A DNA stretch of 64,000 nt, taken from the IMG/VR virus record IMGVR_UViG_3300050120_000361, positions 124,001 through 188,000 of that record. The stretch is one strand, 5' to 3'. Position 1 is the stretch's first letter, and each line of letters begins with the position of its first letter. The translations under genes and the position numbers were made by a program. Origin of the DNA: a virus. Under the pieces are notes generated by a model. The model made no database searches. It was not told the origin of the DNA and saw only the letters and a list, made by a program, of their open reading frames with translations. Below, piece after piece: positions 1 through 64,000 of the stretch.

Positions 1-59
1 CAATCCGCAGCGCCGAGCCATTTCCCTTGAAGGGCGGGGCATCCCAAATAACACAATAA
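1..59 (+). CDS. Possible 3' end of an upstream gene (partial)
   Basis: One forward frame stays open from the window edge and stops with TAA at 57-59, giving about 18 codons that end in S-Q-I-T-Q. The 29-base A-rich gap to the next start is typical of gene junctions in this window. Too little is visible to assign a function, and the frame could be open by chance. Confidence 0.3.
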   Translation, partial: IRSAEPFPLKGGASQITQ

Positions 60-88
60 ACCTAAGAGAAACAACAAAAAACAGAACT

Positions 89-418
89 ATGACCGCCAAG
101 GTAATCAAGAAAATAACCGGTAAGCGAGGGGAGACGGGGTGGGTGTCGGACGTGCAGGAGAGCTTTTTCTGGAGCGGGGTGGTTTCATTTCTGATGATAT
201 TCGCGTTCGACCTGGAATTCGTGGAAAAGGGCTTCGGGGCGTACATACTTCTGGCGAAGGCCATGAACACAGGCGTGTGCTGGTTCTGCTTCATAATGGG
301 AAGCAGGAAGACATTGAACGTGCTTTCCCAGTTCATGAAGCTCTTCAACGCGATAAAGCGCGGCGACGAGAGGCTGGCCGAGGACGAAGAGGAGGCAGGA
401 ACGCCAGAAACAGAGTAA
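89..418 (+). CDS. Small membrane protein, possibly holin-like
   Basis: A 109-residue protein with a basic N-terminus (about residues 1-18), two hydrophobic segments (about 25-44 and 48-71) and a charged, acidic C-terminal tail rich in Glu and Asp. Two membrane segments with a charged tail is a common phage holin shape, but no family motif is recognised. The leader is A-rich with no Shine-Dalgarno sequence. The next gene, another membrane protein, starts 18 bases after the stop, so the two are probably co-transcribed. A structural or host-membrane role is equally possible. Confidence 0.6.
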   Translation: MTAKVIKKITGKRGETGWVSDVQESFFWSGVVSFLMIFAFDLEFVEKGFGAYILLAKAMNTGVCWFCFIMGSRKTLNVLSQFMKLFNAIKRGDERLAEDEEEAGTPETE

Positions 419-436
419 GACCAAAAACAAATAACC

Positions 437-856
437 ATGAACACCACTATCAGCCACCCCGACAAGCAGCAGCTCATTGAAATGAGTCTCAGCTCCTACT
501 ACGTATGGATAATACTCGGCGCGACCGCTTTTACAGCCGCTGGTTGGGTGTGGTGCATGGCAATAAACAGGAGGCAGGGCGTCGGCTCCTTTAACATGGG
601 AAACCTGCTGTACCTAACATCTTACCTCCTGCTCATTGGCAGGAACGTGTACCTCTGCCTGCAGGGCCCCAACATGCGGGACGCGCTGGCCATAAGGCTC
701 ACGCTCACGATAACGCTCCTGCAGCTCGGCGCCGTCGCGTGGTTCGTGATGACCTACTACTGGAACAGGCAGCAGAAGAACGAGTGGGGCGGAAGCCGGA
801 GCATAGGCGCATTCGACGCGCAAATGGACAAAACCGGCGATAACGACAAAAAGTAA
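437..856 (+). CDS. Three-pass membrane protein, function unknown
   Basis: A 139-residue protein with three predicted membrane helices, roughly residues 22-43, 54-75 and 87-108, separated by short polar loops, and a hydrophilic C-terminus containing several Asp and Lys residues. No family is recognised. It sits between another small membrane protein and the giant fibre gene. This position is compatible with a lysis or superinfection-exclusion role, but nothing in the sequence decides this. Confidence 0.6.
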   Translation: MNTTISHPDKQQLIEMSLSSYYVWIILGATAFTAAGWVWCMAINRRQGVGSFNMGNLLYLTSYLLLIGRNVYLCLQGPNMRDALAIRLTLTITLLQLGAVAWFVMTYYWNRQQKNEWGGSRSIGAFDAQMDKTGDNDKK

Positions 857-860
857 ATAG
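853..860 (+). promoter_or_regulatory. Candidate late promoter (GTAAATAG)
   Basis: A TAAATA-containing octamer overlaps the stop codon of the preceding gene and ends 27 bases before the start of the giant fibre gene. It resembles the T4-type late promoter core TATAAATA read by gp55-type sigma factors, one of which is encoded here. The overlap with TAA makes a chance match possible. Confidence 0.3.
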
Positions 861-887
861 GTTTCAGGACCAAAACAAATACAGAAC

Positions 888-3800
888 ATGAGCAATTTTC
901 TCGAGCTTCCATTCGGAATTAAGACATTAACCCCAACACCAGTGATATACTGGGAAGGCCCGTATTCATCCATAGCGGCCGCGAACGCCGCGGTGCCTTT
1001 GGGCGTGCGTTACCCATCCATGACTGTGCGAATAGTCCCTGGCGGCAACACGGCACCGTACATGGCCATGTGGGGCAATGACGTTTCGGACAACGGGCTC
1101 GCGGCGGTGCAGACGGGCGGCGGAGGGGGGAACGTGCAGCCGGTTTCTGGAACTTACGCGGAATTGACGGCTCTGGCCCAGGCGGGTTCATTGGTCCCAG
1201 GCGGCAGGTACCTGCTCACGGACTACAAGACGAGCTGGTGGTCGCCGGCCGACAGCCAGGCGCACACCGCGGATGTCGGCGAGACTTTGGTCCTTTTGGC
1301 GGCGAACGCAAACATATTCTCAAGAATAGCGCAGTCTCTCCAGAACCCAGACGATGAGCTCATATACGAATTCGCCTACAACAACCTGAGCGTAGGCTTT
1401 GAAATAAACTACCCCGTTACCGGCCGCATAATACGGCGCACTGACGTTCGGGGCAACCAGATAAACTTCGACTTCGTGGCGATACAGTTCGCCGGCGTGC
1501 CGGTTTTCGACCCGGACGCCCAGTGCGCCAACAACGTCATAGTCGGCAGCTTCGGCTTCACCGGGACCAACCAGCAGAACCCGGTAGCCGTCATGATACC
1601 GCTAATATACCCAATGGCCATAGCCGCCGGCGCTAACGAGAACTTCATAGACTCTGGCTCCCAGAACATAACCATAGGCGCGGGCTCATGCGGCAACAGG
1701 ATAGGGAAGAACGTCGGGCAGCAGCACGGATACGTAATATCACCGGGCTCTAACAACAACACGGTGGCCGACAACGCCAACCAGGGCGTGGCCGGAATAA
1801 TTGGCTCGGGCTCGAGCTACAATTTACTCGGGAACGGCGTCAGCCGCATAGGCTCGGGATGCTCGCACAACACGGTGCATGACGGCTGGAGCGCGGACAT
1901 AGCCTTCAACAACGGCGGCTCGAGCGGCAACGAAATAGGCCTGAAGGGCAACAGCGGCGGAAGCGGCATAGTGCTCGGCGGCGGCTGCGCCAACAACAAG
2001 GTAAAGGCGCCCAATGTTGACATGTCAGCTGGAGGGATAAACGGCATGGACATAGGCTCCGGCGGCGGACACGTGATAGGAGGCGGCTGCCACGACATAA
2101 CAGTGTCGAACGGCGTGACCAACTTGACATTCGGCAGCTCATGCTATGACATGTGGATTAAGGACGCGGGCCTGAGCGGAACCACCTACGCCAACGGCAC
2201 GAACAATGTTTGGCCATGGTCGCAGGGGGGCGCTTCAGTGATTGAGAAGACGTACTCCGAATTGATGACCCTCATCGCCGGAGCGGGGCTCCAGCCGGGC
2301 GCCACGTACAAGGTGACTGATTATCAGACCACATGGGTTCAGGGCATCACAGGCAAAGTTATAGTTAACGACATTGAACCGCTTTGGGTCAGGGCAATAG
2401 ACGCGTCAACCCTTGAGAAAAGCGTAATTTCACAGCAGTTCCCTTCGGATATTATAGAATGGAATGCCGAGGTGGATACAATACTTCAGGGAAGCCAAGT
2501 GCCTGGCGGCGCTGGAAGCGCCCTGGCCATGATAGACCCCACGGCGCTTACGGGTCAGTACCCGAACCTGGCATCCGTCGGCATAGGCATCGGTTCGGCG
2601 AGCAACCTAACCTGGGACCCGACCATAAGGGGCAGGGTTTCCGAGAACATATCGCCGAACAACGGCGACGGAACCCTTGAGATAATAGTGAGCATACAGA
2701 ACGATGACGACGGCGCGGACCTTCAGGGCCTGCATTTCATGGTGAACGGACAGGACTACTCCTTCGTATCCTCCGGCTCCAACGGCCCGACCTACTACTT
2801 GAACGGCGACGGCGTGTCTCCCATTTCAGCGGCCCAATTCCCGGGCAACGTCAACATACAGATGTGGGACAGCCAGCAGCCCCAGGACCTCACCACATCC
2901 CTGCCGCCGTACACCCCGGCGAGCAACGGCCTGCCACTCGAGGACACCCCAACCAAGGGCCTTATAAAACGGCGCGTGGACGAAAACGGTAACAGCATGC
3001 CTTGGGATCTGCGCGCGGCAATGTACGAGTCTCTCGTGCAGGCCGACCAGCCCGCGGGACCTCCCGCCGCGCAGTCCAGTATGTCCATACCATACCGGAT
3101 AGGCGAGCTCACGCACCGCAGGGCGAACTTCAAGCTGGACTCAACCGCACTTACCGGAGACTATTCCGGAGCGGGAAACAATGTGTTCTCCCTGGACAGC
3201 TACGCCAGCGGCTCAAGCGGAACTGGCTCATTCCTGCAATGGCACCTGAACCAGGCGGGAAAGACGGAAGGCGACGGCTTCCATACCGGAGACGGCAGCG
3301 GCGGCGACACCACCCCGATAAACGCCGAGGCGCAGCTCCTGGCGAATTCGGTGCCATTCGCGATACTCTTCAGCGCGAGGAACGCCTACACGGTGAACGC
3401 GAACATAGAGTACGAAGCTCCAAACATATCGGTTTGGGCCAACGTCAAGTTCAAGATAAACGGGGTTAACTACAAAGTGAACACCATTTACGGTAACACG
3501 CAGCAGAGCGTAAACAATCCACTGCTGCGCGTATCGGACAATCAGCCGATAAATTGGACCACGCTCCTTGGCGCCGACCCGATGTCCCACATAGTATCGC
3601 AGAACCTGCTCATACAGCTTTGGGATACCGTGGAGCCGGACGCCTACGACCTGACGCCTTTCTCCCTCGGTAACGACTCGCAGACGTACCAAATAAACAT
3701 ACTCGACGCGAACTCGAGTATGTTGGCCCAATTGGGCTTCGCGTACGGAGAATTCAACAGGACCCAGCCAATCTACCAGCAAACCTACTTCAATCCGGTG

Positions 3801-6800
3801 TACCCGCTAAGCGCGCAGATAACCACCAATATGGACCAGCAAGGCGGGGCATTCAATGTTATGGTCAACGGCCAGGTGACATCCATCGGCGAAATGGCGG
3901 CCAATGAGACTCGGGAGCTCGCCGGCGGGATAACGCCCAATGCGCTTTTCACCATTTACGGGCAGGCGCCTGAAGCCAATTCGCTCGCGGGGCTGCTGAT
4001 AGACGACAGCGCGCTTACGGGAAGATACGATTGGGGCGGCTCCCTGAGCAACGACCAGCAATCAACGGTGGGCAGGGGCGACGCTTACGTATTGGAAGTA
4101 ATTTGCGACCAAACGGCTGAAACCATATTCGCGAAGTCCTACAATGACGGGTCGGTTAACAGGCTTGAACCGCTTATCTACATTCCACAACTTGCTGACG
4201 ACCAGAGCCAATTAACATACACGGTGTACCTGTCGCGCAAGGCCCAATCCAATATTCTGAGGATTTCGGTGAACGGAGTCCTCAGCGCATTCCAGGACAA
4301 CAACATGGCGGCGCGGTATTCTCAGGGATACTCGGCGACAACCCCAATAGCCTCTGGCGTTTCAGGTAACATACAGATAACACTGTTCGATAACGATAAC
4401 GCCCAACCCGCAACATCGCTCTCCGACATTCCGGACCTTTCAGCGGCCGGGCAGTTGCCAAACCCCATTCAGCAGCAATTGGCCGATTGGTCCGAGGGAC
4501 AGCCGGAAATACCTGCAATCTACTCCGACTATGAGGTATTCGACGACTACACGCAGTGCTTCGGCAATTACGCCGAAAGCCCTTTCCTTAGGACGCTCAA
4601 CATAGCGCCGCAGTCGAACGGCAACAGGATACTCGGCAGTTCCGACAAGATAATAATAAGGGGCAATTCCTCGCGGAACACAATAACCGACGCGGTACTC
4701 GTAACACTCGACGAATACTCCGTTGAAAACACCGTGACCGGGACGAACGCCGACGGCAACGGGGCATCACCATACGATGGCGGAGGCTTCACGCACGTGC
4801 GCAACATCTACATAGGCTCAATATCCTCGCGGAACAGGGTGTTCGCCTCCAACACATCCATCCAGGAGCAGTCGTGCGACAACTTCGTAAAAGAGGCAAC
4901 GAGCACCAATTACTCCGCGGTTTCGATAAGCGGCCAGTCCAGCAACAATAAGATATTGGGTACCAATATCTCTATGGGCACAACCTCCAATGACAACTTT
5001 TTCGACGAGCTGTGCAACAACATAACCGCTGGAAACGACTTCAATGACAACCAGGTCTGGAACCAGCACGACATGGTTTACGGAGTCAACTGCACCAGGA
5101 ACATCGAGCAGGACCAAAGCGGACTAAGCAGAGGGGACAATTGGCAGGACCACAACCCCTACCGTTTCGACCCCGCGCCAATAGACATACTTTACAATGA
5201 CCTGCTGACACTCATAGGCGTTGCCGGACTTGTCAGGGGCCGAAACTACAGGATAACGGACTACCGGACAACTTGGGTTCAAGGGCTGACAACCAGGGTC
5301 AGGGCCGCCGACGTGGAGCCGCTGATAGTTACCGCCCTTGACGCGCAGACTCTGGACCAAAAGGTGAAATCCGCGCTGTGGCCAGCCGATGAAATATACT
5401 ACGACATCGAGCAATCCGTTATAGGCGCGCAGTCGCTTTCATACCCCATTACTGGAACAACAAAGTACCGAATAGACCCTTCAGCCCTTCAGTTCCGGGA
5501 CCTTCCGGACCTCACGCAGGGAGGCGTTTCGATGCAGTACGTGCAGTCGGACTCTTCGCCGTTCATGTCGTGGAATTTCCCGGACGGCATAACGGACCTT
5601 TTCCAGCAGACGCAGAACATGCTCGTTCAGGTGATACCCACCTACGCGAACGGCGGCCTCGACGTGAACGACCAGGCCGTTAAGGTAAAAATCAACGGGG
5701 AGGACTTTGCAATGAACGTGGACGGGGACGGCGTTGCCGCTTGGATTTCACAGCAGGACCAGTCAAACCTTGCGGACAGGTCGTGGGGCGGGAACATTTT
5801 AGTTCAGCTTTGGGATTTGGACAACCCAGAAGTCTACTCGCTTCTTCCGCAGACCACTGATGTTCCACAGCTCCCACTCCAGGACGTTCCCATAATGGGC
5901 CGAATATACTCGCGCAAGGACCAGTACGGAAACAAAGCGCCATACGACATCAGAGCGGTACTCGCAGCCTTCGTGCGGCAGGCAGTGCAGCCTGCCGGGC
6001 CGCCAACAGCAATGTTTAAGGCTGATGTTTTGTGGGAAGTCGGGCCGCTTGTGCATACCACGCCTTCGCAGTATTATTTGAAATTCGACAACACAGCGCT
6101 CACAGGCAGTTTCCCGAACAACGTGTCGGTAATATCTGTTGAGAAGTCCAATTCCCAGGACGGGGTGCAGTACTTCGTCAATTTGGCCTACTTCAGGAGC
6201 CACTTCAACTCGCCATTCTCTTCGCAGTTCGGCCTGAACACTGAGATAGCATGGAACGGTGACGCAATAGCCAATATAATGGTGGCGAGCTCCTCAACGA
6301 CGAACCCCCACACTTGGCCTACGAACCTCAAGCTCAAGATAAACGGGGTGAACTACACGACAGCGCCCACATGGCCCAACAACCAGCAGTTCGCGCAGCT
6401 CGTAAGGGTATCTGACGGCGCGCCGATAGACTTGCTTGCTGTATGCTCCTCGACAAGGAGCGGGCGCATGGACAACAACGTTCTTATTCAGCTTTGGGAT
6501 ACCGTTGAGCCGGCTCAATACGCCCTCGAAAACGTGGGAACGCCCGCGGTTCAGGGCAACGAAGACGTGAACTTCTATGTTGGGCTGTTCAACCAGGCGG
6601 ATATTCAGGCCAACCTTGAAATAAAGGCCTCGAACCTCACCCAGGACTACACCGGCGCCAATTCGTACACCTTCAATGTCGGCCCTTTCGGCGACACATC
6701 GGATGGCAGCAATTACCTTCAGGTTGGCAGCCTCAACGGGAACAACCAGGACGTAACCGCCGCGGTTACCAAGGCTGCGATGTCGGCGCAGGCGGTGTAC

Positions 6801-9800
6801 GAATTGGTCGGCGACTTCGCCGACGGCTCATTAAGCGTGGACGCGGGAGGCGTAACCTACTCTCTCGCGAACGGCCAGTTCATATCCGCCGCCGACAATA
6901 CCACTGAGCTCTCCACGGTATCATTCACCGAGGGGACTGTATTCAATCTTTGGGATACCACCCAACCGGCCCCACAGGCACCGGCCCCTGACGGCTTTGA
7001 CACCGGCTTAGCCGTAGATGGCGCGCCGTTCGGCTATGGAACAAAAAACCAGAACCTTGCGCTGCAGGTTATAGACCACACGGCGGAATATGCGGTTGCG
7101 GTTTGGTCTGACCACGACTATGACGGTCCCGGCTTCGATTTGATAGTGAACGGGCACACCGATATAGGCAACGCTCTGCCGAGAATAACGTCCCTGGCCG
7201 CGGGTAAGACGCATTCCACCAACGTCGCCTCCAACGACCTGACCGGCGAGAACATCCAGGTGCAGGTGTTTGGCGACACGGCCAACGGGCTTGTGGGCAT
7301 GCAGTTGGCCACTCTCTTCGGTGGAAACTACGACTGGGCCGGCGGCTCATCCATAGGCGACTGGTTCGATTTGCGGGTCTACAGAGACAGCGACTTTGCC
7401 ATCCTGCTGCAGATAACTCCGGGAAACATACCTGACATCGCGCTCGCTCTTCAGTACCTTGACGCTGCGGACACCTATTCCGTGTATTTCGGCAGGAAGC
7501 TCAACAACAACGTAGTTTCGCTGAACTTCAACGGCACGCAGACAAACTACTCCGACAACAACATAGTGGAATTCGAGGCTGCAACAGCACCCGAATTCCC
7601 GTTATCTTCCGTGATAGCCGCGGGGCTTTCAGGCCAGAATATTGCAATAGCTGTTTGGGATGCAGTTGGGGAACTGAACGGAAGCGCGCCAAACCCTCCG
7701 AGCATACCATACCTCCTACAGCCTGGCGAGCTCGCCCAACCTGCCTTTACGCCGCTTCCGGACTGGACCGACGGCGTGCCCTTCATTCCCGCAATATACG
7801 GCGACTCCCCCATATTTGCCCAAGACGGCACAGTATTGGATAACGTTATAGAGGACCCGCGCACGCTTACAGCAATGTTCGGTAGCGGGTGCGTTGGCAA
7901 CAGGCTCACGGCCGGCTCCGACAGGGTGACAATGCCTGGCTACGCGGTCGGCAACACGATAGACTCTGCCACAGATGTTATGATTAACTACGGCGCGGAG
8001 AACAACTACGTTTCCGGTCTCGACCAGGAAGGCGGCGCAAACAATGTTTTCATTGACGGCAGCTCCTCGGGGAACAAGGTTTACGGCAGCGGAATATCCA
8101 TAGGACAGAACAGCAATGACAACATTGTCGGACCTAACGCATGGCTGTCAAAGATAATGAACGGCTGCCAGCGCAACAGGGTTTTCGGCCAGCTGAACCT
8201 GATAGAGGACGGCGGCGTTGAGAACTACATCGACGAACAGAGCCAGTCTGTTAAGGTGGGACTCAATGGCAAGCAGAACAGCTTCATAAACAGCTCATTC
8301 GTGACCTACGGGCAGAACGCCGTGAGGAACACCGAGCTCAACAGCTCATACGTGACCCGCCCCGACAACTGGTCGGGTAACGACAACTCATCCGGTCCGG
8401 CCCTCCTTCTCCAGATAGGGAACATACTTAACGCGCACTTCCACCTCGCAACCCTGAACTGGCAGCAGGTCAACTCGCTCGTCACAAGGGACATGTTCGA
8501 CGACGGCGAACCATTGGACGCCGAGAGCGACGCGTACATACTCGAAAACACACAGTCCGTAAGCGTCACATCAACCCTTGAGGACGGCCACGCGCACACC
8601 GTATCTGTCAACTACAACCCGTACACGCGCAAATTCTTCGTTGACCCGGCAACGGTTCCGGCCAACCACCTGTGCTGGTTCATCGGACAGGACGCTGAAG
8701 CTATTGTCTGGAGCAGTTACGCCGAATTGTCGGCGCTCGCTGCCAACCAGCAGCTCGAGCCCGGCAAAAAGTACGTGATGTCTGACTTCACGAGCAAATT
8801 CAGGTACAACGGCGGCATAACAACAGGGCCGGTTGAGTGGCTCGTCCTTGAGGCGCTGAACCCCGGGCAGTTCCACGGCAAGGCGCAATCCATGCAGTAC
8901 CCCAAAGATGATATTTGGTACGACATTGCCGCTGGACCGATAATATCCGCCGATGCGGTTCAGGGATGGTCCAACACGCAATTGGAAGTCAATTCCGACG
9001 GCGTGGACGCTGCGCCGTTCGCTGGTGCAACCCTGATGCTCTACAACGCCACTACAGGGGAGTCGGTGCAGACCATAAATCCGGGCGCGGGCGACTCGCA
9101 AAACGCGATAGTACAGGTTCCCATAGGGTTCGCTTTCAGATTGTATCCCCTCGGCGTGTCCACAGGCACTTTTTGGGTGCAGATAAACGGCACGTCCTAC
9201 GAGGTTGGCCCTTACGACAATTCCGCGATAAGCGACGTCACGCAGGCGACCCAGATAGGTCCGGACATCGCGGCTAACTACTACGGTCAGGTGTACCTTG
9301 ACCAGGCGCAGGTTCCGCTGTACAGCCCATTGCCGGACAATTCCGCCGGCGTGCCCGAGCAGCAGGTTGCGATACCGGGAATGATAACCCGCCGCGTCGA
9401 TGACCAATTGAATGAGGCCCAGTACGACCACCGCAACGTTTACTTCTACTCGGGCGGGGAGGCCACCTACACTTTCGGCGCCAGTTCGAGGAACAACACC
9501 GTAAAGGCCATCATGCAGGACATCAACACCTATCCTCTGTGCTTTCTCGGGGCCGGGGCCATAGGGAACTATTTGGACGAAAGCTGCTTCGCCGTCTCAA
9601 CGGGCATTAACCCGGCTTTCAACAGGATTGAGGCCTGCCAGGTAATGACAATGGGCGAAGGCTGCCAGGGCAATTACTACCGAGGAGTCAGCAATTTCAG
9701 CGTGGCTGACGGAACTGTTGGCTTCGCGCAATGGGACTTCATGTACAGGAACCTCCAAGTGGTTAGGGACACCCCGAGCGGCCCGGTGGATGGCTCCAAC

Positions 9801-10010
9801 AACCTGTTCACCTTCAACCAGGAGTGCGTCGCGGGCACCGAAGAGGTATTCGTCAATGGCCTGCTAATGGAGCCAGGAACGGACTACACCATAGTGGATG
9901 TGAGCGGCTTCACCCTTGCGGTGACGCCCACCCCAACAGGGTTCAACGGAGCGCCGACGAGGATAAGGTGCAACTACCAGACACCCGGTCCGGGAGTCGG
10001 AGGGTTCTAA
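888..10010 (+). CDS. Giant modular tail fibre/adhesin, 3040 residues
   Basis: A virion-type fibre built from repeated modules. A domain with the pattern Y-x-E/D-L-x-x-L followed by P-G-x-x-Y-x-x-T/S-D-Y/F occurs four times, at about residues 88, 454, 1433 and 2607. Each copy is closed by an R-x-D-x-x-G/L-N segment (about 180, 693, 1674, 2834). Asn/Gly/Ser-rich stretches with a short periodic G-x-x-x-N pattern, resembling right-handed beta-helix rungs, fill about 211-438, 1235-1415, 2331-2492 and 2861-2951. Between them lie about eight beta-sandwich-like units ending in variants of N-I-x-I-Q-L-W-D. The last 70 residues carry an E-E-V-F-V-N-G-L-L motif found at phage fibre ends. The leader has no Shine-Dalgarno sequence. 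Likely role: host-surface recognition. Enzymatic activity of the beta-helices cannot be judged. Confidence 0.85.
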   Translation: MSNFLELPFGIKTLTPTPVIYWEGPYSSIAAANAAVPLGVRYPSMTVRIVPGGNTAPYMAMWGNDVSDNGLAAVQTGGGGGNVQPVSGTYAELTALAQAGSLVPGGRYLLTDYKTSWWSPADSQAHTADVGETLVLLAANANIFSRIAQSLQNPDDELIYEFAYNNLSVGFEINYPVTGRIIRRTDVRGNQINFDFVAIQFAGVPVFDPDAQCANNVIVGSFGFTGTNQQNPVAVMIPLIYPMAIAAGANENFIDSGSQNITIGAGSCGNRIGKNVGQQHGYVISPGSNNNTVADNANQGVAGIIGSGSSYNLLGNGVSRIGSGCSHNTVHDGWSADIAFNNGGSSGNEIGLKGNSGGSGIVLGGGCANNKVKAPNVDMSAGGINGMDIGSGGGHVIGGGCHDITVSNGVTNLTFGSSCYDMWIKDAGLSGTTYANGTNNVWPWSQGGASVIEKTYSELMTLIAGAGLQPGATYKVTDYQTTWVQGITGKVIVNDIEPLWVRAIDASTLEKSVISQQFPSDIIEWNAEVDTILQGSQVPGGAGSALAMIDPTALTGQYPNLASVGIGIGSASNLTWDPTIRGRVSENISPNNGDGTLEIIVSIQNDDDGADLQGLHFMVNGQDYSFVSSGSNGPTYYLNGDGVSPISAAQFPGNVNIQMWDSQQPQDLTTSLPPYTPASNGLPLEDTPTKGLIKRRVDENGNSMPWDLRAAMYESLVQADQPAGPPAAQSSMSIPYRIGELTHRRANFKLDSTALTGDYSGAGNNVFSLDSYASGSSGTGSFLQWHLNQAGKTEGDGFHTGDGSGGDTTPINAEAQLLANSVPFAILFSARNAYTVNANIEYEAPNISVWANVKFKINGVNYKVNTIYGNTQQSVNNPLLRVSDNQPINWTTLLGADPMSHIVSQNLLIQLWDTVEPDAYDLTPFSLGNDSQTYQINILDANSSMLAQLGFAYGEFNRTQPIYQQTYFNPVYPLSAQITTNMDQQGGAFNVMVNGQVTSIGEMAANETRELAGGITPNALFTIYGQAPEANSLAGLLIDDSALTGRYDWGGSLSNDQQSTVGRGDAYVLEVICDQTAETIFAKSYNDGSVNRLEPLIYIPQLADDQSQLTYTVYLSRKAQSNILRISVNGVLSAFQDNNMAARYSQGYSATTPIASGVSGNIQITLFDNDNAQPATSLSDIPDLSAAGQLPNPIQQQLADWSEGQPEIPAIYSDYEVFDDYTQCFGNYAESPFLRTLNIAPQSNGNRILGSSDKIIIRGNSSRNTITDAVLVTLDEYSVENTVTGTNADGNGASPYDGGGFTHVRNIYIGSISSRNRVFASNTSIQEQSCDNFVKEATSTNYSAVSISGQSSNNKILGTNISMGTTSNDNFFDELCNNITAGNDFNDNQVWNQHDMVYGVNCTRNIEQDQSGLSRGDNWQDHNPYRFDPAPIDILYNDLLTLIGVAGLVRGRNYRITDYRTTWVQGLTTRVRAADVEPLIVTALDAQTLDQKVKSALWPADEIYYDIEQSVIGAQSLSYPITGTTKYRIDPSALQFRDLPDLTQGGVSMQYVQSDSSPFMSWNFPDGITDLFQQTQNMLVQVIPTYANGGLDVNDQAVKVKINGEDFAMNVDGDGVAAWISQQDQSNLADRSWGGNILVQLWDLDNPEVYSLLPQTTDVPQLPLQDVPIMGRIYSRKDQYGNKAPYDIRAVLAAFVRQAVQPAGPPTAMFKADVLWEVGPLVHTTPSQYYLKFDNTALTGSFPNNVSVISVEKSNSQDGVQYFVNLAYFRSHFNSPFSSQFGLNTEIAWNGDAIANIMVASSSTTNPHTWPTNLKLKINGVNYTTAPTWPNNQQFAQLVRVSDGAPIDLLAVCSSTRSGRMDNNVLIQLWDTVEPAQYALENVGTPAVQGNEDVNFYVGLFNQADIQANLEIKASNLTQDYTGANSYTFNVGPFGDTSDGSNYLQVGSLNGNNQDVTAAVTKAAMSAQAVYELVGDFADGSLSVDAGGVTYSLANGQFISAADNTTELSTVSFTEGTVFNLWDTTQPAPQAPAPDGFDTGLAVDGAPFGYGTKNQNLALQVIDHTAEYAVAVWSDHDYDGPGFDLIVNGHTDIGNALPRITSLAAGKTHSTNVASNDLTGENIQVQVFGDTANGLVGMQLATLFGGNYDWAGGSSIGDWFDLRVYRDSDFAILLQITPGNIPDIALALQYLDAADTYSVYFGRKLNNNVVSLNFNGTQTNYSDNNIVEFEAATAPEFPLSSVIAAGLSGQNIAIAVWDAVGELNGSAPNPPSIPYLLQPGELAQPAFTPLPDWTDGVPFIPAIYGDSPIFAQDGTVLDNVIEDPRTLTAMFGSGCVGNRLTAGSDRVTMPGYAVGNTIDSATDVMINYGAENNYVSGLDQEGGANNVFIDGSSSGNKVYGSGISIGQNSNDNIVGPNAWLSKIMNGCQRNRVFGQLNLIEDGGVENYIDEQSQSVKVGLNGKQNSFINSSFVTYGQNAVRNTELNSSYVTRPDNWSGNDNSSGPALLLQIGNILNAHFHLATLNWQQVNSLVTRDMFDDGEPLDAESDAYILENTQSVSVTSTLEDGHAHTVSVNYNPYTRKFFVDPATVPANHLCWFIGQDAEAIVWSSYAELSALAANQQLEPGKKYVMSDFTSKFRYNGGITTGPVEWLVLEALNPGQFHGKAQSMQYPKDDIWYDIAAGPIISADAVQGWSNTQLEVNSDGVDAAPFAGATLMLYNATTGESVQTINPGAGDSQNAIVQVPIGFAFRLYPLGVSTGTFWVQINGTSYEVGPYDNSAISDVTQATQIGPDIAANYYGQVYLDQAQVPLYSPLPDNSAGVPEQQVAIPGMITRRVDDQLNEAQYDHRNVYFYSGGEATYTFGASSRNNTVKAIMQDINTYPLCFLGAGAIGNYLDESCFAVSTGINPAFNRIEACQVMTMGEGCQGNYYRGVSNFSVADGTVGFAQWDFMYRNLQVVRDTPSGPVDGSNNLFTFNQECVAGTEEVFVNGLLMEPGTDYTIVDVSGFTLAVTPTPTGFNGAPTRIRCNYQTPGPGVGGF

Positions 10011-10052
10011 CGGGCGATAACAATCAAACATTACGAAAATAGTATATAACCA

Positions 10053-11030
10053 ATGTCGGACAGGCTTATCAGAACCCGCACAGGGCTGCGAATAGCACAC
10101 ACAGTAAAACCAACACTCATGCCAAACACACAGCAGTGGAACGTGCCCGGAGCAACGGACGTTCAAGACACATACAAGTTCTCGGGCTCAATAGGGCCGA
10201 ACGTGGGACAGGACAAGACCTTCACTTGGGCCCTTATAAAGACGGCGATAAGCGCCTTCCTCGCGTCGACATTTGCCGCGATAACCGGAAGGCTGAGCGC
10301 GCTTGAGGCTCTCACAAAGACCAACCCCACATACGTAATGCCAGTTGTCGTTGAGTCGGTCACGGCCGGCCAGCAGCCCGGCAGGTACGAGTACGGAACC
10401 GTCATCGGCCCTCTGACCTTCGCGGCGTCCCTTCAGGTGAACGACTCCGGAGGCCCGGCGGTCGGAGGCGGCATACACATGATGCAGAACGGCTCATTGG
10501 CCGGGACGAACAGCCCCCTGGCCGTCAACTCATTCGCTCTCGAGGCCAACAACGCGCTCGTGCTGCAGGCCAACATATCCTTCCTCGCCGGCGCGGTCAA
10601 GAACGACAGCTTAGGTCAGCCATACCCCACAGGACAGATACAAGCAGGGACGGCCAACGGTTCGCCTAAGATGTGGCAGGGCGATTACGCCGTGTTCTAT
10701 GGAGCCCTTTCCGGGAACATATTGGACTTCAACCTATCGTCGCAGATAAGGGGTTCAAGCCTTGATAATGTGCTATCATCCGCGATACAGGGCGGAACCA
10801 TCAATACCGGCACGGATGACACATACTTCATGGTCGCGCTCCCGCCGAACAGGACCCTGGCTTCTGTGGTGGATTTGGACGCTCTGAGCGTGGACATCAC
10901 CTCGCAGTACGCGCTCACGGTGGCCAATATAAACGATTTGGCCGGAAACGCCCAGCAGTACAACATATACAGGATGCACGTGTCCATACCGTATTCGGCC
11001 AACCACAGGCACCAATTCACATTAAACTAA
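10053..11030 (+). CDS. Fibre-like structural protein
   Basis: A 325-residue protein directly after the giant fibre gene. It has a polar N-terminus with short hydrophobic stretches (about 55-85), a Gly/Ser/Thr-rich beta-type centre, and a C-terminus of alternating hydrophobic residues ending in H-R-H-Q-F-T-L-N, the look of a small fibre or accessory protein. The segment after Y-V-M-P resembles Ig-like units seen in fibres of Bacteroidota phages (recall, not searched). It may be a distal subunit or chaperone of the preceding fibre. No catalytic motif was seen. Confidence 0.6.
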   Translation: MSDRLIRTRTGLRIAHTVKPTLMPNTQQWNVPGATDVQDTYKFSGSIGPNVGQDKTFTWALIKTAISAFLASTFAAITGRLSALEALTKTNPTYVMPVVVESVTAGQQPGRYEYGTVIGPLTFAASLQVNDSGGPAVGGGIHMMQNGSLAGTNSPLAVNSFALEANNALVLQANISFLAGAVKNDSLGQPYPTGQIQAGTANGSPKMWQGDYAVFYGALSGNILDFNLSSQIRGSSLDNVLSSAIQGGTINTGTDDTYFMVALPPNRTLASVVDLDALSVDITSQYALTVANINDLAGNAQQYNIYRMHVSIPYSANHRHQFTLN

Positions 11031-11042
11031 AAACACAAAGAT

Positions 11043-11411
11043 ATGCCACAAATCACAGAAAACCAGAGCACTGGCGGTGTTGCCGTCACTGGCCAAGTAT
11101 CAAAACTCCGCCAGTTCCGCAGGAACGCCTGGAACTCATTCAAGTCAAAATCGCCCAAGTGGGTGGTTTTCCTTCAGGGGATGTGCGTCGCGGTGGGCGG
11201 CTACGGGGCCACGCTCCAGGCCACCCACTTCACGATCAAGGGGCTTTCATTCCTCAACGACCTCGCGCCCGAAATGATTGAAGCGAGCGTTGTCGCCGGC
11301 GTGGCCCTGCAGTTCATTCAGCGCGTTGAGTCAGCCATACTCGCCCCAGGAGACACCATAAGGAACGAGACCGACAAGCCCGTGCAGGTTGACGTCCCTA
11401 CCGAGCAGTAA
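11043..11411 (+). CDS. Small two-segment membrane protein, candidate holin
   Basis: A 122-residue protein with a basic stretch before a first hydrophobic segment (about residues 41-60), a second weaker segment (about 81-98) and a polar, acidic C-terminus. Size and topology fit class II holins. It lies 2 kb before a YkuD-like cell-wall enzyme, which supports a lysis-cassette reading. No specific holin family motif is recognised. Confidence 0.5.
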   Translation: MPQITENQSTGGVAVTGQVSKLRQFRRNAWNSFKSKSPKWVVFLQGMCVAVGGYGATLQATHFTIKGLSFLNDLAPEMIEASVVAGVALQFIQRVESAILAPGDTIRNETDKPVQVDVPTEQ

Positions 11412-11453
11412 TTGCTGAAAATCCGCGCACAGCCAGCACAACATACATAGAAG

Positions 11454-12293
11454 ATGATAAGGGTACAATCAGAGAACCAGGGAAAAAGCAACCAGTCCAA
11501 CGGGGCGCTTCGGCTGACCGAAGCCGACAGGGAATTCGTCGACAGGGTTAACAACAGGATAACCGTTTTCGGGCAGATACCATACACCGTTCCCGAACAG
11601 ATGATTGTAGCCATGATTAAGGCGTCCGCGCGCTACTTCTACAAGTTCGACTCCAAGACCTGGGCGCGCAAGACCATATACATACGCTCTGACACCATAA
11701 AGCGTTACATAGACGACGTGCAGGACGACTCCTCCTCGAACGCCAAGATTTCAGGTTCGAGCGTGTCTTTCGGCATACAGCTGACCAAGGACATAATACT
11801 CGTTAGGGGGGTTACGGAGATGAAGGCGTACAGGGCCCAGGAGCTTACCGAGGCCATGGACCTTACAACCTATGGCGGAACCGCCGGCGCGATAGGCATA
11901 AACAACAACCTGTTCGTCATAGAGCGCGCGTGCGTGGCCCAGGAGCGCAAGGTCTTCGACAGCGTATTCAAGTCCACCATAGTGTACGACTTCACCCCCG
12001 GCACGGGCTTTCTGACCATATTCAACAAGTCGCACGAGGGCCTTTCGCTGATGCTGGACGTGGAGAAGGCCGTGGCGATAGAGTACCTGTACAACGACTC
12101 CTACTTCGAAAGGCACGTGATAGCGTGCGTGAAGCGGGAGCTTAAAAGGGTGCTTGGAGGCCACGTCTTCGAACTGCCGGGCGGAGTTACCATGAACGCA
12201 GACGAGATATGCAACAACCTGGACGACGCCGAAAAGATTGAGGAACTGCTGAAGCAGGGGGGCGGCGTCGGGGACATAATAATGAAGCGGTAA
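11454..12293 (+). CDS. Neck protein, T4 gp13/gp14-like
   Basis: A 279-residue protein. Its N-terminal region has a helical pattern (V-P-E-Q-M-I-V-A-M-I-K-A, about residues 43-54) followed by aromatic residues. Its C-terminal region has Y-N-D-S-Y-F-E-R, a basic helix, then L-P-G-G-V-T-M-N-A-D-E-I (about 240-251). The second pattern matches what I remember of neck proteins of T4-like cyanophages, where an aromatic/basic helix precedes G-G-V-T-x-N-G-x-x-I. These proteins close the portal and join the head to the tail. The assignment rests on pattern memory and was not searched. Confidence 0.55.
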   Translation: MIRVQSENQGKSNQSNGALRLTEADREFVDRVNNRITVFGQIPYTVPEQMIVAMIKASARYFYKFDSKTWARKTIYIRSDTIKRYIDDVQDDSSSNAKISGSSVSFGIQLTKDIILVRGVTEMKAYRAQELTEAMDLTTYGGTAGAIGINNNLFVIERACVAQERKVFDSVFKSTIVYDFTPGTGFLTIFNKSHEGLSLMLDVEKAVAIEYLYNDSYFERHVIACVKRELKRVLGGHVFELPGGVTMNADEICNNLDDAEKIEELLKQGGGVGDIIMKR

Positions 12294-12309
12294 ACCAAAA
12301 ATTAAGGAT

Positions 12310-12705
12310 ATGAAGATACTTACGGCAATACTTCTGATAATGGTGGCGATGGCGCTGTGCGTCCTGCTTTTCCCCTTGTGCGTGGCGTTCGCGGTAATCT
12401 ACTTCGCCCTGGCCAGGGAGGACTCAACTGGATGGTACAACTGGTTCTACCGCATAGCATTGGGTCTTGACATGCTTGGAAACACTGTGTGCGGTCCGCT
12501 GTTCAATGTGGTAATGATAAGGGCCGGCGGCTACTGCTTCGGGCTTGACGGCGAGACCATAAGCTCGGCCCTTGGTAAGAACGTGGTCAGAGGGACGCTC
12601 ACCTGGCCTGGAAGGCTCCTCAACTGGCTGCTCTGCAGGATACAGGCCAACCACGCGGTACTGTCAATTGAAGAAGGGGTCAGTAATCCGGATATTAGGG
12701 AATAA
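12310..12705 (+). CDS. Conserved phage membrane protein
   Basis: A 131-residue protein with a strong N-terminal hydrophobic segment (about residues 3-35) followed by a tryptophan/tyrosine-rich stretch and a soluble C-terminal part. That part contains D-G-E-T-I-S-S-x-L-G-K (about 79-89), a motif I recognise from many small phage membrane proteins of unknown function. It lies among candidate lysis genes, so a role at the envelope during lysis is possible but unproven. Confidence 0.6.
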   Translation: MKILTAILLIMVAMALCVLLFPLCVAFAVIYFALAREDSTGWYNWFYRIALGLDMLGNTVCGPLFNVVMIRAGGYCFGLDGETISSALGKNVVRGTLTWPGRLLNWLLCRIQANHAVLSIEEGVSNPDIRE

Positions 12706-12717
12706 ACACACTGATAA

Positions 12718-13134
12718 ATGGCCGCACAGCAAAGCACCCCATTCCCCAAGACAATAGCAATGCGCGAGAGCCCAGACCGTGAAAGGCTGGACAGGTTCGA
12801 CGCATGCGGAAACGCTGTAGGGTTTCTGAAGATAGACAAGCCAGCCTTCAACGTTGCATACATCTGGCACCTCAAGGTGCTCAAGGAGTACCGCAACCAG
12901 GGGCACGCCAAAGAGCTCATGCGTTCCGCCATAGATAGGATAAGGGCCATTTACACCGGGGTGACCGTAATAACCATAAACGCCTGCCCCTTCGAGGACG
13001 GTGCGTGCCCGCTCGAATCGCTCGTCAGGCTGTACGAAAGCTTCGGCTTTGAGACATTCGCCGGCACGCAGACAACCAGGAGCATGAAGCTCGATTTGGC
13101 GCAGAAGGGCCTGCTAAGGTTCGGCGGGCAATGA
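12718..13134 (+). CDS. GNAT-family N-acetyltransferase
   Basis: A 138-residue protein with the GNAT layout: a strand with I-W-H-L-K-V-L, then the acetyl-CoA-binding turn R-N-Q-G-H-A-K-E-L-M (about residues 60-69, the Q/R-x-x-G-x-G/A signature) leading into a helix. A later strand has V-I-T-I-N-A, and Y-E-S-F-G-F-E lies near the C-terminus, as is typical of the family. GNAT enzymes move an acetyl group from acetyl-CoA to an amine, and the substrate here cannot be inferred. It sits between a membrane protein and a small unknown gene. Confidence 0.75.
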   Translation: MAAQQSTPFPKTIAMRESPDRERLDRFDACGNAVGFLKIDKPAFNVAYIWHLKVLKEYRNQGHAKELMRSAIDRIRAIYTGVTVITINACPFEDGACPLESLVRLYESFGFETFAGTQTTRSMKLDLAQKGLLRFGGQ

Positions 13135-13160
13135 CGGGAAAATGAGGCAGAAACGCAAGG

Positions 13161-13168
13161 CATAAATA
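13161..13168 (+). promoter_or_regulatory. Candidate late promoter (CATAAATA)
   Basis: This octamer occurs again at 14172 and 36354. It lies only about 10 bases before the start at 13179, which would leave a very short leader if used, so this copy is less convincing than the one at 14172. Confidence 0.25.
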
Positions 13169-13178
13169 CAGTACAGGC

Positions 13179-13463
13179 ATGGAATACTTCACCGTCGACG
13201 GAATACTCAAAAAGGGACTGGTGGAGTTCATCGGCACATGGAATTTGGTTCTAAAGCTTAAGGGGGACTGGTACCAGATACCATTCACTGACTTGGACCA
13301 CGAGTTCCCGGGACACAGGTTCCGGTTCAGGGGACTGAACCCGCTGGAGGCCAATCTGCTGATAGACGAGATTTCGCACGAGCTCCTGTACAATTGGAGC
13401 TACTTCGAGCACATAATGGCCCACAACATGATTGAACAGTCGAAGGTAAAAACGAAAAGGTAA
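13179..13463 (+). CDS. Small protein, function unknown
   Basis: A 94-residue soluble protein with several aromatic residues, a mid-section rich in Phe, Arg and Gly, and a C-terminal amphipathic helix ending in a basic tail. No family is recognised. It lies between the acetyltransferase and the YkuD-like enzyme with short gaps, so it is probably part of the same transcript. Confidence 0.5.
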   Translation: MEYFTVDGILKKGLVEFIGTWNLVLKLKGDWYQIPFTDLDHEFPGHRFRFRGLNPLEANLLIDEISHELLYNWSYFEHIMAHNMIEQSKVKTKR

Positions 13464-13483
13464 AAACAAAAATCGATAATATT

Positions 13484-14095
13484 ATGAGTAATTCAGCGAA
13501 CGGAATACTTCCAAAGGATAAGCCAAAACTGGCCCAGGACGCCCTTAGGGCCCTTATAACAGGCATCGACCGCACCCTACACCCCATAGTGGTTGTCGGC
13601 GTCAGGAGCTACTACCTGTCAATGGGCAAAGGGGCCGCCGTGACGAGAGACCTGTACGATGACGCCATATTCCTGGACACACCGAACATGACAATGAACT
13701 TCAACGCCAACACCGACCCTACGGCGTACCGCAAGGGTCAGGGCACCGGCGCCACCAAGGGCATGGCCTCCCTGAACGCCGGCACATGGTACGCCCACCA
13801 GTTCGGAATACACAATGGAGAGTACCCGGCGCTTATACAGACTGGCGGCCAGGTCGGCGTTACACGCGACGGCGACCCGCCGTACCAGGACAAGGGCTGG
13901 TTCGGCATAAACATCCACAAGGGCGGTTGGGGCATCACCTCAAGCGAGGGGTGCCAGACGATATACCCGAGCGAGTGGCCCGACTTCATAAACAATGCCA
14001 CCAGCGAGGCGATAAGGCTTTTCGGCGCGGACAAGTACAAGGCGCAGATAATCCCATACCTCCTGATAGAGAACACAGGCCAGATAAGCCACTAA
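13484..14095 (+). CDS. Cell-wall enzyme with YkuD-like His/Cys motif (lysin candidate)
   Basis: A 203-residue protein. Residues 143-160 read N-I-H-K-G-G-W-G-I-T-S-S-E-G-C-Q-T-I, which places His145 and Cys157 as in the L,D-transpeptidase (YkuD) active site, where a His precedes S-x-G-C. Phage proteins with this I-H-x-G-G and S-x-G-C-Q motif are usually thought to act on peptidoglycan. The position after small membrane proteins supports a lysis role. No signal peptide is evident, so release would need a holin. It could instead be a virion-associated wall enzyme. A strong hairpin follows 43 bases after the stop. Confidence 0.65.
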   Translation: MSNSANGILPKDKPKLAQDALRALITGIDRTLHPIVVVGVRSYYLSMGKGAAVTRDLYDDAIFLDTPNMTMNFNANTDPTAYRKGQGTGATKGMASLNAGTWYAHQFGIHNGEYPALIQTGGQVGVTRDGDPPYQDKGWFGINIHKGGWGITSSEGCQTIYPSEWPDFINNATSEAIRLFGADKYKAQIIPYLLIENTGQISH

Positions 14096-14137
14096 GGAAA
14101 ATCGTAAACCGTACGTCGTTCTACATTGCGATTGATT

Positions 14138-14165
14138 GCCCGAGAAAGGTTTTTCCTTCTCGGGC
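14138..14165 (+). terminator. Intrinsic terminator
   Basis: A 9-bp perfect stem (GCCCGAGAA with TTCTCGGGC) and a short T-rich loop, followed by TTTAT. It separates the lysis area from the large tail genes. It also shows that the downstream gene begins at 14208 and not at the in-frame ATG at 14136, which lies across this hairpin. Confidence 0.8.
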
Positions 14166-14171
14166 TTTATC

Positions 14172-14179
14172 CATAAATA
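14172..14179 (+). promoter_or_regulatory. Candidate late promoter (CATAAATA)
   Basis: This motif lies just after a terminator and 28 bases before the start at 14208, where a promoter for the large tail gene block is needed. It matches the core of T4-type late promoters. This is the best-placed copy of the motif in the window. Confidence 0.45.
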
Positions 14180-14207
14180 CACAATAACGCCAACAAACAA
14201 AATAATT

Positions 14208-17200
14208 ATGCAGTCGAGTGCCGAAGTTATACTTGCCAACATGGAAATGCTCTACGAGAACATTTTCAACCTTCTCGTGGGTTTCCAGAACGCTTCGGGC
14301 TCTTCGCAGGCTGTCGTGGAGGTCACGCTCAAGAACTCGGACGGCAGCGTTTCAACTTACCCGATAAACACGTTCCAGAACCTCCAAAAGGATTTGGCCC
14401 GCATAGACGCGAACTTCACCTCGCTTACAAACTCGGACAACATATCCTACATACTCGCGGCTGACGGCAGCATATCCCAGTACGCAAAGACCACCTTCAT
14501 GAACGCGGAGTACCTGTCCGGGTTCAAGTTCGGAACCGCCAAAAACGCCACGGACGCCGCCGCGAACTGCATAGTGGACAACTCATCGCTTCTGAAGCAG
14601 ATGGTTTTCCCGAACGTTAAGATACCAATACTCATTGACAGCACCATAATCACGCCCGTGAGGTGCAGGTACTATGACGTTTCCGTGGGATGGGACCAGG
14701 TACCCGCCAATCCGGACGTCGCCACGATAGAGTACCTGATGAGTCAGGGGACAATCGTGGCCGTCAAGGATGAGACGGTTCTGGAGCTTGAGAAGGAGCA
14801 GATACAGTACTTCGGCAACTTCACACTAACGTCTGCCTCAATGACAGGCAACACGGCTACGGTGCAGTTCGCCTCATGGACATACCAGAACCTGTACACC
14901 ACAGGGAGCCCGATAACGCTTAAGATTGGGGACCTGCTGGTTACCGCCGCCGGCTCCACACAGTTCCAGATAGCGGCTATAGACACCTTCACCGGCGTGG
15001 CGACACTGAACCGGGTCGCCGGTACGGGCTCCGTGGCCGTTGGCGTGAGCGTGCTTCAGTACAATCAGGTTCTTGCGAACCCTGAACAGAATATAGTTGG
15101 TGTCCCTGTCACTCCAAACAAGACTTTCGTAATCTTCCTGTCTTCGCAGAACCTTGACGCGATTGGTTATCCGTCCGTAGGCATAAAATTGGACACATCC
15201 ACCTACCAGGTCACTGCCCAGGGCACCAACTATACTTTGGACGACTACTTCGAGAAGTTCGTAACGAACTTTTCCGACTACATATTCGCGCTGATAAACG
15301 AGACCACAATACCCCTGAGCCTCGGCGTCGCCCCGGCACAAATAGTGCTCGACCCAGCCAACTTCACCGTGATACAGACGAACGCGCACGTAACGGACGC
15401 AACCACCACGGCGCAGATAAGCTCGCTCAACCAGCAGAAGCAGAAGATACAGCTGGACATCAACTACCAGCAGACCCAGATAAACACCATACAGAACCAA
15501 ATCGACACGCAGAAGTTCAATTCTGCTTCGGCCAAGCAGGCGGCCCTGGACCAGATACAGGCCCTTAAGAACGCTATAGCGGTCGACAACCAGAACCTCC
15601 TAACCGTTGCCGCGAACCTTGACGCGGATGCGGTTCAGGCCGGACTCAAGTCATTGACGCCGGAGTACGCGGTCCTGGGCTTCTGGCCGATACAGCCGCC
15701 CATATTCTCTCCGCAGACCAAGGCCCAGAACATCATAGGCTACAACGTGCAGTACAGGTACCTGTCCGCTAACGCCGACACGGTGAACTCGACATCCCTG
15801 ACCATGATTGACAATGGGGTGCAGGTGAACGTCGTGTTTTCGGCCTGGAACCAGCTGCCAACGAGGTTCCTGAACAAGGTCCTCCAGCCGGACGGCTCAT
15901 CGGCCTGGGAGGTGCCGGTCCTTGACAGCGTAACCGACATCAACATAAACCAGGCGAACATACCCATAGGCCCCGGGGAGAGCGTTGAGGTAAAGGTGCA
16001 GGCGGTTTCCGAGGCAGGGTACCCAATAAGCTCCCTGACATCGCCTTGGAGCGACTCCCTGAGGATTGACTTTCCGACCTCGCTCGCCAACAACGCGCTT
16101 AACACGATAGTGACGCAGAACGTTACTGACCTGCAGAACGCGCAGTTCCAGAACATACTGCAGACGGCCGGGCTGCTCAAGCACATATCGGGCCAGATAC
16201 AGGAACAGGACCGCTTCTTCATGCACTCAGCCGATGACATAGCCTCGGGCTTCTACTCCCCGGAGCAGAACATAATAGATTTGAAGACGCTCCTGACACA
16301 GATACAGTCGAACATAGCGGCCCTTCAAAGCGCTTCGGTGCTAAACAACGTTACCGTTTCTATAGTGGACTTCGGCGGCGAGAGCTACGTGGTGCAGAAC
16401 AACTCAACAATAAACCTGCAGGCTGGCAACTATTCGGACAGCCTGAACCTGTTGGACAACACCAAGTGGGGCAGTATCATAAGGATGCAGGGTTCCATAC
16501 AGCTTGTGAACAATAACGCGCAGCCGATAGAGATTACCAGCCTCGTGCCGGGCTCGCAGTTCGACTCCACAACGGCCGCGAACTACTACAACACGCCCGT
16601 GAGGACGCAGACTGGATTGGTCCAGAACAGCAAGCAGATACTTTACTTCAGGAATTTGGACATCACCAACCAGACCGAAGACCTGTTCAAGCTCGTGAAG
16701 CCCAAGCTCGCCAACGCAGCCACCAATCCGAACCCGAACTACATAAACAACCAGGCTCTTGAGGCGGACAAGAACATAGTGTACTTGGACACCGACGGAA
16801 ACGTCAAGATATGCGCCCTGCTGTCCAATGCTGGAACCGACTTCGTCGCATTCACCACCGAGAACCCCGTATACGACGTGAACGCCAAGCAGAACATGCT
16901 GCCCGAGTTCGCGCGCGAGAAGCTGTACACGGACAACGTTAAGGCGCTCCAGTACCAGTCAGAGGAAACCGTGAACGACACGCTTGGCCTGGGCTTCAAT
17001 GACAACGACTTCTTCGCGATAGGAGAGACCACTTGCGGCGCCTTCCTCTACCCGATATTCAGCAACATAGCCGCTATAAGCGTTGTGGGCTCCAACACCA
17101 CGTCCTCGCTGATACTCGCTCCGGGCGCACAGATAGTCGTTCCCTTCATGTTCGAGTTCAGGATGATGGACCGGCTCGGAAACGTTGACGGCAGGACCGA

Positions 17201-17390
17201 CACTACGATAAACGACACAATGACCTACAGCAAGAAGGTGGGTCTGGACATGCTCCTCAACAACCAGATGTTCAAGTTCGACATAAACGTTTCAGCAAAC
17301 CTCAAATCCAATGTCGTTCCGATACCTTCCCTAAACGTGTCAAGCGTTACCGCCGCATTCGGAAATGAAACACCTGAAAATCCAAGCTAA
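14208..17390 (+). CDS. Large tail/baseplate structural protein with coiled coil
   Basis: About 1060 residues from the ATG at 14208. An in-frame ATG lies upstream at 14136 but overlaps a terminator hairpin, so I chose the later start. A Gln/Asn-rich coiled coil spans about residues 404-458. A fibronectin-III-like beta domain follows at about 507-622, and the rest is polar and beta-rich. The next gene starts 3 bases after the stop. The position between the lysis area and other very large tail genes suggests a baseplate-associated or side-fibre component. No named family was recognised. Confidence 0.7.
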   Translation: MQSSAEVILANMEMLYENIFNLLVGFQNASGSSQAVVEVTLKNSDGSVSTYPINTFQNLQKDLARIDANFTSLTNSDNISYILAADGSISQYAKTTFMNAEYLSGFKFGTAKNATDAAANCIVDNSSLLKQMVFPNVKIPILIDSTIITPVRCRYYDVSVGWDQVPANPDVATIEYLMSQGTIVAVKDETVLELEKEQIQYFGNFTLTSASMTGNTATVQFASWTYQNLYTTGSPITLKIGDLLVTAAGSTQFQIAAIDTFTGVATLNRVAGTGSVAVGVSVLQYNQVLANPEQNIVGVPVTPNKTFVIFLSSQNLDAIGYPSVGIKLDTSTYQVTAQGTNYTLDDYFEKFVTNFSDYIFALINETTIPLSLGVAPAQIVLDPANFTVIQTNAHVTDATTTAQISSLNQQKQKIQLDINYQQTQINTIQNQIDTQKFNSASAKQAALDQIQALKNAIAVDNQNLLTVAANLDADAVQAGLKSLTPEYAVLGFWPIQPPIFSPQTKAQNIIGYNVQYRYLSANADTVNSTSLTMIDNGVQVNVVFSAWNQLPTRFLNKVLQPDGSSAWEVPVLDSVTDININQANIPIGPGESVEVKVQAVSEAGYPISSLTSPWSDSLRIDFPTSLANNALNTIVTQNVTDLQNAQFQNILQTAGLLKHISGQIQEQDRFFMHSADDIASGFYSPEQNIIDLKTLLTQIQSNIAALQSASVLNNVTVSIVDFGGESYVVQNNSTINLQAGNYSDSLNLLDNTKWGSIIRMQGSIQLVNNNAQPIEITSLVPGSQFDSTTAANYYNTPVRTQTGLVQNSKQILYFRNLDITNQTEDLFKLVKPKLANAATNPNPNYINNQALEADKNIVYLDTDGNVKICALLSNAGTDFVAFTTENPVYDVNAKQNMLPEFAREKLYTDNVKALQYQSEETVNDTLGLGFNDNDFFAIGETTCGAFLYPIFSNIAAISVVGSNTTSSLILAPGAQIVVPFMFEFRMMDRLGNVDGRTDTTINDTMTYSKKVGLDMLLNNQMFKFDINVSANLKSNVVPIPSLNVSSVTAAFGNETPENPS

Positions 17391-17392
17391 GG

Positions 17393-20300
17393 ATGCTTCC
17401 AAACATATCTAATGAACTTTCGCCCAATATGTTCGAAGCGTCCACGGGCGTTTTGAACTTCGCTCCCATAAAGATTTCAGGGCAGTACAAGATCGTCATA
17501 GACATAAACCAGCAGCTCTGGCTCGACGACTACAACAACCGCAGGGTCGCCGTGAACCTCGGAGCCGACTTCCTGCCGCAGGCGGCGGCTTTCCTCAGGA
17601 CGCCGACAGTGCTCAAGGACAACAGCAACACCGCGTACGGCGGCTACAACCCCGCGGCGCACAAGACATGGCACGTTCCACTGTACCTGGGAAGCGACGG
17701 CGCGCTGCCCACCCACTTCGTCGTCTCACAGGCGGTTAACCAGGCGATAACCGACCCGTCCGTGCTTCAAAACTATTCCAGCATAATATCGCTTGTGGAC
17801 CTGAAGCAGTGCGGCGTCTTTGGCATTCTGCAGCAGATACAGGAACAGGCCATAAACGACTATCCTGTGCAAATGGATTGGGATGGCGGCGTGGCCACTA
17901 TTTACGGGTTCTCGATACAGAAGGCGGCTTTTGTCCAACAGGCCATAACCCTACTTGACAGCCAGTCGAACCAGCCGTACTACGCGGTGCTTAACAACAT
18001 GTTCCTGAACTCTTTCAAGAACAACGGCATATTCTTTCCCAAGTTCGTTAACATTGAGATGGAGTTCGACTACGTTAACGACAAAGTCCACTTCAACAAC
18101 TTCTACGGCTACCTGACAACGGCCAAGCCTATACAGCTTTCCGACTACAGCCAGTCATTCGTAACTGCCAGGGTAAAGGAGTACCCGCAAAGGATTGAAT
18201 GGGAGCAGCAGCTTTCGGGCACTCAGCAGCTCGCACAGTACCAGCTCGTTCAGGGCTCCACCACCATAATAGCGCTTGACGCCCAACCGGCACAGATACG
18301 CATACTCGCCAAGAGGATACAGGCCGGTGACGTGCTCACGGTAAAGCATCCGGACACCAGCACCTACTTCACTTATACGGTACTTCCGGCGGACATACGC
18401 CCAACGCTGCTCGCAACGCTCAAGCAGCTGTGCATCAAATTGACCACTGTTTCCAACAGGTTCCTTGTTTTCACGTGCGACGTCAATGACGTGATAACAG
18501 TATCCGCTAACATAGACGACGACCTGATAGAGGGCTACACCGTAATGCTTCCACCGAGCATGTCCTACGAGGACGGCAGGAGCAATTTCATGCAGATAAC
18601 CAATAAGGACCTCGCATTGAGTTCGGCGCTCGACGTCGCAACGGCACTTACATGGTCTGATTTGATAATAAACGGAATTGACTACGTGCTCGTAACGGCC
18701 TTCAGTTTCGCCGGCCAGACAATAGTGCGCCTTAACAAGCAGCCGGTAATCACCAAGTACACAACCGCTCAGATATTCAGCACCGTTACCGAGGACCTGC
18801 TGCAGCTCAGGCCTCTGCCATGGTTTACGTACAATTCCGACCTGGCAGCTGTTCCGCAGTACGACATCGGGGCATACTGCGCCGAACTTACAAAGAAATT
18901 CGTTACTGACTCGGTTCAAGACCAGGAACTGAAGGACGCTTCCACCGCGGCCATAACCGACTTCCTCGCGGAGAACACGGCTATTGACGTGACTCCCTAC
19001 GTAAGCATGGACGGAAACGGCAATTTCAACTCGGAAGACCACGTGACATACGATGCCACCCCGAACGACAACGGGGTGCTTCTGATGTCCTTCAACACTC
19101 CAGGCAGCACCTCGTTCGTGACCCCGAACACCTTCAATATGGACATGCAGTTCTGGGACAAGAACGGGAACCCGGACCCCAAGCTGCTTAAGCTTGACCC
19201 GCTGCGCTTCCACTGGTTTTTGATAAAGGGCGAGGCTCCGGCGTACGTGTCACAGGACGTGAGGCGGTTCAGGTACTTCACGGACGCGCCGGCCATAGGC
19301 TCGAGGCTCATAGCGAACGGCGCACTTTACTCCGGGGAGGCTTACTGCGAAACGGTGTTCCTCGGCGTAAGGTACCAGTTGCCGCAAAAGTACTCTGGCT
19401 ACCTTTTCTCGGTTTACCTTGACCCAAATGACGATACCCACCAGTCTGTTGCCTACAATTTCGAGATAGACGACGCGAACAGGCTGCTCAGGCTCAGGAT
19501 AGCAAAGTACCTGGACTTCAGCGACCTTATGCGCGGCTCTGACAGCGGCAATACGGCATTCCTGGACGTAGGGGCGCTATACTCTGTAAAGGAGTCCTAC
19601 AACACCAAGTCCACCAACATAGCGGGCTTCCAGCCTGGCGGCTTGATGCTTGGAGACAAGACAATCCAGACAGTCTTCAATTCCACGCTCACAACGGACA
19701 TGAAGATCCAGGACACTGATGGCACCTGGTACATATGCCTCAAGAGGTCCTCAGCCGTGGTTACTCAGCCATTGGATGAGATGTTCCTGCCGGCCGGAAA
19801 CGGAAAGTTCTCCATATTCTCCAAAGTGACCGTTGACGGGACAGTCTACGAGTACATGTCGGTTGACTTCACAATAGTCGGCATACACCAGATAGCGCCA
19901 AACTACCTTTGGTGCAGGGACCTTCAGGTGCAATTCTTCGACACTCCGAGCATTTTCATAAATCAGTGGAGCCTCGACCCTGTGGAGATATTCCCAGTGG
20001 ATAAGTCCACAATACTGTCATCCGTACCGGTTTCCGGAAACGTATACGGCGACGACAACATAATAGCCACTATACTCGTTGACGGCTCGAACCAGCAGTT
20101 CAGGCTGTTAAACCACGACAAGGTTTTCTCCTTCATCGAGGATTGGTTCGAACTATCGCGCGTTATAACCTACGCATTGGACACGGCAATACCGGGACAG
20201 CTGGTAGATACTGACTTCTACTTCCCAGGCGGGCTGTACAACGGATGGACACTCGACCAGATAAAGGCGCAGTTCCTTGAAAGCTCCTTCGACAGCATGA

Positions 20301-21127
20301 CGCCCAAGCAGCTTATAACCCTATTCGACAGGAACCAGATATGGCACATGCTTAGGGACGTGATGCTTACGGATACGGTCTTCAAGGAGAGCACTTCAAA
20401 GCAGATAATAAACAATCTGGCGCAGCTGCTCGTTTCGCAGCTGCAGGACTCAGCGAACCTTGGCTCGCTTCCGGCAACGGGCGGTTCTGGCTCGCAGGCG
20501 GACAAGTTCATAAACATGACGGTCGTGGGCACGGACGTAAACTTGGCCATATGGAAGACGGGGCCTGCCGGCGCGCTTACGCCGAAGCTGCACGCGCTCA
20601 ACAGGTTCCACGGGCCCTACCTGCCCTACCTGCGCAAGCTCGACAATGAGCTTCAGTTCCAGTCTGAAGTTTCGACAAAGCCGCAGTCATCCATACTCAA
20701 CATATGGGACCCGAACTTCGGAGGCTTGGGCGTGAGCGCCACGGGCCTCTGGGCTGAGGTTGAGGGCAACGTGGTGAGTTCGCTGTTCTGCATGGACAAG
20801 ACGCTCGTTGTCACGGAGGCGTTCGGCACCCAGTTCGATATGCGCCAGCTTCTCGGCACACTGATAACGATAGACGAGGCGATAATAGTGAACGACAACG
20901 CGGCGTATATAAGCAGGATAAACGCGAATGTGGACCAGTACATAGTGTCTTCATACATCGATTGGCTGCTGCTCAACATGTACGGTCTCGGCACGGTAAC
21001 CAATGAATTGGGCCAAAAGGTCGCCTTTACCGTGTCCACCACAAACGCGTATATAATAAACTTCCAACCGGCAAATACATACCAGACAAGGTTTAATATG
21101 CTGGTATTCAACTTCATAAGGAAATAA
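17393..21127 (+). CDS. Very large tail/baseplate structural protein, unknown family
   Basis: A 1244-residue protein, polar and rich in aromatic residues, with no signal peptide, membrane helix or catalytic motif visible. Its N-terminal 150 residues contain W-H-V-P-L-Y-L-G and a beta-rich pattern. A Gly/Ser-rich linker lies near residue 1030. It starts 3 bases after the previous stop and ends 6 bases before the next start, so three giant genes appear to be translated together. A baseplate wedge or tail-surface role is inferred from context only. Confidence 0.65.
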   Translation: MLPNISNELSPNMFEASTGVLNFAPIKISGQYKIVIDINQQLWLDDYNNRRVAVNLGADFLPQAAAFLRTPTVLKDNSNTAYGGYNPAAHKTWHVPLYLGSDGALPTHFVVSQAVNQAITDPSVLQNYSSIISLVDLKQCGVFGILQQIQEQAINDYPVQMDWDGGVATIYGFSIQKAAFVQQAITLLDSQSNQPYYAVLNNMFLNSFKNNGIFFPKFVNIEMEFDYVNDKVHFNNFYGYLTTAKPIQLSDYSQSFVTARVKEYPQRIEWEQQLSGTQQLAQYQLVQGSTTIIALDAQPAQIRILAKRIQAGDVLTVKHPDTSTYFTYTVLPADIRPTLLATLKQLCIKLTTVSNRFLVFTCDVNDVITVSANIDDDLIEGYTVMLPPSMSYEDGRSNFMQITNKDLALSSALDVATALTWSDLIINGIDYVLVTAFSFAGQTIVRLNKQPVITKYTTAQIFSTVTEDLLQLRPLPWFTYNSDLAAVPQYDIGAYCAELTKKFVTDSVQDQELKDASTAAITDFLAENTAIDVTPYVSMDGNGNFNSEDHVTYDATPNDNGVLLMSFNTPGSTSFVTPNTFNMDMQFWDKNGNPDPKLLKLDPLRFHWFLIKGEAPAYVSQDVRRFRYFTDAPAIGSRLIANGALYSGEAYCETVFLGVRYQLPQKYSGYLFSVYLDPNDDTHQSVAYNFEIDDANRLLRLRIAKYLDFSDLMRGSDSGNTAFLDVGALYSVKESYNTKSTNIAGFQPGGLMLGDKTIQTVFNSTLTTDMKIQDTDGTWYICLKRSSAVVTQPLDEMFLPAGNGKFSIFSKVTVDGTVYEYMSVDFTIVGIHQIAPNYLWCRDLQVQFFDTPSIFINQWSLDPVEIFPVDKSTILSSVPVSGNVYGDDNIIATILVDGSNQQFRLLNHDKVFSFIEDWFELSRVITYALDTAIPGQLVDTDFYFPGGLYNGWTLDQIKAQFLESSFDSMTPKQLITLFDRNQIWHMLRDVMLTDTVFKESTSKQIINNLAQLLVSQLQDSANLGSLPATGGSGSQADKFINMTVVGTDVNLAIWKTGPAGALTPKLHALNRFHGPYLPYLRKLDNELQFQSEVSTKPQSSILNIWDPNFGGLGVSATGLWAEVEGNVVSSLFCMDKTLVVTEAFGTQFDMRQLLGTLITIDEAIIVNDNAAYISRINANVDQYIVSSYIDWLLLNMYGLGTVTNELGQKVAFTVSTTNAYIINFQPANTYQTRFNMLVFNFIRK

Positions 21128-21133
21128 CAGGAA

Positions 21134-24100
21134 ATGGGACAGAACATAGACACTCTCAAAAAGATAACGTACACCACAATGGACACGTTCCTCGAGGACC
21201 TTAACAGGAACTTCGCGGTAATACAGAATTCCCCATTGTATAAGGGCGTTCCCGGACAGGGTGGTCCAGAAGGCGACGACGGTACCGCCGGCACGCGCGG
21301 CTCTTCCTTCATTTTCGTTTCACTTCAGTCCTTCCAGGCGATATTCCCGAATGAGCTGCAGGCCGGAAGCGACATATCGCTGATATACCTGAACTCAAAG
21401 CTCGGAACGTTTGAGAACCAGCAGCTGCTGATGCAGGCCCTCGGGGTTACGCAGCTCGTGGACAAGGACATCGTGGTGCTGACTAACACCGAGATGCTCT
21501 CGTACTCTTACGGGGCAAACACGTTTTCGGACACTGGAATAGCCTTCAACCAGCAGACTTCCCTGGCGGCATCTATAGAGCAGGAGATTGAGACGTATGT
21601 GGCTTACTACGTGCAGAACAGTTCGGTAATCAACAGCATAAAGAACATATTCTCCGATTTCCAGTCGCTTGGCAAGAACTACCCGGACACCAACAACACA
21701 TTCACCACCACATCCATAACGGGCTCAACGGTGTACTCGCCGTACATACCCGGGTACAACAGCCAGATAGGCGTTCCGATAACTAACCACAAGTACTTCG
21801 GCTTCCAGGACAATGAGTTCCCTGTCAACAATGCAGGCACTACTGTCTTCGGCTCGATAAAGCAGTACTACAACATGCTGATGGCAACCGTCTCAACGGA
21901 CGGCAACAACACGCTGAACTCGGCATACGCTCCCGGCGTCAACAACATACCATCCGCCATATTCCTGCAGGACACCTACAACAACGGGCTGCTGGTCGGC
22001 TACAAGGGAAAGGCGAACCTGCGGAACTTCGGCTCCATATACAAGAATGAGGTAGACGAGTTCGTGATACAGTCGGACGCCGGCTCGCAGGACTCCGAGT
22101 ACAGCAAGCTCCTGCTGCACGCAACCTACATGAAGTACGCCAAGATCGTGTATTTCATGAACGACCTGCAGGTTAGCAGGGACCTGACGGTTGGGGGCGA
22201 CCTGGACACCAAGGCGGTAAACACCGGAAAGTACACTGCTGGCGCCAGTTCCGGCAACAGCTTCAACAGCGGGGTTTCCGAATTCGGCGTACAGGAGAGC
22301 GGCTCGGTGAACAAGTCCGTAGCTACAACCGAGCAATGGCCCAACTACCCGAGCGCCGTCCTCGTGGCGGACAGCGTTGGCAACATACTGAAGAGCTACG
22401 GCATTGAGACAGCCGCTGAGAATGGGGCTGACCTCGTGGACCTGGCGCCAATAACCGTAATACCGAACAGCTCGCACAGCATACTGACTTCGAACTATTT
22501 CTCGTTCCTTGCCCAGAAGATAAACGCCGTTACGACCTACGCCGCAAACAACTACTGGCGCAAGAACCAGTTCAATACCGGTGAAATATCGGACATTACG
22601 ACATCGGATTCGCTGAACACCACCGGCAATACCAACCTCAGCGCGATGCTCACGCTCGTAAAGAATACGGGAATAGCTACGCTTACGGCCAACCAGTTCA
22701 TTGACAATTCAGTGGCGAAGAAGTACGGCTTCTTCAAGGGAAACGTGTTCGTTACGGACGCTAACGGCAACCTGTCGCAGTCATACTTTTTGGACACCAT
22801 CTACCCGCCAGACAGCGAGATAACCTCACCCGCCGACCTGCCGATATACTCCACGTCATCGCAGACGCTTATATCCACGTACCATTACGCGCACCTCGCG
22901 CAGAAGATAAACGCCAACAACAGCAATTTGGCCGCCAACTACTGGTCCAAGGCTCAGTTCAGCACCTTCGCGATACCCAACCTGGCTCTCAGCGGCGACC
23001 TTTCCGCAAGGGGCAGCGTGGACTTCTCGCCGAACGGTGGCTCAAGCGTTTTCCACATAGACAATACCGCTGGCTCGATGACAATCGGCTCGACCACCTC
23101 ACAGGTAGTTGTGCAGACGAACTCGTTAAAGCTGCAGCAGTTTCCAAGCAATGTGATAGTCACCGACGGTGCGGGAAACGTGGTGAACACCTACTCCATT
23201 GAGACCAACCAGTTCGCTTCGGGGGACCAGGCCGACGCCAACCCAATAACGGTGAACGTCACATCGGGCAGCAAGATACCCACTTCGGCCAATGTCGGAT
23301 GGCTCGCCACAAAGCTCAACAATTTCATGGCGTGGGTTCAGGCCAATTACTGGAACAGGACCCAATTGTCCAATGGCTCCGTAAGCGACATAAGGGCGAC
23401 CAACTCAATAAAATCCGACAACATACTCCAGGCGGGCAACTCCTCGGACACTACGTTTTCCGCTAACGGTTCTACGGCCGTTCTTGGCAAGTCAAACGGC
23501 TCTACCACGATACGCGGCTCGGTCATAAACTTCGCCAACCAGCCTTCAATAGTTCTGACAACAGACGCGTCAGGCAACCTCACGGGAAGCTACACCATTG
23601 AAACCGCAAAGCCTGTGTACACTTCTCAGTCGGACATTACCAACAACTACTGGGCCACAGGAGCGAGCGCATTCGACACGGTTGCCTCATCTGCTGGCGG
23701 CGTTGTAACATCGGATATGTTCCTGTTCATAATGCGGAACTTCAACTCCGTAAGGCAGCTCCTGTTCAACAGGCCGACCTATGCGGAGCTGAACAGCGTG
23801 CTGCCATCTGGTTCGATAATCATGTGGACTAACAAGACCGGCTCGGTTCCATCCAACTTCACCATATGCGACGGCAGGGCCCTCGGCGGAAGCGGCGGCC
23901 TGATATTCACCGACAACCTGATAGACAAGTTCATTAAGGGCTCTCTTACCCCTGCGGTCGATGGCGGAAACGCGGGCCACCAACAGGTCCTTGTAACAGC
24001 CAACCTTGCGGCACACGGGCACAATGTGACAGTGGATGCGGGCGGCCTGCACACCCACAACGTAGAAGTAGGAGGAGGCCACACGCACACCCTGGCTCTT

Positions 24101-24325
24101 ACGAGATCGCCGTACCACACATACGGTTCAGGGTCTGACACGCCATACATATCTGGTCCTGGTGCTCAAGACATTCTTGGAACAAGCAACCAGGGAAGTC
24201 ACAGCCACGTCATAGACTATGACGGAACCCATTCGCACACGGCCACAGCCGACGCCGCGGGAAGCGGCACAGCTTTCAGCGTGGAGCCACAGAGCTACAC
24301 CGCCATATTCATCATGAAGAACTAA
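21134..24325 (+). CDS. Tail fibre with collar domain and His-rich receptor-binding tip
   Basis: A 1063-residue fibre. Residues 38-56 form seven collagen-like G-x-y triplets. The middle repeats a unit with L-A-x-K-I/L-N, N-Y-W-x-K/R-x-Q-F/L and D-x-x-G-N-x-x-x-S/T-Y three to four times. The C-terminal 190 residues look like a phage collar domain (I-C-D-G-R motif) with five H-x-H pairs (H-G-H, H-T-H twice, H-S-H twice). In the T4 gp37 tip, H-x-H pairs bind iron and form a needle trimer, so a similar metal-binding receptor tip is inferred. The next gene begins one base after the stop. Confidence 0.85.
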   Translation: MGQNIDTLKKITYTTMDTFLEDLNRNFAVIQNSPLYKGVPGQGGPEGDDGTAGTRGSSFIFVSLQSFQAIFPNELQAGSDISLIYLNSKLGTFENQQLLMQALGVTQLVDKDIVVLTNTEMLSYSYGANTFSDTGIAFNQQTSLAASIEQEIETYVAYYVQNSSVINSIKNIFSDFQSLGKNYPDTNNTFTTTSITGSTVYSPYIPGYNSQIGVPITNHKYFGFQDNEFPVNNAGTTVFGSIKQYYNMLMATVSTDGNNTLNSAYAPGVNNIPSAIFLQDTYNNGLLVGYKGKANLRNFGSIYKNEVDEFVIQSDAGSQDSEYSKLLLHATYMKYAKIVYFMNDLQVSRDLTVGGDLDTKAVNTGKYTAGASSGNSFNSGVSEFGVQESGSVNKSVATTEQWPNYPSAVLVADSVGNILKSYGIETAAENGADLVDLAPITVIPNSSHSILTSNYFSFLAQKINAVTTYAANNYWRKNQFNTGEISDITTSDSLNTTGNTNLSAMLTLVKNTGIATLTANQFIDNSVAKKYGFFKGNVFVTDANGNLSQSYFLDTIYPPDSEITSPADLPIYSTSSQTLISTYHYAHLAQKINANNSNLAANYWSKAQFSTFAIPNLALSGDLSARGSVDFSPNGGSSVFHIDNTAGSMTIGSTTSQVVVQTNSLKLQQFPSNVIVTDGAGNVVNTYSIETNQFASGDQADANPITVNVTSGSKIPTSANVGWLATKLNNFMAWVQANYWNRTQLSNGSVSDIRATNSIKSDNILQAGNSSDTTFSANGSTAVLGKSNGSTTIRGSVINFANQPSIVLTTDASGNLTGSYTIETAKPVYTSQSDITNNYWATGASAFDTVASSAGGVVTSDMFLFIMRNFNSVRQLLFNRPTYAELNSVLPSGSIIMWTNKTGSVPSNFTICDGRALGGSGGLIFTDNLIDKFIKGSLTPAVDGGNAGHQQVLVTANLAAHGHNVTVDAGGLHTHNVEVGGGHTHTLALTRSPYHTYGSGSDTPYISGPGAQDILGTSNQGSHSHVIDYDGTHSHTATADAAGSGTAFSVEPQSYTAIFIMKN

Positions 24326-24326
24326 T

Positions 24327-26111
24327 ATGTCAGAAAGCCAGGACATAGGGATATTTGAGGACGGCAACGACGGCTTCGCGAGCTATCAGGGAATGATTTT
24401 CTGGGAGAACGCGGTGCTGTACGTGGTCCAAAAATTCACCAAATTCGACATTGACAAGCTTTCGCTTGCGGTAGACCAGCAGGACCTTTTCGACATAAAG
24501 GCTGCCTACTCCTACGACAACAGGAACTGGAGCGAGCCGAAGCCGCTTGATGATTGGCAGGCAGAGAACGAGTACCTGCAGGCCAATGCTGAGTATCCGG
24601 ACCTGCAGTACGTTTGGATAAGCCTCTGGTTCATGAAGCGCGAGCCAAGCGACAGGGTTACGGACACGCTCTACATCAGGCAGAACACCGACAAGAACCT
24701 TTACATCTGCAGGGTTGCGGAAATATCATACAACGGTTCGTCTTTGGACTTCAACGACGAGGACGTGATACACGTGCGGCCGTTCCACAACGTAATAGAC
24801 AGGTACCCCAAATGGAACTTCTACGACAACCAGCAGGTGAACATACGCAGGTGGAAGGACATGTGCAGGTCCACGTTGTACAGTCATGGGCACGTTGCCG
24901 TTTGGTTTAAGACGCTGCCGGTTGAGTCCGCCACGCAAAACACCTTCGCTAACCATGTGATGAGGAACGTGGTTTCTATTAAGAAGCTGTTGGTGATTTC
25001 ACCGAACAACGAGATACCTTCAGAGAAGCAGGTCTACACCGAGTGGGACATGCCTCTGATGGACGATTTCGTTATCCACGTGGTTGACGAGCTCTTCAAG
25101 AACGCGTTCGGAGAGGACACGGTTCCCCTCCAGAAGGACTACCTGTACATACCAATGCTTGACAGGCTTTTCAAGGTGAGCAATGTGCAGCCCTCAGACA
25201 AGCGCTTCATGGGCAAGGTCGGTTGGTGGGAGTGTTACCTAGCAAAATACGAGGAGGACGCCACTGTGGGCATGAAGCCCGGTCTCCGTGAGGAAATGGA
25301 GCAATTCGATGGTATGGACGAAGCTCTTGAAGGCTTCAACGTCATTGAGGAGCTTGAGGACATGCGGGAAGATGCGGTGCTTGACGCCGAAAAGATCTCA
25401 CACCTAACGGCTGATGAGAAGAAGGCCGTCAACCAGAACTATTCTAACAAGCTAGTGGACAGCACCAATTTCGTTGACCTGAAGGACACTGAGAGCCAGC
25501 GCTCCCTTTACTCGAAGCGTCTCGACATAATTTCAGTAAACCCCGACGGCAATTCGCTCTTTCCGGTGACAATGTACAACTGCGCCGCGATAGGCTCAAG
25601 GGAGGTTGCGCTGACATACGACCTGAAGGACTACACGGCCACGAGCGGCAACAGGCTGACTGTCGGCGGGACTCTTTCATTCTCTTTTGATTTCGTTCTG
25701 CAGTCCAAATTCAACGGTGAACTGTTCGACCTGTCTCCCGCAATGACGCTCGTAATGTCGAGAGCGTGCAAGCTGTCCATAGTGCTAAACTCCACGCAGG
25801 TTACCCAAAAGGCGGACTATGCCTTCGTTGCCGGCGAGTACTACAAGATTGAACTGGATTGGACCAAGTCAATAAACCAACTGGCTCTCAGGATATTTCT
25901 GCTGGCTGACGGGGCAAAAACCATAGCCTATCAGAACATATACATAGTGAATGGCGGACTCAATACCGACCCATTCGGCTCAACACCGCAGCAGCTGATA
26001 ATGTACGGCGGAAACTGGCTGTGCGGGCAGACAAAACTCGACATCGACGAAAAATCGATAATAGCCGACGCGGTTAACCCGATACTTGTTCTGAACAAGT
26101 TCGGCCTATAA
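24327..26111 (+). CDS. Baseplate/tail structural protein with lectin-like C-terminus
   Basis: A 594-residue protein. Residues 1-310 are mixed alpha/beta and aromatic-rich and include D-Y-L-Y-I-P-M-L-D-R and G-K-V-G-W-W-E-C-Y. This resembles baseplate proteins of T4-like phages, but I cannot name one. An acidic helical linker (about 315-375) leads to a beta-sandwich-like C-terminal domain (about 390-594) that looks like a concanavalin/LamG fold. Its placement right after the His-tipped fibre suggests it anchors or accompanies that fibre. Confidence 0.6.
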   Translation: MSESQDIGIFEDGNDGFASYQGMIFWENAVLYVVQKFTKFDIDKLSLAVDQQDLFDIKAAYSYDNRNWSEPKPLDDWQAENEYLQANAEYPDLQYVWISLWFMKREPSDRVTDTLYIRQNTDKNLYICRVAEISYNGSSLDFNDEDVIHVRPFHNVIDRYPKWNFYDNQQVNIRRWKDMCRSTLYSHGHVAVWFKTLPVESATQNTFANHVMRNVVSIKKLLVISPNNEIPSEKQVYTEWDMPLMDDFVIHVVDELFKNAFGEDTVPLQKDYLYIPMLDRLFKVSNVQPSDKRFMGKVGWWECYLAKYEEDATVGMKPGLREEMEQFDGMDEALEGFNVIEELEDMREDAVLDAEKISHLTADEKKAVNQNYSNKLVDSTNFVDLKDTESQRSLYSKRLDIISVNPDGNSLFPVTMYNCAAIGSREVALTYDLKDYTATSGNRLTVGGTLSFSFDFVLQSKFNGELFDLSPAMTLVMSRACKLSIVLNSTQVTQKADYAFVAGEYYKIELDWTKSINQLALRIFLLADGAKTIAYQNIYIVNGGLNTDPFGSTPQQLIMYGGNWLCGQTKLDIDEKSIIADAVNPILVLNKFGL

Positions 26112-26137
26112 CAAATACCATAACAGGATAACAAAGG

Positions 26138-26896
26138 ATGGAAAACAGCGAAGAAACATACCATCAGTATGAAGAAGAGGTAAACAGATACGCTCAGGAA
26201 AACCCCGAACCGGACGATGATTTGGATGACTTCGAGCAGATGGAGGACCCGGGAACGGACTACTTTGCTTCGATAGACGAGCTGCCCACGGACGATGATG
26301 TCCTGAAGCTTACGGAATACGACGGCAATCTGGGCCTTCAGCCCACTAACGGCGTTGTTGCCGAGTACCGCGACATCGACATAGAGAAGGTCGACAAGAA
26401 GCACGAGATACAGGCGAAAAACTTCGTAACGCGAGTGACGAAGTTCATAATCGACTTCAAGGACGTAGAGCTTTCGGACAAGCACCAGCTGTACATCAAG
26501 GATGTGGCCAAGTTCCAGTTGGAGAACCTTGTCGACATGATGTCGCTGGTATCGGTCAATAAGGAAATGCTGGCCAACATAGTGCGCAGAGTCAACAGCA
26601 CACAGGCCGAGGACTACGCAATGATTGGCACATACAACAACCTTGTGACGCTTCACCTCAAATTGATGAAGGAGCTCCAGAACAGCTACAAGTCGCTTCC
26701 GAGCGTGCTCAAGAAAATGCGCACAGAGGTGCTTTGTAACCAGGAACTCGGTGACGCCACAGGACCGGAGCCCGGAGACGAGAAGGAGCCCATCACCGAG
26801 CAGTACGGAAGCCTGCAGTTCAACAACACTAAGCATCTGCTCAAGACATTGCGGGCGAAAAACGACGAGAAAACCGCCAATGCGCCTCAGCAATAG
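26138..26896 (+). CDS. Acidic helical protein, function unknown
   Basis: A 252-residue protein with a very acidic N-terminus (about residues 1-60, many Glu and Asp), then a largely helical body and a polar C-terminus. No motif is recognised. It lies between the baseplate gene and the tail sheath, so it may be a tail-assembly or sheath-associated protein. The gap to the sheath gene is 51 bases and AT-rich. Confidence 0.5.
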   Translation: MENSEETYHQYEEEVNRYAQENPEPDDDLDDFEQMEDPGTDYFASIDELPTDDDVLKLTEYDGNLGLQPTNGVVAEYRDIDIEKVDKKHEIQAKNFVTRVTKFIIDFKDVELSDKHQLYIKDVAKFQLENLVDMMSLVSVNKEMLANIVRRVNSTQAEDYAMIGTYNNLVTLHLKLMKELQNSYKSLPSVLKKMRTEVLCNQELGDATGPEPGDEKEPITEQYGSLQFNNTKHLLKTLRAKNDEKTANAPQQ

Positions 26897-26947
26897 ATAA
26901 AACAATAATAGTAAAAATATTCATAAACAAAAATAAAGCAAAAAATC

Positions 26948-29668
26948 ATGGACCCAAGGTTATTAGCAATTGCAGCCAAAGCTGCAGGAACTTACTTTAT
27001 CGTGACGGACAATTCGCTTGTTCAAACGACTGCAGTACCGCCTAACCTACGGATAATTTTTGTGAATGTACCGGCCGGTCCTGTTAATACGGTGGTGGTA
27101 TTTCAGCAAGGAGACACCGCAGGCCTGGCCTCAATATTCGGAACCGCTTCCCGCACGCAGGAGAAGAAGGGCAACTACTCACTTAGGACGTGCAACGACG
27201 CGCTTGTCGGCGGACCGATAGGAGTGATAAACCTGCGCGTCTTCGCTTCAGAAGACCTTGTGGGAGTCGCCGGCATATCACCTAACAGCACCTTTTTGGA
27301 GGACAAGACCACGGCTTACGCCAACGTCTTCAACACCAATGGCTTCTGGACGGCCCAGGCCAAAAACATAGCTCCGCTGATGTCCCGCGCCAACTACCTG
27401 AACTTCGCAAACGTCGGAGCTTCGAACGTCAGCATATTCGTCACCTCGGCAATACCGGCCAACTACCAGTCGCTTACCAGCCAGTACGGCAACACGCTTA
27501 CGGCTATGAGCCTGAGCGTTGACGACTATCCTGGTTTGGACATGGGCATCAAGCTGGCCGACACATTCGTTGACGTTTACGTTTTCGCGAACACTTTCGA
27601 CCCGCAGACGGTTTCAACCAACCGCTACTACGGCCAGCTGTTCAACAGCGACGGGAGCATCAACTACGAGAACCTCCCTGCCCTTTCGCTCATACCTGAG
27701 TCCGGCTTCATACGCACAATCACTGGCTCACTGCTGCCAAACCTCCTGAGCGAAAGCGCGGCCGATTTGTCAATAGACACGCTGATGAACACGCTGTACC
27801 CTCAAACGGGCGTGATAGCGCACATCAATGATGATTTGCTGGAAACCGATTTGACCGAGCCGCCCGTGCTCAACGTTAACGCCACGGACGTGTACAACGC
27901 CGACGGCACGCTTAACCAGCTCACAGGTTCGAGCATCAGCATACTGTCGCACATGTTCAAGGAAATCGACGGAATGCCTACGGTTGACCTGGATGAGGTT
28001 CACGACGCTGACGTTGTGGGCATGAACACCCACCTGTTGCTTTCGGTTACTGGCACTATCTTCCAGGACGGCCAGGAAAACGGGAACAAGATACTCTCAA
28101 TCTACGAGCAGGGCACGCGCATTGGCGACGAGATCGTTTTCGAGGATTTGGACACCGAGGACACCAAAACGGTTGTCGTTACTGGCCTTTCCATCATTGA
28201 GCAGAACGTCGCTACGGACCCAATAACGCTTGCGGCCCTTGCCAAGACCGTACTCACTATACCACAGCCCACAGACACCATTTCAGTTGTGTTGGATTGG
28301 ACGGCGGTTACGCACGCGGACACTTACAGCGTGTACCGCAAGAAATCTACCGACTCGGCTTGGGTACTCCTGCAGGGCGCGATTTCAGCGCTTACCTACA
28401 CTGACACGACTGTTCAGCCTTCATTCACATACCAATACTACGTGTTGGCAGTGAACGCCGCGGCGGCCTACGTGTCCAGCATATCAATAGCCAAGCAGAT
28501 AACCACCATTGCGGTTAACGGCGACCCAACCACAATTGGCGCTTCAACTGCGTCCAACAACCAACCGGCCGACCTTCCAACAACAATAGCTGGAACAAAG
28601 ACCTATTCGGTTGCCCTGCTTACCTGCTCTGGACCGGTTAACGCCGCGTCATACACCCGCAAGAAGCCATTCAAGACAATCGCCGGCATAGCCACCATGC
28701 CTTTCGGTCTTGTCGCTTACACGCCGCGTACGGCCCAATTCACCGACGGCACCTCGGCCACCCAGTCCGCGATACTCGACGTGATGAACACGCCGGGACT
28801 CGTTAAGGGCATAGCCGCTCTCGGCACGGCGCGCTACGTAGTGGACGCTTTCAAGTCCTTCGTTGAAGGGAGCTACAAGTACCAGTACGGCCAGTTGGCG
28901 TACACGCTCGACGCTAAGAACACTTTCGTCCGTAACATCATCAACGAGCCGTTCCTGCAGGACCTGCAGAAGTCCACCAACCCGCTGTTCTCGCAAGGGC
29001 CTGGCTTCCCATTCGACCCAAGCTACCTCGCGCAGGGCGGCAATCCGGACTTCTCCACAGTCCTGCTCTCCAAGTTCGGACAAGGCTCTGAGATGAGCTT
29101 CTTCTTCGGCTCCGGTAACGTTGACGCTAAGGGCAATGTGTCTCCGGTTGCGGGAATAGTGTCAAACGTGTTCATTAACAAGCAGTTCCCTTACGACGTT
29201 GCTGCCAATGCGAGCGGCTACCTGACAGGCATAACAGGCCTTGAGGACAGCCCCAACGGTTCCGACGACCGCCTGCCATATGAGCAGTTCCTCTGGAACC
29301 CGATAATAGCGCAGAAGGGAAGCTTCACGATATACGGCAACTTTACCGGCCAGAAAATCAACACCTCCCTTCAGGCCATACACAACTCTGAGCTGCTCGC
29401 CTACGTTAAGGGCACCCTGCTAGCGATGACCATTGACGACCCGTTCAAGAAGGGCCTGTACAACGAGTACCTCGCAACGCAGACCGAGGTCAACACTTTC
29501 ATCCAGAGCCTCGTGCTCGCGGGCGCGATACAGCCGAACCCTATCGTGATATGCGACGCCACCAACAACACCGTTGACGTGTCAAAGGCTAAAATCAAGC
29601 TGATACACGTAGAGTACACCGGCGTTGACTGCCTTGACAAGACTGTGTTTGATTTGAACCTGGACTAA
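26948..29668 (+). CDS. Tail sheath protein (gp18-like)
   Basis: A 906-residue contractile sheath subunit. The C-terminal 100 residues have the sheath signature: a helix with D-D-P-F-K-K-G-L-Y-N-E-Y-L, then a strand-rich end with I-K-L-I-H-V-E-Y-T. The N-terminal region (V-N-T-V-V-V-F-Q-Q-G-D) fits the sheath arm. T4 gp18 has about 660 residues; the extra length includes a fibronectin-III-like domain at about 437-525 (V-L-D-W-T, T-Y-S-V-Y-R and Y-Y-V-L-A-V-N). The leader is AT-rich with no Shine-Dalgarno sequence. A hairpin follows the stop and the tube gene is two genes downstream. Confidence 0.85.
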   Translation: MDPRLLAIAAKAAGTYFIVTDNSLVQTTAVPPNLRIIFVNVPAGPVNTVVVFQQGDTAGLASIFGTASRTQEKKGNYSLRTCNDALVGGPIGVINLRVFASEDLVGVAGISPNSTFLEDKTTAYANVFNTNGFWTAQAKNIAPLMSRANYLNFANVGASNVSIFVTSAIPANYQSLTSQYGNTLTAMSLSVDDYPGLDMGIKLADTFVDVYVFANTFDPQTVSTNRYYGQLFNSDGSINYENLPALSLIPESGFIRTITGSLLPNLLSESAADLSIDTLMNTLYPQTGVIAHINDDLLETDLTEPPVLNVNATDVYNADGTLNQLTGSSISILSHMFKEIDGMPTVDLDEVHDADVVGMNTHLLLSVTGTIFQDGQENGNKILSIYEQGTRIGDEIVFEDLDTEDTKTVVVTGLSIIEQNVATDPITLAALAKTVLTIPQPTDTISVVLDWTAVTHADTYSVYRKKSTDSAWVLLQGAISALTYTDTTVQPSFTYQYYVLAVNAAAAYVSSISIAKQITTIAVNGDPTTIGASTASNNQPADLPTTIAGTKTYSVALLTCSGPVNAASYTRKKPFKTIAGIATMPFGLVAYTPRTAQFTDGTSATQSAILDVMNTPGLVKGIAALGTARYVVDAFKSFVEGSYKYQYGQLAYTLDAKNTFVRNIINEPFLQDLQKSTNPLFSQGPGFPFDPSYLAQGGNPDFSTVLLSKFGQGSEMSFFFGSGNVDAKGNVSPVAGIVSNVFINKQFPYDVAANASGYLTGITGLEDSPNGSDDRLPYEQFLWNPIIAQKGSFTIYGNFTGQKINTSLQAIHNSELLAYVKGTLLAMTIDDPFKKGLYNEYLATQTEVNTFIQSLVLAGAIQPNPIVICDATNNTVDVSKAKIKLIHVEYTGVDCLDKTVFDLNLD

Positions 29669-29693
29669 CCGGGCGGACAAGGAAACAAAAAAC

Positions 29694-29722
29694 AGGGAAA
29701 ACGGCGAAAATCCGTTTTCCCT
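29694..29722. terminator. Strong hairpin after the sheath gene
   Basis: An 11-bp perfect stem (AGGGAAAACGG with CCGTTTTCCCT) and a 7-base loop. On the + strand no T-run follows directly. On the - strand a T-rich run does. It could terminate, attenuate, or protect the 3' end of the sheath message. Confidence 0.65.
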
Positions 29723-29729
29723 AAATAAC
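29722..29729 (+). promoter_or_regulatory. Candidate late promoter (TAAATAAC)
   Basis: A TAAATA motif lies directly after the hairpin and about 22 bases before the start at 29752. The hairpin-then-motif arrangement matches the one at 14138-14179. Confidence 0.35.
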
Positions 29730-29751
29730 TTACTTATAAAACAAATAGGAT

Positions 29752-31014
29752 ATGAGAAACTTTTCTGAGCAGGACCCGGAACAGCTTATGCGGACTGACA
29801 GAGACTCATCCATTGAGAGGATATGCGAGAGCACCGGCCTTCCTATGGAAAACGTCGAAAAGATGTACGAGTCCATGAAGGCCGAAAAACTATCCGACAC
29901 TGCCATAGTTGAACATTTCGAAAAGGCCGCAAAGCCTAAGCAAATGGTGAGCTGCTCAGAGTTCTTCGGCTCTATGGTGGCCGGCATAAGCGGCGTCGAG
30001 GGAGACATGGACGACGTCAAGAGAACCGGCATAACCCGCGGAATACTCAGGGCGCTTGACGCGATGTCCACCGGCGTTGACGGCCAAATGCTCGACTCAA
30101 CGGAAATGCTCGCAGTGGTCAAGGGGCTTATAGAGATTAAGGACCCAAAGGCCAAGGGACTGCTGTCGACCGACGAGGAGGACAAACTGCTCATAGAGCC
30201 AGTAAGGCACGACTTTTCAAAGCTGAACGAGGCCACGACGCTTTCAATGCCTGAGGATGACGCCATGAATACAGTGGAACTGTTCGAGGGGCTTAAGCAC
30301 ATACTGGGCAAGAACACCCGCCGATGGGGAAACGCCTACAGGCTCACGAACTCATACGAGGCGATAATGAACTACATAGACGAGCAGACCAAGCAGATAC
30401 AGCTTGAGGCCTCGATAACGAGCGTGGACGACGGGTTCCACATCGAGCTCCTGAACGACCTTCTGACCGGCAACGTCAACCCCATATACAAGTCGATAAA
30501 CGGGGTTAGGCAGCTGATACCGGACGGGCAGACGCTGCTGTTCGATATGATACTGCTGGTGAACTCTTTCATGCAGCAGAACGACTACGCACTGCAGTAC
30601 ATAAGCAGGCAGAACGTGCTCGAGTACAAGACGGCCGCAAGGAACCTTCTGGCATCAATCTCGTCCTCGCGCCACCGCAGCAAGATTGTCTATGACAGCA
30701 TGCGCAAGAATAACTACGACGAGGGCTCCGCGGAAGGCTATGACAACAACTTAAAGTGCGGCGGCCCAAGCGGCTATGCAAGTCAGAACTTCCTTGAGGA
30801 GTACACTGGCAGCATAGACAGCGGAAAGCTGCAGAACTACGGCTGGAACCTTCCGCTCAAGGCTGTTGTGGACATGCTGAACCTAAGCAAGTCGATGTCT
30901 ACGGACTTCAACCTGAAGATACGCCCGCTAATACGCAACTTCGTGACCAAGGCCTACGGGCTGACTGGGCGCGTAGAGCGCGCGAAGAGGGAAGTGGCAA
31001 TGTTCAAGATATAG
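29752..31014 (+). CDS. Unknown protein between sheath and tube genes
   Basis: A 420-residue, mainly helical, charged protein. Residues 1-60 are acidic. A single K-L-N-E-A-T site lies near residue 164 and matches the L-N-E-S/A motif repeated in the protein at 54770. No catalytic motif or known family was recognised. Its place between sheath and tube suggests a tail or head-tail joining role; a portal-like protein was considered but no supporting motif was seen. Confidence 0.5.
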   Translation: MRNFSEQDPEQLMRTDRDSSIERICESTGLPMENVEKMYESMKAEKLSDTAIVEHFEKAAKPKQMVSCSEFFGSMVAGISGVEGDMDDVKRTGITRGILRALDAMSTGVDGQMLDSTEMLAVVKGLIEIKDPKAKGLLSTDEEDKLLIEPVRHDFSKLNEATTLSMPEDDAMNTVELFEGLKHILGKNTRRWGNAYRLTNSYEAIMNYIDEQTKQIQLEASITSVDDGFHIELLNDLLTGNVNPIYKSINGVRQLIPDGQTLLFDMILLVNSFMQQNDYALQYISRQNVLEYKTAARNLLASISSSRHRSKIVYDSMRKNNYDEGSAEGYDNNLKCGGPSGYASQNFLEEYTGSIDSGKLQNYGWNLPLKAVVDMLNLSKSMSTDFNLKIRPLIRNFVTKAYGLTGRVERAKREVAMFKI

Positions 31015-31066
31015 CCAAGGCAATAGATAACAAACAGAAACAAGAACAATTTAAAAATCAAAAGAT

Positions 31067-31654
31067 ATGTCAAATTTGATTCAATTCCCGCACACCACTA
31101 ATTCAACAGCGGCTGTGCAACGCTACGAGCCCGTTATCAGCAGCAACTACAATGCGCACTTCGTGCTCATGGGCAACCTGAAAACCAAGCTCGGAGACTA
31201 CGGCTTCCTTTCGGAGTACATCAAGTCCGTTACGGGCCTGTTCGTTGAGAAGGCCGGCGGCTCAATCGAGGGCGGGTACAAATGGATAAAGTTCCGTTAC
31301 GACTCAAACGAGAAGGAGACGGTGTACGATGTGGTGGTTCAGTTCCACAACTTCCTGGACACCAACTCACGTATGTTCGTGTACAACGCGATAGTGGCCT
31401 GGTCACGCTTCAAGTACAACCCACTCACCGGCGAGAAGACGCTGAAGGCGGACTACGCCAACGCAGCCATCGTCGGCGAGAAGTTCAACCGCGACGGCAC
31501 CCTGTACTGGAGAAGGACCGGCCTGAACTGCTTTCCAATGTCGGAAATTGAGGACATGGCCATGGACTACGGCAACCACGAGGCCGGCGAATTGAGCTGC
31601 ACCTTCTCAGTGGATTACGTGCAGGACATCACCAACGACCCGCGCCTCGCGTAA
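31067..31654 (+). CDS. Tail tube protein (gp19-like)
   Basis: A 195-residue protein of the expected size, soon after the sheath gene. It has a beta-rich body with an N-terminal Y-N-A-H-F-V-L-M strand and a central V-Y-D-V-V-V-Q-F-H strand. A C-terminal half has E-L-S-C-T-F-S-V-D-Y, the strand that usually closes the tube fold. Tube subunits stack as hexamers inside the sheath and conduct DNA. Codon use is cleaner than in neighbours, as expected for an abundant protein. A hairpin follows the stop. Confidence 0.75.
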   Translation: MSNLIQFPHTTNSTAAVQRYEPVISSNYNAHFVLMGNLKTKLGDYGFLSEYIKSVTGLFVEKAGGSIEGGYKWIKFRYDSNEKETVYDVVVQFHNFLDTNSRMFVYNAIVAWSRFKYNPLTGEKTLKADYANAAIVGEKFNRDGTLYWRRTGLNCFPMSEIEDMAMDYGNHEAGELSCTFSVDYVQDITNDPRLA

Positions 31655-31682
31655 ACTTAAGGGATTTGACATATCTTTCATT

Positions 31683-31708
31683 TGGTTTCAGTCTCTTGCC
31701 TGAAACCA
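31683..31708 (+). terminator. Hairpin after the tail tube gene
   Basis: A 9-bp perfect stem (TGGTTTCAG with CTGAAACCA) around an 8-base loop lies 28 bases after the tube stop and 17 bases before the next start. No T-run follows, so it may stabilise the message or attenuate rather than terminate. Confidence 0.5.
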
Positions 31709-31725
31709 TTAAACATATACGGTAA

Positions 31726-33402
31726 ATGGCAAAATTCGGCTACGACGACCACAACTCGTCATTGAATACAAACACTCTGAAGCTCTCGAACGTCTACACG
31801 AACTGGGGATACCTTTTCCTGAACGCGGATGAGGAGTGCCGGGCCCTGATGCAGGAGCTCGTTGACGAGGAGCACGGCGGCTTCGTGCTCGTCAAGCCCC
31901 AGGACTTCGCCCTGCACATGCTAGACCTGTTCTTCAACCTGTCGCCTGAGATACAGCCGCTTTTCGACGGCTACGACGCCATGCAGATAGCAGGAATGGA
32001 GCAGGTCTACAGGACCAATCCAAAGTCTATGGTAATGCGCCTGGCCGATGACCTAAGGGAGAACGAGTTCAACGGTTCGGGTCAGCGGTTCGCGGCTAAC
32101 ATTTACCCAATGACGCCTGAGGGCTTCTCTCAATGGCCGTCCGACTGGGCTTTTCCAATATACGTTGACGACAACATGCCAGGCGAAAATGCCGTGCATA
32201 TCATAAACGAGGTGATGGAGTCCTCAGACCCTGAAGAGTACGAGGAGTACTACTGCTACGGCGGAGACTTTTTCTACAAGCGCAAGGACAGTCCTAAGTA
32301 CTGGATGGACGAGGACGACGAGGCAGACGTGTCATTCGATACAATCGAGGAGATGAAGCAGTACATCAACAACGGAGGGTGGGAGGGCACCCATGCGCCC
32401 GAACCGACCCCAGAGGTAGAGGAGGTTGCGAGCGACGTGGACGAGCTGCCGGAAGGTGAAAATGAAAGCATTTGGAGTGAAAAGCGTAAAGCATTTATTA
32501 AGATAGCCCGGAATGGAGAACCTGGAGTTTGGGATGACGATCTAAATGTTTTTGTATTGACCGAAGAGTCAAAAAATGATACTGAGCCTGTTACAGCGGG
32601 AATAGTTGACAAGGCCTCTGAGGCCCAGCCTGAAATAAACTGGTCCGACACAAAGACGGGGATTTCCGAAAAGGAGGAGTACAGCGCTCTTGTCAAGAAA
32701 TTGGCTTTCGCCCAGCACAAGCTCGCCAAAACCAAGAATTCCTACCGCAAGCCTACTCTTGGAGCGCCGCGGAAGGCCCCTGTGAAAATGGAGCAGTGGA
32801 AGAAGGACGCTTTGAAGCGCCTTGAAGGAGAGGTGTCCAAGGCGCTTAAGGCCATAGACCGCTTTAAGTTCAATCACGCCGGTTTGCGTCAGGTCATGAG
32901 ACAGCTAAACATACCAGCAGCCTCTTGGAACGGAAGCGGGATGGTCAAGGAATGGGGCAATTGGACACAAGGCTACAAAATAAATGATGGCGGATGGTCG
33001 CCTGAGAAGGTTGACCTTTACCAGATAGGCAAGGAAAAATTCCTGAACCTTATAAAGACGCTTGAGGCCAAGGGCTTTGAAATCGACGTTGTAAGCGAAC
33101 CGAGCAAGGCTATAAACGGAGACAGTGTGGCATACTTCACCATAGAGCAGTACCATACTGATGAGGATTTGAAGGGAAACACAAAATTGAATGAGGACGC
33201 GCCTGTAAGCCCTTGGGCTTTGGCGGTCGGTCCAGCAGTAGTGCTTTCTGTAGTGGTAGCCTCAGTGATAAGAGAGTACAAGAAAGGCAAGGCTAAGGCA
33301 GAGGCTGGAGGCGTTAAGATGGACGGGGCCACCCGCAAGAAGGTGCTAGTCAACGCGCTTCAAAAGGCGATACTCGAGGTGCAGAAGGCGCACAACTCAT
33401 AA
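31726..33402 (+). CDS. K-L-S-N-x-W family protein, member A
   Basis: A 558-residue member of a five-gene paralogous family. Residues 16-110 hold the shared N-terminal module (T-L-K-L-S-N-V-Y start; F-D-G-Y-D near residue 85). A low-complexity acidic region follows (about 165-300). A C-terminal domain (about 355-490) is shared with the next gene (G-G-W, then an aspartate-leucine-tyrosine segment, then L-x-x-x-G-F-E-I). A hydrophobic segment near 505-522 could cross a membrane. Bases 32451-32630 are visibly AT-richer than the rest. The function is unknown. A packaged or injected protein, or a tail accessory, is possible. Confidence 0.6.
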   Translation: MAKFGYDDHNSSLNTNTLKLSNVYTNWGYLFLNADEECRALMQELVDEEHGGFVLVKPQDFALHMLDLFFNLSPEIQPLFDGYDAMQIAGMEQVYRTNPKSMVMRLADDLRENEFNGSGQRFAANIYPMTPEGFSQWPSDWAFPIYVDDNMPGENAVHIINEVMESSDPEEYEEYYCYGGDFFYKRKDSPKYWMDEDDEADVSFDTIEEMKQYINNGGWEGTHAPEPTPEVEEVASDVDELPEGENESIWSEKRKAFIKIARNGEPGVWDDDLNVFVLTEESKNDTEPVTAGIVDKASEAQPEINWSDTKTGISEKEEYSALVKKLAFAQHKLAKTKNSYRKPTLGAPRKAPVKMEQWKKDALKRLEGEVSKALKAIDRFKFNHAGLRQVMRQLNIPAASWNGSGMVKEWGNWTQGYKINDGGWSPEKVDLYQIGKEKFLNLIKTLEAKGFEIDVVSEPSKAINGDSVAYFTIEQYHTDEDLKGNTKLNEDAPVSPWALAVGPAVVLSVVVASVIREYKKGKAKAEAGGVKMDGATRKKVLVNALQKAILEVQKAHNS

Positions 33403-33407
33403 GCATT

Positions 33408-34265
33408 ATGGAAAGACTCAAACTAAGTAATTTCTGGGAAGTATGGCCCGAGCTATGCGCCACAGAACCCAAGTTCAAGCCTTTTGAAATGCTCGCGAAC
33501 GTGTTCTCGACTTCGGACGGCAGGGCGATGCGGGCACAGCCGAAGGAGTGCACGGACTACCTGATGCGCATGTTCTCGAACTCGCAGCTTTTCAGGGGAA
33601 TGTTCGGCGGCTACACGGAGCGGGAGGCCGACACCATTGCCGCAATGGTCGCGGAGAACGGGGACGGCTTCAAAGCGCTTTCAGAAAGGCTCGCCAAAAC
33701 CTATGAGGCATGGACCGCGCTGGACGGGCCCAAGCGCACTACGGACGAGGACTTCAAGAAGTACCTGATACTGGTGAATGAAACCAATATGGCGCAGGAG
33801 GCTTTTGACAGGATTAACGCCAAGGCGACCAATGAAAAGCTTCGCAAGGACCACGTGTTCGCATCCAAGTGGCGAGCCGCAAGGGCCGAAATCAACAAGG
33901 CAGAACGCAAAACGCGCCAATTCATTCACAACACCCTGAACATCGTTAAAGGCGTAAGGTCATTAGGCCTGGAGGCATCCAAGTCGGAAACCACAGCCGT
34001 AAAGGGCTGGCACACAATTACCGACGGTTACTCTATATCCGAGGGCGATATAGAGCTGTACGGCGGCACGGGCGTGGAGAAGTATTCGGCTATACTGGCC
34101 TGGCTTAAGTCCAACGGATACGAGATAGAGTCGACTGAAAAGCCGTGGCGCTCAGGCAAGGGCATGCGCGCCAACATAAGAGTTAAGCCATGGCACGACG
34201 AGGACGCGCTGAAGGAGCGGCACAGGAAAACCGCGGAGAACATTGACAGATACATAAACGGTTAA
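33408..34265 (+). CDS. K-L-S-N-x-W family protein, member B
   Basis: A 285-residue paralogue starting 6 bases after member A. The N-terminal module covers about residues 3-100 (L-K-L-S-N-F-W; F-G-G-Y-T-E-R-E near 66-73). A helical linker rich in Lys and Ala follows. The C-terminal domain (about 195-270: G-W-H, D-I-E-L-Y, L-K-S-N-G-Y-E-I) matches the end of member A. B therefore looks like member A without the acidic middle and membrane-like segment. No catalytic residues were recognised. Confidence 0.6.
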   Translation: MERLKLSNFWEVWPELCATEPKFKPFEMLANVFSTSDGRAMRAQPKECTDYLMRMFSNSQLFRGMFGGYTEREADTIAAMVAENGDGFKALSERLAKTYEAWTALDGPKRTTDEDFKKYLILVNETNMAQEAFDRINAKATNEKLRKDHVFASKWRAARAEINKAERKTRQFIHNTLNIVKGVRSLGLEASKSETTAVKGWHTITDGYSISEGDIELYGGTGVEKYSAILAWLKSNGYEIESTEKPWRSGKGMRANIRVKPWHDEDALKERHRKTAENIDRYING

Positions 34266-34293
34266 GGAACACGATACAACCAAAAACACAACA

Positions 34294-35886
34294 ATGGCAT
34301 TCAAACTTACCAACATATGGCAGCAGTGGTCCCAGTTCTGGGCGGCAGCCGAAAAGGAGGCGCCCACAGACTTCGAGAGACTTTCCAATTATTGGCAGCC
34401 TGACGGCACATACATGACCGAGGAGCCTAAGGAGGCTGTTGAGGGCCTGCTAAAGCTGCTCGCCGCGAGCGGAAGGCTCATAAACGTATTTGACGGCTAC
34501 GACCAGAAGGAAAAGGGCGGAATACTCGGCGCCTGGGCTGTCGAGGCCAACAGGCCCAAATTCATTGACGCCATATGCAAGTCTTTCGCCGATTACGTCC
34601 ATATTAAGGGCAAGTCAATAGTAGACTACAGCCACGCTTTCGCCAACGGGTTCGCAGACGATTACGCGCAGTTCCCTGAGAACGTTACAGAAACCACAAC
34701 TGGAGCGGATGACGGGAAGCGGTGCTTCACCGTTACAGGTCTTCCAGGCCTGACCTTCGAATTCGAGCAGAATGGTGAGCTCATAACCATAGTAGATGAG
34801 GTCGGTGACGATTTGGGGGACGCCTACGACAATGAGCTATTCAACACGATAGCCGCCCTGCGCAGGGCGGTACACCCAGAGGACAATGATACGGGGAACC
34901 CTGAACTACTTAAGGAACTGAACGCAATACACGCGCAGCAGAAGCCGGTTCCGGTTCCGCCAAGCGCCGTGCCTGACAAGTCGTCATCGGCCGATAAGGT
35001 TGCTGACTACCTAGGAACGGCAATGGCCAAGCACAAGAACTGCTACTTCGCCAAAATGAGCAAAGGCGTTCCACTGCCGGAAAGTTCGAGAATACCGGAA
35101 AGGATGCTCAAATGGGCGCTGTCCTGCTCGCTCCCTGAAAAGGGGGTTGATGACTTCAAAAAGGCTCTTAAGGCTATGGCGATACCCGGACTGCGCGTCA
35201 GCAAGGGGCCTTCCCGCGGGAAGAACGCTCCGGCGTACTACGTTGTTCAGTGCCCGATTGAGGAGACCAAGGTTGAGGCGAAGACCGACGTGATACACCT
35301 GGCGTCATACTCTGAGGGTTGGAGCAGCCTCGGCGAACAGGACATTGAATACTTCATGGACATATGCAGCCAGTTCCTCGCCGCCCCGGACAAAACAACT
35401 TTCTGGGACAGCCTGCGCTTCCAGATAACCAAGCTATTGCCGGGCGACGCTGAGGACATTGACCAGGCAGACATTGGTGAACGCATGGCCACAGTGAAGA
35501 CCCTGCTCCAGTACCTCAAGAAGGACCTGGCCTGGGACAAGAAGAACACCCGCGAGTACAACTCCAGGGCCAAGGCGATAGCTGACGGCAGCAAGGCCAT
35601 ATCCAAAATATCCGATGATGACATAGAGTACTTGGGAGACGCCGACAGGCCGATACTTGTCAAGATACTTACCGACTACCACCTCGGAAACCTCATAGGC
35701 AAGGTGAAGCCGAAGTCGAAAATAGTGATAGAGGCCCGCGACTACACCGAAACCGACAACTCAAACAACAGGTACACGTTCACCAAGACATACGTTGACG
35801 GCTACGTGTCAATAGACGGTTCGGAGACTGAATTCGAAAGAATACAGATTGGCTCGAGCGGCTTCGACCACTTCCCCGAGAGCTGA
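34294..35886 (+). CDS. K-L-T-N-x-W family protein, member C
   Basis: A 530-residue paralogue. The N-terminal module (residues 3-105) starts K-L-T-N-I-W-Q-Q-W and has F-D-G-Y-D-Q-K-E near 68-75. The middle contains a beta-type stretch (T-G-L-P-G-L-T-F-E-F) and a segment near 280-330 (L-K-A-M-A-I-P-G-L-R-V then A-Y-Y-V-V-Q) that is a weak match to the C-terminal domain of A and B. The rest is charged and helical. It stops with TGA. Function unknown; location between tube and tape measure genes suggests a tail or packaged role. Confidence 0.6.
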   Translation: MAFKLTNIWQQWSQFWAAAEKEAPTDFERLSNYWQPDGTYMTEEPKEAVEGLLKLLAASGRLINVFDGYDQKEKGGILGAWAVEANRPKFIDAICKSFADYVHIKGKSIVDYSHAFANGFADDYAQFPENVTETTTGADDGKRCFTVTGLPGLTFEFEQNGELITIVDEVGDDLGDAYDNELFNTIAALRRAVHPEDNDTGNPELLKELNAIHAQQKPVPVPPSAVPDKSSSADKVADYLGTAMAKHKNCYFAKMSKGVPLPESSRIPERMLKWALSCSLPEKGVDDFKKALKAMAIPGLRVSKGPSRGKNAPAYYVVQCPIEETKVEAKTDVIHLASYSEGWSSLGEQDIEYFMDICSQFLAAPDKTTFWDSLRFQITKLLPGDAEDIDQADIGERMATVKTLLQYLKKDLAWDKKNTREYNSRAKAIADGSKAISKISDDDIEYLGDADRPILVKILTDYHLGNLIGKVKPKSKIVIEARDYTETDNSNNRYTFTKTYVDGYVSIDGSETEFERIQIGSSGFDHFPES

Positions 35887-35947
35887 TAGCGGAAAAAACG
35901 CAAAAGACAAAAACGCATAGATAGTTCATTACGCCGAACAGACGACA

Positions 35948-36358
35948 ATGGCGATAAGGATAAGAGACAAGACACAAAAACCCGTTGATGCTGGGGTTAG
36001 CAGAAAAGACGACCGCAATGGCCAGTCGCAACCCACCAAAGAAACCAACAAGGACGCACCTATTCCGGATGTCCGTAGCTTCAGAGAACAGGCCATACTG
36101 GTCATTAACACACTCGAGTCGGAGGGCATAGACCTGTACGACAAAGCAAGAACTCCAGGAATGTATTTGAAAAGGAGGGGGACCGCAATGGTGCCTGACC
36201 AACTAATTCAGAAAATTCTATCTGGGAACGACGACCAAGCATCGACTTTGAACGCGAAGCAGCCAACATCAACGGGAAACAATAGCGAGGCAAAGGCCGG
36301 CGGAGAGCAACTCCCGCCCGGCCTTGTCGCATTTCTGACAAAGAACAAGAAACCATAA
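35948..36358 (+). CDS. Hypothetical protein, polar and low-complexity
   Basis: A 136-residue hydrophilic protein with a basic N-terminus, a mixed middle (V-R-S-F-R-E-Q-A-I-L-V-I-N-T-L-E-S) that looks helical, and an Asn/Gly/Thr-rich C-terminus. No family was recognised. It is placed just before the gp26-like chaperone gene and its stop overlaps a TAAATA motif. Confidence 0.5.
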   Translation: MAIRIRDKTQKPVDAGVSRKDDRNGQSQPTKETNKDAPIPDVRSFREQAILVINTLESEGIDLYDKARTPGMYLKRRGTAMVPDQLIQKILSGNDDQASTLNAKQPTSTGNNSEAKAGGEQLPPGLVAFLTKNKKP

Positions 36359-36361
36359 ATA
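36354..36361 (+). promoter_or_regulatory. Candidate late promoter (CATAAATA)
   Basis: Third exact copy of this octamer in an intergenic setting, about 10 bases before the start at 36372. It overlaps the stop codon of the preceding gene, so part of the match is forced by TAA. Confidence 0.3.
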
Positions 36362-36371
36362 ACAGCATAAC

Positions 36372-37373
36372 ATGTCAACAGAGAAAGACGAAATCAAGAA
36401 GCAAAAACTGGCCGAGCTCGAACAGCTTGAAAGCACCGCCAAAGGAACCGAACCGGAAGCAGCGCCAATCGAAACCGAGACTCAGCCCGAGGACGAGGAC
36501 GACAACATAGTGCGCATGGACGCTCCAAAAATGATTGACGGCTACCGCATACTCGCAAGGCCGAACATGCCATTCGGCGGCGCGCTGTACCCGCCGTCTT
36601 GGACCTTCGCCTACAAGTGCCCAATTTCCAAGCAGATCGCGAACTTCTCCACGCTCAACGAGCAGGACCAGCCCGCGATAGTGGCTGCCATCGAGGAACT
36701 GGTTAAGGCCTGCTTCGTGATACTGGACGAGAACAACGGACAGACAATAGACACTGGCGAACTGAACGACGGCGACAGGCTGTTCTTCTTCCTGCTCCTG
36801 CGCGAATTTTACCTGCACGACAAGCCCATCACGTACACCACAATAAGCCAGAACTGGCAGGAGCCCGTACAGGTAGAGCTGCTCGCCTCCAGGCTGAAGT
36901 ACAAGACACTCAGCGCCGGCCTTCTCGCGTGCTTTGACGGCCGCATATTCACGATACCGGTTAACGAAGAGTCCGAGCCGATAGTGTTCCGCGTCCCTAC
37001 TTTCAAGGCTTCTGGCAAGGTGTTCCGGCACATAGTCAAGGTGTACCGAGACAGCCAGAACGCGGACGAGACAGAGAGCAAGAAGATGCTTGACGACGAG
37101 TCGTTCAACAAGCAGTTCCTGCTGGTGGCGCCGTTCCTTTTCGTTACCGGCAACGAGACAATAGACGCCCTCAAGACCAAGTTCAAGAAGATACAGTACA
37201 ATGAGGACCTACTCAACAGCTACCTCACGGTGATAAACAAGCTCAAACTGGACAACATGGAGCGCATCGCCTACACGTACAAGGGCTCTGAGGAGGAGAC
37301 CCTGATGCGATTTCCCGGAGGATGGAAGAACATGTTTATCGATAACCAGGCTTTCGGAGGAATATTCGACTAA
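36372..37373 (+). CDS. gp26-like baseplate hub/tail assembly chaperone
   Basis: A 333-residue protein with a charged N-terminus (about 1-50). A body follows that resembles the T4 gp26 family as I know it: a Y-P-P-S-W segment after a proline/glycine-rich turn (about 77-81), L-N-E-Q-D-Q, a helix with I-E-E-L-V-K-A-C, and D-R-L-F-F-F-L-L-L-R-E (about 137-147). gp26-type proteins act in hub assembly, at the place where other phages encode the tail chaperone G just before the tape measure gene. Its stop (TAA at 37371) is followed immediately by a second coding frame with no clean start, as described in the next entry. Confidence 0.65.
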   Translation: MSTEKDEIKKQKLAELEQLESTAKGTEPEAAPIETETQPEDEDDNIVRMDAPKMIDGYRILARPNMPFGGALYPPSWTFAYKCPISKQIANFSTLNEQDQPAIVAAIEELVKACFVILDENNGQTIDTGELNDGDRLFFFLLLREFYLHDKPITYTTISQNWQEPVQVELLASRLKYKTLSAGLLACFDGRIFTIPVNEESEPIVFRVPTFKASGKVFRHIVKVYRDSQNADETESKKMLDDESFNKQFLLVAPFLFVTGNETIDALKTKFKKIQYNEDLLNSYLTVINKLKLDNMERIAYTYKGSEEETLMRFPGGWKNMFIDNQAFGGIFD

Positions 37374-37725
37374 GATATGGGGGCCGAAGGAGGAAAAGAA
37401 GACAGCATTCCCTACCTGGTCTGAACTCTACTCGGCGAGCAAAATCGACTGGAACAGCTACTACGAGTCGGCTATAATACTGTCCGTAAAGAGCCACAAC
37501 AGCTTTGAGCAGATAGAGAACCTGGAGTTCTTTAAGTTCAATTTGCTGATGAAGTACCTGAATATATACATAGAGAACGAGAACAAACAGCAACAAAGCC
37601 CCGAAGACGCCGAAAACAAGAAGGACGAACTAATGCAGCAGTCCGCCAAGCACATGGCGGAAGCCAAGAAGAATATGCCGAAAGCGCCTAAGATGCCGAC
37701 AATAAAAGCACCAAAACTGAAGTAA
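37372..37725 (+). CDS. gp51/T-like reading frame without a clean start (frameshift suspected)
   Basis: The + frame starting TGG GGG CCG at 37378 is open from before the preceding stop to TAA at 37723-37725 and reads as real protein: W-G-P-K-E-E-K-K, then W-S-E-L-Y-S-A-S-K-I-D-W, and a Lys/Ala/Met/Pro-rich tail. Only the last 60 residues follow an in-frame ATG (37543). An ATG at 37377 lies three bases after the upstream stop but enters the wrong frame. Removing one G of the G5 run at 37379-37383 would restore it. Options are a +1 programmed shift fusing it to the gp26-like protein, a start at ATA 37375, or a one-base insertion (real or assembly error). Confidence 0.6.
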   Translation, partial: KIWGPKEEKKTAFPTWSELYSASKIDWNSYYESAIILSVKSHNSFEQIENLEFFKFNLLMKYLNIYIENENKQQQSPEDAENKKDELMQQSAKHMAEAKKNMPKAPKMPTIKAPKLK

Positions 37726-37735
37726 AAACACGGAA

Positions 37736-39565
37736 ATGAGCAGACTGAACAACCTCAACGAAGCGGTAATAGACACCACCAAATTCACAGGAAATGGCGG
37801 CGGTGACTTGAACATCAGACTCGCTAAGAAAGGCGCTGGAAAGTCCCTGCTTGACGACATTGAGGACGAGGACGCCGGCGCATTTGCGCCCCTTTTGCCT
37901 AACGACATTGTAGACACAAAGACAATAGCGCAGAGGCTCGCTGAAAAGAATGAGCAGTTGGCAGCCCAAACAGTTAAGGACACGAACAGGGCCGCCGAGC
38001 TTAAGGCGCTGATGCAGCTCAGGCAGAAGAAGCGCCCCGAGATAAGGCACCAGAAAACCGAGAAACAGGACCTGAACGCACAACTGCTCGACAGAACCGA
38101 TGCCGAGGAAATGCAGCTGCAGCTGCAGAACAGGCAGTTGATACAGGACTACACCGAGGCAACCGGCAACCGGCTCCCTGAAGACACTGAAATGGTGGAG
38201 ACCGTGGAGCAGATTGAGGAGGCGCTTGACGAGATACCGACAGGCGACAAGGAGGTCACGCTCGCGGACTTCGACATCGTTCCGACACCAATCCGCAAGG
38301 ACAAGACGGGCTACACAAAGACCCTCGTAACCATAAAGAAGGGCTCCGTTCCACAGGAGATGAGCGCGCTCGCCACTGAGGTTAAGAAGCTGTCCAAGGG
38401 CGTGATAAGGCACCGCATAATGGACATGCGCACCATAGCGAACACCAACAAGACGCAGCTGCGCGGGTCTGATTTAAAGCTCGGCCTCGTGTCAATAAAC
38501 TTCAAGCCCGACGGCGAGAGCCGCGTCAACAAGGGCACCAGGTTCATAGTGTCCGTTCCGGAGGACTTCCAATCCTCACGGGACGTTGTCGTGTACATAC
38601 AGGAAAGCCGCGACAAGACGATACTGGTCCTGAAAGGGAACACTTTCTCCAACTGGCCGACAATGCAGGAATTCCTTGCCGAGGCCATAGCGAATTACTA
38701 CCAGTACGGGTTCGCTTCAACCAAGACCATGCTCAAATCCAACGGCATAAGCAATCCGCTCCTTGCCGTGGTTAAGTCGGTTTCATCCTCTGGGAGATAC
38801 ACGGTCGAGCCGAAGACGGACGCCGAAGGGCGCATCGAGCAGCTAACCATAGAGAGCAAGGGCACTGACAACCAGTGGCTTCGCGTCGTGGTGCTCGAGG
38901 GGCAGCTTGCTGCGACATACAAGGTCAAGTGCCGTTCCGAGATTGACACCAATTGGTCAGTGGACATAAACAACCCAAAAGGGCATCCTCTCACCATACT
39001 GGACCTGAACGGGGACAAGTTCATAGGCATACTTGACAAGCTTTACGCGAAACAGGACTGGGGAATGGACTCTGGTGGAAGCAGGGAATACTACATGCTT
39101 GCCAAGCTGACCTACCGTGCGCTGAGGGACGCGTTCGTCAGGATGTGGACTATAGTGGATGAGCCGGAGACCAACGCAATAGGCCTGGTCATTGGCGGCA
39201 CGCTTTCGCAGAAGGACACCGCAAAGGACATACCAGGCTCGTACGCCGCGGAGGGCATTATAGGCAAGACCAGCCATTTCGACTACTTCATACTGACCTA
39301 CCTTGCGGTGCAGGAACTGGGCGGCGACAAGCGCAATCCGCAGGAGTACATCACCACGGACGAGTACCATGAAAAGTACAACATAGCCAACAGGGGCAGG
39401 TACCAGGACAGACCCGCTACCATTCTCAAGAAAGAGGGCGAAAAGCGCAACTACCACGCAAGGGTGTACAAGTTCCAGCTCGAATACGAAATAGCCGGCA
39501 GCAAGCACAAGCTTGTCAACAGCTCATTGGATGCCATACTCGAAGAGAGCGGCCTGCTCAAATAA
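37736..39565 (+). CDS. Unknown protein upstream of the tape measure
   Basis: A 609-residue protein. An L-N-E-A site lies at residues 7-10 (after N-N). The first 170 residues are charged and helical with long Glu/Gln stretches, and the rest is mixed alpha/beta with several tyrosine-rich strands. No known family was recognised. In T4 the equivalent position holds hub genes 27-28, but no sequence support for those was seen. It is flanked 10 bases upstream by the gp51/T-like frame. A tail or hub role is inferred from context. Confidence 0.55.
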   Translation: MSRLNNLNEAVIDTTKFTGNGGGDLNIRLAKKGAGKSLLDDIEDEDAGAFAPLLPNDIVDTKTIAQRLAEKNEQLAAQTVKDTNRAAELKALMQLRQKKRPEIRHQKTEKQDLNAQLLDRTDAEEMQLQLQNRQLIQDYTEATGNRLPEDTEMVETVEQIEEALDEIPTGDKEVTLADFDIVPTPIRKDKTGYTKTLVTIKKGSVPQEMSALATEVKKLSKGVIRHRIMDMRTIANTNKTQLRGSDLKLGLVSINFKPDGESRVNKGTRFIVSVPEDFQSSRDVVVYIQESRDKTILVLKGNTFSNWPTMQEFLAEAIANYYQYGFASTKTMLKSNGISNPLLAVVKSVSSSGRYTVEPKTDAEGRIEQLTIESKGTDNQWLRVVVLEGQLAATYKVKCRSEIDTNWSVDINNPKGHPLTILDLNGDKFIGILDKLYAKQDWGMDSGGSREYYMLAKLTYRALRDAFVRMWTIVDEPETNAIGLVIGGTLSQKDTAKDIPGSYAAEGIIGKTSHFDYFILTYLAVQELGGDKRNPQEYITTDEYHEKYNIANRGRYQDRPATILKKEGEKRNYHARVYKFQLEYEIAGSKHKLVNSSLDAILEESGLLK

Positions 39566-39575
39566 ACAAAATCAG

Positions 39576-39893
39576 ATGAAGATAGAGAACATATCCCAGG
39601 ACCGTCAGACCAAACTGATGATGGCCATTGAGGCTAACGCATCAAGCGTTAGGCGCAGAAACGTTTCCTATACGATATACTGCTATTCTGATTTCATGGG
39701 AGTAATAACCCTTACCGTGTCCGGCAAAAGAGGAAGCGTGACAAAGGCAATTGCTGTGAACTTTGACTTGCTGCTTGAGCGTTGGACTGTTTTCTCAGAT
39801 GGCAAGAAGTACACGCTAGACCAGTTGTCCGAACTTCAGGCAATTATGAAGAGCATTGTGGCCAAGGAAACTACGAACGCGGGCAAGATATAG
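39576..39893 (+). CDS. Small unknown protein
   Basis: A 105-residue protein starting at ATG 39576. An in-frame ATG at 39513 also exists but would overlap the end of the previous gene by 53 bases, so the later start is preferred. The protein has a basic N-terminal half, a V-I-T-L-T-V-S-G-K-R beta strand and a helical end. Its codons are AT-richer than those of its neighbours. No family is recognised. It stops with TAG. Confidence 0.5.
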   Translation: MKIENISQDRQTKLMMAIEANASSVRRRNVSYTIYCYSDFMGVITLTVSGKRGSVTKAIAVNFDLLLERWTVFSDGKKYTLDQLSELQAIMKSIVAKETTNAGKI

Positions 39894-39914
39894 CGGGTAC
39901 GCCCCGCGTTTTGC
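39893..39914 (+). terminator. Weak terminator-like hairpin
   Basis: A 5-bp GC stem (GCGGG with CCCGC) and a 6-base loop, followed by G then TTTT. It starts at the stop codon of the preceding gene. The stem is short, so its strength is uncertain. Confidence 0.4.
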
Positions 39915-40088
39915 CCCAAAAACGGCCAGTTTAATTATGGAGAAAAAACGTTAACTCAGTAGAAGAATATATAGCTGTGTGGAAATAAACGAACCAAATC
40001 TGGTTAATTTTCCCACAAACCAATCGAAAATGAGGTATTTGGGTCCTACGGTCAGCATAGAAGAAAATTTCAATCAAATCGGCACTTT
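39915..40088 (+). other. AT-rich leader of the tape measure gene
   Basis: A 174-base non-coding gap before the tape measure start at 40089. It is AT-rich with several A-runs. No Shine-Dalgarno sequence, clear promoter hexamer or strong hairpin was seen. It is the second longest gap in the window. Confidence 0.5.
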
Positions 40089-43000
40089 ATGAAATCAGCC
40101 GCCCTTGAGCAACCAACGCAAGTAGACATGGGCTTCTCGTCCATGGTTAACATGCTTGCTCAAATGGGCAAGGAGGAGAGGCAGCAGAGCGGAGTGCTTG
40201 GTTCAATACTTGAACGCGCCACGGAAATCAAGGTTTCCGTAACGGATGCGTTCAAGTCTTTCTCATTCGACAGGACTCAAAAATTCAACGTTTACCAAAA
40301 CATTCAGACAGCCCAGCACAAGACAAACAACTGGCTTGAGGCGCTCTTCATAGAATTGCTTTCGATACGCAAGCACGTCGTTGGCATAGAGTCCGGACAG
40401 GAGGGCATGAAGCCCAAGGCAGAAAAGATGCAGAGCGGCAGACCCCTCGACTACACCGAAACCTTCAAGAAATCAAACGACCATCTCTCGGCAATATCCG
40501 CAAACACCAAGTCAGCGCTCAAATTCCTTGAGGGAATAGCCAATGGCAAAAAGGTCGAGGCTCCCAAGGCCGGACACAAGGTTGGGGAGGAAGAGGATGA
40601 GGGCTTCCACGACACCAAAAAGAAGGTGAAGGGTTTCTTCAATGTGGCCGAGTTCGCCAAATCAATTGCGATACTGAACGCGAACATAACCAAGAAAATG
40701 ATAAGCGGGCTCGGAGCGTTCGAAAAGGCCTACGCGAGCCTTCTGGAAATGCCTGAAAAGAAGATGAAGACATTCACTGATGGGACTACCAAGTTCGGTT
40801 CAGTAATGGAGAAACTCTCCAAACAGATAAAGCCCGCCGCGATAACAATAGGCGTGCTTTCCGCTGCGTTTGTAGCTTTGAGCCTGTCTGTGACCAATCC
40901 GATATTCATTGTCGGTATGGCAACAATAGGCCTGTTCGTCACGCTCGTAAAAAGGTACGGCGGCGACAAGGACGCGGACAGGGGAATGCTGAAATTCGCT
41001 GAAGGCATAGGGATACTAACGCTTGCAATGGGCCTGATGCGCTTTGTGCAATGGGAGTCCGGTGCCAAGATGCTGGTATTCATTGCTGGACTCGGTCTGG
41101 CTATGAAGCTCTACATGAAACCCGCGGAGACTTCGGGAATGTTCAAGTTCGCGATGGGTATAGGCATCCTTACGGTTGCCATGGCCCTGATGAATTTCGT
41201 GGACTGGTCCTCAGGGGCCAAGATGCTGATATTCATTGGCGGTCTCGGACTGGCTTTGCGGACCTTCAGCGGTTCCGGCGCGAACGGCGGGCTCGGCAAG
41301 CAGTTGCTAGCTTTCGGTGAGGGGCTCGGCATAATGGTTCTCGCGCTCGTTGCTTTCAACTACATAAACTTCACTTCGGTCCTGAAGATGATAACCTTCG
41401 TGGCGGGGCTCGGACTCGCCCTCAAGCTGTTCGGAGAAGACAAGGGCGGCCTAAAATCCCCACTGCTCTCGTTTGCGTTCGGCATTGGATTGATGGTTCT
41501 TGGGCTGCTCGCGTTCGCTGAGATACCGCTCACGGCCATAATGAAGATGCTTACGTTCATTGGCCTATTGGGCCTTGAGCTCAAGCTTTTCTCCAACGGG
41601 GACGGCAAGTCGCCGATGCTTCAATTCGCAATGGGTTTGGGCATAATGGTTCTCGCCATGTATGCCATGAATGAGCTTCCGTGGGAGGCTCTCGGAAAGA
41701 CTTTGCTGTTCCTGGGCGGTCTCGGACTGGTTATGAAGCTGTTCGAAGGCGGCTCGGGCGCCGATTTCCTTATGATGGCAGGCGGCATACTGGTAATAGC
41801 CGGAGCCCTTTGGGTCTTCAAGAAGATAGGCTGGACCATGGCGGACGCCCTGATACTTGGCGGCACGATAACCATACTCGGAGTGATAGTGGCCGCTGCA
41901 GGAGCCCTAGCTGAGGTGATAGTCCCTGGAGCCATTTCAATGGTGGCTATGGGTGTTTCACTCGCGCTGTTCGCGCTCAGCCTGTGGGCAATATCCAAGC
42001 TTACGATAGACTACGAGTCTATAGCCAAATTCGGGGTGGCCGCTCTCGGCCTTACCACGATGATGGCCCTGATAGCTCCGCTAGCCGCTTTGGGCGCGAT
42101 AGGCGCTGTCCTGTTCCTGCCGATAGCCGCCGCAGCCCTTCTGGGTGCCGGCTCACTTATGCTAATATCCAAAGTACGGAATTATGATACGAAAAACTTT
42201 GCAGACGCGGTATTCGACCTCACATGGGGCTTTACCAAAATTGCTCCATTCGCTGCTCTTGGTGTCATTGGGGCTACTCTTTTTCTACCAATTGCAGCAA
42301 GCGCTCTCCTTGGAGCGGCAGCGCTCAAAGCAATATCGCTACTCGCTTTCGACCAAAAGGCAATCACAGCCTACGGGGTTGGCGTCAACTCACTGATCGG
42401 AGCCCTGGACAACCTGGGCATAATACAGGTCACTCGGACCGCGGCCAAGTCGGTGCTGCTGCTGCCAATATTCGCCGCGGCGACATTGGGAGCGCTCGCG
42501 CTTAAGGCAATGTCTGAAATGGACCTGAATGAGGGAAAGGTGAACCTGGCGGCCAAGCTAATAGACAGCTTCTCATCATCGATGATTTACACCATACTCA
42601 GGAACAAGGACAGGTTCGAGAAGGCGATGCCGGGAATAAACGCATTGGCCAAGCTTATGGGAATATCCTCGGACGTCGCCAAGGCGATAGGCATGATGGC
42701 CAACATGGAGTTCGTTGAGCATGGGGTCAGGAACGGGAAGCTGTACATCAAGTCCGTGCGCAAGCTGAACCCCGCGGACATGAAGCGGGTGGGGGAGAAC
42801 CTGGCCGTAATGCTCCAATGCCTTATCGAGCCTTTGACCATTCTCGGCTCTGACACGGCAACGTTCAACATAGGCGGCAGGAAGATAGCCAACCCGTTCA
42901 AGAACCCAAGCGCGCTAAAGGGGATAGACATGCTGTCCAGGGTTGGCGGTGCTTTCAAGCCATTAATGGACTCAATATCCGAGTACGCGAACCTGCCGCT

Positions 43001-43703
43001 CGCGTCAGACCCTAAGAAGCTTCAGCTGTTCACACAAAGTCTGATGTCGGTCATAAATACCATTATATGGGCGATAGACCGCGCGGCTACGATTAAGCAG
43101 GACATAGCTTCCAAGTCCATAACAACAATATCCAGGTTCGTAAGCTCAATGAAGGACCTTAACGTGGACAGGTTCAACGGCATAAACTCTGCGGTTGAGA
43201 AGTTCCTTGGCAACCTTGCGGATGACGTCAAGTGGAAGAAGATAGCCAGCAACATGAACATGCTCCAGCAGCAGTTCAAGGGTATAGCGTCCTCGATAAA
43301 CTCCATAGACATGGGCAAGGCCACAATGTTCGAGAAGAACGTGCGCAACCTGCTGGACAAGAACGCAGGCGAGAACCTCACCCTTGTGGTTCAGGAGCTC
43401 AAGGAGTTGTTCGGACTTGTTTCGGGGCAGTACAAGGCCCAGGCCGATGCTGCCCAGGCGCCAGCCAGAGACGACAAGAAGGACAATTCAATATCCTTCG
43501 GCTTCAACAACGGCCCACAGGACAAGAAGGCCGCTAAGGCCGTAGGGAAGCCCACTGAGCACGAGGAGATGACAGAGCTTATGAACCAAATAGGGATGGC
43601 GCTCGCGGCCATAGTTCAGCAGCTGACCGGCGTCAACGACAAACTCGCTGGCAAGTTGAAGGTTGTGACCACAACTGGAACGGCCAACAGCTTTTTACCG
43701 TAA
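40089..43703 (+). CDS. Tail tape measure protein with hydrophobic repeats
   Basis: A 1204-residue protein. A helical N-terminal part (about 1-260) leads to a long hydrophobic region (about 255-760). In that region a unit of about 40-45 residues recurs at least five times (F-A-x-G-I/L-G-I-x-x-L/V-A-M-A-L-M, then K-M-L-x-F-I-x-G-L-G-L). A second pair of repeats near 660-760 contains I-A-P-x-A-A-L-G-x-I-G-A. The C-terminal part is helical and polar and includes a Lys/Asp-rich stretch. Tape measures set tail length and often carry membrane-inserting regions that help DNA cross the host membrane. The position after the chaperone genes supports this. No Shine-Dalgarno sequence precedes the start. 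Confidence 0.8.
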   Translation: MKSAALEQPTQVDMGFSSMVNMLAQMGKEERQQSGVLGSILERATEIKVSVTDAFKSFSFDRTQKFNVYQNIQTAQHKTNNWLEALFIELLSIRKHVVGIESGQEGMKPKAEKMQSGRPLDYTETFKKSNDHLSAISANTKSALKFLEGIANGKKVEAPKAGHKVGEEEDEGFHDTKKKVKGFFNVAEFAKSIAILNANITKKMISGLGAFEKAYASLLEMPEKKMKTFTDGTTKFGSVMEKLSKQIKPAAITIGVLSAAFVALSLSVTNPIFIVGMATIGLFVTLVKRYGGDKDADRGMLKFAEGIGILTLAMGLMRFVQWESGAKMLVFIAGLGLAMKLYMKPAETSGMFKFAMGIGILTVAMALMNFVDWSSGAKMLIFIGGLGLALRTFSGSGANGGLGKQLLAFGEGLGIMVLALVAFNYINFTSVLKMITFVAGLGLALKLFGEDKGGLKSPLLSFAFGIGLMVLGLLAFAEIPLTAIMKMLTFIGLLGLELKLFSNGDGKSPMLQFAMGLGIMVLAMYAMNELPWEALGKTLLFLGGLGLVMKLFEGGSGADFLMMAGGILVIAGALWVFKKIGWTMADALILGGTITILGVIVAAAGALAEVIVPGAISMVAMGVSLALFALSLWAISKLTIDYESIAKFGVAALGLTTMMALIAPLAALGAIGAVLFLPIAAAALLGAGSLMLISKVRNYDTKNFADAVFDLTWGFTKIAPFAALGVIGATLFLPIAASALLGAAALKAISLLAFDQKAITAYGVGVNSLIGALDNLGIIQVTRTAAKSVLLLPIFAAATLGALALKAMSEMDLNEGKVNLAAKLIDSFSSSMIYTILRNKDRFEKAMPGINALAKLMGISSDVAKAIGMMANMEFVEHGVRNGKLYIKSVRKLNPADMKRVGENLAVMLQCLIEPLTILGSDTATFNIGGRKIANPFKNPSALKGIDMLSRVGGAFKPLMDSISEYANLPLASDPKKLQLFTQSLMSVINTIIWAIDRAATIKQDIASKSITTISRFVSSMKDLNVDRFNGINSAVEKFLGNLADDVKWKKIASNMNMLQQQFKGIASSINSIDMGKATMFEKNVRNLLDKNAGENLTLVVQELKELFGLVSGQYKAQADAAQAPARDDKKDNSISFGFNNGPQDKKAAKAVGKPTEHEEMTELMNQIGMALAAIVQQLTGVNDKLAGKLKVVTTTGTANSFLP

Positions 43704-43958
43704 CACTGTCGCGGGGTAAATACAATCAAGGGTATCGCAAAATGCCAATATATCAAGTTAAAATGAACAAAGCCATGTAAGCATGACGTACCTTGCCACA
43801 AGCGAATAGCAGTCAGTTGTAGCTACCTGTTGCATATCGTATTTGGGCATAAGTTCGAGGAATAGAGACGGCCTGTAAGCCATTGAACCTGGGAACGAGA
43901 AGTCATCATTGGAGTGCGTGCATTACTGCAGTTATTAACAATTTAACCCATTAACCAA
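43704..43958 (+). other. 255-base non-coding gap before the 497-residue gene
   Basis: The longest gap in the window. It holds a GGTAAATAC motif near 43715, several scattered short inverted repeats and an A/T-rich end leading to the start at 43959. No Shine-Dalgarno sequence, tRNA cloverleaf or terminator was found. It may be a long leader for an abundantly made protein. Possible promoter and structured leader are inferences. Confidence 0.5.
43715..43722 (+). promoter_or_regulatory. Candidate late promoter (GGTAAATA)
   Basis: A TAAATA motif stands 12 bases after the tape measure stop, not overlapping a stop codon. If used, it would give a 230-base leader for the gene at 43959. Confidence 0.3.
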
Positions 43959-45452
43959 ATGGCAATTACAAGAAAAGACTACGTCCTCAAAGTGACGGAG
44001 CAAATGGCCGAGAACGCTAAGGCGGTTCTTTCCGGACACGGACTGAAATCGCAGTTCATCAACCTTATTAGCAAGCGCCCGGACATCATCGCCAAATTGG
44101 CCGTGTTGGCCTGGTCATCAAAGACCGCGTCTAAAGGCGGCAAGGCTCTTCAGAAGAAGAACAACTTCAAAATCACGGCTTACGCCAACTTCGCGAACTT
44201 CAACTTCGGCGCGCGCCAGGACGTTGAAAAATTCATGGAGAAACTCACGCCGGCCGACCAGGCTTCATTCAGCAATGATGAGAACATTTTGACCATTCTC
44301 GCAATGGGCGACACCCCTGTGGGCATTGATTTGGAGGCGGACATCGTTAACGGCAAATCCGTTGCGCTGCCTTTCGCCAAGTCTGTTATGAAACAGTACA
44401 AATTCGGTACTGGGGCTTACATCGTGGTTATGTTCGGCGACTCTTGGCTCCAGCCAAAAGAGGAGAAAACGGCGAAATCAAAAGCAAAGGTTAACAGCCG
44501 CCTACAGGCCCGCCGTTCACCCGCCAAGGTTCGCGCCGAACTCGTTAGCAAGGCGAACGCCAAAAAGGCCGATTTGAAGAGCGATGCCATCAAATTGAAG
44601 AACGCCGCCGCCAAGCACGAAGGCGCCCTGCAGCAGTTCAACAACCTCGCGGCAACTGTTGGCGCTCCTGAAGGCGCCTCAGCAAAAGAGGCATTGGCAG
44701 CAATCAAGGCCTACAACACGACAAACAAGAAATTGATTGCCGGTCTGAGCTCTGACAATCTTCGCCAATACAACAAGGCTGCACGCCTCTACATGGGCGG
44801 CGAGAAAGCGAAAGCCAATTCGATACTTGCGAAAATCGGCATTCCCGAGCTTACTGACCTGGTTCGCGGCGGAAACAACGTAAGCACAGACAAAATCGTT
44901 GCTGCCCGCAAGAAGGCATTGACCGCCAAAATCAAGGAAATTAGCGCCGCAAATGAGGAGCTGCTTGTTAAGGTTGCTGAGTCAACCAACAGCAAGTACA
45001 AGGCGGACACCAACTTCAAGATCCGTGCCAATGTGGCAAAGATTAAGGAGCTTCGCGCGCGCATTGCATCTTTCAGCGAATTGACAACAATCGGCGCCGT
45101 TAAGAACAAGGCTTCATTGCTCTCTAAGGCGAACGCGCTTATTGCTGCTAATTTGAAGGCCGGACAGTCTGTGCAGGCAGCGCTGCAGAACGCGCTTTCT
45201 AAACTTCCGGTTGACGACGACACTAAGGAGCAGATACGCCAGCAGGTCATTGAGGGCGTTGCCCAGCAAGTGCCCATGCAGTACGCGGTCCAGCAGGCGA
45301 TACAGAACGTTGACCTACAGGCCGACGATGAGGTGGAAGCGGCCGAGGAGGAAATGGAAGATGATTTGGGATTGGATGACGATCTTGAACTGTCTGACGA
45401 CACCTCACTGGCAGGCAGCAAGTCTATTCAGGACATTCTTGCAAACCTCTAA
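43959..45452 (+). CDS. Ala/Lys-rich abundant virion or head-core protein candidate
   Basis: A 497-residue protein with a globular N-terminal part (about 1-160) and a long helical Ala/Lys/Asn-rich middle (about 160-440). It ends in a very acidic tail with many Asp and Glu (about 453-480) and a final S-I-Q-D-I-L-A-N-L. Codon use differs sharply from neighbours: isoleucine is nearly all ATT/ATC and arginine mainly CGC/CGT, while other genes favour ATA and AGG, which suggests very high expression. Shape and expression would fit a scaffold, internal core or DNA-binding virion protein. It has no family match I can name, and it is not an obvious capsid protein. A strong terminator follows. Confidence 0.6.
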   Translation: MAITRKDYVLKVTEQMAENAKAVLSGHGLKSQFINLISKRPDIIAKLAVLAWSSKTASKGGKALQKKNNFKITAYANFANFNFGARQDVEKFMEKLTPADQASFSNDENILTILAMGDTPVGIDLEADIVNGKSVALPFAKSVMKQYKFGTGAYIVVMFGDSWLQPKEEKTAKSKAKVNSRLQARRSPAKVRAELVSKANAKKADLKSDAIKLKNAAAKHEGALQQFNNLAATVGAPEGASAKEALAAIKAYNTTNKKLIAGLSSDNLRQYNKAARLYMGGEKAKANSILAKIGIPELTDLVRGGNNVSTDKIVAARKKALTAKIKEISAANEELLVKVAESTNSKYKADTNFKIRANVAKIKELRARIASFSELTTIGAVKNKASLLSKANALIAANLKAGQSVQAALQNALSKLPVDDDTKEQIRQQVIEGVAQQVPMQYAVQQAIQNVDLQADDEVEAAEEEMEDDLGLDDDLELSDDTSLAGSKSIQDILANL

Positions 45453-45496
45453 CGGCATTAAATTGGTTTAGTTTAATTAGTTCCAGCATTCAGAAT

Positions 45497-45522
45497 GCCC
45501 CGTCGCCGAAAGGTGTCGGGGC
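45497..45522 (+). terminator. Intrinsic terminator with GAAA tetraloop
   Basis: An 11-position stem (GCCCCG/CGGGGC outer, one T-T mismatch, inner pairs including one G-T) closed by a GAAA loop, followed by TTTGC. It is also enclosed by a wider CCAGC/GCTGG pair. Placed 45 bases after the stop of the highly biased 497-residue gene. Confidence 0.8.
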
Positions 45523-45547
45523 TTTGCTGGTAAAAAGCGGTTTCTAA

Positions 45548-46399
45548 ATGGCGATAAAACTTAGCAATGTATGGGAAAACCTCGACTCGTTAATAATGTG
45601 GATGGTCGACGATGCGCAGAAGGCCCGGTACAAAAAGATATATGATACCAAGACCGGTAAGCTGCTCATAAGCGAGATAGACTTTCTGAAGACAGTTTGT
45701 CAGGACTTCGTTGATGTTGTAACCTTCAGGTTCCTGTTCGACTACCCAACGAACGTTAAGAAGGGAATACTTGAAGCCATAAGGTCTGACATGGACCTTG
45801 TGGTTAACAAGCTAATGGTTGACCTGTACGGCCAGCTGAACGTGCACGACGTTAAGTTCCAGGGCGCCGATGAGGTTGAGGACATTGAAAGGTACCGTGA
45901 GCTTGACGGGCGCATAAGCGCCAACAGTTCCGCGCAGGAGGACATGCGGTGGATTAGGGATTGGGTCTTCGCCAGCATGGACGAAACCGACAAGCCCGAC
46001 ATAAACGCGCTTGAGGCCATTTACCGCAAATGGCTAAGAGTGACCGGGTACAGCAACGACTACGCCATGGTATCGCCCGGCGAAATGCTGCTTGAGCTCG
46101 AGCAGGCCAATGAGCCCATAGTGTCGCTTCAGGACCAGGTAGAGCGCGCCGTCAACAAGAGCCAGGAAAAGTACAAGTGGCTTGAGGAGCAGATACCGCA
46201 GCTTAACGGATACACTGACGCGGAGGCCCTGTGGCTCATGCAGCTAAAGGGTGAAATGTCCCAGGCCAACGAGGCCGAGCGGCGCGAACTTGACAGGATA
46301 TGGGGCGCTTTCCTCGAAGATACGGACTACGTAAATACAGCACAGAACCTGAGCATTGACGAGCTAATCGCCGTGCTCTCAACCAACGAAAAACAATGA
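45548..46399 (+). CDS. K-L-S-N-x-W family protein, member D
   Basis: A 283-residue paralogue of the genes at 31726-35886, about 10 kb away from them. The N-terminal module begins at residue 3 (I-K-L-S-N-V-W-E-N-L) and continues to about residue 95; its F-D-Y-P-T segment (near 60-64) stands for the F-D-G-Y-D of the other members. The remainder is charged and helical and does not match the C-terminal domains of A or B. It overlaps the next start by 4 bases (ATGA), which points to coupled translation. Confidence 0.6.
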   Translation: MAIKLSNVWENLDSLIMWMVDDAQKARYKKIYDTKTGKLLISEIDFLKTVCQDFVDVVTFRFLFDYPTNVKKGILEAIRSDMDLVVNKLMVDLYGQLNVHDVKFQGADEVEDIERYRELDGRISANSSAQEDMRWIRDWVFASMDETDKPDINALEAIYRKWLRVTGYSNDYAMVSPGEMLLELEQANEPIVSLQDQVERAVNKSQEKYKWLEEQIPQLNGYTDAEALWLMQLKGEMSQANEAERRELDRIWGAFLEDTDYVNTAQNLSIDELIAVLSTNEKQ

Positions 46400-47064
46400 G
46401 CTTACAGCCAGGAACATCATCCCTTACGGCGCCGCAGCCGCAGGTTGCCCAATTGGAGCTAACCTTCGCGGGCCCGCTCGTAAAGGACTCGTACGTTTCC
46501 ACCAAGAACGACCTCCCAAACCTTCCAGTGGCCACGAGCTATGAGCAGAAGATGGTATGGGTGAAGGCCGATAAGTCATGGTACTACATATCGAGCGGCG
46601 ACGGTTCGCTGCTATCGCACTGGACGCTTCTCGTTGGCAGGATGACCATAGAGGCTTACGACCCCGCAAACTCCCAGGGGTATGCGGCGGGCGACACCGT
46701 ATACCAGAACGGAATAATCTACAAGGCCGTACAGGACGCGCCGCAGGGCATTGCCCCGCAGAACGGCGCATACTGGCTGATAATAGCGGGCGACGGCGTG
46801 GCGTACCGCTTCGTGTTCCAGAACGTGTCGTCCTTCGCCGTGGTTACGCCCGTAAAGAACCCGCTGTTCGAGACTATAATAGGCGACATACAGATGTCCG
46901 GTTCAGACTTCGTGATAGGCGACGACGGAATGGTGGAGATACTCAACCAGGAGATAGTGCAGGCATTCGTGCAGAAGGACGACTCTGAAACCGGAAAGTA
47001 CAACGTGTACTTCGAGACTAACGGAACGCCATTCGCTATGAGCGGCGCCATCAATGTGAAATAA
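46396..47064 (+). CDS. Virion protein with chitin/cellulose-binding-like module
   Basis: A 222-residue protein. Residues 86-130 follow the carbohydrate-binding module 5/12 pattern: Y-D-P, Y-A-A-G-D-T-V-Y-Q-N-G, I-Y-K-A, a proline/glycine turn and W near the end. Such modules bind polysaccharide and are often found on phage fibres. The N-terminal part (about 15-80) is beta-rich with W-Y-Y-I-S-S-G-D-G, similar to fibre N-terminal units. It may help attachment to a polysaccharide-coated host or mucus. Start overlaps the previous stop (ATGA). Confidence 0.6.
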   Translation: MSLQPGTSSLTAPQPQVAQLELTFAGPLVKDSYVSTKNDLPNLPVATSYEQKMVWVKADKSWYYISSGDGSLLSHWTLLVGRMTIEAYDPANSQGYAAGDTVYQNGIIYKAVQDAPQGIAPQNGAYWLIIAGDGVAYRFVFQNVSSFAVVTPVKNPLFETIIGDIQMSGSDFVIGDDGMVEILNQEIVQAFVQKDDSETGKYNVYFETNGTPFAMSGAINVK

Positions 47065-47139
47065 TACGGCACGTCCTAACATTGCCGCTGTTTCAGGATA
47101 TAGATAACATCGATAACACACCAATAACAGATAGATGAC

Positions 47140-47850
47140 ATGGGCGTAAAAGCACAACCACCACAGACGGGCACTCTCAAACTCTCCAATATATGGCAGA
47201 ACCTCAGGCAGCTGATAACAGCGGCCAAGAAGACCGATGTCAAGATGCACTTAAAGCTGCTTGACGGCGCCACGTTCGATAACATGAAGCGTCCCGAGTA
47301 CCAGGCATTCGTGCTGAATACCGCGATTGACCTTTTCATGCTCAGGCCGGGACTGTTCGGATACACGCTGAACGAGATTGAGATTGTCACCGCTGGCGTA
47401 AGGGCCAACAGGCCCAAAACAGTTGCCGACATGAAGCGAAGGCTCGACGGCCAGTACAACGACAATGGGGTGTTCTTCGGCGAGCAGCCGAAGTTCACGT
47501 GGAGGCGCGGCCCAAGGATAGCCGACCAGTCAGCGAGCTTTCCGCCCGAGCGCAGGCCGTACAACTGCTACATAGAGAGCCTGCCCGGATACCACTTCAC
47601 CAAGGACGGCTTCATAGGCGGGTTGTTAAACCACGGCTGGGGCTTCACGAACGTGGGGAACGAGTGGTACAGCTCCATAGACGCATCGCCAAAGAGCATA
47701 TCGTTCGCCAGGATGTTCGAGTTCGGTGACGACAAGGAAGCCCGGAAGAACTTTGAAAAGCTCTTCGTGAGCATAATATACGGCTGGAAGTTCCCAGAGT
47801 TCAGGGAACAGATAATGGCCAAAAAATCACTAATATCATTGAAACTGTAA
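47140..47850 (+). CDS. K-L-S-N-x-W family protein, member E
   Basis: A 236-residue paralogue. The N-terminal module begins at about residue 12 (T-L-K-L-S-N-I-W-Q-N-L) and includes L-F-G-Y-T-L-N-E near residues 72-79 and R-A-N-R-P-K. The C-terminal half has its own globular pattern (G-F-I-G-G-L-L-N-H-G-W-G-F-T-N-V), different from A, B and C. The gene lies between two fibre-like genes, so the family is not confined to one cluster. Confidence 0.6.
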   Translation: MGVKAQPPQTGTLKLSNIWQNLRQLITAAKKTDVKMHLKLLDGATFDNMKRPEYQAFVLNTAIDLFMLRPGLFGYTLNEIEIVTAGVRANRPKTVADMKRRLDGQYNDNGVFFGEQPKFTWRRGPRIADQSASFPPERRPYNCYIESLPGYHFTKDGFIGGLLNHGWGFTNVGNEWYSSIDASPKSISFARMFEFGDDKEARKNFEKLFVSIIYGWKFPEFREQIMAKKSLISLKL

Positions 47851-47854
47851 GGAT

Positions 47855-48880
47855 ATGAATTTAAGGAAATGGCTCCACGGCTTTAACATGATGGGCAACA
47901 AAATATCCAATGTGACTGTGGACGAGCCGACAATAGCCGCCCACCCCGTACCATTGGACTACCTGCAGGAGTCCCAGAACTACGACACTGCAGCGGCTAT
48001 TGCACAGGGCGACTCGCCAGTTATGCCTTGGGCTAAGGGTCTTGGAAACCAGAGCCTTAAACCGCTTCTCGACAAGGTGCTGTTTCCCGTGGTGAACCCG
48101 GTATGGACCGAGCCGGTGTTCACGAGCGTTAAGCTTACGGTTCTCGGCGAGTACTACACGCAATCGGACAAGCACCTTCTGATGACCTCGGTACAGAAGA
48201 GCATGCGCCTGGACTACACCATGGCCGTGAACGACAGGGTGTCGGGCGTTGTTGCGGTCCTCGTGGTCACAAAGGTTGGTGGCGCGCAGCAGTCATTCAA
48301 CAGTACGACAACCAGCGACAGTAACGGAACGGTGAACTTCACGTTCGATTTCGAGAACATTCAGTCCATAGCGCTTACTAAGGTATGGCAGGCTTCATCC
48401 GCCGTGAAGAACGACAACTACGGGAACCCGTACAAGCCAGTGGAGTACAACTCTCCGTACACGTTGAGCTATGACGTCTGGGAGCTGATACAGGACAGGA
48501 ATGTAGTAACGCCTCCGGTCATATACCTGAACATAGGCAACTCCGAGACAGGCTACGATACCGGCCTGTCATCGACCACGAACTACACCGACCTGCTATC
48601 ATGGGCCAAGGACAAGCGCTTCTTCCTGCAGCCCGGAGACTCCAACGCCTACACCATACTGATACCCACCGCCCTCCTGTCGAGCACGAAGCTTTACGGC
48701 ATATTCAACGGGGAGAACATAGAGATAGGCGACGACATGCTGGTGCCGGCGGCAAGCGGCCTGAAGACATTGACACTGAGCTACTTCGGCGCCCAAGTCC
48801 CATACACGGTATGCACGCTGGACTTTGGCTACTTCGCGGCGCAGACAAACCTTGACTTTCAATTCGTAGCATTAGGATAA
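47855..48880 (+). CDS. Fibre-like structural protein
   Basis: A 341-residue protein. The N-terminus (M-M-G-N-K-I-S-N-V-T-V-D, about residues 11-22) resembles a common phage fibre attachment segment in which K-I-x-N-V is followed by a proline and then Y-L/V. The middle contains Ig-like or beta-sandwich units with alternating hydrophobic residues. It starts 5 bases after member E ends. A side-fibre or baseplate-fibre role is likely; the receptor is unknown. Confidence 0.65.
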   Translation: MNLRKWLHGFNMMGNKISNVTVDEPTIAAHPVPLDYLQESQNYDTAAAIAQGDSPVMPWAKGLGNQSLKPLLDKVLFPVVNPVWTEPVFTSVKLTVLGEYYTQSDKHLLMTSVQKSMRLDYTMAVNDRVSGVVAVLVVTKVGGAQQSFNSTTTSDSNGTVNFTFDFENIQSIALTKVWQASSAVKNDNYGNPYKPVEYNSPYTLSYDVWELIQDRNVVTPPVIYLNIGNSETGYDTGLSSTTNYTDLLSWAKDKRFFLQPGDSNAYTILIPTALLSSTKLYGIFNGENIEIGDDMLVPAASGLKTLTLSYFGAQVPYTVCTLDFGYFAAQTNLDFQFVALG

Positions 48881-48884
48881 GACA

Positions 48885-49709
48885 ATGATAAAGAAGCAGA
48901 CCAGAATAGTGTTCAGCAATATAAGGCTGAACCAGAACAGGCCATACGACGACAGGGAGACAATCTCAAGCCTTGCAAACATAGCCACGGAGCTCCCGCT
49001 CGCAGAGAGGTATTCAGGACTGATGTTTTGGGTTACGGACATATCGCAGCTATATTGGTTCGAGGCGGATGTCACAACACCCGTTAACTTCTTCGCATCG
49101 GCGACCTCCACGGTAATACTCGAAGTCACCCAGTCCGACCAGGACTATTCGGGACTGGTTGCCGCCCTGAACTCAACGGGTCCGGAGACCGGAACAGTAA
49201 TAAACGTTTACCCACTCGGCGTTGCCTTCGCCTTTGACGGCACGAACTGGCAGTACGCCTACGGCACCTACACCGCCGACACCGATGCTGAAATACTAAC
49301 GGTGCCTTCAGCGCTGCTTAGGCCTAACACCCGCGCCGTTTCCGGGGGAGCCGCCAAGGTTATAAACGACGCTCTCGGAATAAGCCCCATAGTGACCGTT
49401 ACGGGCTCCGTTCCAGGCTCCTTCAACAGCGGTTACTATCTGGTAAACGGCTCGCTTTACAGGGCAGTCGGAGGCTCCATATACCGCATAAACAACAAGA
49501 CCTACATAAACGGCGCGTTTTCGGCGGGTGCCGGTATAACGAATATTGCCCATAACCTCAACACACCCTATGTTCGCGGGATTATGTGGATAAGTACACT
49601 AAATGAACTCGTGCCGATTTCCCTGAAGTACGTGGACGCGAACACGTCCGCTCTCGACACGAGGGTAGCCGTTTCAGGCGTGACAGTAATAATTTTCGCG
49701 GAAAACTAA
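48885..49709 (+). CDS. Fibre-like structural protein
   Basis: A 274-residue protein starting 5 bases after the previous gene. Residues 20-62 (R-Y-S-G-L-M-F-W-V-T-D, Y-W-F-E) resemble the fibre segment that often precedes a repetitive shaft. The remainder is beta-rich, with Y-Y-L-V-N-G-S-L-Y-R and I-Y-R-I-N-N-K-T-Y. Together with the previous gene it probably forms one fibre system. Confidence 0.6.
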   Translation: MIKKQTRIVFSNIRLNQNRPYDDRETISSLANIATELPLAERYSGLMFWVTDISQLYWFEADVTTPVNFFASATSTVILEVTQSDQDYSGLVAALNSTGPETGTVINVYPLGVAFAFDGTNWQYAYGTYTADTDAEILTVPSALLRPNTRAVSGGAAKVINDALGISPIVTVTGSVPGSFNSGYYLVNGSLYRAVGGSIYRINNKTYINGAFSAGAGITNIAHNLNTPYVRGIMWISTLNELVPISLKYVDANTSALDTRVAVSGVTVIIFAEN

Positions 49710-49725
49710 CTTAAAAACAGAAGCC

Positions 49726-49866
49726 ATGAGCAACGAAGAAAACAAAAACCAGCCGGAAGAGAAAGAAGAGATTGTGTCCCTCAACGAGGACAGCAAGTCC
49801 CACCAGCACGACGCAGCCTCCTACGAGAAGCTGATGAATGAGCAGAAAGCCGAGCAGGCTAAATAA
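49726..49866 (+). CDS. Small acidic protein, 46 residues
   Basis: A short reading frame with an ATG at 49726 and TAA at 49864, following an A-rich leader like those of neighbouring genes. The protein is nearly all Glu, Lys, Asp, Asn and Gln and is predicted helical (starts M-S-N-E-E-N-K-N-Q). It is immediately followed by a terminator, which supports it being the last gene of its transcript. No function can be assigned. Confidence 0.6.
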   Translation: MSNEENKNQPEEKEEIVSLNEDSKSHQHDAASYEKLMNEQKAEQAK

Positions 49867-49892
49867 GGCAAACCCACCCCAATAAATCCAGG

Positions 49893-49920
49893 AAGGCGCC
49901 GCAGTGATGCGTCGCCTTTT
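49893..49920 (+). terminator. Intrinsic terminator before the DNA polymerase gene
   Basis: An 11-position stem with one mismatch (AAGGCGCCGCA paired with TGCGTCGCCTT), a GTGA loop and TTTT at the 3' end. It separates the fibre genes from the replication genes. Confidence 0.85.
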
Positions 49921-49941
49921 GATGGTTAAAAACACCGCTGA

Positions 49942-51474
49942 ATGCTGATAGACTACACCCAAAAGAAGGATAGCATTGAAATCTCCTACGTCAATGAGGC
50001 TAAGAACATTGTGGTGGAGAACCTCCCGCTCAAGAAGGGCTATTACAGGTACGTGGCCTGTGAGGATTGGGACAGGGACAGGATTGAGGGGCTTCGCTCA
50101 TTCAAGGCTAACAGCGCCATAAAGAGGGAGCCGGCCAAGTACTTCCAGAACCACAACATAAACGAGTTCTTCACAAGGGACCTGCGCGACGACTACCCAG
50201 AGGTGTACGAGCGCACCTCGCAGCTGAACGTTCCGAACCCGTACTCGGTCGACATAGAGACGGAGATAACCGACAAGTACGGGTACTCCACGCCGGAACG
50301 GGCCGAAAACCGCATACTGTCCATAGCCATAACCGACATCAACCTTAACTCCATACTCTTCATACTCAAGAACCCGAACCAGCCGACATTCGGCGAAAGC
50401 GACAGGCTTGAGATAAGGGGGGTTATAATGAACGCGCTCGGCGCGAGCTTCGCCAACAAGTACGACTACGAGTTCGACATTAGGGTGTTCGACACGGAGG
50501 GGGAGATGCTCAGCGTATTCGCGGAGTGCGTCAACAAGTACTTCCACAGCATGATAGGCTGGAACATTGAGCTTTTCGATTGGGTTTGGATAATCAACAG
50601 GATGGAGAAGAACGGAATAGACCTGCGCAAGATGTCGCCAACCTTTAGGAAGATAACCAAGCGCTTCAAGCGCAAGGACGGAACAGAGGTGAAGGTAGAC
50701 TTTCCGGCGCACAGGCCGGTCATAGACTATATGGACCAGTTCAAGGGAAGTCTCATCTACAACAACCTCGGCTCCTACTCGCTGGACTTCGTTTCAGAGC
50801 TGATACTCAAGCTGAAGAAGGTGATGTACGACGGCAACCTGCGCAAGCTGTACAACGAGCAGTACAACAGGTTCTGCGGTTACGCCTTCATGGACACCAT
50901 ACTCGTTATGCTGAACCACAAGGCCACCAACCTATACAACGTGGACTTCTTCGAGTCTTACTTCAACAACATACCGTACGCGAAGATAAGCCAGAACGCC
51001 ATATCCGAAGCACTCGTTTACAATGAGCTGCGCCCAGAGGGGATATTCCTTCTCTCGTCCGAATTCAATACGCCAGTGAAGCGCAAGTACAAGGGCGGTT
51101 ACGTGAAGACGCCTACAAAGAAGCAGATACTCGCCGGGGCGGGGCTCGACTTCAGCGGGCTCTACCCGAACAGCATGATTTCCATGTACCTGTCCCCGGA
51201 CGGAAAGGTGGACTCCATAGAGATAGACGAGGACACGTGGGAGCCGCTCAACGACCGAGAGATGCAGAAGTGGCTGAAGTACAAGGAAATGGGCTACACG
51301 CTGACTCCAATGGGCAGGATATACGACGGCACCACCGACAAGCTCTTCGTGCGCATTGAGAAGAAGCTCATAGCCCAGCGCAAGATATTCAAGGGGCACG
51401 CCGAGGACATCTACCTGAACATAACTCCCAAGCTCGAGAAGCTCATAGCCAAGAAGAAATTGGAACTCGCATAA
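49942..51474 (+). CDS. DNA polymerase, family B, N-terminal half (split gp43-like)
   Basis: A 510-residue protein carrying the exonuclease and the first polymerase motif. Exo I is D104-I-E106, Exo II is N208-I-E-L-F-D213, and Exo III is Y279-S-L-D282. Motif A is D403-F-S-G-L-Y-P409. It stops shortly after a helix (about 465-510) that should be the first fingers helix. Motifs B and C are missing and are found in the gene at 53486. Together the halves have 933 residues, against 898 in T4 gp43. The two proteins presumably assemble into one replicative polymerase. Confidence 0.9.
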   Translation: MLIDYTQKKDSIEISYVNEAKNIVVENLPLKKGYYRYVACEDWDRDRIEGLRSFKANSAIKREPAKYFQNHNINEFFTRDLRDDYPEVYERTSQLNVPNPYSVDIETEITDKYGYSTPERAENRILSIAITDINLNSILFILKNPNQPTFGESDRLEIRGVIMNALGASFANKYDYEFDIRVFDTEGEMLSVFAECVNKYFHSMIGWNIELFDWVWIINRMEKNGIDLRKMSPTFRKITKRFKRKDGTEVKVDFPAHRPVIDYMDQFKGSLIYNNLGSYSLDFVSELILKLKKVMYDGNLRKLYNEQYNRFCGYAFMDTILVMLNHKATNLYNVDFFESYFNNIPYAKISQNAISEALVYNELRPEGIFLLSSEFNTPVKRKYKGGYVKTPTKKQILAGAGLDFSGLYPNSMISMYLSPDGKVDSIEIDEDTWEPLNDREMQKWLKYKEMGYTLTPMGRIYDGTTDKLFVRIEKKLIAQRKIFKGHAEDIYLNITPKLEKLIAKKKLELA

Positions 51475-51513
51475 ACAAACAAATCATTCAAACCATAAAA
51501 GCAAAAATTCATC

Positions 51514-52377
51514 ATGTCACAGGAACAGACAACACCAGAACAAACAGCAGGAGCGCAGCCAGCGGCTCCGGAACAGACATCAAACATCCAGGAAAGCGTA
51601 GACAAGACCTTCCAGCAAATGGGCGCAGTTACCGACGACGTGCTCGGCACGGCGGAGGCCGACATAGCGTCGCAGAACCAACAGCCTCCTGCGCCGGAAC
51701 CAGCCGCAGAGAATGCCGCTGCGGAACCAACGCCTGAGCCAGCTTCGGAAACTATAACTGAGCCTGCTCCTGAGCCAGCACCGGAAACTATAACTGAGCC
51801 TGCGCCTGCACCGGAACCAGCGCCTGAAACTATAACTGAGCCTGCGCCTGAAACTATAACTGAGCCAGCGCCTGAAACTATAACTGAGCCTGCGCCTGAG
51901 CCTGAAACCCAGCCAGGTGATGACGCAAACGACTTAGGCGGAGACAATTCGGGTAATGAAGCCGGTGAAGACGTTGATGCCGACACCGACCCGGGCAGTT
52001 CAAATACGGCCGCTCCTGAAACCAACCTTCCGCCCGCCACAACAGGAGACGAAGATGAAGACCAAACCCGAGACGAAAGCCTTATCGAGCGCGCAGAGGA
52101 TTGGGTTGAGGACAAGTTCGAAAAGCTTAAGGAGGAAGGCGAGGAGTTCTACGCGAAGGTTAAGGCAATCGTGGAAGAAAACCACTTCTTCTCTAATCTG
52201 TCATGCGGCGCCTGGTTCAAGAAGGCAGAGATAACCGTTGAGGACCTTCTCGGCTTCCACAAGGAATTCTCAGCCGAGGGCGCGCAGAACGAGAACCATC
52301 AAATACTCCTTGACACAATAGCTACCAAAGCCCCTGCGCCTGACGCCGAGACTGAAGAGGACGACGCCACCAAATAA
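51514..52377 (+). CDS. Pro/Glu/Thr repeat protein with helical C-terminal domain
   Basis: A 287-residue protein. Residues 55-130 are built of repeats of E-T-I-T-E-P-A-P and variants, a flexible, negatively charged linker. The C-terminal part (about 180-275) is a helical domain with E-D-W-V-E-D-K-F, an F-F-S-N-L-S-C-G-A-W-F-K-K segment and a helix ending in L-D-T-I. The repeat is matched at DNA level by five 17-base copies. No family is recognised. It lies in the gap between the two polymerase halves, ahead of the clamp, and a strong terminator follows its stop. Confidence 0.6.
   Translation: MSQEQTTPEQTAGAQPAAPEQTSNIQESVDKTFQQMGAVTDDVLGTAEADIASQNQQPPAPEPAAENAAAEPTPEPASETITEPAPEPAPETITEPAPAPEPAPETITEPAPETITEPAPETITEPAPEPETQPGDDANDLGGDNSGNEAGEDVDADTDPGSSNTAAPETNLPPATTGDEDEDQTRDESLIERAEDWVEDKFEKLKEEGEEFYAKVKAIVEENHFFSNLSCGAWFKKAEITVEDLLGFHKEFSAEGAQNENHQILLDTIATKAPAPDAETEEDDATK
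51748..51890 (+). repeat. Tandem DNA repeat, five copies of a 17-base core
   Basis: The 17-base core GAAACTATAACTGAGCC appears exactly at 51748, 51784, 51826, 51850 and 51874. The last three copies are spaced by 24 bases; the first gaps are 36 and 42. All spacings are multiples of 3, so the reading frame is kept. It encodes E-T-I-T-E-P-A-P units and could change copy number by slippage. Confidence 0.9.
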
Positions 52378-52402
52378 CATTCACCACCATACAATAACCT
52401 TA

Positions 52403-52434
52403 CAAGGCGCGGGCAGGTACCGCGCCTTGTTTTT
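52403..52434 (+). terminator. Intrinsic terminator
   Basis: A 10-bp perfect stem (CAAGGCGCGG with CCGCGCCTTG), a 7-base loop and a T5 run. It lies between the Pro/Glu repeat gene and the sliding clamp gene, so the clamp needs its own promoter. Confidence 0.9.
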
Positions 52435-52465
52435 CCAAAGAACAGTGTAAACGTACCGCAACCGT

Positions 52466-53443
52466 ATGGATAACAATAACATAATAATAAAGAACTTCAA
52501 CCTCTCGCAATTCTCAAGGCTTCTCAACCAGTCCCTGCAGGTTACAAACCAGATAATGATGGAGTTCCGCGACGGCCTTCTCAAGTCCTGCTCGTTCTCT
52601 TCAACCAAGTCATTCGTCAAGCTTTGGACCATACCCATGGAGACGCTGATAGTGGTGGACGAGGCCCAGAAGGAGATGTTCGACGTTGAGGCCGCCAAGC
52701 GTGAATTCGCCGAACTGAACTTCAACTTCTACATACTCAAGGGGGACCTTTTCAAGAAGTTCATAAGCGTGCACAATCAGGAGAACGTTGACATAGAGTT
52801 CACGATAGCAATAGTGGAGGGCAAGAAGCAGGCGAGCTCCCTGACAATATCGGGAAAGAGCGAGCAGGGCTCGGCGCTTAAGACTACTTTCATCCTGACC
52901 ACGGAGGAGCTAATACTAAACAAGGTGTCCGACTATCAGTCGATACTCCAGCAGTGCTCCCCAGACCCCGACATGATGGAGATAATGTTCGTTGACGAGC
53001 AGATACAGGAGATAAAGGGCCTCATACGCAAGCTGCACAAATCGGTGAGCGACAACTCCAAGTACCTAACATTCACTGTGGACCACAAGTGCATTCGCGT
53101 AAATGACAAGGTTTTCAATGTGGAGTACCCGCTAAACAAGGAAATGATTGAGAAGAACACCATTAAGGGCAAGCTGCTCAGGGAGGGTGAGACTCTTTCA
53201 TTCAATATACTGAAGGGCGACTTCATCATAACAGGCGACCACACCTTCAACTTCTTCACATCCCACGACAGCGAGAAGGTAATAATACTCGGCAAGTACG
53301 GCAAGGCGATAATCCTGTGCCTGACAACAAAGGTCAGCGAGACACGCGACAGTTTGTCCTCCGCATCCGACGACATGCTCGGCGATTTGGACCTGAACGA
53401 GTACGGCTTCGATATACTCGAGGACAACCAGAGCTACGCCTGA
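52466..53443 (+). CDS. Sliding clamp (gp45-like processivity factor)
   Basis: A 325-residue protein longer than T4 gp45 (228) but of the same style. It has an N-terminal strand/helix pair with I-K-N-F-N-L-S-Q-F, a helix ending in M-M-E-F-R-D-G-L, a strand with S-F-V-K-L-W-T-I, and repeated strand-turn pairs to residue 290. An acidic tail with D-D-M-L-G-D-L-D-L-N-E follows. Its place between the polymerase halves fits a processivity ring. In T4-type phages the clamp also activates late transcription with a gp55-type sigma factor. It is not a close match to bacterial DnaN. Confidence 0.75.
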   Translation: MDNNNIIIKNFNLSQFSRLLNQSLQVTNQIMMEFRDGLLKSCSFSSTKSFVKLWTIPMETLIVVDEAQKEMFDVEAAKREFAELNFNFYILKGDLFKKFISVHNQENVDIEFTIAIVEGKKQASSLTISGKSEQGSALKTTFILTTEELILNKVSDYQSILQQCSPDPDMMEIMFVDEQIQEIKGLIRKLHKSVSDNSKYLTFTVDHKCIRVNDKVFNVEYPLNKEMIEKNTIKGKLLREGETLSFNILKGDFIITGDHTFNFFTSHDSEKVIILGKYGKAIILCLTTKVSETRDSLSSASDDMLGDLDLNEYGFDILEDNQSYA

Positions 53444-53485
53444 TAGGGCTGGCGGATAACACTGATAACAACACAATAATGGAAA

Positions 53486-54757
53486 ATGTCGCAAAACCAA
53501 TTCTCACAAAGATACCTTGAACTCAAAAAACTCACAGATGATGATGAATACCTCGACAGGCTGAGCGTTGACGAGCTTACCAAACTGTTGGCCGAAACGG
53601 AGGCCACCAGACAAGAGTACAAGAACTTGGAGCTTATAGTGAAGCGTGACGCGAACTCGCTCTACGGCACTGCGGCTTCCATATACTTCTCCTTGGGTGA
53701 CTTCGACCTGGCAGAGGACATCACAACGGTTGGGAGCTGGCACTACACCCGCCTTGTGGACAGGGCCATAAACAACTTCTTCAAGGCCTGGGGCGAAGAG
53801 GAGCTCGCGAAGGTTCAGGAATTCTACCCGCAGGTAAGCGAGCTTAAGAGGTTCACCCAATACGTGCCTGACAGCGTGAACGACATATGCGTCTACGGCG
53901 ACACGGACTCGAGGTACATGGACATAGGCATGGTTTACCAGCTTATGGGTATTGAGCTCCCCAGGTACGATGCCGAAGGCGACAGGGAACTTTCGGATTT
54001 TGTGCTGTTCCTGATGGATAATTTCATAAACGCCCTGATAAAGAAAACCATAGGCGACGACATAGATAAGCGGAACGGAAATCCGGGCTATTTGAAGATG
54101 ACGCACGAACGTACCACGAGAAAGGGCGTTTTCCAGGCCAAAAAGAAATACGTGCTCGCTGACATATACAAGGACGGTAAGTTCCTTGACAAGCCGACCC
54201 TTAAGGAGGTTGGCGTCGAGCTGCGTAAGGGCGAGCTCAATGGAAGAATAAAGAAAATCATACGCACATTAATTGAGAAGTTCATGCTCAAGGGCTATGA
54301 TGTGGTCATGCTCCGCAACGAAACGGTGAAGATAATCGACTACATCAAGATGCGCAAGGAGAAGGACTGCATCTACAGGATAACGGCTGTCAGCGGCCTG
54401 CAGGGCGTAGTCAAAAACGAGAAGAACGTTTGGGTGTGCCCGAACAAGAGCCATTTCCAGATTAAGGTGGCCCTCTCCTGGTACAACTTCGTAGAGAAGA
54501 ACAACCTGTGGGACGAGTACAAGCCGCCTTTCGAGGGCCAGAAGATGAACTTCTACTACGGCAGGGACGCGCAGGTGATAGCTGTTCCGGACGATATAGA
54601 CATAACTAAGGTTCCTTTCCTGCCCGAACCGGACTGGAACCTAATGCTAAACGCGATTTTAATCAAACCGCTCCTAAGATACATATACGAGGACAAAAAA
54701 GTGTCCGTGGAGGACATAGAGAATTTCCTACTCAACATAAAGCAATTGAAATTTTAA
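53486..54757 (+). CDS. DNA polymerase, family B, C-terminal half (split gp43-like)
   Basis: A 423-residue protein with the remaining polymerase motifs. Motif B is K53-R-D-A-N57-S-L-Y-G61. Motif C is Y137-G-D-T-D-S142, with the catalytic aspartates. A palm/thumb basic segment (F-Q-A-K-K-K-Y-V-L) starts near residue 210. It begins with about 50 residues of helix that should be the second fingers helix, so the cut lies inside the fingers. The start ATG at 53486 gives M-S-Q-N-Q-F. It ends with a hydrophobic segment (F-L-L-N-I-K-Q-L-K-F) that could bind the clamp (inference). Confidence 0.9.
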   Translation: MSQNQFSQRYLELKKLTDDDEYLDRLSVDELTKLLAETEATRQEYKNLELIVKRDANSLYGTAASIYFSLGDFDLAEDITTVGSWHYTRLVDRAINNFFKAWGEEELAKVQEFYPQVSELKRFTQYVPDSVNDICVYGDTDSRYMDIGMVYQLMGIELPRYDAEGDRELSDFVLFLMDNFINALIKKTIGDDIDKRNGNPGYLKMTHERTTRKGVFQAKKKYVLADIYKDGKFLDKPTLKEVGVELRKGELNGRIKKIIRTLIEKFMLKGYDVVMLRNETVKIIDYIKMRKEKDCIYRITAVSGLQGVVKNEKNVWVCPNKSHFQIKVALSWYNFVEKNNLWDEYKPPFEGQKMNFYYGRDAQVIAVPDDIDITKVPFLPEPDWNLMLNAILIKPLLRYIYEDKKVSVEDIENFLLNIKQLKF

Positions 54758-54769
54758 GAAACAACATAA

Positions 54770-56590
54770 ATGAAACAGAACCTTAATACCGCTTTTTTGG
54801 GCCCAAACAGCTATCCTGCAGTGGTAGGCTCAATTTACGACGCTCTTAACGAGGCCGTATGCGACACCACAGCAGGAAACGAATTGGTCAGAGAGGCCAT
54901 TCAGAAAATGAATGAGTCCACTACCCCGGTATTGGACCTTAAGGATTTCACAACAAACGCCGAAAAGGTAGCACCGAACGACACCAAGCTAATGGACGTA
55001 ATCGACTTCGCCCGCAAGCAGGTGAAGGGGGGAGACCTGAACTGCCTGATAAACATAGCCAAGGAGGAGCACATCCAGGAGCAGAGCCGCACCGGCATGC
55101 CAACCCCGGAGGCTACAATAAAGAACTGGGAAGAGATAATGAACAAGCCATCGAGCGTAATCGAGGAGGGCATAAAGAACGGCCTGTTCAAGGGCCTTGA
55201 CTCCAAGCTTTACATGGAGCTTGAGAACATAATCTCCGAAGACGGAAAGAACAAGTCGAAGAACAAGGTGGTAGCCCCGCAGGACCACCACGAAGGCAAC
55301 GTGCTGAACGAGTCCGCCACGCTGCTGTCACCTACCGGCAATATAGCAATATACGCCCCAATTGGCGTTAGGATGGAGGACCCCAAAAACAACAGAATAC
55401 TGATGCTTACTGAGAACGCCGTGCTCACGTACGACCGCGAGAATGAGACGTTCTTCTCCCTGAACGAGAGTGAGTACAAGGACCTTAACATCCCTGACCG
55501 CCACCGCAGGCTGATGACCGCCCTGCAGACTCTTCCGTTCGACGCCGAGAAGCAGGTGTTCTCGCTTAACGAGTCATGGGATTTCGGCCTGTCCCTCAAC
55601 GACAACGGAGGAGTGGTACTTTCAAGGAACGGCAAGTCAACTGAGATGAAAAGCGAGGATGTTCCAAACTTCCTAATGGAGTCCATAGACATATACGCCG
55701 GAGAGAACAGCAACAAGAAATTCGACAGGGTGCGCTTCGCCGCGGATGCGGACAATTTCGTAATGCTAATGGAAAACCACGACAGGCTGCAGCGCCTTGA
55801 CAAGCTCCGCACCATACGCAACCTCGAGGACGGCAAGTACATCATGGTTGACACCCGCACCGAAATGGTCCCAGTGTTCATAACCTCCTCAGAGGGTCCG
55901 AAACTGTTCGAGTCGTACGAGGAGCTTACGCGCGAGGGCATGTCTGTGCTTAACGAGTCCGTTGAGGCGATATTCACGCCGCACCTTCAGCGAGAGCACG
56001 CGTTCTACAAGAACCAAAAGGAAATCATACGCACCCTGAACGAGTCGCAGCACGAGATAAACCACCTGATAAAGAAGACCACCAAGCTCCGCGACATGGC
56101 CGATGAGGACAGTCCGGCTATGGACCTCCTGAACGAGCAGGACGCCAAGCTGCGCGGCGGACTTGAAAAGAATATGAAGGCCCTTGACCGCGTGGTGAAC
56201 ATGGCCACCCCATACGGGATGTCGCTTAACGAGGCCGTGCAGTCAATAACCGTTACCGACTTTTCAGAGTACATTTCCACCACTCCGCTCACTCCCATAA
56301 AGGACGTGCTGACTGGGACAAAAATAGCGGAATTCGTTGCACGTCTGGGCAACACCGGAATGGTGCACGCGCTCGTGTCCGACGACATGAGCAACTACCT
56401 GCTGTGCTACCAGGACGCGAACACCGCGAATTGGGTAATAGACCTTTGGACGCCAATAGACGGCTATTCAGAGGAGTTCCAACAGAACAACTTCGCCGGC
56501 AGGGAAGAGGCATTGGGCTACGTTGAGAACATAAGCGAAGGAGTCGCAGCGGCGCTCAAGTCCGAACAGGCCCTCGCCAAAGCGGCTTAG
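54770..56590 (+). CDS. Protein with nine LNE/MNE motifs; possible prohead-protease substrate
   Basis: A 606-residue protein with no recognised fold. The tripeptide L-N-E (M-N-E once) occurs at residues 26, 47, 179, 231, 266, 394, 423, 454 and 486, followed by S or A in eight of nine cases. T4 prohead protease gp21 cuts after L/I-x-E, often before a small residue, so these look like processing sites. The protein could be a scaffold or core protein cut into pieces inside the head. It starts 12 bases after the polymerase half, so it may be on the same transcript. Alternatively the motif might bind a partner. Confidence 0.65.
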   Translation: MKQNLNTAFLGPNSYPAVVGSIYDALNEAVCDTTAGNELVREAIQKMNESTTPVLDLKDFTTNAEKVAPNDTKLMDVIDFARKQVKGGDLNCLINIAKEEHIQEQSRTGMPTPEATIKNWEEIMNKPSSVIEEGIKNGLFKGLDSKLYMELENIISEDGKNKSKNKVVAPQDHHEGNVLNESATLLSPTGNIAIYAPIGVRMEDPKNNRILMLTENAVLTYDRENETFFSLNESEYKDLNIPDRHRRLMTALQTLPFDAEKQVFSLNESWDFGLSLNDNGGVVLSRNGKSTEMKSEDVPNFLMESIDIYAGENSNKKFDRVRFAADADNFVMLMENHDRLQRLDKLRTIRNLEDGKYIMVDTRTEMVPVFITSSEGPKLFESYEELTREGMSVLNESVEAIFTPHLQREHAFYKNQKEIIRTLNESQHEINHLIKKTTKLRDMADEDSPAMDLLNEQDAKLRGGLEKNMKALDRVVNMATPYGMSLNEAVQSITVTDFSEYISTTPLTPIKDVLTGTKIAEFVARLGNTGMVHALVSDDMSNYLLCYQDANTANWVIDLWTPIDGYSEEFQQNNFAGREEALGYVENISEGVAAALKSEQALAKAA

Positions 56591-56638
56591 GATTTTACAC
56601 AAGAGGCCTTAGGGTCCGATAACAGATGATGACCAGAG

Positions 56639-57004
56639 ATGCCCCCTAAACCCGCAAAATCCAAGTCAAAATACTACATACCACCAGAGGAATTCCATGC
56701 AGAGTACAGGCTCTCCCAGGAAAAGGGAGAGCCCACGCGGAAACTGCTTCTGATGTTCGAAAAGATCGCCAAGCGGTACTCTACCAAGTTCAAGTGCGTA
56801 AACAAGCTAGACACGGACAGCTGCGTAAACTACGCGCTTACGGAGGCCTGGCTGAAGTGGGACAAGTACGACGAGACGCGCTCGAAGAACATATTCTCAT
56901 TCTTCACGGAAGTTATAAGCAACGACCTCGCGTACCACCACAACAAGATTACCAAGTACAAGGACCATATAAGCATTGACGTGCTTTTCGCAAACCACCA
57001 GTAA
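56639..57004 (+). CDS. Late-transcription sigma factor (gp55-like)
   Basis: A 121-residue protein, shorter than T4 gp55 (185). It contains C-V-N-Y-A-L-T-E-A-W-L-K-W-D-K-Y-D and then N-I-F-S-F-F-T-E-V-I (about residues 62-90). This sigma-2-like pattern, acidic helix then a N-x-F-S/A-x-F-T motif, is typical of gp55 and related small sigma factors. The C-terminus ends in a short hydrophobic patch (S-I-D-V-L-F), which might serve clamp contact (inference). The ATG at 56639 is preferred because the nearby ATG ATG (56627) frame stops after a few codons. The clamp and polymerase genes lie just upstream. Confidence 0.7.
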   Translation: MPPKPAKSKSKYYIPPEEFHAEYRLSQEKGEPTRKLLLMFEKIAKRYSTKFKCVNKLDTDSCVNYALTEAWLKWDKYDETRSKNIFSFFTEVISNDLAYHHNKITKYKDHISIDVLFANHQ

Positions 57005-57016
57005 TACTGACACGCA

Positions 57017-57667
57017 ATGATGCTCAACCCGGCCACCGACAAGTTTTTGTTGGAATTCTCGTCCGACTTCTTCCCGACCTCGCTAACGCAGAAGTACGAC
57101 AACTACATGTTCCACATGAACGGTCCTGTCAAGTACCTGCAGGCGCACATCATGGAGACCATCCAGAGCGTGAACATACCCGGATGGAACGTGCAGACCA
57201 CGGAGACTAAGGGGCTGAACAACCTACGCAACGTCCCTGGGGCCGGCATGGGGAACAGGCCTGGGCAGTTCCCATCCAATACGGTTAATAGAACCTTTGC
57301 GGGTTCGGCTCCGATAAACGAGATCGTGGACGGCAACATTGTGAACATCACCTTCAGGAACTCCATACTCAATTGGATGTACCTGTGGGAATGCCTCAGG
57401 GGCTACTACGACAGGACGCGTTCGCTTAACGAGTTCAGGATAACAATGACTATAATGGACGCTGCCGAGATACCGCTGCTTCAGTTCATTTTCTCCGACT
57501 GCTTCGTGGCTGTGATGCCCGGTCTCGAGTTCTCCTTCGCGCAGTCCTTCCGCGAGGCCAAGACCATAGACGCCGGCTTCATCTTCAACAAGATTGACGT
57601 GAACTTCATGATACCCGGCTTCAAGCTGTCAAACGCCCAGTACCCAATCAACCAGCCGCAGCAATGA
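57017..57667 (+). CDS. Tube-like or baseplate-tube connecting protein
   Basis: A 216-residue protein with a beta-rich pattern. The final third (S-F-A-Q-S-F-R-E-A, K-I-D-V-N-F-M-I-P-G) resembles the end of tube-type folds such as T4 gp19, gp48 or gp54, and its size fits a tube-initiator protein. An N-x-F region near 100-125 (T-F-R-N-S-I-L-N-W-M-Y-L-W) is aromatic-rich. It overlaps the next start by 4 bases. The assignment to gp48 or gp54 cannot be made without searching. Confidence 0.5.
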   Translation: MMLNPATDKFLLEFSSDFFPTSLTQKYDNYMFHMNGPVKYLQAHIMETIQSVNIPGWNVQTTETKGLNNLRNVPGAGMGNRPGQFPSNTVNRTFAGSAPINEIVDGNIVNITFRNSILNWMYLWECLRGYYDRTRSLNEFRITMTIMDAAEIPLLQFIFSDCFVAVMPGLEFSFAQSFREAKTIDAGFIFNKIDVNFMIPGFKLSNAQYPINQPQQ

Positions 57668-58110
57668 CCAATCAGACGTACATGGACATTGAGAACATGT
57701 TCATCGATAACATTGAGGACGTTCCAATCATAGACATTGTCAGGTACTCTCCGGACATGCCAATGGACGCGCTGATGTACAGGTACTACGGGGGCAACCC
57801 GATAGACGCGAACGGAGTTGACCAGACAATGCAGTACCTGCCGCTAGTCCTAACCTTCAACAACAGGCCGGACATTTCAAGGATAAACTACGGGGACCTG
57901 ATAAAGTTCCCGGACATTGCGGCTCTCATAGTCTCGATACTTACGCTGGACCTTGAGACCTCGCTTCCCGGCGTGGTGACCACGCAGCAGAACGCCGCGG
58001 TCACCCAAAACAGGACAAGCTCTGGAAACTCCACCACGGCCATGCCTAAGATAGGCGTCACGCTTCCGCAGGTTAACTACGACCAGACCACAGGCATAAT
58101 AACATTCTAA
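57664..58110 (+). CDS. Small baseplate-associated protein candidate
   Basis: A 148-residue protein starting inside the previous stop (ATGA). The N-terminal half is acidic with D-V-P-I-I-D-I-V-R-Y-S-P and M-D-A-L-M-Y-R-Y-Y; the middle has R-I-N-Y-G-D-L-I-K-F-P-D (about 77-88), recalling LysM-like or gp53-type adaptor segments. The C-terminal part is Thr/Ser-rich. The link with the tube-like gene before it and the hub-like gene after it suggests a baseplate adaptor, but this is context only. Confidence 0.4.
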   Translation: MTNQTYMDIENMFIDNIEDVPIIDIVRYSPDMPMDALMYRYYGGNPIDANGVDQTMQYLPLVLTFNNRPDISRINYGDLIKFPDIAALIVSILTLDLETSLPGVVTTQQNAAVTQNRTSSGNSTTAMPKIGVTLPQVNYDQTTGIITF

Positions 58111-58116
58111 CCGGAA

Positions 58117-59310
58117 ATGGCGATAATAGTAAAACCGACCATAGCCGTTGGAAACATACAGATACAAGCGGACCCAAACGCCGCCGAGTCTGTGCAGAAC
58201 ATTCTCGACAATTGGGGCGCAAGCATGCCTGTTGTCAAGATAAATGATTATCCGCTCGCCGCCGGCGAGCTTTTATCGTTTAGGCTGGACGTCAAGTTCG
58301 GCACCATACCGTCCTTCGGCATGGAGGTGTACGACTCGAACTACACGGTGCGGAAGGCGCTCAATGACACCATAATAGATACGGGCGTTGTGTTCATTGG
58401 GTACAGGAACTGGTACATCAAATTCAACGCTCTTTTCACGGTTTCGGTTTCTGACGCCGGGGACACCAACATAAACATTGACGGCATCGTGTGGGCGCCC
58501 GCGCTTCACGACAATTTCCAGGCGGGCTACACCAACAGGACCGTTCAGGACATACTCGCCGACATTTGCGGCAGAACCGGAACTGGCCTGTTTACGGTCA
58601 ACGGCCCAAAGCTGTCGCAATCGCTGGATAACTGCCTTAATGCGAGCTGGAAGGGACTGAATTTCCTGAACTTCGTAGTCAACAAGTACACCAATTGCCT
58701 TTGGGCAATGGACCCAATGTACACGTTCCACGTGGTGGATTGGGAGCAGCTCCAGAGCCAGCCTCTTGACCAGTACACTCTCGGCGAAAAGGGCGCTATT
58801 GTTCCGGCAACGGACATGGTGCTCACCACGCACCTCTGGCCGGACGACACGGACTCTGGAAAGCTGATGGTAAAGTGGTTCACGATAAACACCAATTTCG
58901 GCAAGGCTAACATAGACACGCCGCTTTCCATGGCCACGTACTTTGAGGGAGGGCAGAACGGAACGGACGAGGTAGACGAGGACACCACGGACCAGTTCGG
59001 CACATCGGCGGCGAAGGCCAACTCGTTCTACGGCTTCAAGGCGCAGCACCACCCGTTCCACAATGAAATGGCCGCCAAGCTGATAGCTGGTAAGAGCATA
59101 ACCTGCGAGATGGAGAACATAATATACGAGATAACGCCGTTCTCTCAGGTGAATTTTGAGGCTTGGCTGCCGCAAAGGAACGACACACCTACGGTGATGG
59201 ACACCGAGAACTCGGGGCGCAAGACCGTTATAGGCTACGCGTTCCACTTCAACAGGAAAACCGACACTACGCTGTATCCGATAGTGCGCCAGACAATTGA
59301 TTTGGTCTGA
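58117..59310 (+). CDS. Baseplate hub protein (gp27/VgrG-N-like)
   Basis: A 397-residue protein with an N-terminal beta domain (P-A-A-G-E-L-L-S-F-R-L-D, about residues 46-60). A middle segment with V-Q-D-I-L-A-D-I-C-G-R-T-G (about 142-154) recalls gp27-type hub proteins, where a similar helix closes the tube-like domain. The remainder is beta-rich. Hub trimers form the base of the tube and carry the puncturing spike; no gp5-like spike was seen nearby. The gene sits among other baseplate candidates. Confidence 0.55.
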   Translation: MAIIVKPTIAVGNIQIQADPNAAESVQNILDNWGASMPVVKINDYPLAAGELLSFRLDVKFGTIPSFGMEVYDSNYTVRKALNDTIIDTGVVFIGYRNWYIKFNALFTVSVSDAGDTNINIDGIVWAPALHDNFQAGYTNRTVQDILADICGRTGTGLFTVNGPKLSQSLDNCLNASWKGLNFLNFVVNKYTNCLWAMDPMYTFHVVDWEQLQSQPLDQYTLGEKGAIVPATDMVLTTHLWPDDTDSGKLMVKWFTINTNFGKANIDTPLSMATYFEGGQNGTDEVDEDTTDQFGTSAAKANSFYGFKAQHHPFHNEMAAKLIAGKSITCEMENIIYEITPFSQVNFEAWLPQRNDTPTVMDTENSGRKTVIGYAFHFNRKTDTTLYPIVRQTIDLV

Positions 59311-59341
59311 CGGGACAGGAAAACAACAATATACCGTAAGC

Positions 59342-59350
59342 GGTAAATAT
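59342..59350 (+). promoter_or_regulatory. Candidate late promoter (GGTAAATAT)
   Basis: A TAAATA motif lies about 20 bases before the start at 59370 and does not overlap a stop codon. A short TACCG/CGGTA hairpin (59330-59345) immediately precedes and partly overlaps it. Confidence 0.35.
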
Positions 59351-59369
59351 ACTTAATAAGAATTTCAAC

Positions 59370-60515
59370 ATGGAACAGAACCTACTATTGGTAATTGAGG
59401 GCTATAATCAGGTAATCGCCTCTTTCAAGAACAGAACGGACGTGCTTAACGGGCTTGCTTTGGCTTGGACCGGCGGCAATGACCGAGCATTGCCCGAGAA
59501 CACGCCAGTAGGAATTGGCGACGGGCTCGGAACCACCGGCTACTGCGTGTCAGCGTCAGAATGCCTGCTCAACGACGAGATATTCAAAATGTACCTTGAG
59601 TTCCGCAAGGCCAAGGCCAAGCTCATATCCATCGACATCAAGGAACAGTACTACGGGTACTGCTACAACGGCTCGCAGAACAAGTGGCATACGGCCATAC
59701 TCGTAGAGGAAAGCGGCATAAACCTGATTGTGGACGTAACGTGCAGGCAGTTCGGCGACCAGTTCATAGACAAGGACGTTTGGGACTTCCCTTCATGGGA
59801 ATTGGCGCTCCGCAGCCCCAACTGCAAACACGCCATAAGCGACAGGATTGACTATCCGGGCGGAATAGTGCCGATACACAAGGCCGCTTCAAGGGTTTCA
59901 GACCTCGACAGGATAGACCTGCTTGACGCCATGCACGACATAACCAACATAGACTCTGATGACCGCCAGGTGCTTTCCGGGTTCCTTCTCGGCAAAATGG
60001 GCGTGCTTAACGCGCGCATGCTGGTTGGCAACATAACGGTTGAGGACTACCGGTACATAGACAACTTGGGCAAGCTGCTGCAGAAGATGCCCTTCGACAC
60101 CATAAACGAGGGCTATTCGGTGCTTTCCTTCGAGACCAAGGCCGCCGCCAAGGCGTGGCTTAAGCTGTTCCTTGAGGGCCGCGGCAAGCTGCCGACCTAC
60201 ATTCTCGTTTCGCAGTCGGTTGAGGCCTCTTGCCAGCTGAACGGCTACGACGAGTGGGACGTTAACATCGCTTACAAGTCGGCCGCCAGCGCGAATAGGA
60301 CCTATTTGGTGTTCCGCTTCGGCGAGCTCTACGGCATCAAAACGGCTTGGCTCAGGAACTCAAAAATACTCGTCCCTTTCGGCATACAGCTGCCTTTCAA
60401 GCCTGAAAACATAATGAACGGAGGCGCCGCCATAGACGGCAACAAGCGGGCGGATGGAACCCTCGACCGCGAGACGAACGCGATATTCGTGACACTGGAG
60501 AACAAGACTTATTAG
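59370..60515 (+). CDS. Papain/transglutaminase-fold protein with Cys-His-Asp triad
   Basis: A 381-residue protein. Residues 56-64 read T-G-Y-C59-V-S-A-S-E, then K-W-H107-T-A-I-L, then I-V-D122-V-T-C-R-Q127-F. This Cys-His-Asp order with a following D-V-T-x-x-Q-F is typical of transglutaminase-like and papain-like cysteine peptidases or amidases. The C-terminal half (about 180-380) has no recognised motif. It may process virion proteins, act on the cell wall, or modify a host protein on delivery. It is flanked by the hub gene and the head-completion gene, a structural setting. Confidence 0.55.
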   Translation: MEQNLLLVIEGYNQVIASFKNRTDVLNGLALAWTGGNDRALPENTPVGIGDGLGTTGYCVSASECLLNDEIFKMYLEFRKAKAKLISIDIKEQYYGYCYNGSQNKWHTAILVEESGINLIVDVTCRQFGDQFIDKDVWDFPSWELALRSPNCKHAISDRIDYPGGIVPIHKAASRVSDLDRIDLLDAMHDITNIDSDDRQVLSGFLLGKMGVLNARMLVGNITVEDYRYIDNLGKLLQKMPFDTINEGYSVLSFETKAAAKAWLKLFLEGRGKLPTYILVSQSVEASCQLNGYDEWDVNIAYKSAASANRTYLVFRFGELYGIKTAWLRNSKILVPFGIQLPFKPENIMNGGAAIDGNKRADGTLDRETNAIFVTLENKTY

Positions 60516-60518
60516 GGC

Positions 60519-61010
60519 ATGGATAGGAGGATATTGCGAAGACTGTCCAATGTCCATAAGTCTAAACCACAGCAGAAGACAAGGGGCTTTGTGACAGGCG
60601 ACTTCGCCAAATTCAATCCAAAGAAGTATGTCGGGCAATTGCCAATAACCTACCGTTCAAGCTACGAGCTCGCTTTCATGTTCAAGATGGAAGCCAACAG
60701 CAATGTTAAGGCTTGGGCTGCTGAACAGGTGATAATACCATACCTTCTAAAGGAAAAGCGGGGAAACGAATTCGTTGACGTCAGACACAACTACATAACG
60801 GACGCCACCGTTTGGCTGATTAACGATGAAAAGTACATCTGCGAGATAAAGCCGCTGGCGTTCACGCCGCTCAACGAGTCGCAGCTGCGGAACAGCTACG
60901 TGCACTACAAGAACGGACAGAAATGGAAATACGCCATGCTTTGGTGCAAACAGAACGGCTACACCTTCAAGCTAATAACTGAAGAGACGCTGAAAACCAA
61001 AATATTCTAA
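60519..61010 (+). CDS. Head-completion nuclease (gp4-like, PD-(D/E)XK)
   Basis: A 163-residue protein. Y-R-S-S-Y-E50 leads to V-K-A-W-A-A-E69, a strand with I-P-Y, then T-D95-A-T-V-W-L and C-E109-I-K111. This arrangement fits the PD-(D/E)XK nuclease core seen in T4 gp4 (gp50/65), the protein that completes heads and trims DNA ends. The start is 4 bases after the previous stop. It also holds one L-N-E-S site (residues 118-121). Confidence 0.75.
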   Translation: MDRRILRRLSNVHKSKPQQKTRGFVTGDFAKFNPKKYVGQLPITYRSSYELAFMFKMEANSNVKAWAAEQVIIPYLLKEKRGNEFVDVRHNYITDATVWLINDEKYICEIKPLAFTPLNESQLRNSYVHYKNGQKWKYAMLWCKQNGYTFKLITEETLKTKIF

Positions 61011-61032
61011 CAACCACAACAATCATAATTAT

Positions 61033-61563
61033 ATGAAAATAGCCAAAAAATCAGGAAATGTCGTACTGACCCACCTGACGCAGAATGAGGTTTACGGACT
61101 GCTTAAGTGCCAGATACCAATTCACCTTATATTCATGGACCTTAACGGCACCTTCGTGCAGGAGAAGACCATGAGCCTTTCAGACAGGTTGTTCGATGGC
61201 GTTCAAAAGATACTCGTCAACGAAGAGGAGTGGGAGTACAAGGCGCTTATCGCGGAAATAGGCCAGGTAATGCACTCGGGCCTGAGCCTCGGAGTGATGC
61301 TGACAATACAGGACTTCAAGGACCACGAACCGCTCATATCCATTGTTGGCTCATTGAAGCAAGACGTGGTCAATTCCGCAGTGCGCATAGAGTACGGCAA
61401 GGAGGTGTTCTGCGTGACCAACAGGCCGTTCGCCAACGGAGACTCCGATAAACTTTTTTATTACGCGGGCAACGACAGCATACTCGCCTTTGTCGAGGAG
61501 GGGCCTGTGCTCATAACCGACAACGTGCACGTCACTTCCGTTCAGGACGTGCTGTGCGATTAG
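61033..61563 (+). CDS. Unknown small protein
   Basis: A 176-residue mixed alpha/beta protein with a hydrophobic segment near residues 24-36 (L-K-C-Q-I-P-I-H-L-I-F-M-D) and a conserved-looking N-G-D-S-D-K-L-F-Y-Y-A-G near 135-146. No family is recognised. It lies between head-completion and fibre-type genes and stops with TAG. Confidence 0.5.
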   Translation: MKIAKKSGNVVLTHLTQNEVYGLLKCQIPIHLIFMDLNGTFVQEKTMSLSDRLFDGVQKILVNEEEWEYKALIAEIGQVMHSGLSLGVMLTIQDFKDHEPLISIVGSLKQDVVNSAVRIEYGKEVFCVTNRPFANGDSDKLFYYAGNDSILAFVEEGPVLITDNVHVTSVQDVLCD

Positions 61564-61600
61564 TCAATTATTTTAAGGAAACAAACAAAAACATACGGAA

Positions 61601-62017
61601 ATGAACAAGAAGAACATCAGCGAGCTGGAGGTAATGGTCCAGCTGGGCATACCAACCGGCCCGACAAACCCGACAACCCCGAAGGCGAACCAGATAGACG
61701 GCGTGAACCGCGCCTACCTGTTCTACAACAAGACCCTGGGAGGTCTGCAGATTTGGAACGGCACGGCATGGGTTAGCTTCGCGGGAACCGTAACTTCGGG
61801 AAACACGGTGAAGGCCGTGAAGTCAACAACCGCTGCCGACGGAACCGCAACGGCGTTCGCGTTCCCGGACAACATACTCGCGGGTACCGAGGAGATTTAT
61901 GTCGCGGGCCTATTGAAGGACCGCACAACGGACTACGCGGTTGCCACCAACACAGTGACATTCACTGTGGCTCCGACAAACGGCCAAAAAGTGCTCGGGA
62001 GCTACCAGAAGGCGTAA
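61601..62017 (+). CDS. Small fibre-tip-like protein
   Basis: A 138-residue protein. The N-terminal half has R-A-Y-L-F-Y-N-K and I-W-N-G-T-A-W-V (about residues 37-58), a fibre segment. The C-terminal half (about 70-138) has G-T-E-E-I-Y-V-A-G-L-L and T-D-Y, which matches the last 70 residues of the 3040-residue fibre (G-T-E-E-V-F-V-N-G-L-L and T-D-Y). The same tip module is therefore present twice. It may be a fibre tip, chaperone or decoy of that fibre. Confidence 0.65.
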   Translation: MNKKNISELEVMVQLGIPTGPTNPTTPKANQIDGVNRAYLFYNKTLGGLQIWNGTAWVSFAGTVTSGNTVKAVKSTTAADGTATAFAFPDNILAGTEEIYVAGLLKDRTTDYAVATNTVTFTVAPTNGQKVLGSYQKA

Positions 62018-62033
62018 TCACAAAATATAGCTG

Positions 62034-62861
62034 GTGCGTTCCAAAAAGAAACCAATAACGCTTGAGGAATACATCAAGCAGCAGGCCAAAAAGGAAAAGG
62101 CTGGAAAGGCCGCAGGGACAAGGGCGGACTTCTTCAAGGAGAAGTACGCCCAATCCATTAAAGACGCGAGCGGCAACGAAAACCTTGAGAAGCTCATCGA
62201 TGACTACGACATCAAGGTCGGAAAGTACTCGTTGCGCACGAAGATAAGGAACAACCCATGGGTGAAGGCGGGCAGGCCCGCGTCCAAGGCCCTTGAGTGG
62301 CTCTTCAAAACGGTGTTCAAGAACCCGGAAACCTACAGGTACAAGCAGAACCTGCTCGCACAGGGGCAATTGTTCTTCTTCGAGTACAAGAACCCTAAGT
62401 ACAAGAACACTGCCAAGCTACCCTGGTTTGACAAGTACCCTCTGGTGCTTTCGCTCGGTCCGGTTGTGACCAAGCTCGGGGTCAGGAACATAGGCTTCAA
62501 CCTCCACCTGCTTCCGCCAAAGGTGCGCATAGTCGTGCTGTGCCACATATTCGAACTCTACAAGCGCTTCTACAGGTACCAGATATTCTACAAGAAGCAG
62601 GGCGCCGTGCAGATAAAGTACCAGTACATCATAAAGTCACTGGACAAGTTCGGCGCGGGCTTCGCGGTAAGGATGTACATCCCTGCGCGTCAGAACGTAA
62701 TCGTTGTCTTTCCCTTCAGGGAGTGGCACAAGGCCATATTCCTGCCGAGTCGCGGTTACGATTCGATAAAGGCCGCCAAGCTTATACAGCTTTGGCTGAA
62801 GTACGTTAGGGCCCGCAAGTTCAGCACGAGTCCGAACATCAACTGGAACACTAACATATAG
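62034..62861 (+). CDS. Probable DNA-end protector protein (gp2-like)
   Basis: A 275-residue basic protein with a GTG start at 62034. No ATG gives a better start, and the leader is A-rich. The body includes L-P-W-F-D-K-Y-P-L-V-L (about residues 128-138), I-G-F-N-L-H-L-L-P-P (about 153-162) and a basic C-terminal region with W-H-K-A-I-F-L-P. This is the pattern I associate with T4 gp2-type DNA-end protector proteins. In T4 gene 2 is next to gene 4, and a gp4-like gene lies 1 kb upstream here. The call rests on memory of the pattern. Confidence 0.55.
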   Translation: MRSKKKPITLEEYIKQQAKKEKAGKAAGTRADFFKEKYAQSIKDASGNENLEKLIDDYDIKVGKYSLRTKIRNNPWVKAGRPASKALEWLFKTVFKNPETYRYKQNLLAQGQLFFFEYKNPKYKNTAKLPWFDKYPLVLSLGPVVTKLGVRNIGFNLHLLPPKVRIVVLCHIFELYKRFYRYQIFYKKQGAVQIKYQYIIKSLDKFGAGFAVRMYIPARQNVIVVFPFREWHKAIFLPSRGYDSIKAAKLIQLWLKYVRARKFSTSPNINWNTNI

Positions 62862-62873
62862 CAAAGACAATTC

Positions 62874-63518
62874 ATGGACAAACCATACCAAGACAAGATT
62901 AAGTGCTTCCTTCTCGTACCGAACGGGGTTGAGGTGCGCTCGCTTCGCAGATACGCGTCTCTTCCAGAGGGTCAACAGTGCCCACTGAACCCAGGCAAGT
63001 ACAGCTACCACAACAGCCATGTACAGGTCGGGGTCTGCAGATGCGACGGCGACAAGTGGCGGCTCGGCCCGCGCGACAAGTACGACGCGATGTGGCCCAC
63101 CCACTGCGAATGCGGCTTCGAGTACACGGACTCCAACAGCAACAAGCAGCTTTTCACTGATGAGGTCTACGTATCAGTAGACAGGCCTGGCGAGGAGTTC
63201 TCCATTAAGGCGGCACCAGTTGGTGCTATGTGGGAGGTTCCGTGGTATCATGACCTTAAGGACATGTGCGGCCCTGACGGCATGGCGTACATAGTGGTAA
63301 CCCCGGGCGGTCAATGGCACATAGACGGCAGGGCGAGCAATTGCGGTTCCCCATTGGACAGCATCCACAAATGCTGGGTGCGCCACGGCACCGCGCCAAA
63401 CCTCACCGTAGACAAGAACGGCTTGACATGCAGTGCCGGGGCTGGTTCGATACAGGCAGGTGATTACCATGGATTTCTGAAAAACGGGCACTTAGTGACC
63501 AACTTAAGTTTGGTATAA
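62874..63518 (+). CDS. Conserved phage/bacterial protein of unknown function, Cys-rich
   Basis: A 214-residue protein. A C-x-C-G near residues 78-81, preceded by H, may bind zinc. The C-terminal half has G-R-A-S-N-C, H-K-C-W-V-R-H-G and S-A-G-A-G-S-I-Q-A-G-D-Y-H-G-F, a combination I recognise from many phage and prophage proteins with no known role. The gene starts 12 bases after the gp2-like gene and is followed by a small virion-type gene. Confidence 0.6.
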   Translation: MDKPYQDKIKCFLLVPNGVEVRSLRRYASLPEGQQCPLNPGKYSYHNSHVQVGVCRCDGDKWRLGPRDKYDAMWPTHCECGFEYTDSNSNKQLFTDEVYVSVDRPGEEFSIKAAPVGAMWEVPWYHDLKDMCGPDGMAYIVVTPGGQWHIDGRASNCGSPLDSIHKCWVRHGTAPNLTVDKNGLTCSAGAGSIQAGDYHGFLKNGHLVTNLSLV

Positions 63519-63536
63519 CGCGCAGGATACGAAAGT

Positions 63537-63890
63537 ATGGGCAATTCAAGCAATAGCGCAGTAAACGCCAACAACGGGAACCAGATAGTATATCCTTCGA
63601 CAATACCGAAGAATATAGTGCCTGCCATAGACAATGTTGTGCGGTTCGCCGCGTACACCGACCTGGAGCAGCAGATGTTCTACGCGCTTAGGCAGGGGTT
63701 TCTCGTAATGATGCCATACGTGGACGCTGACAACAAGACCTACGAGCTCATAGCGATACAGCAGGCCGAACTCATAGCCTTCACCATTGTGGACTCATGG
63801 CCTACCGCGCTTAAGATAATACAGGTGGAGGACGACGGAACGGTCAACAATTCCACAAGCAACATACTCACAACCAAGACAAACAACTAA
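63537..63890 (+). CDS. Small protein, function unknown
   Basis: A 117-residue protein with an Asn/Ser-rich N-terminus and a middle containing an amphipathic helix (L-E-Q-Q-M-F-Y-A-L). The end is polar. No family is recognised. It is placed 18 bases after the Cys-rich gene and 3 bases before the next start. Confidence 0.45.
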   Translation: MGNSSNSAVNANNGNQIVYPSTIPKNIVPAIDNVVRFAAYTDLEQQMFYALRQGFLVMMPYVDADNKTYELIAIQQAELIAFTIVDSWPTALKIIQVEDDGTVNNSTSNILTTKTNN

Positions 63891-63893
63891 CAG

Positions 63894-64000
63894 ATGAAGA
63901 AAGTGCAGCTCTTCTTTTCCAGGCTTTTTCCAAAAATGATACTCGGCAACAAGGTTGTGGCAACGATAGTCCACAACACCGGCATACGCTTTGGGCAGAT
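63894..64000 (+). CDS. Partial gene at the right edge
   Basis: The frame from ATG 63894 is open to the window end (35 codons, starting M-K-K-V-Q-L-F-F). It begins with a basic, phenylalanine-rich stretch. The spacing (3 bases after the previous stop) fits a real gene start. Function unknown. Confidence 0.5.
   Translation, partial: MKKVQLFFSRLFPKMILGNKVVATIVHNTGIRFGQ

Follow-up and report, generated by a model that had tools for sequence, protein, structure and literature searches.

Accessory proteins of a PAU-like jumbo phage, encoded among late structural genes, have a predicted helical module in common

We have identified a family of phage proteins that, as judged by profile comparison, have in common a module of ~105 residues, with mostly unrelated C-terminal parts behind it. 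The genes are present or absent at several slots between neighbouring genes whose order is otherwise conserved in related phages. The module domain is apparently new, and the family gives the impression, from its sequences and gene positions, of a movable set of optional proteins, virion-associated or made late, and not of a standard tail part.

Results

The phage and the five genes of the window

The window analysed here is a stretch of 64,000 nucleotides, positions 124001-188000 of IMGVR_UViG_3300050120_000361, a 208.5 kb IMG/VR virus record (label G000). The phage is a PAU-like jumbo phage. Its tail sheath (window gene 26948) has ~31% identity to those of Sphingomonas phage PAU and the Tenacibaculum phages PTm1/pT24, and window gene 31067, which matches the gene immediately downstream of the sheath in the same phages (38% identity to PAU), reads as the tail tube. 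Window gene 49942 is a DNA polymerase, and the portal, head maturation protease and capsid protein are encoded downstream of the window in the same record.

Five window genes, which we call A to E, had been grouped in a sequence-only reading by a common N-terminal module, and all five are present on the plus strand. Member A (31726..33402; 558 aa) comprises a short leader, the module at residues ~16-125 (31771..32100), an acidic middle, a domain common with B at residues ~311-500 (32656..33225) and a transmembrane helix at residues ~497-515. This predicted helix is single, strong and near the C-terminus (window 33214-33270), and was not seen in the other members. Member B (33408..34265; 285 aa) consists of the module (residues 1-105) and the A/B domain (33738..34262), and member C (34294..35886; 530 aa) of the module (residues 1-108) and a C-terminal part of its own. 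Member D (45548..46399; 283 aa) likewise has the module and its own C-terminal part and overlaps the next gene by 4 bp, while member E (47140..47850; 236 aa) has a short leader, the module at residues ~10-118 and a short C-terminal part of its own. A, B and C are co-directional and tightly packed, with gaps of 5 and 28 bp, and their G+C is usual for the window, so that by this measure they are not a recent import. Stable stem-loops lacking a T-run lie directly before A (31655-31725, z=-2.1) and D (45453-45547, z=-3.0); none was found before E, and promoter matches were no commoner than in shuffles.

The C-terminal domain claimed for A and B was recovered as a match of 25% identity over 175 aa (E about 1e-9); by sequence comparison, A and B are tandem copies alike in both domains. 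The C-termini of C, D and E gave no significant match among themselves or to A/B, in agreement with the earlier assignment of separate C-termini to these three.

The module defines one family

With each member as a phmmer/blastp query against all ORFs of the window, the top ranks went to the rest of the family, although several of the pairwise E-values were weak. A profile of the five N-terminal sequences placed only A-E above noise in the 208.5 kb record. Leave-one-out profiles against a background of 6,393 ORFs recovered every member (E=3e-4 for A, 5e-10 for B, 3e-10 for C, 1e-8 for D and 2e-6 for E), and none of 1000 shuffled versions of each module scored as high as the real one. Some details of the earlier description needed adjustment. 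The module, ~105 residues long, begins at residue 1 in B and C, but at ~16 in A and ~10-12 in E; and the aromatic motif holds as F-x-G-Y in A-C but is one residue shorter, F-x-Y, in D and E. The isoelectric point of the module ranges from 4.4 to 9.7 across members, being acidic in A, B, C, D and H (see below). With so variable a charge, the module does not readily suggest a tag for DNA-associated packaging, and this speaks against a simple DNA-bound route.

A sixth member is present in the record. Member H (G000:75220-76332, minus strand; 371 aa) lies outside the window beside the terminase, was found with a seven-row profile, and was matched at E=3.6e-6 by a profile built without H and G. Its module starts at residue ~68, behind a Cys-rich stretch with CxxC pairs; such an internal position shows that the module is not tied to the N-terminus, as a short signal there would be. 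The order at this locus is terminase, a 94-aa ORF, then H, and a topoisomerase gene is near. A Vsr-type mismatch endonuclease gene adjoins H (L121:413-874, minus strand, near 75 kb of the record); one in-frame stop splits it, and its N-terminal half matches PF03852 at 1.2e-25.

Two more members were found in the nearest kin, IMGVR_UViG_3300002026_000017 (83.6 kb; label G014). F (314 aa) is a clear member, with E=1.9e-6 against the five-member profile. The adjoining G (255 aa) had a leave-one-out E of 0.55 and probably belongs to the family, given its place beside F and its F-x-Y motif. Both sit between homologues of head-closure and DNA-end-protector genes. All members but H, seven of the eight, are encoded within head or tail structural gene clusters; H comes directly after the terminase region. 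Scans of IMG/VR and GTDB genomes gave no further members or kin beyond the contigs already used. One profile match, in LR756500 (E=0.02), was dropped, since its ORF looks like that of a clamp-loader protein and the eight-member profile no longer gave the match.

Family genes occupy slots that are empty or differently filled in kin

Six kin contigs, whose tube proteins are 68-74% identical, were compared at slot 1, and one of them (G014) also at slots 2-4. Slot 1 (31655..35947), after the tail-tube gene, holds A-B-C in the window and is empty, or holds a remnant or an HNH gene, in the kin. In four contigs (L103, L104, L105 and L106) 0-25 bp separate the tube gene from the homologue of window gene 35948, which comes next. 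In L097 there is a 535-bp gap; the Cys-rich reading frame in it (L097:11745-12277) is broken, contains repeated Cys-pair (CxxC-like) segments and looks like the decayed remains of a mobile gene. In G014 (locus L108) the slot holds an HNH endonuclease (match 4.6e-57) and a 100-aa ORF. L103-L106 and L097 are colinear with the window yet lack A-B-C. The annotation tables of phages PAU, pT24 and MA9V-2 likewise list no gene between the tube-position gene and the next gene of ~300 aa, which was equated with window gene 36372 by position and size. Because A-B-C are missing from five kin contigs and, by annotation, from these outgroups, the polarity of gain and loss is firm at slot 1 only.

Slot 2 (45453..46395) holds D in the window; in G014 the flanking genes (homologues of 43959 and 46396) are 39 bp apart. 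Slot 3 (47065..47854) holds E, and the flanking genes in G014 (homologues of 46396 and 47855) meet or overlap. At slot 4 (61564..62033) the situation is reversed: the window has an unrelated 138-aa gene, and G014 has F and G between the homologues of 61033 and 62034. The 138-aa gene (window 61601-62017) gave weak PHROGs matches only, one of which is with a virion structural family. When 37 consecutive window genes were compared with G014, 30 had a homologue there, and the seven that did not are A-E, 51514 and 61601; five given genes would all fall among seven of 37 by chance with p=4.8e-5. As is expected of accessory late-operon genes, the family is present in one phage and absent from a close relative at a conserved junction. 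Its absence or replacement at these junctions in kin indicates accessory genes between conserved late genes and not core tail parts.

Free-standing HNH endonucleases were observed between structural genes at L132:1010-1645, L132:8885-9829, L108:10655-11608 and L110:8755-9570. In this phage and its nearest kin these sites are beside the portal and capsid genes and after the tube gene, and the clade seems rich in such endonucleases.

Predicted structure and searches for relatives

The module of C was modelled with AlphaFold2 from an eight-row joint alignment, giving a single model for the family. It is a compact all-helical bundle of about five to seven helices (pLDDT 86.9, pTM 0.74), and the prediction shows the module as one compact domain without a detectable known relative. 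Foldseek with this model returned nothing credible in the PDB (best E 2.1) or BFVD (best E 4.2). The lack of a match is compatible with a new fold for the predicted domain, but it is no proof of one, as small helical domains are hard to match. The full-length model of B was poor (pLDDT 49; best Foldseek E in the PDB 0.67) and allows no conclusion on the folds of the C-terminal parts.

Searches of A-H against Pfam, PHROGs, NCBIfam and PADLOC gave nothing convincing and no recognisable activity in any C-terminal part, and no nuclease match was obtained for A-H in Pfam or PHROGs. Searching 50,697 phage records by tblastn with A-F and H gave no credible relative, the sequence profile had no match in the PDB, and in profile comparison none of 33 core protein families of the phage clade was similar to the module. 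The phiKZ inner-body family PF12699 matched none of A-E at E<=1 and none of F, G and H at E<=0.5. A homologue of the prohead protease is encoded by the phage. Its presumed cleavage motif, [LI]xE|[SAG], occurred 7 times against 6.3 expected, with no consistent position at the module/cargo boundary; as the motif was assumed from T4 and from LFE|S of the capsid protein, this is a moderate test of cleavage only.

Discussion

The suggestion of a common module with different cargo gained from the confident fold of the module and from the larger family, and two of its proposed models, a T4-style targeting sequence and the phiKZ inner-body paralogues, fit less well. The T4 internal proteins IPI-IPIII are several non-essential proteins per phage, variable between relatives, with a common N-terminal part and otherwise unrelated bodies; their logic is a common targeting part with diverse anti-defence bodies (PMC3012670; PMC12373910). 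The present family resembles them in having a common part on otherwise unrelated bodies and in varying between relatives. In T4, however, only a short signal sequence is common and the protein is proteolysed in the prohead, whereas the module here is predicted to be a folded domain of ~105 residues that can sit internally, as in H, and has no conserved protease site at its boundary; in its cleaved form the T4 model is not supported. Giant phages also vary the number of paralogous head proteins, as in the SPN3US paralogue families A and B (PMC5694885). The likeness to these and to the phiKZ inner-body proteins is in being multi-copy jumbo-phage paralogues whose number differs between relatives, but no PF12699 match was found in any of the eight members, which speaks against the inner-body model, and our family is scattered over several intergenic slots. 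With morons, late-operon accessory genes and free-standing HNH endonucleases it has in common a position between conserved late genes, in slots that are empty or differently filled in relatives; unlike these, it reuses one domain family with several C-termini in place of one-off genes, and it lacks a nuclease match.

We tentatively favour the reading that A-E and H are accessory, non-core proteins encoded among late structural genes, in which the module docks exchangeable payloads to a common, most likely virion or prohead, partner. On this view every module would bind the same partner, and the exchangeable payloads would be the C-terminal parts. A virion or prohead component is the likeliest partner, given the position of members in co-directional, tightly packed structural gene clusters. 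The payloads may travel in or on the particle and do their work during assembly or early in infection, host defences being one possible target. The genes may have spread by tandem duplication and by recombination into slots where free-standing HNH endonucleases insert as well. A more far-reaching version, possible but doubtful, is that the module, in place of a short peptide that is cleaved, is a folded adaptor domain of a new kind and serves a lineage of PAU-like jumbo phages as a reusable plug attaching unrelated payloads to the particle, with the payload genes moving between slots of the structural clusters. The wide range of module pI, the lack of a boundary protease motif, the lack of recognisable activity in the cargo and the internal module of H are points against virion docking.

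Several of the same observations would suit proteins that stay in the cell, where the module would bind a common phage or host protein (bringing inhibitors, for example, to a site of replication or host takeover) and the late-gene slots would merely be used. The accessory distribution of the family agrees with this, as does the place of H beside the broken Vsr gene, near the topoisomerase and away from the tail cluster, and the membrane helix predicted in A could equally mean an intracellular role. The concentration of members in head and tail clusters, with H directly after the terminase region, counts against it, and we consider it rather unlikely. Docking onto the tail or baseplate, with the C-termini as surface decorations or adhesion parts, would explain why A-C come after the tail-tube gene and why D and E alternate with genes 46396, 47855 and 48885, which have a fibre-like look by reading of their sequence; 46396 also has a weak carbohydrate-binding match, under the cut-off. 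Tail docking had been named as equally possible, but as a general role it is weakened by H next to the terminase and F and G among the head-completion genes. Kin without A-E still have tail genes, and the C-termini of the family have no fibre-like or carbohydrate-binding match, which leaves this explanation quite unlikely.

Less probable again is that the genes are selfish or hitchhiking, as relatives or passengers of homing endonucleases whose module is a DNA-binding or targeting part. The HNH endonuclease in slot 1 of the nearest kin, the other HNH genes between structural genes in the clade and the Vsr gene adjoining H would fit such an origin; but no member has a nuclease or known DNA-binding domain, five modules are acidic, and a single kind of nuclease would hardly be expected to have unrelated C-termini. 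That the family consists of core tail chaperones or scaffold paralogues that merely evolve fast, as the site next to the tail-tube and tape-measure genes might suggest, is highly improbable: junctions of 0-25 bp in four kin contigs and of 39 bp at slot 2 are too short to contain a diverged copy, profile comparison showed none of the core families to be similar to the module, and the empty slots in kin largely refute this reading.

Conclusions

Should the module serve as a tag for loading or docking, as in the reading we favour, its sequence could be used to find accessory proteins, probably directed at the host, in an understudied group of giant phages, and chosen proteins could be attached to their particles by genetically encoded means. 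Even if it is not a tag, a new domain family and several late-gene insertion slots have been defined, which helps to tell optional from core virion genes.
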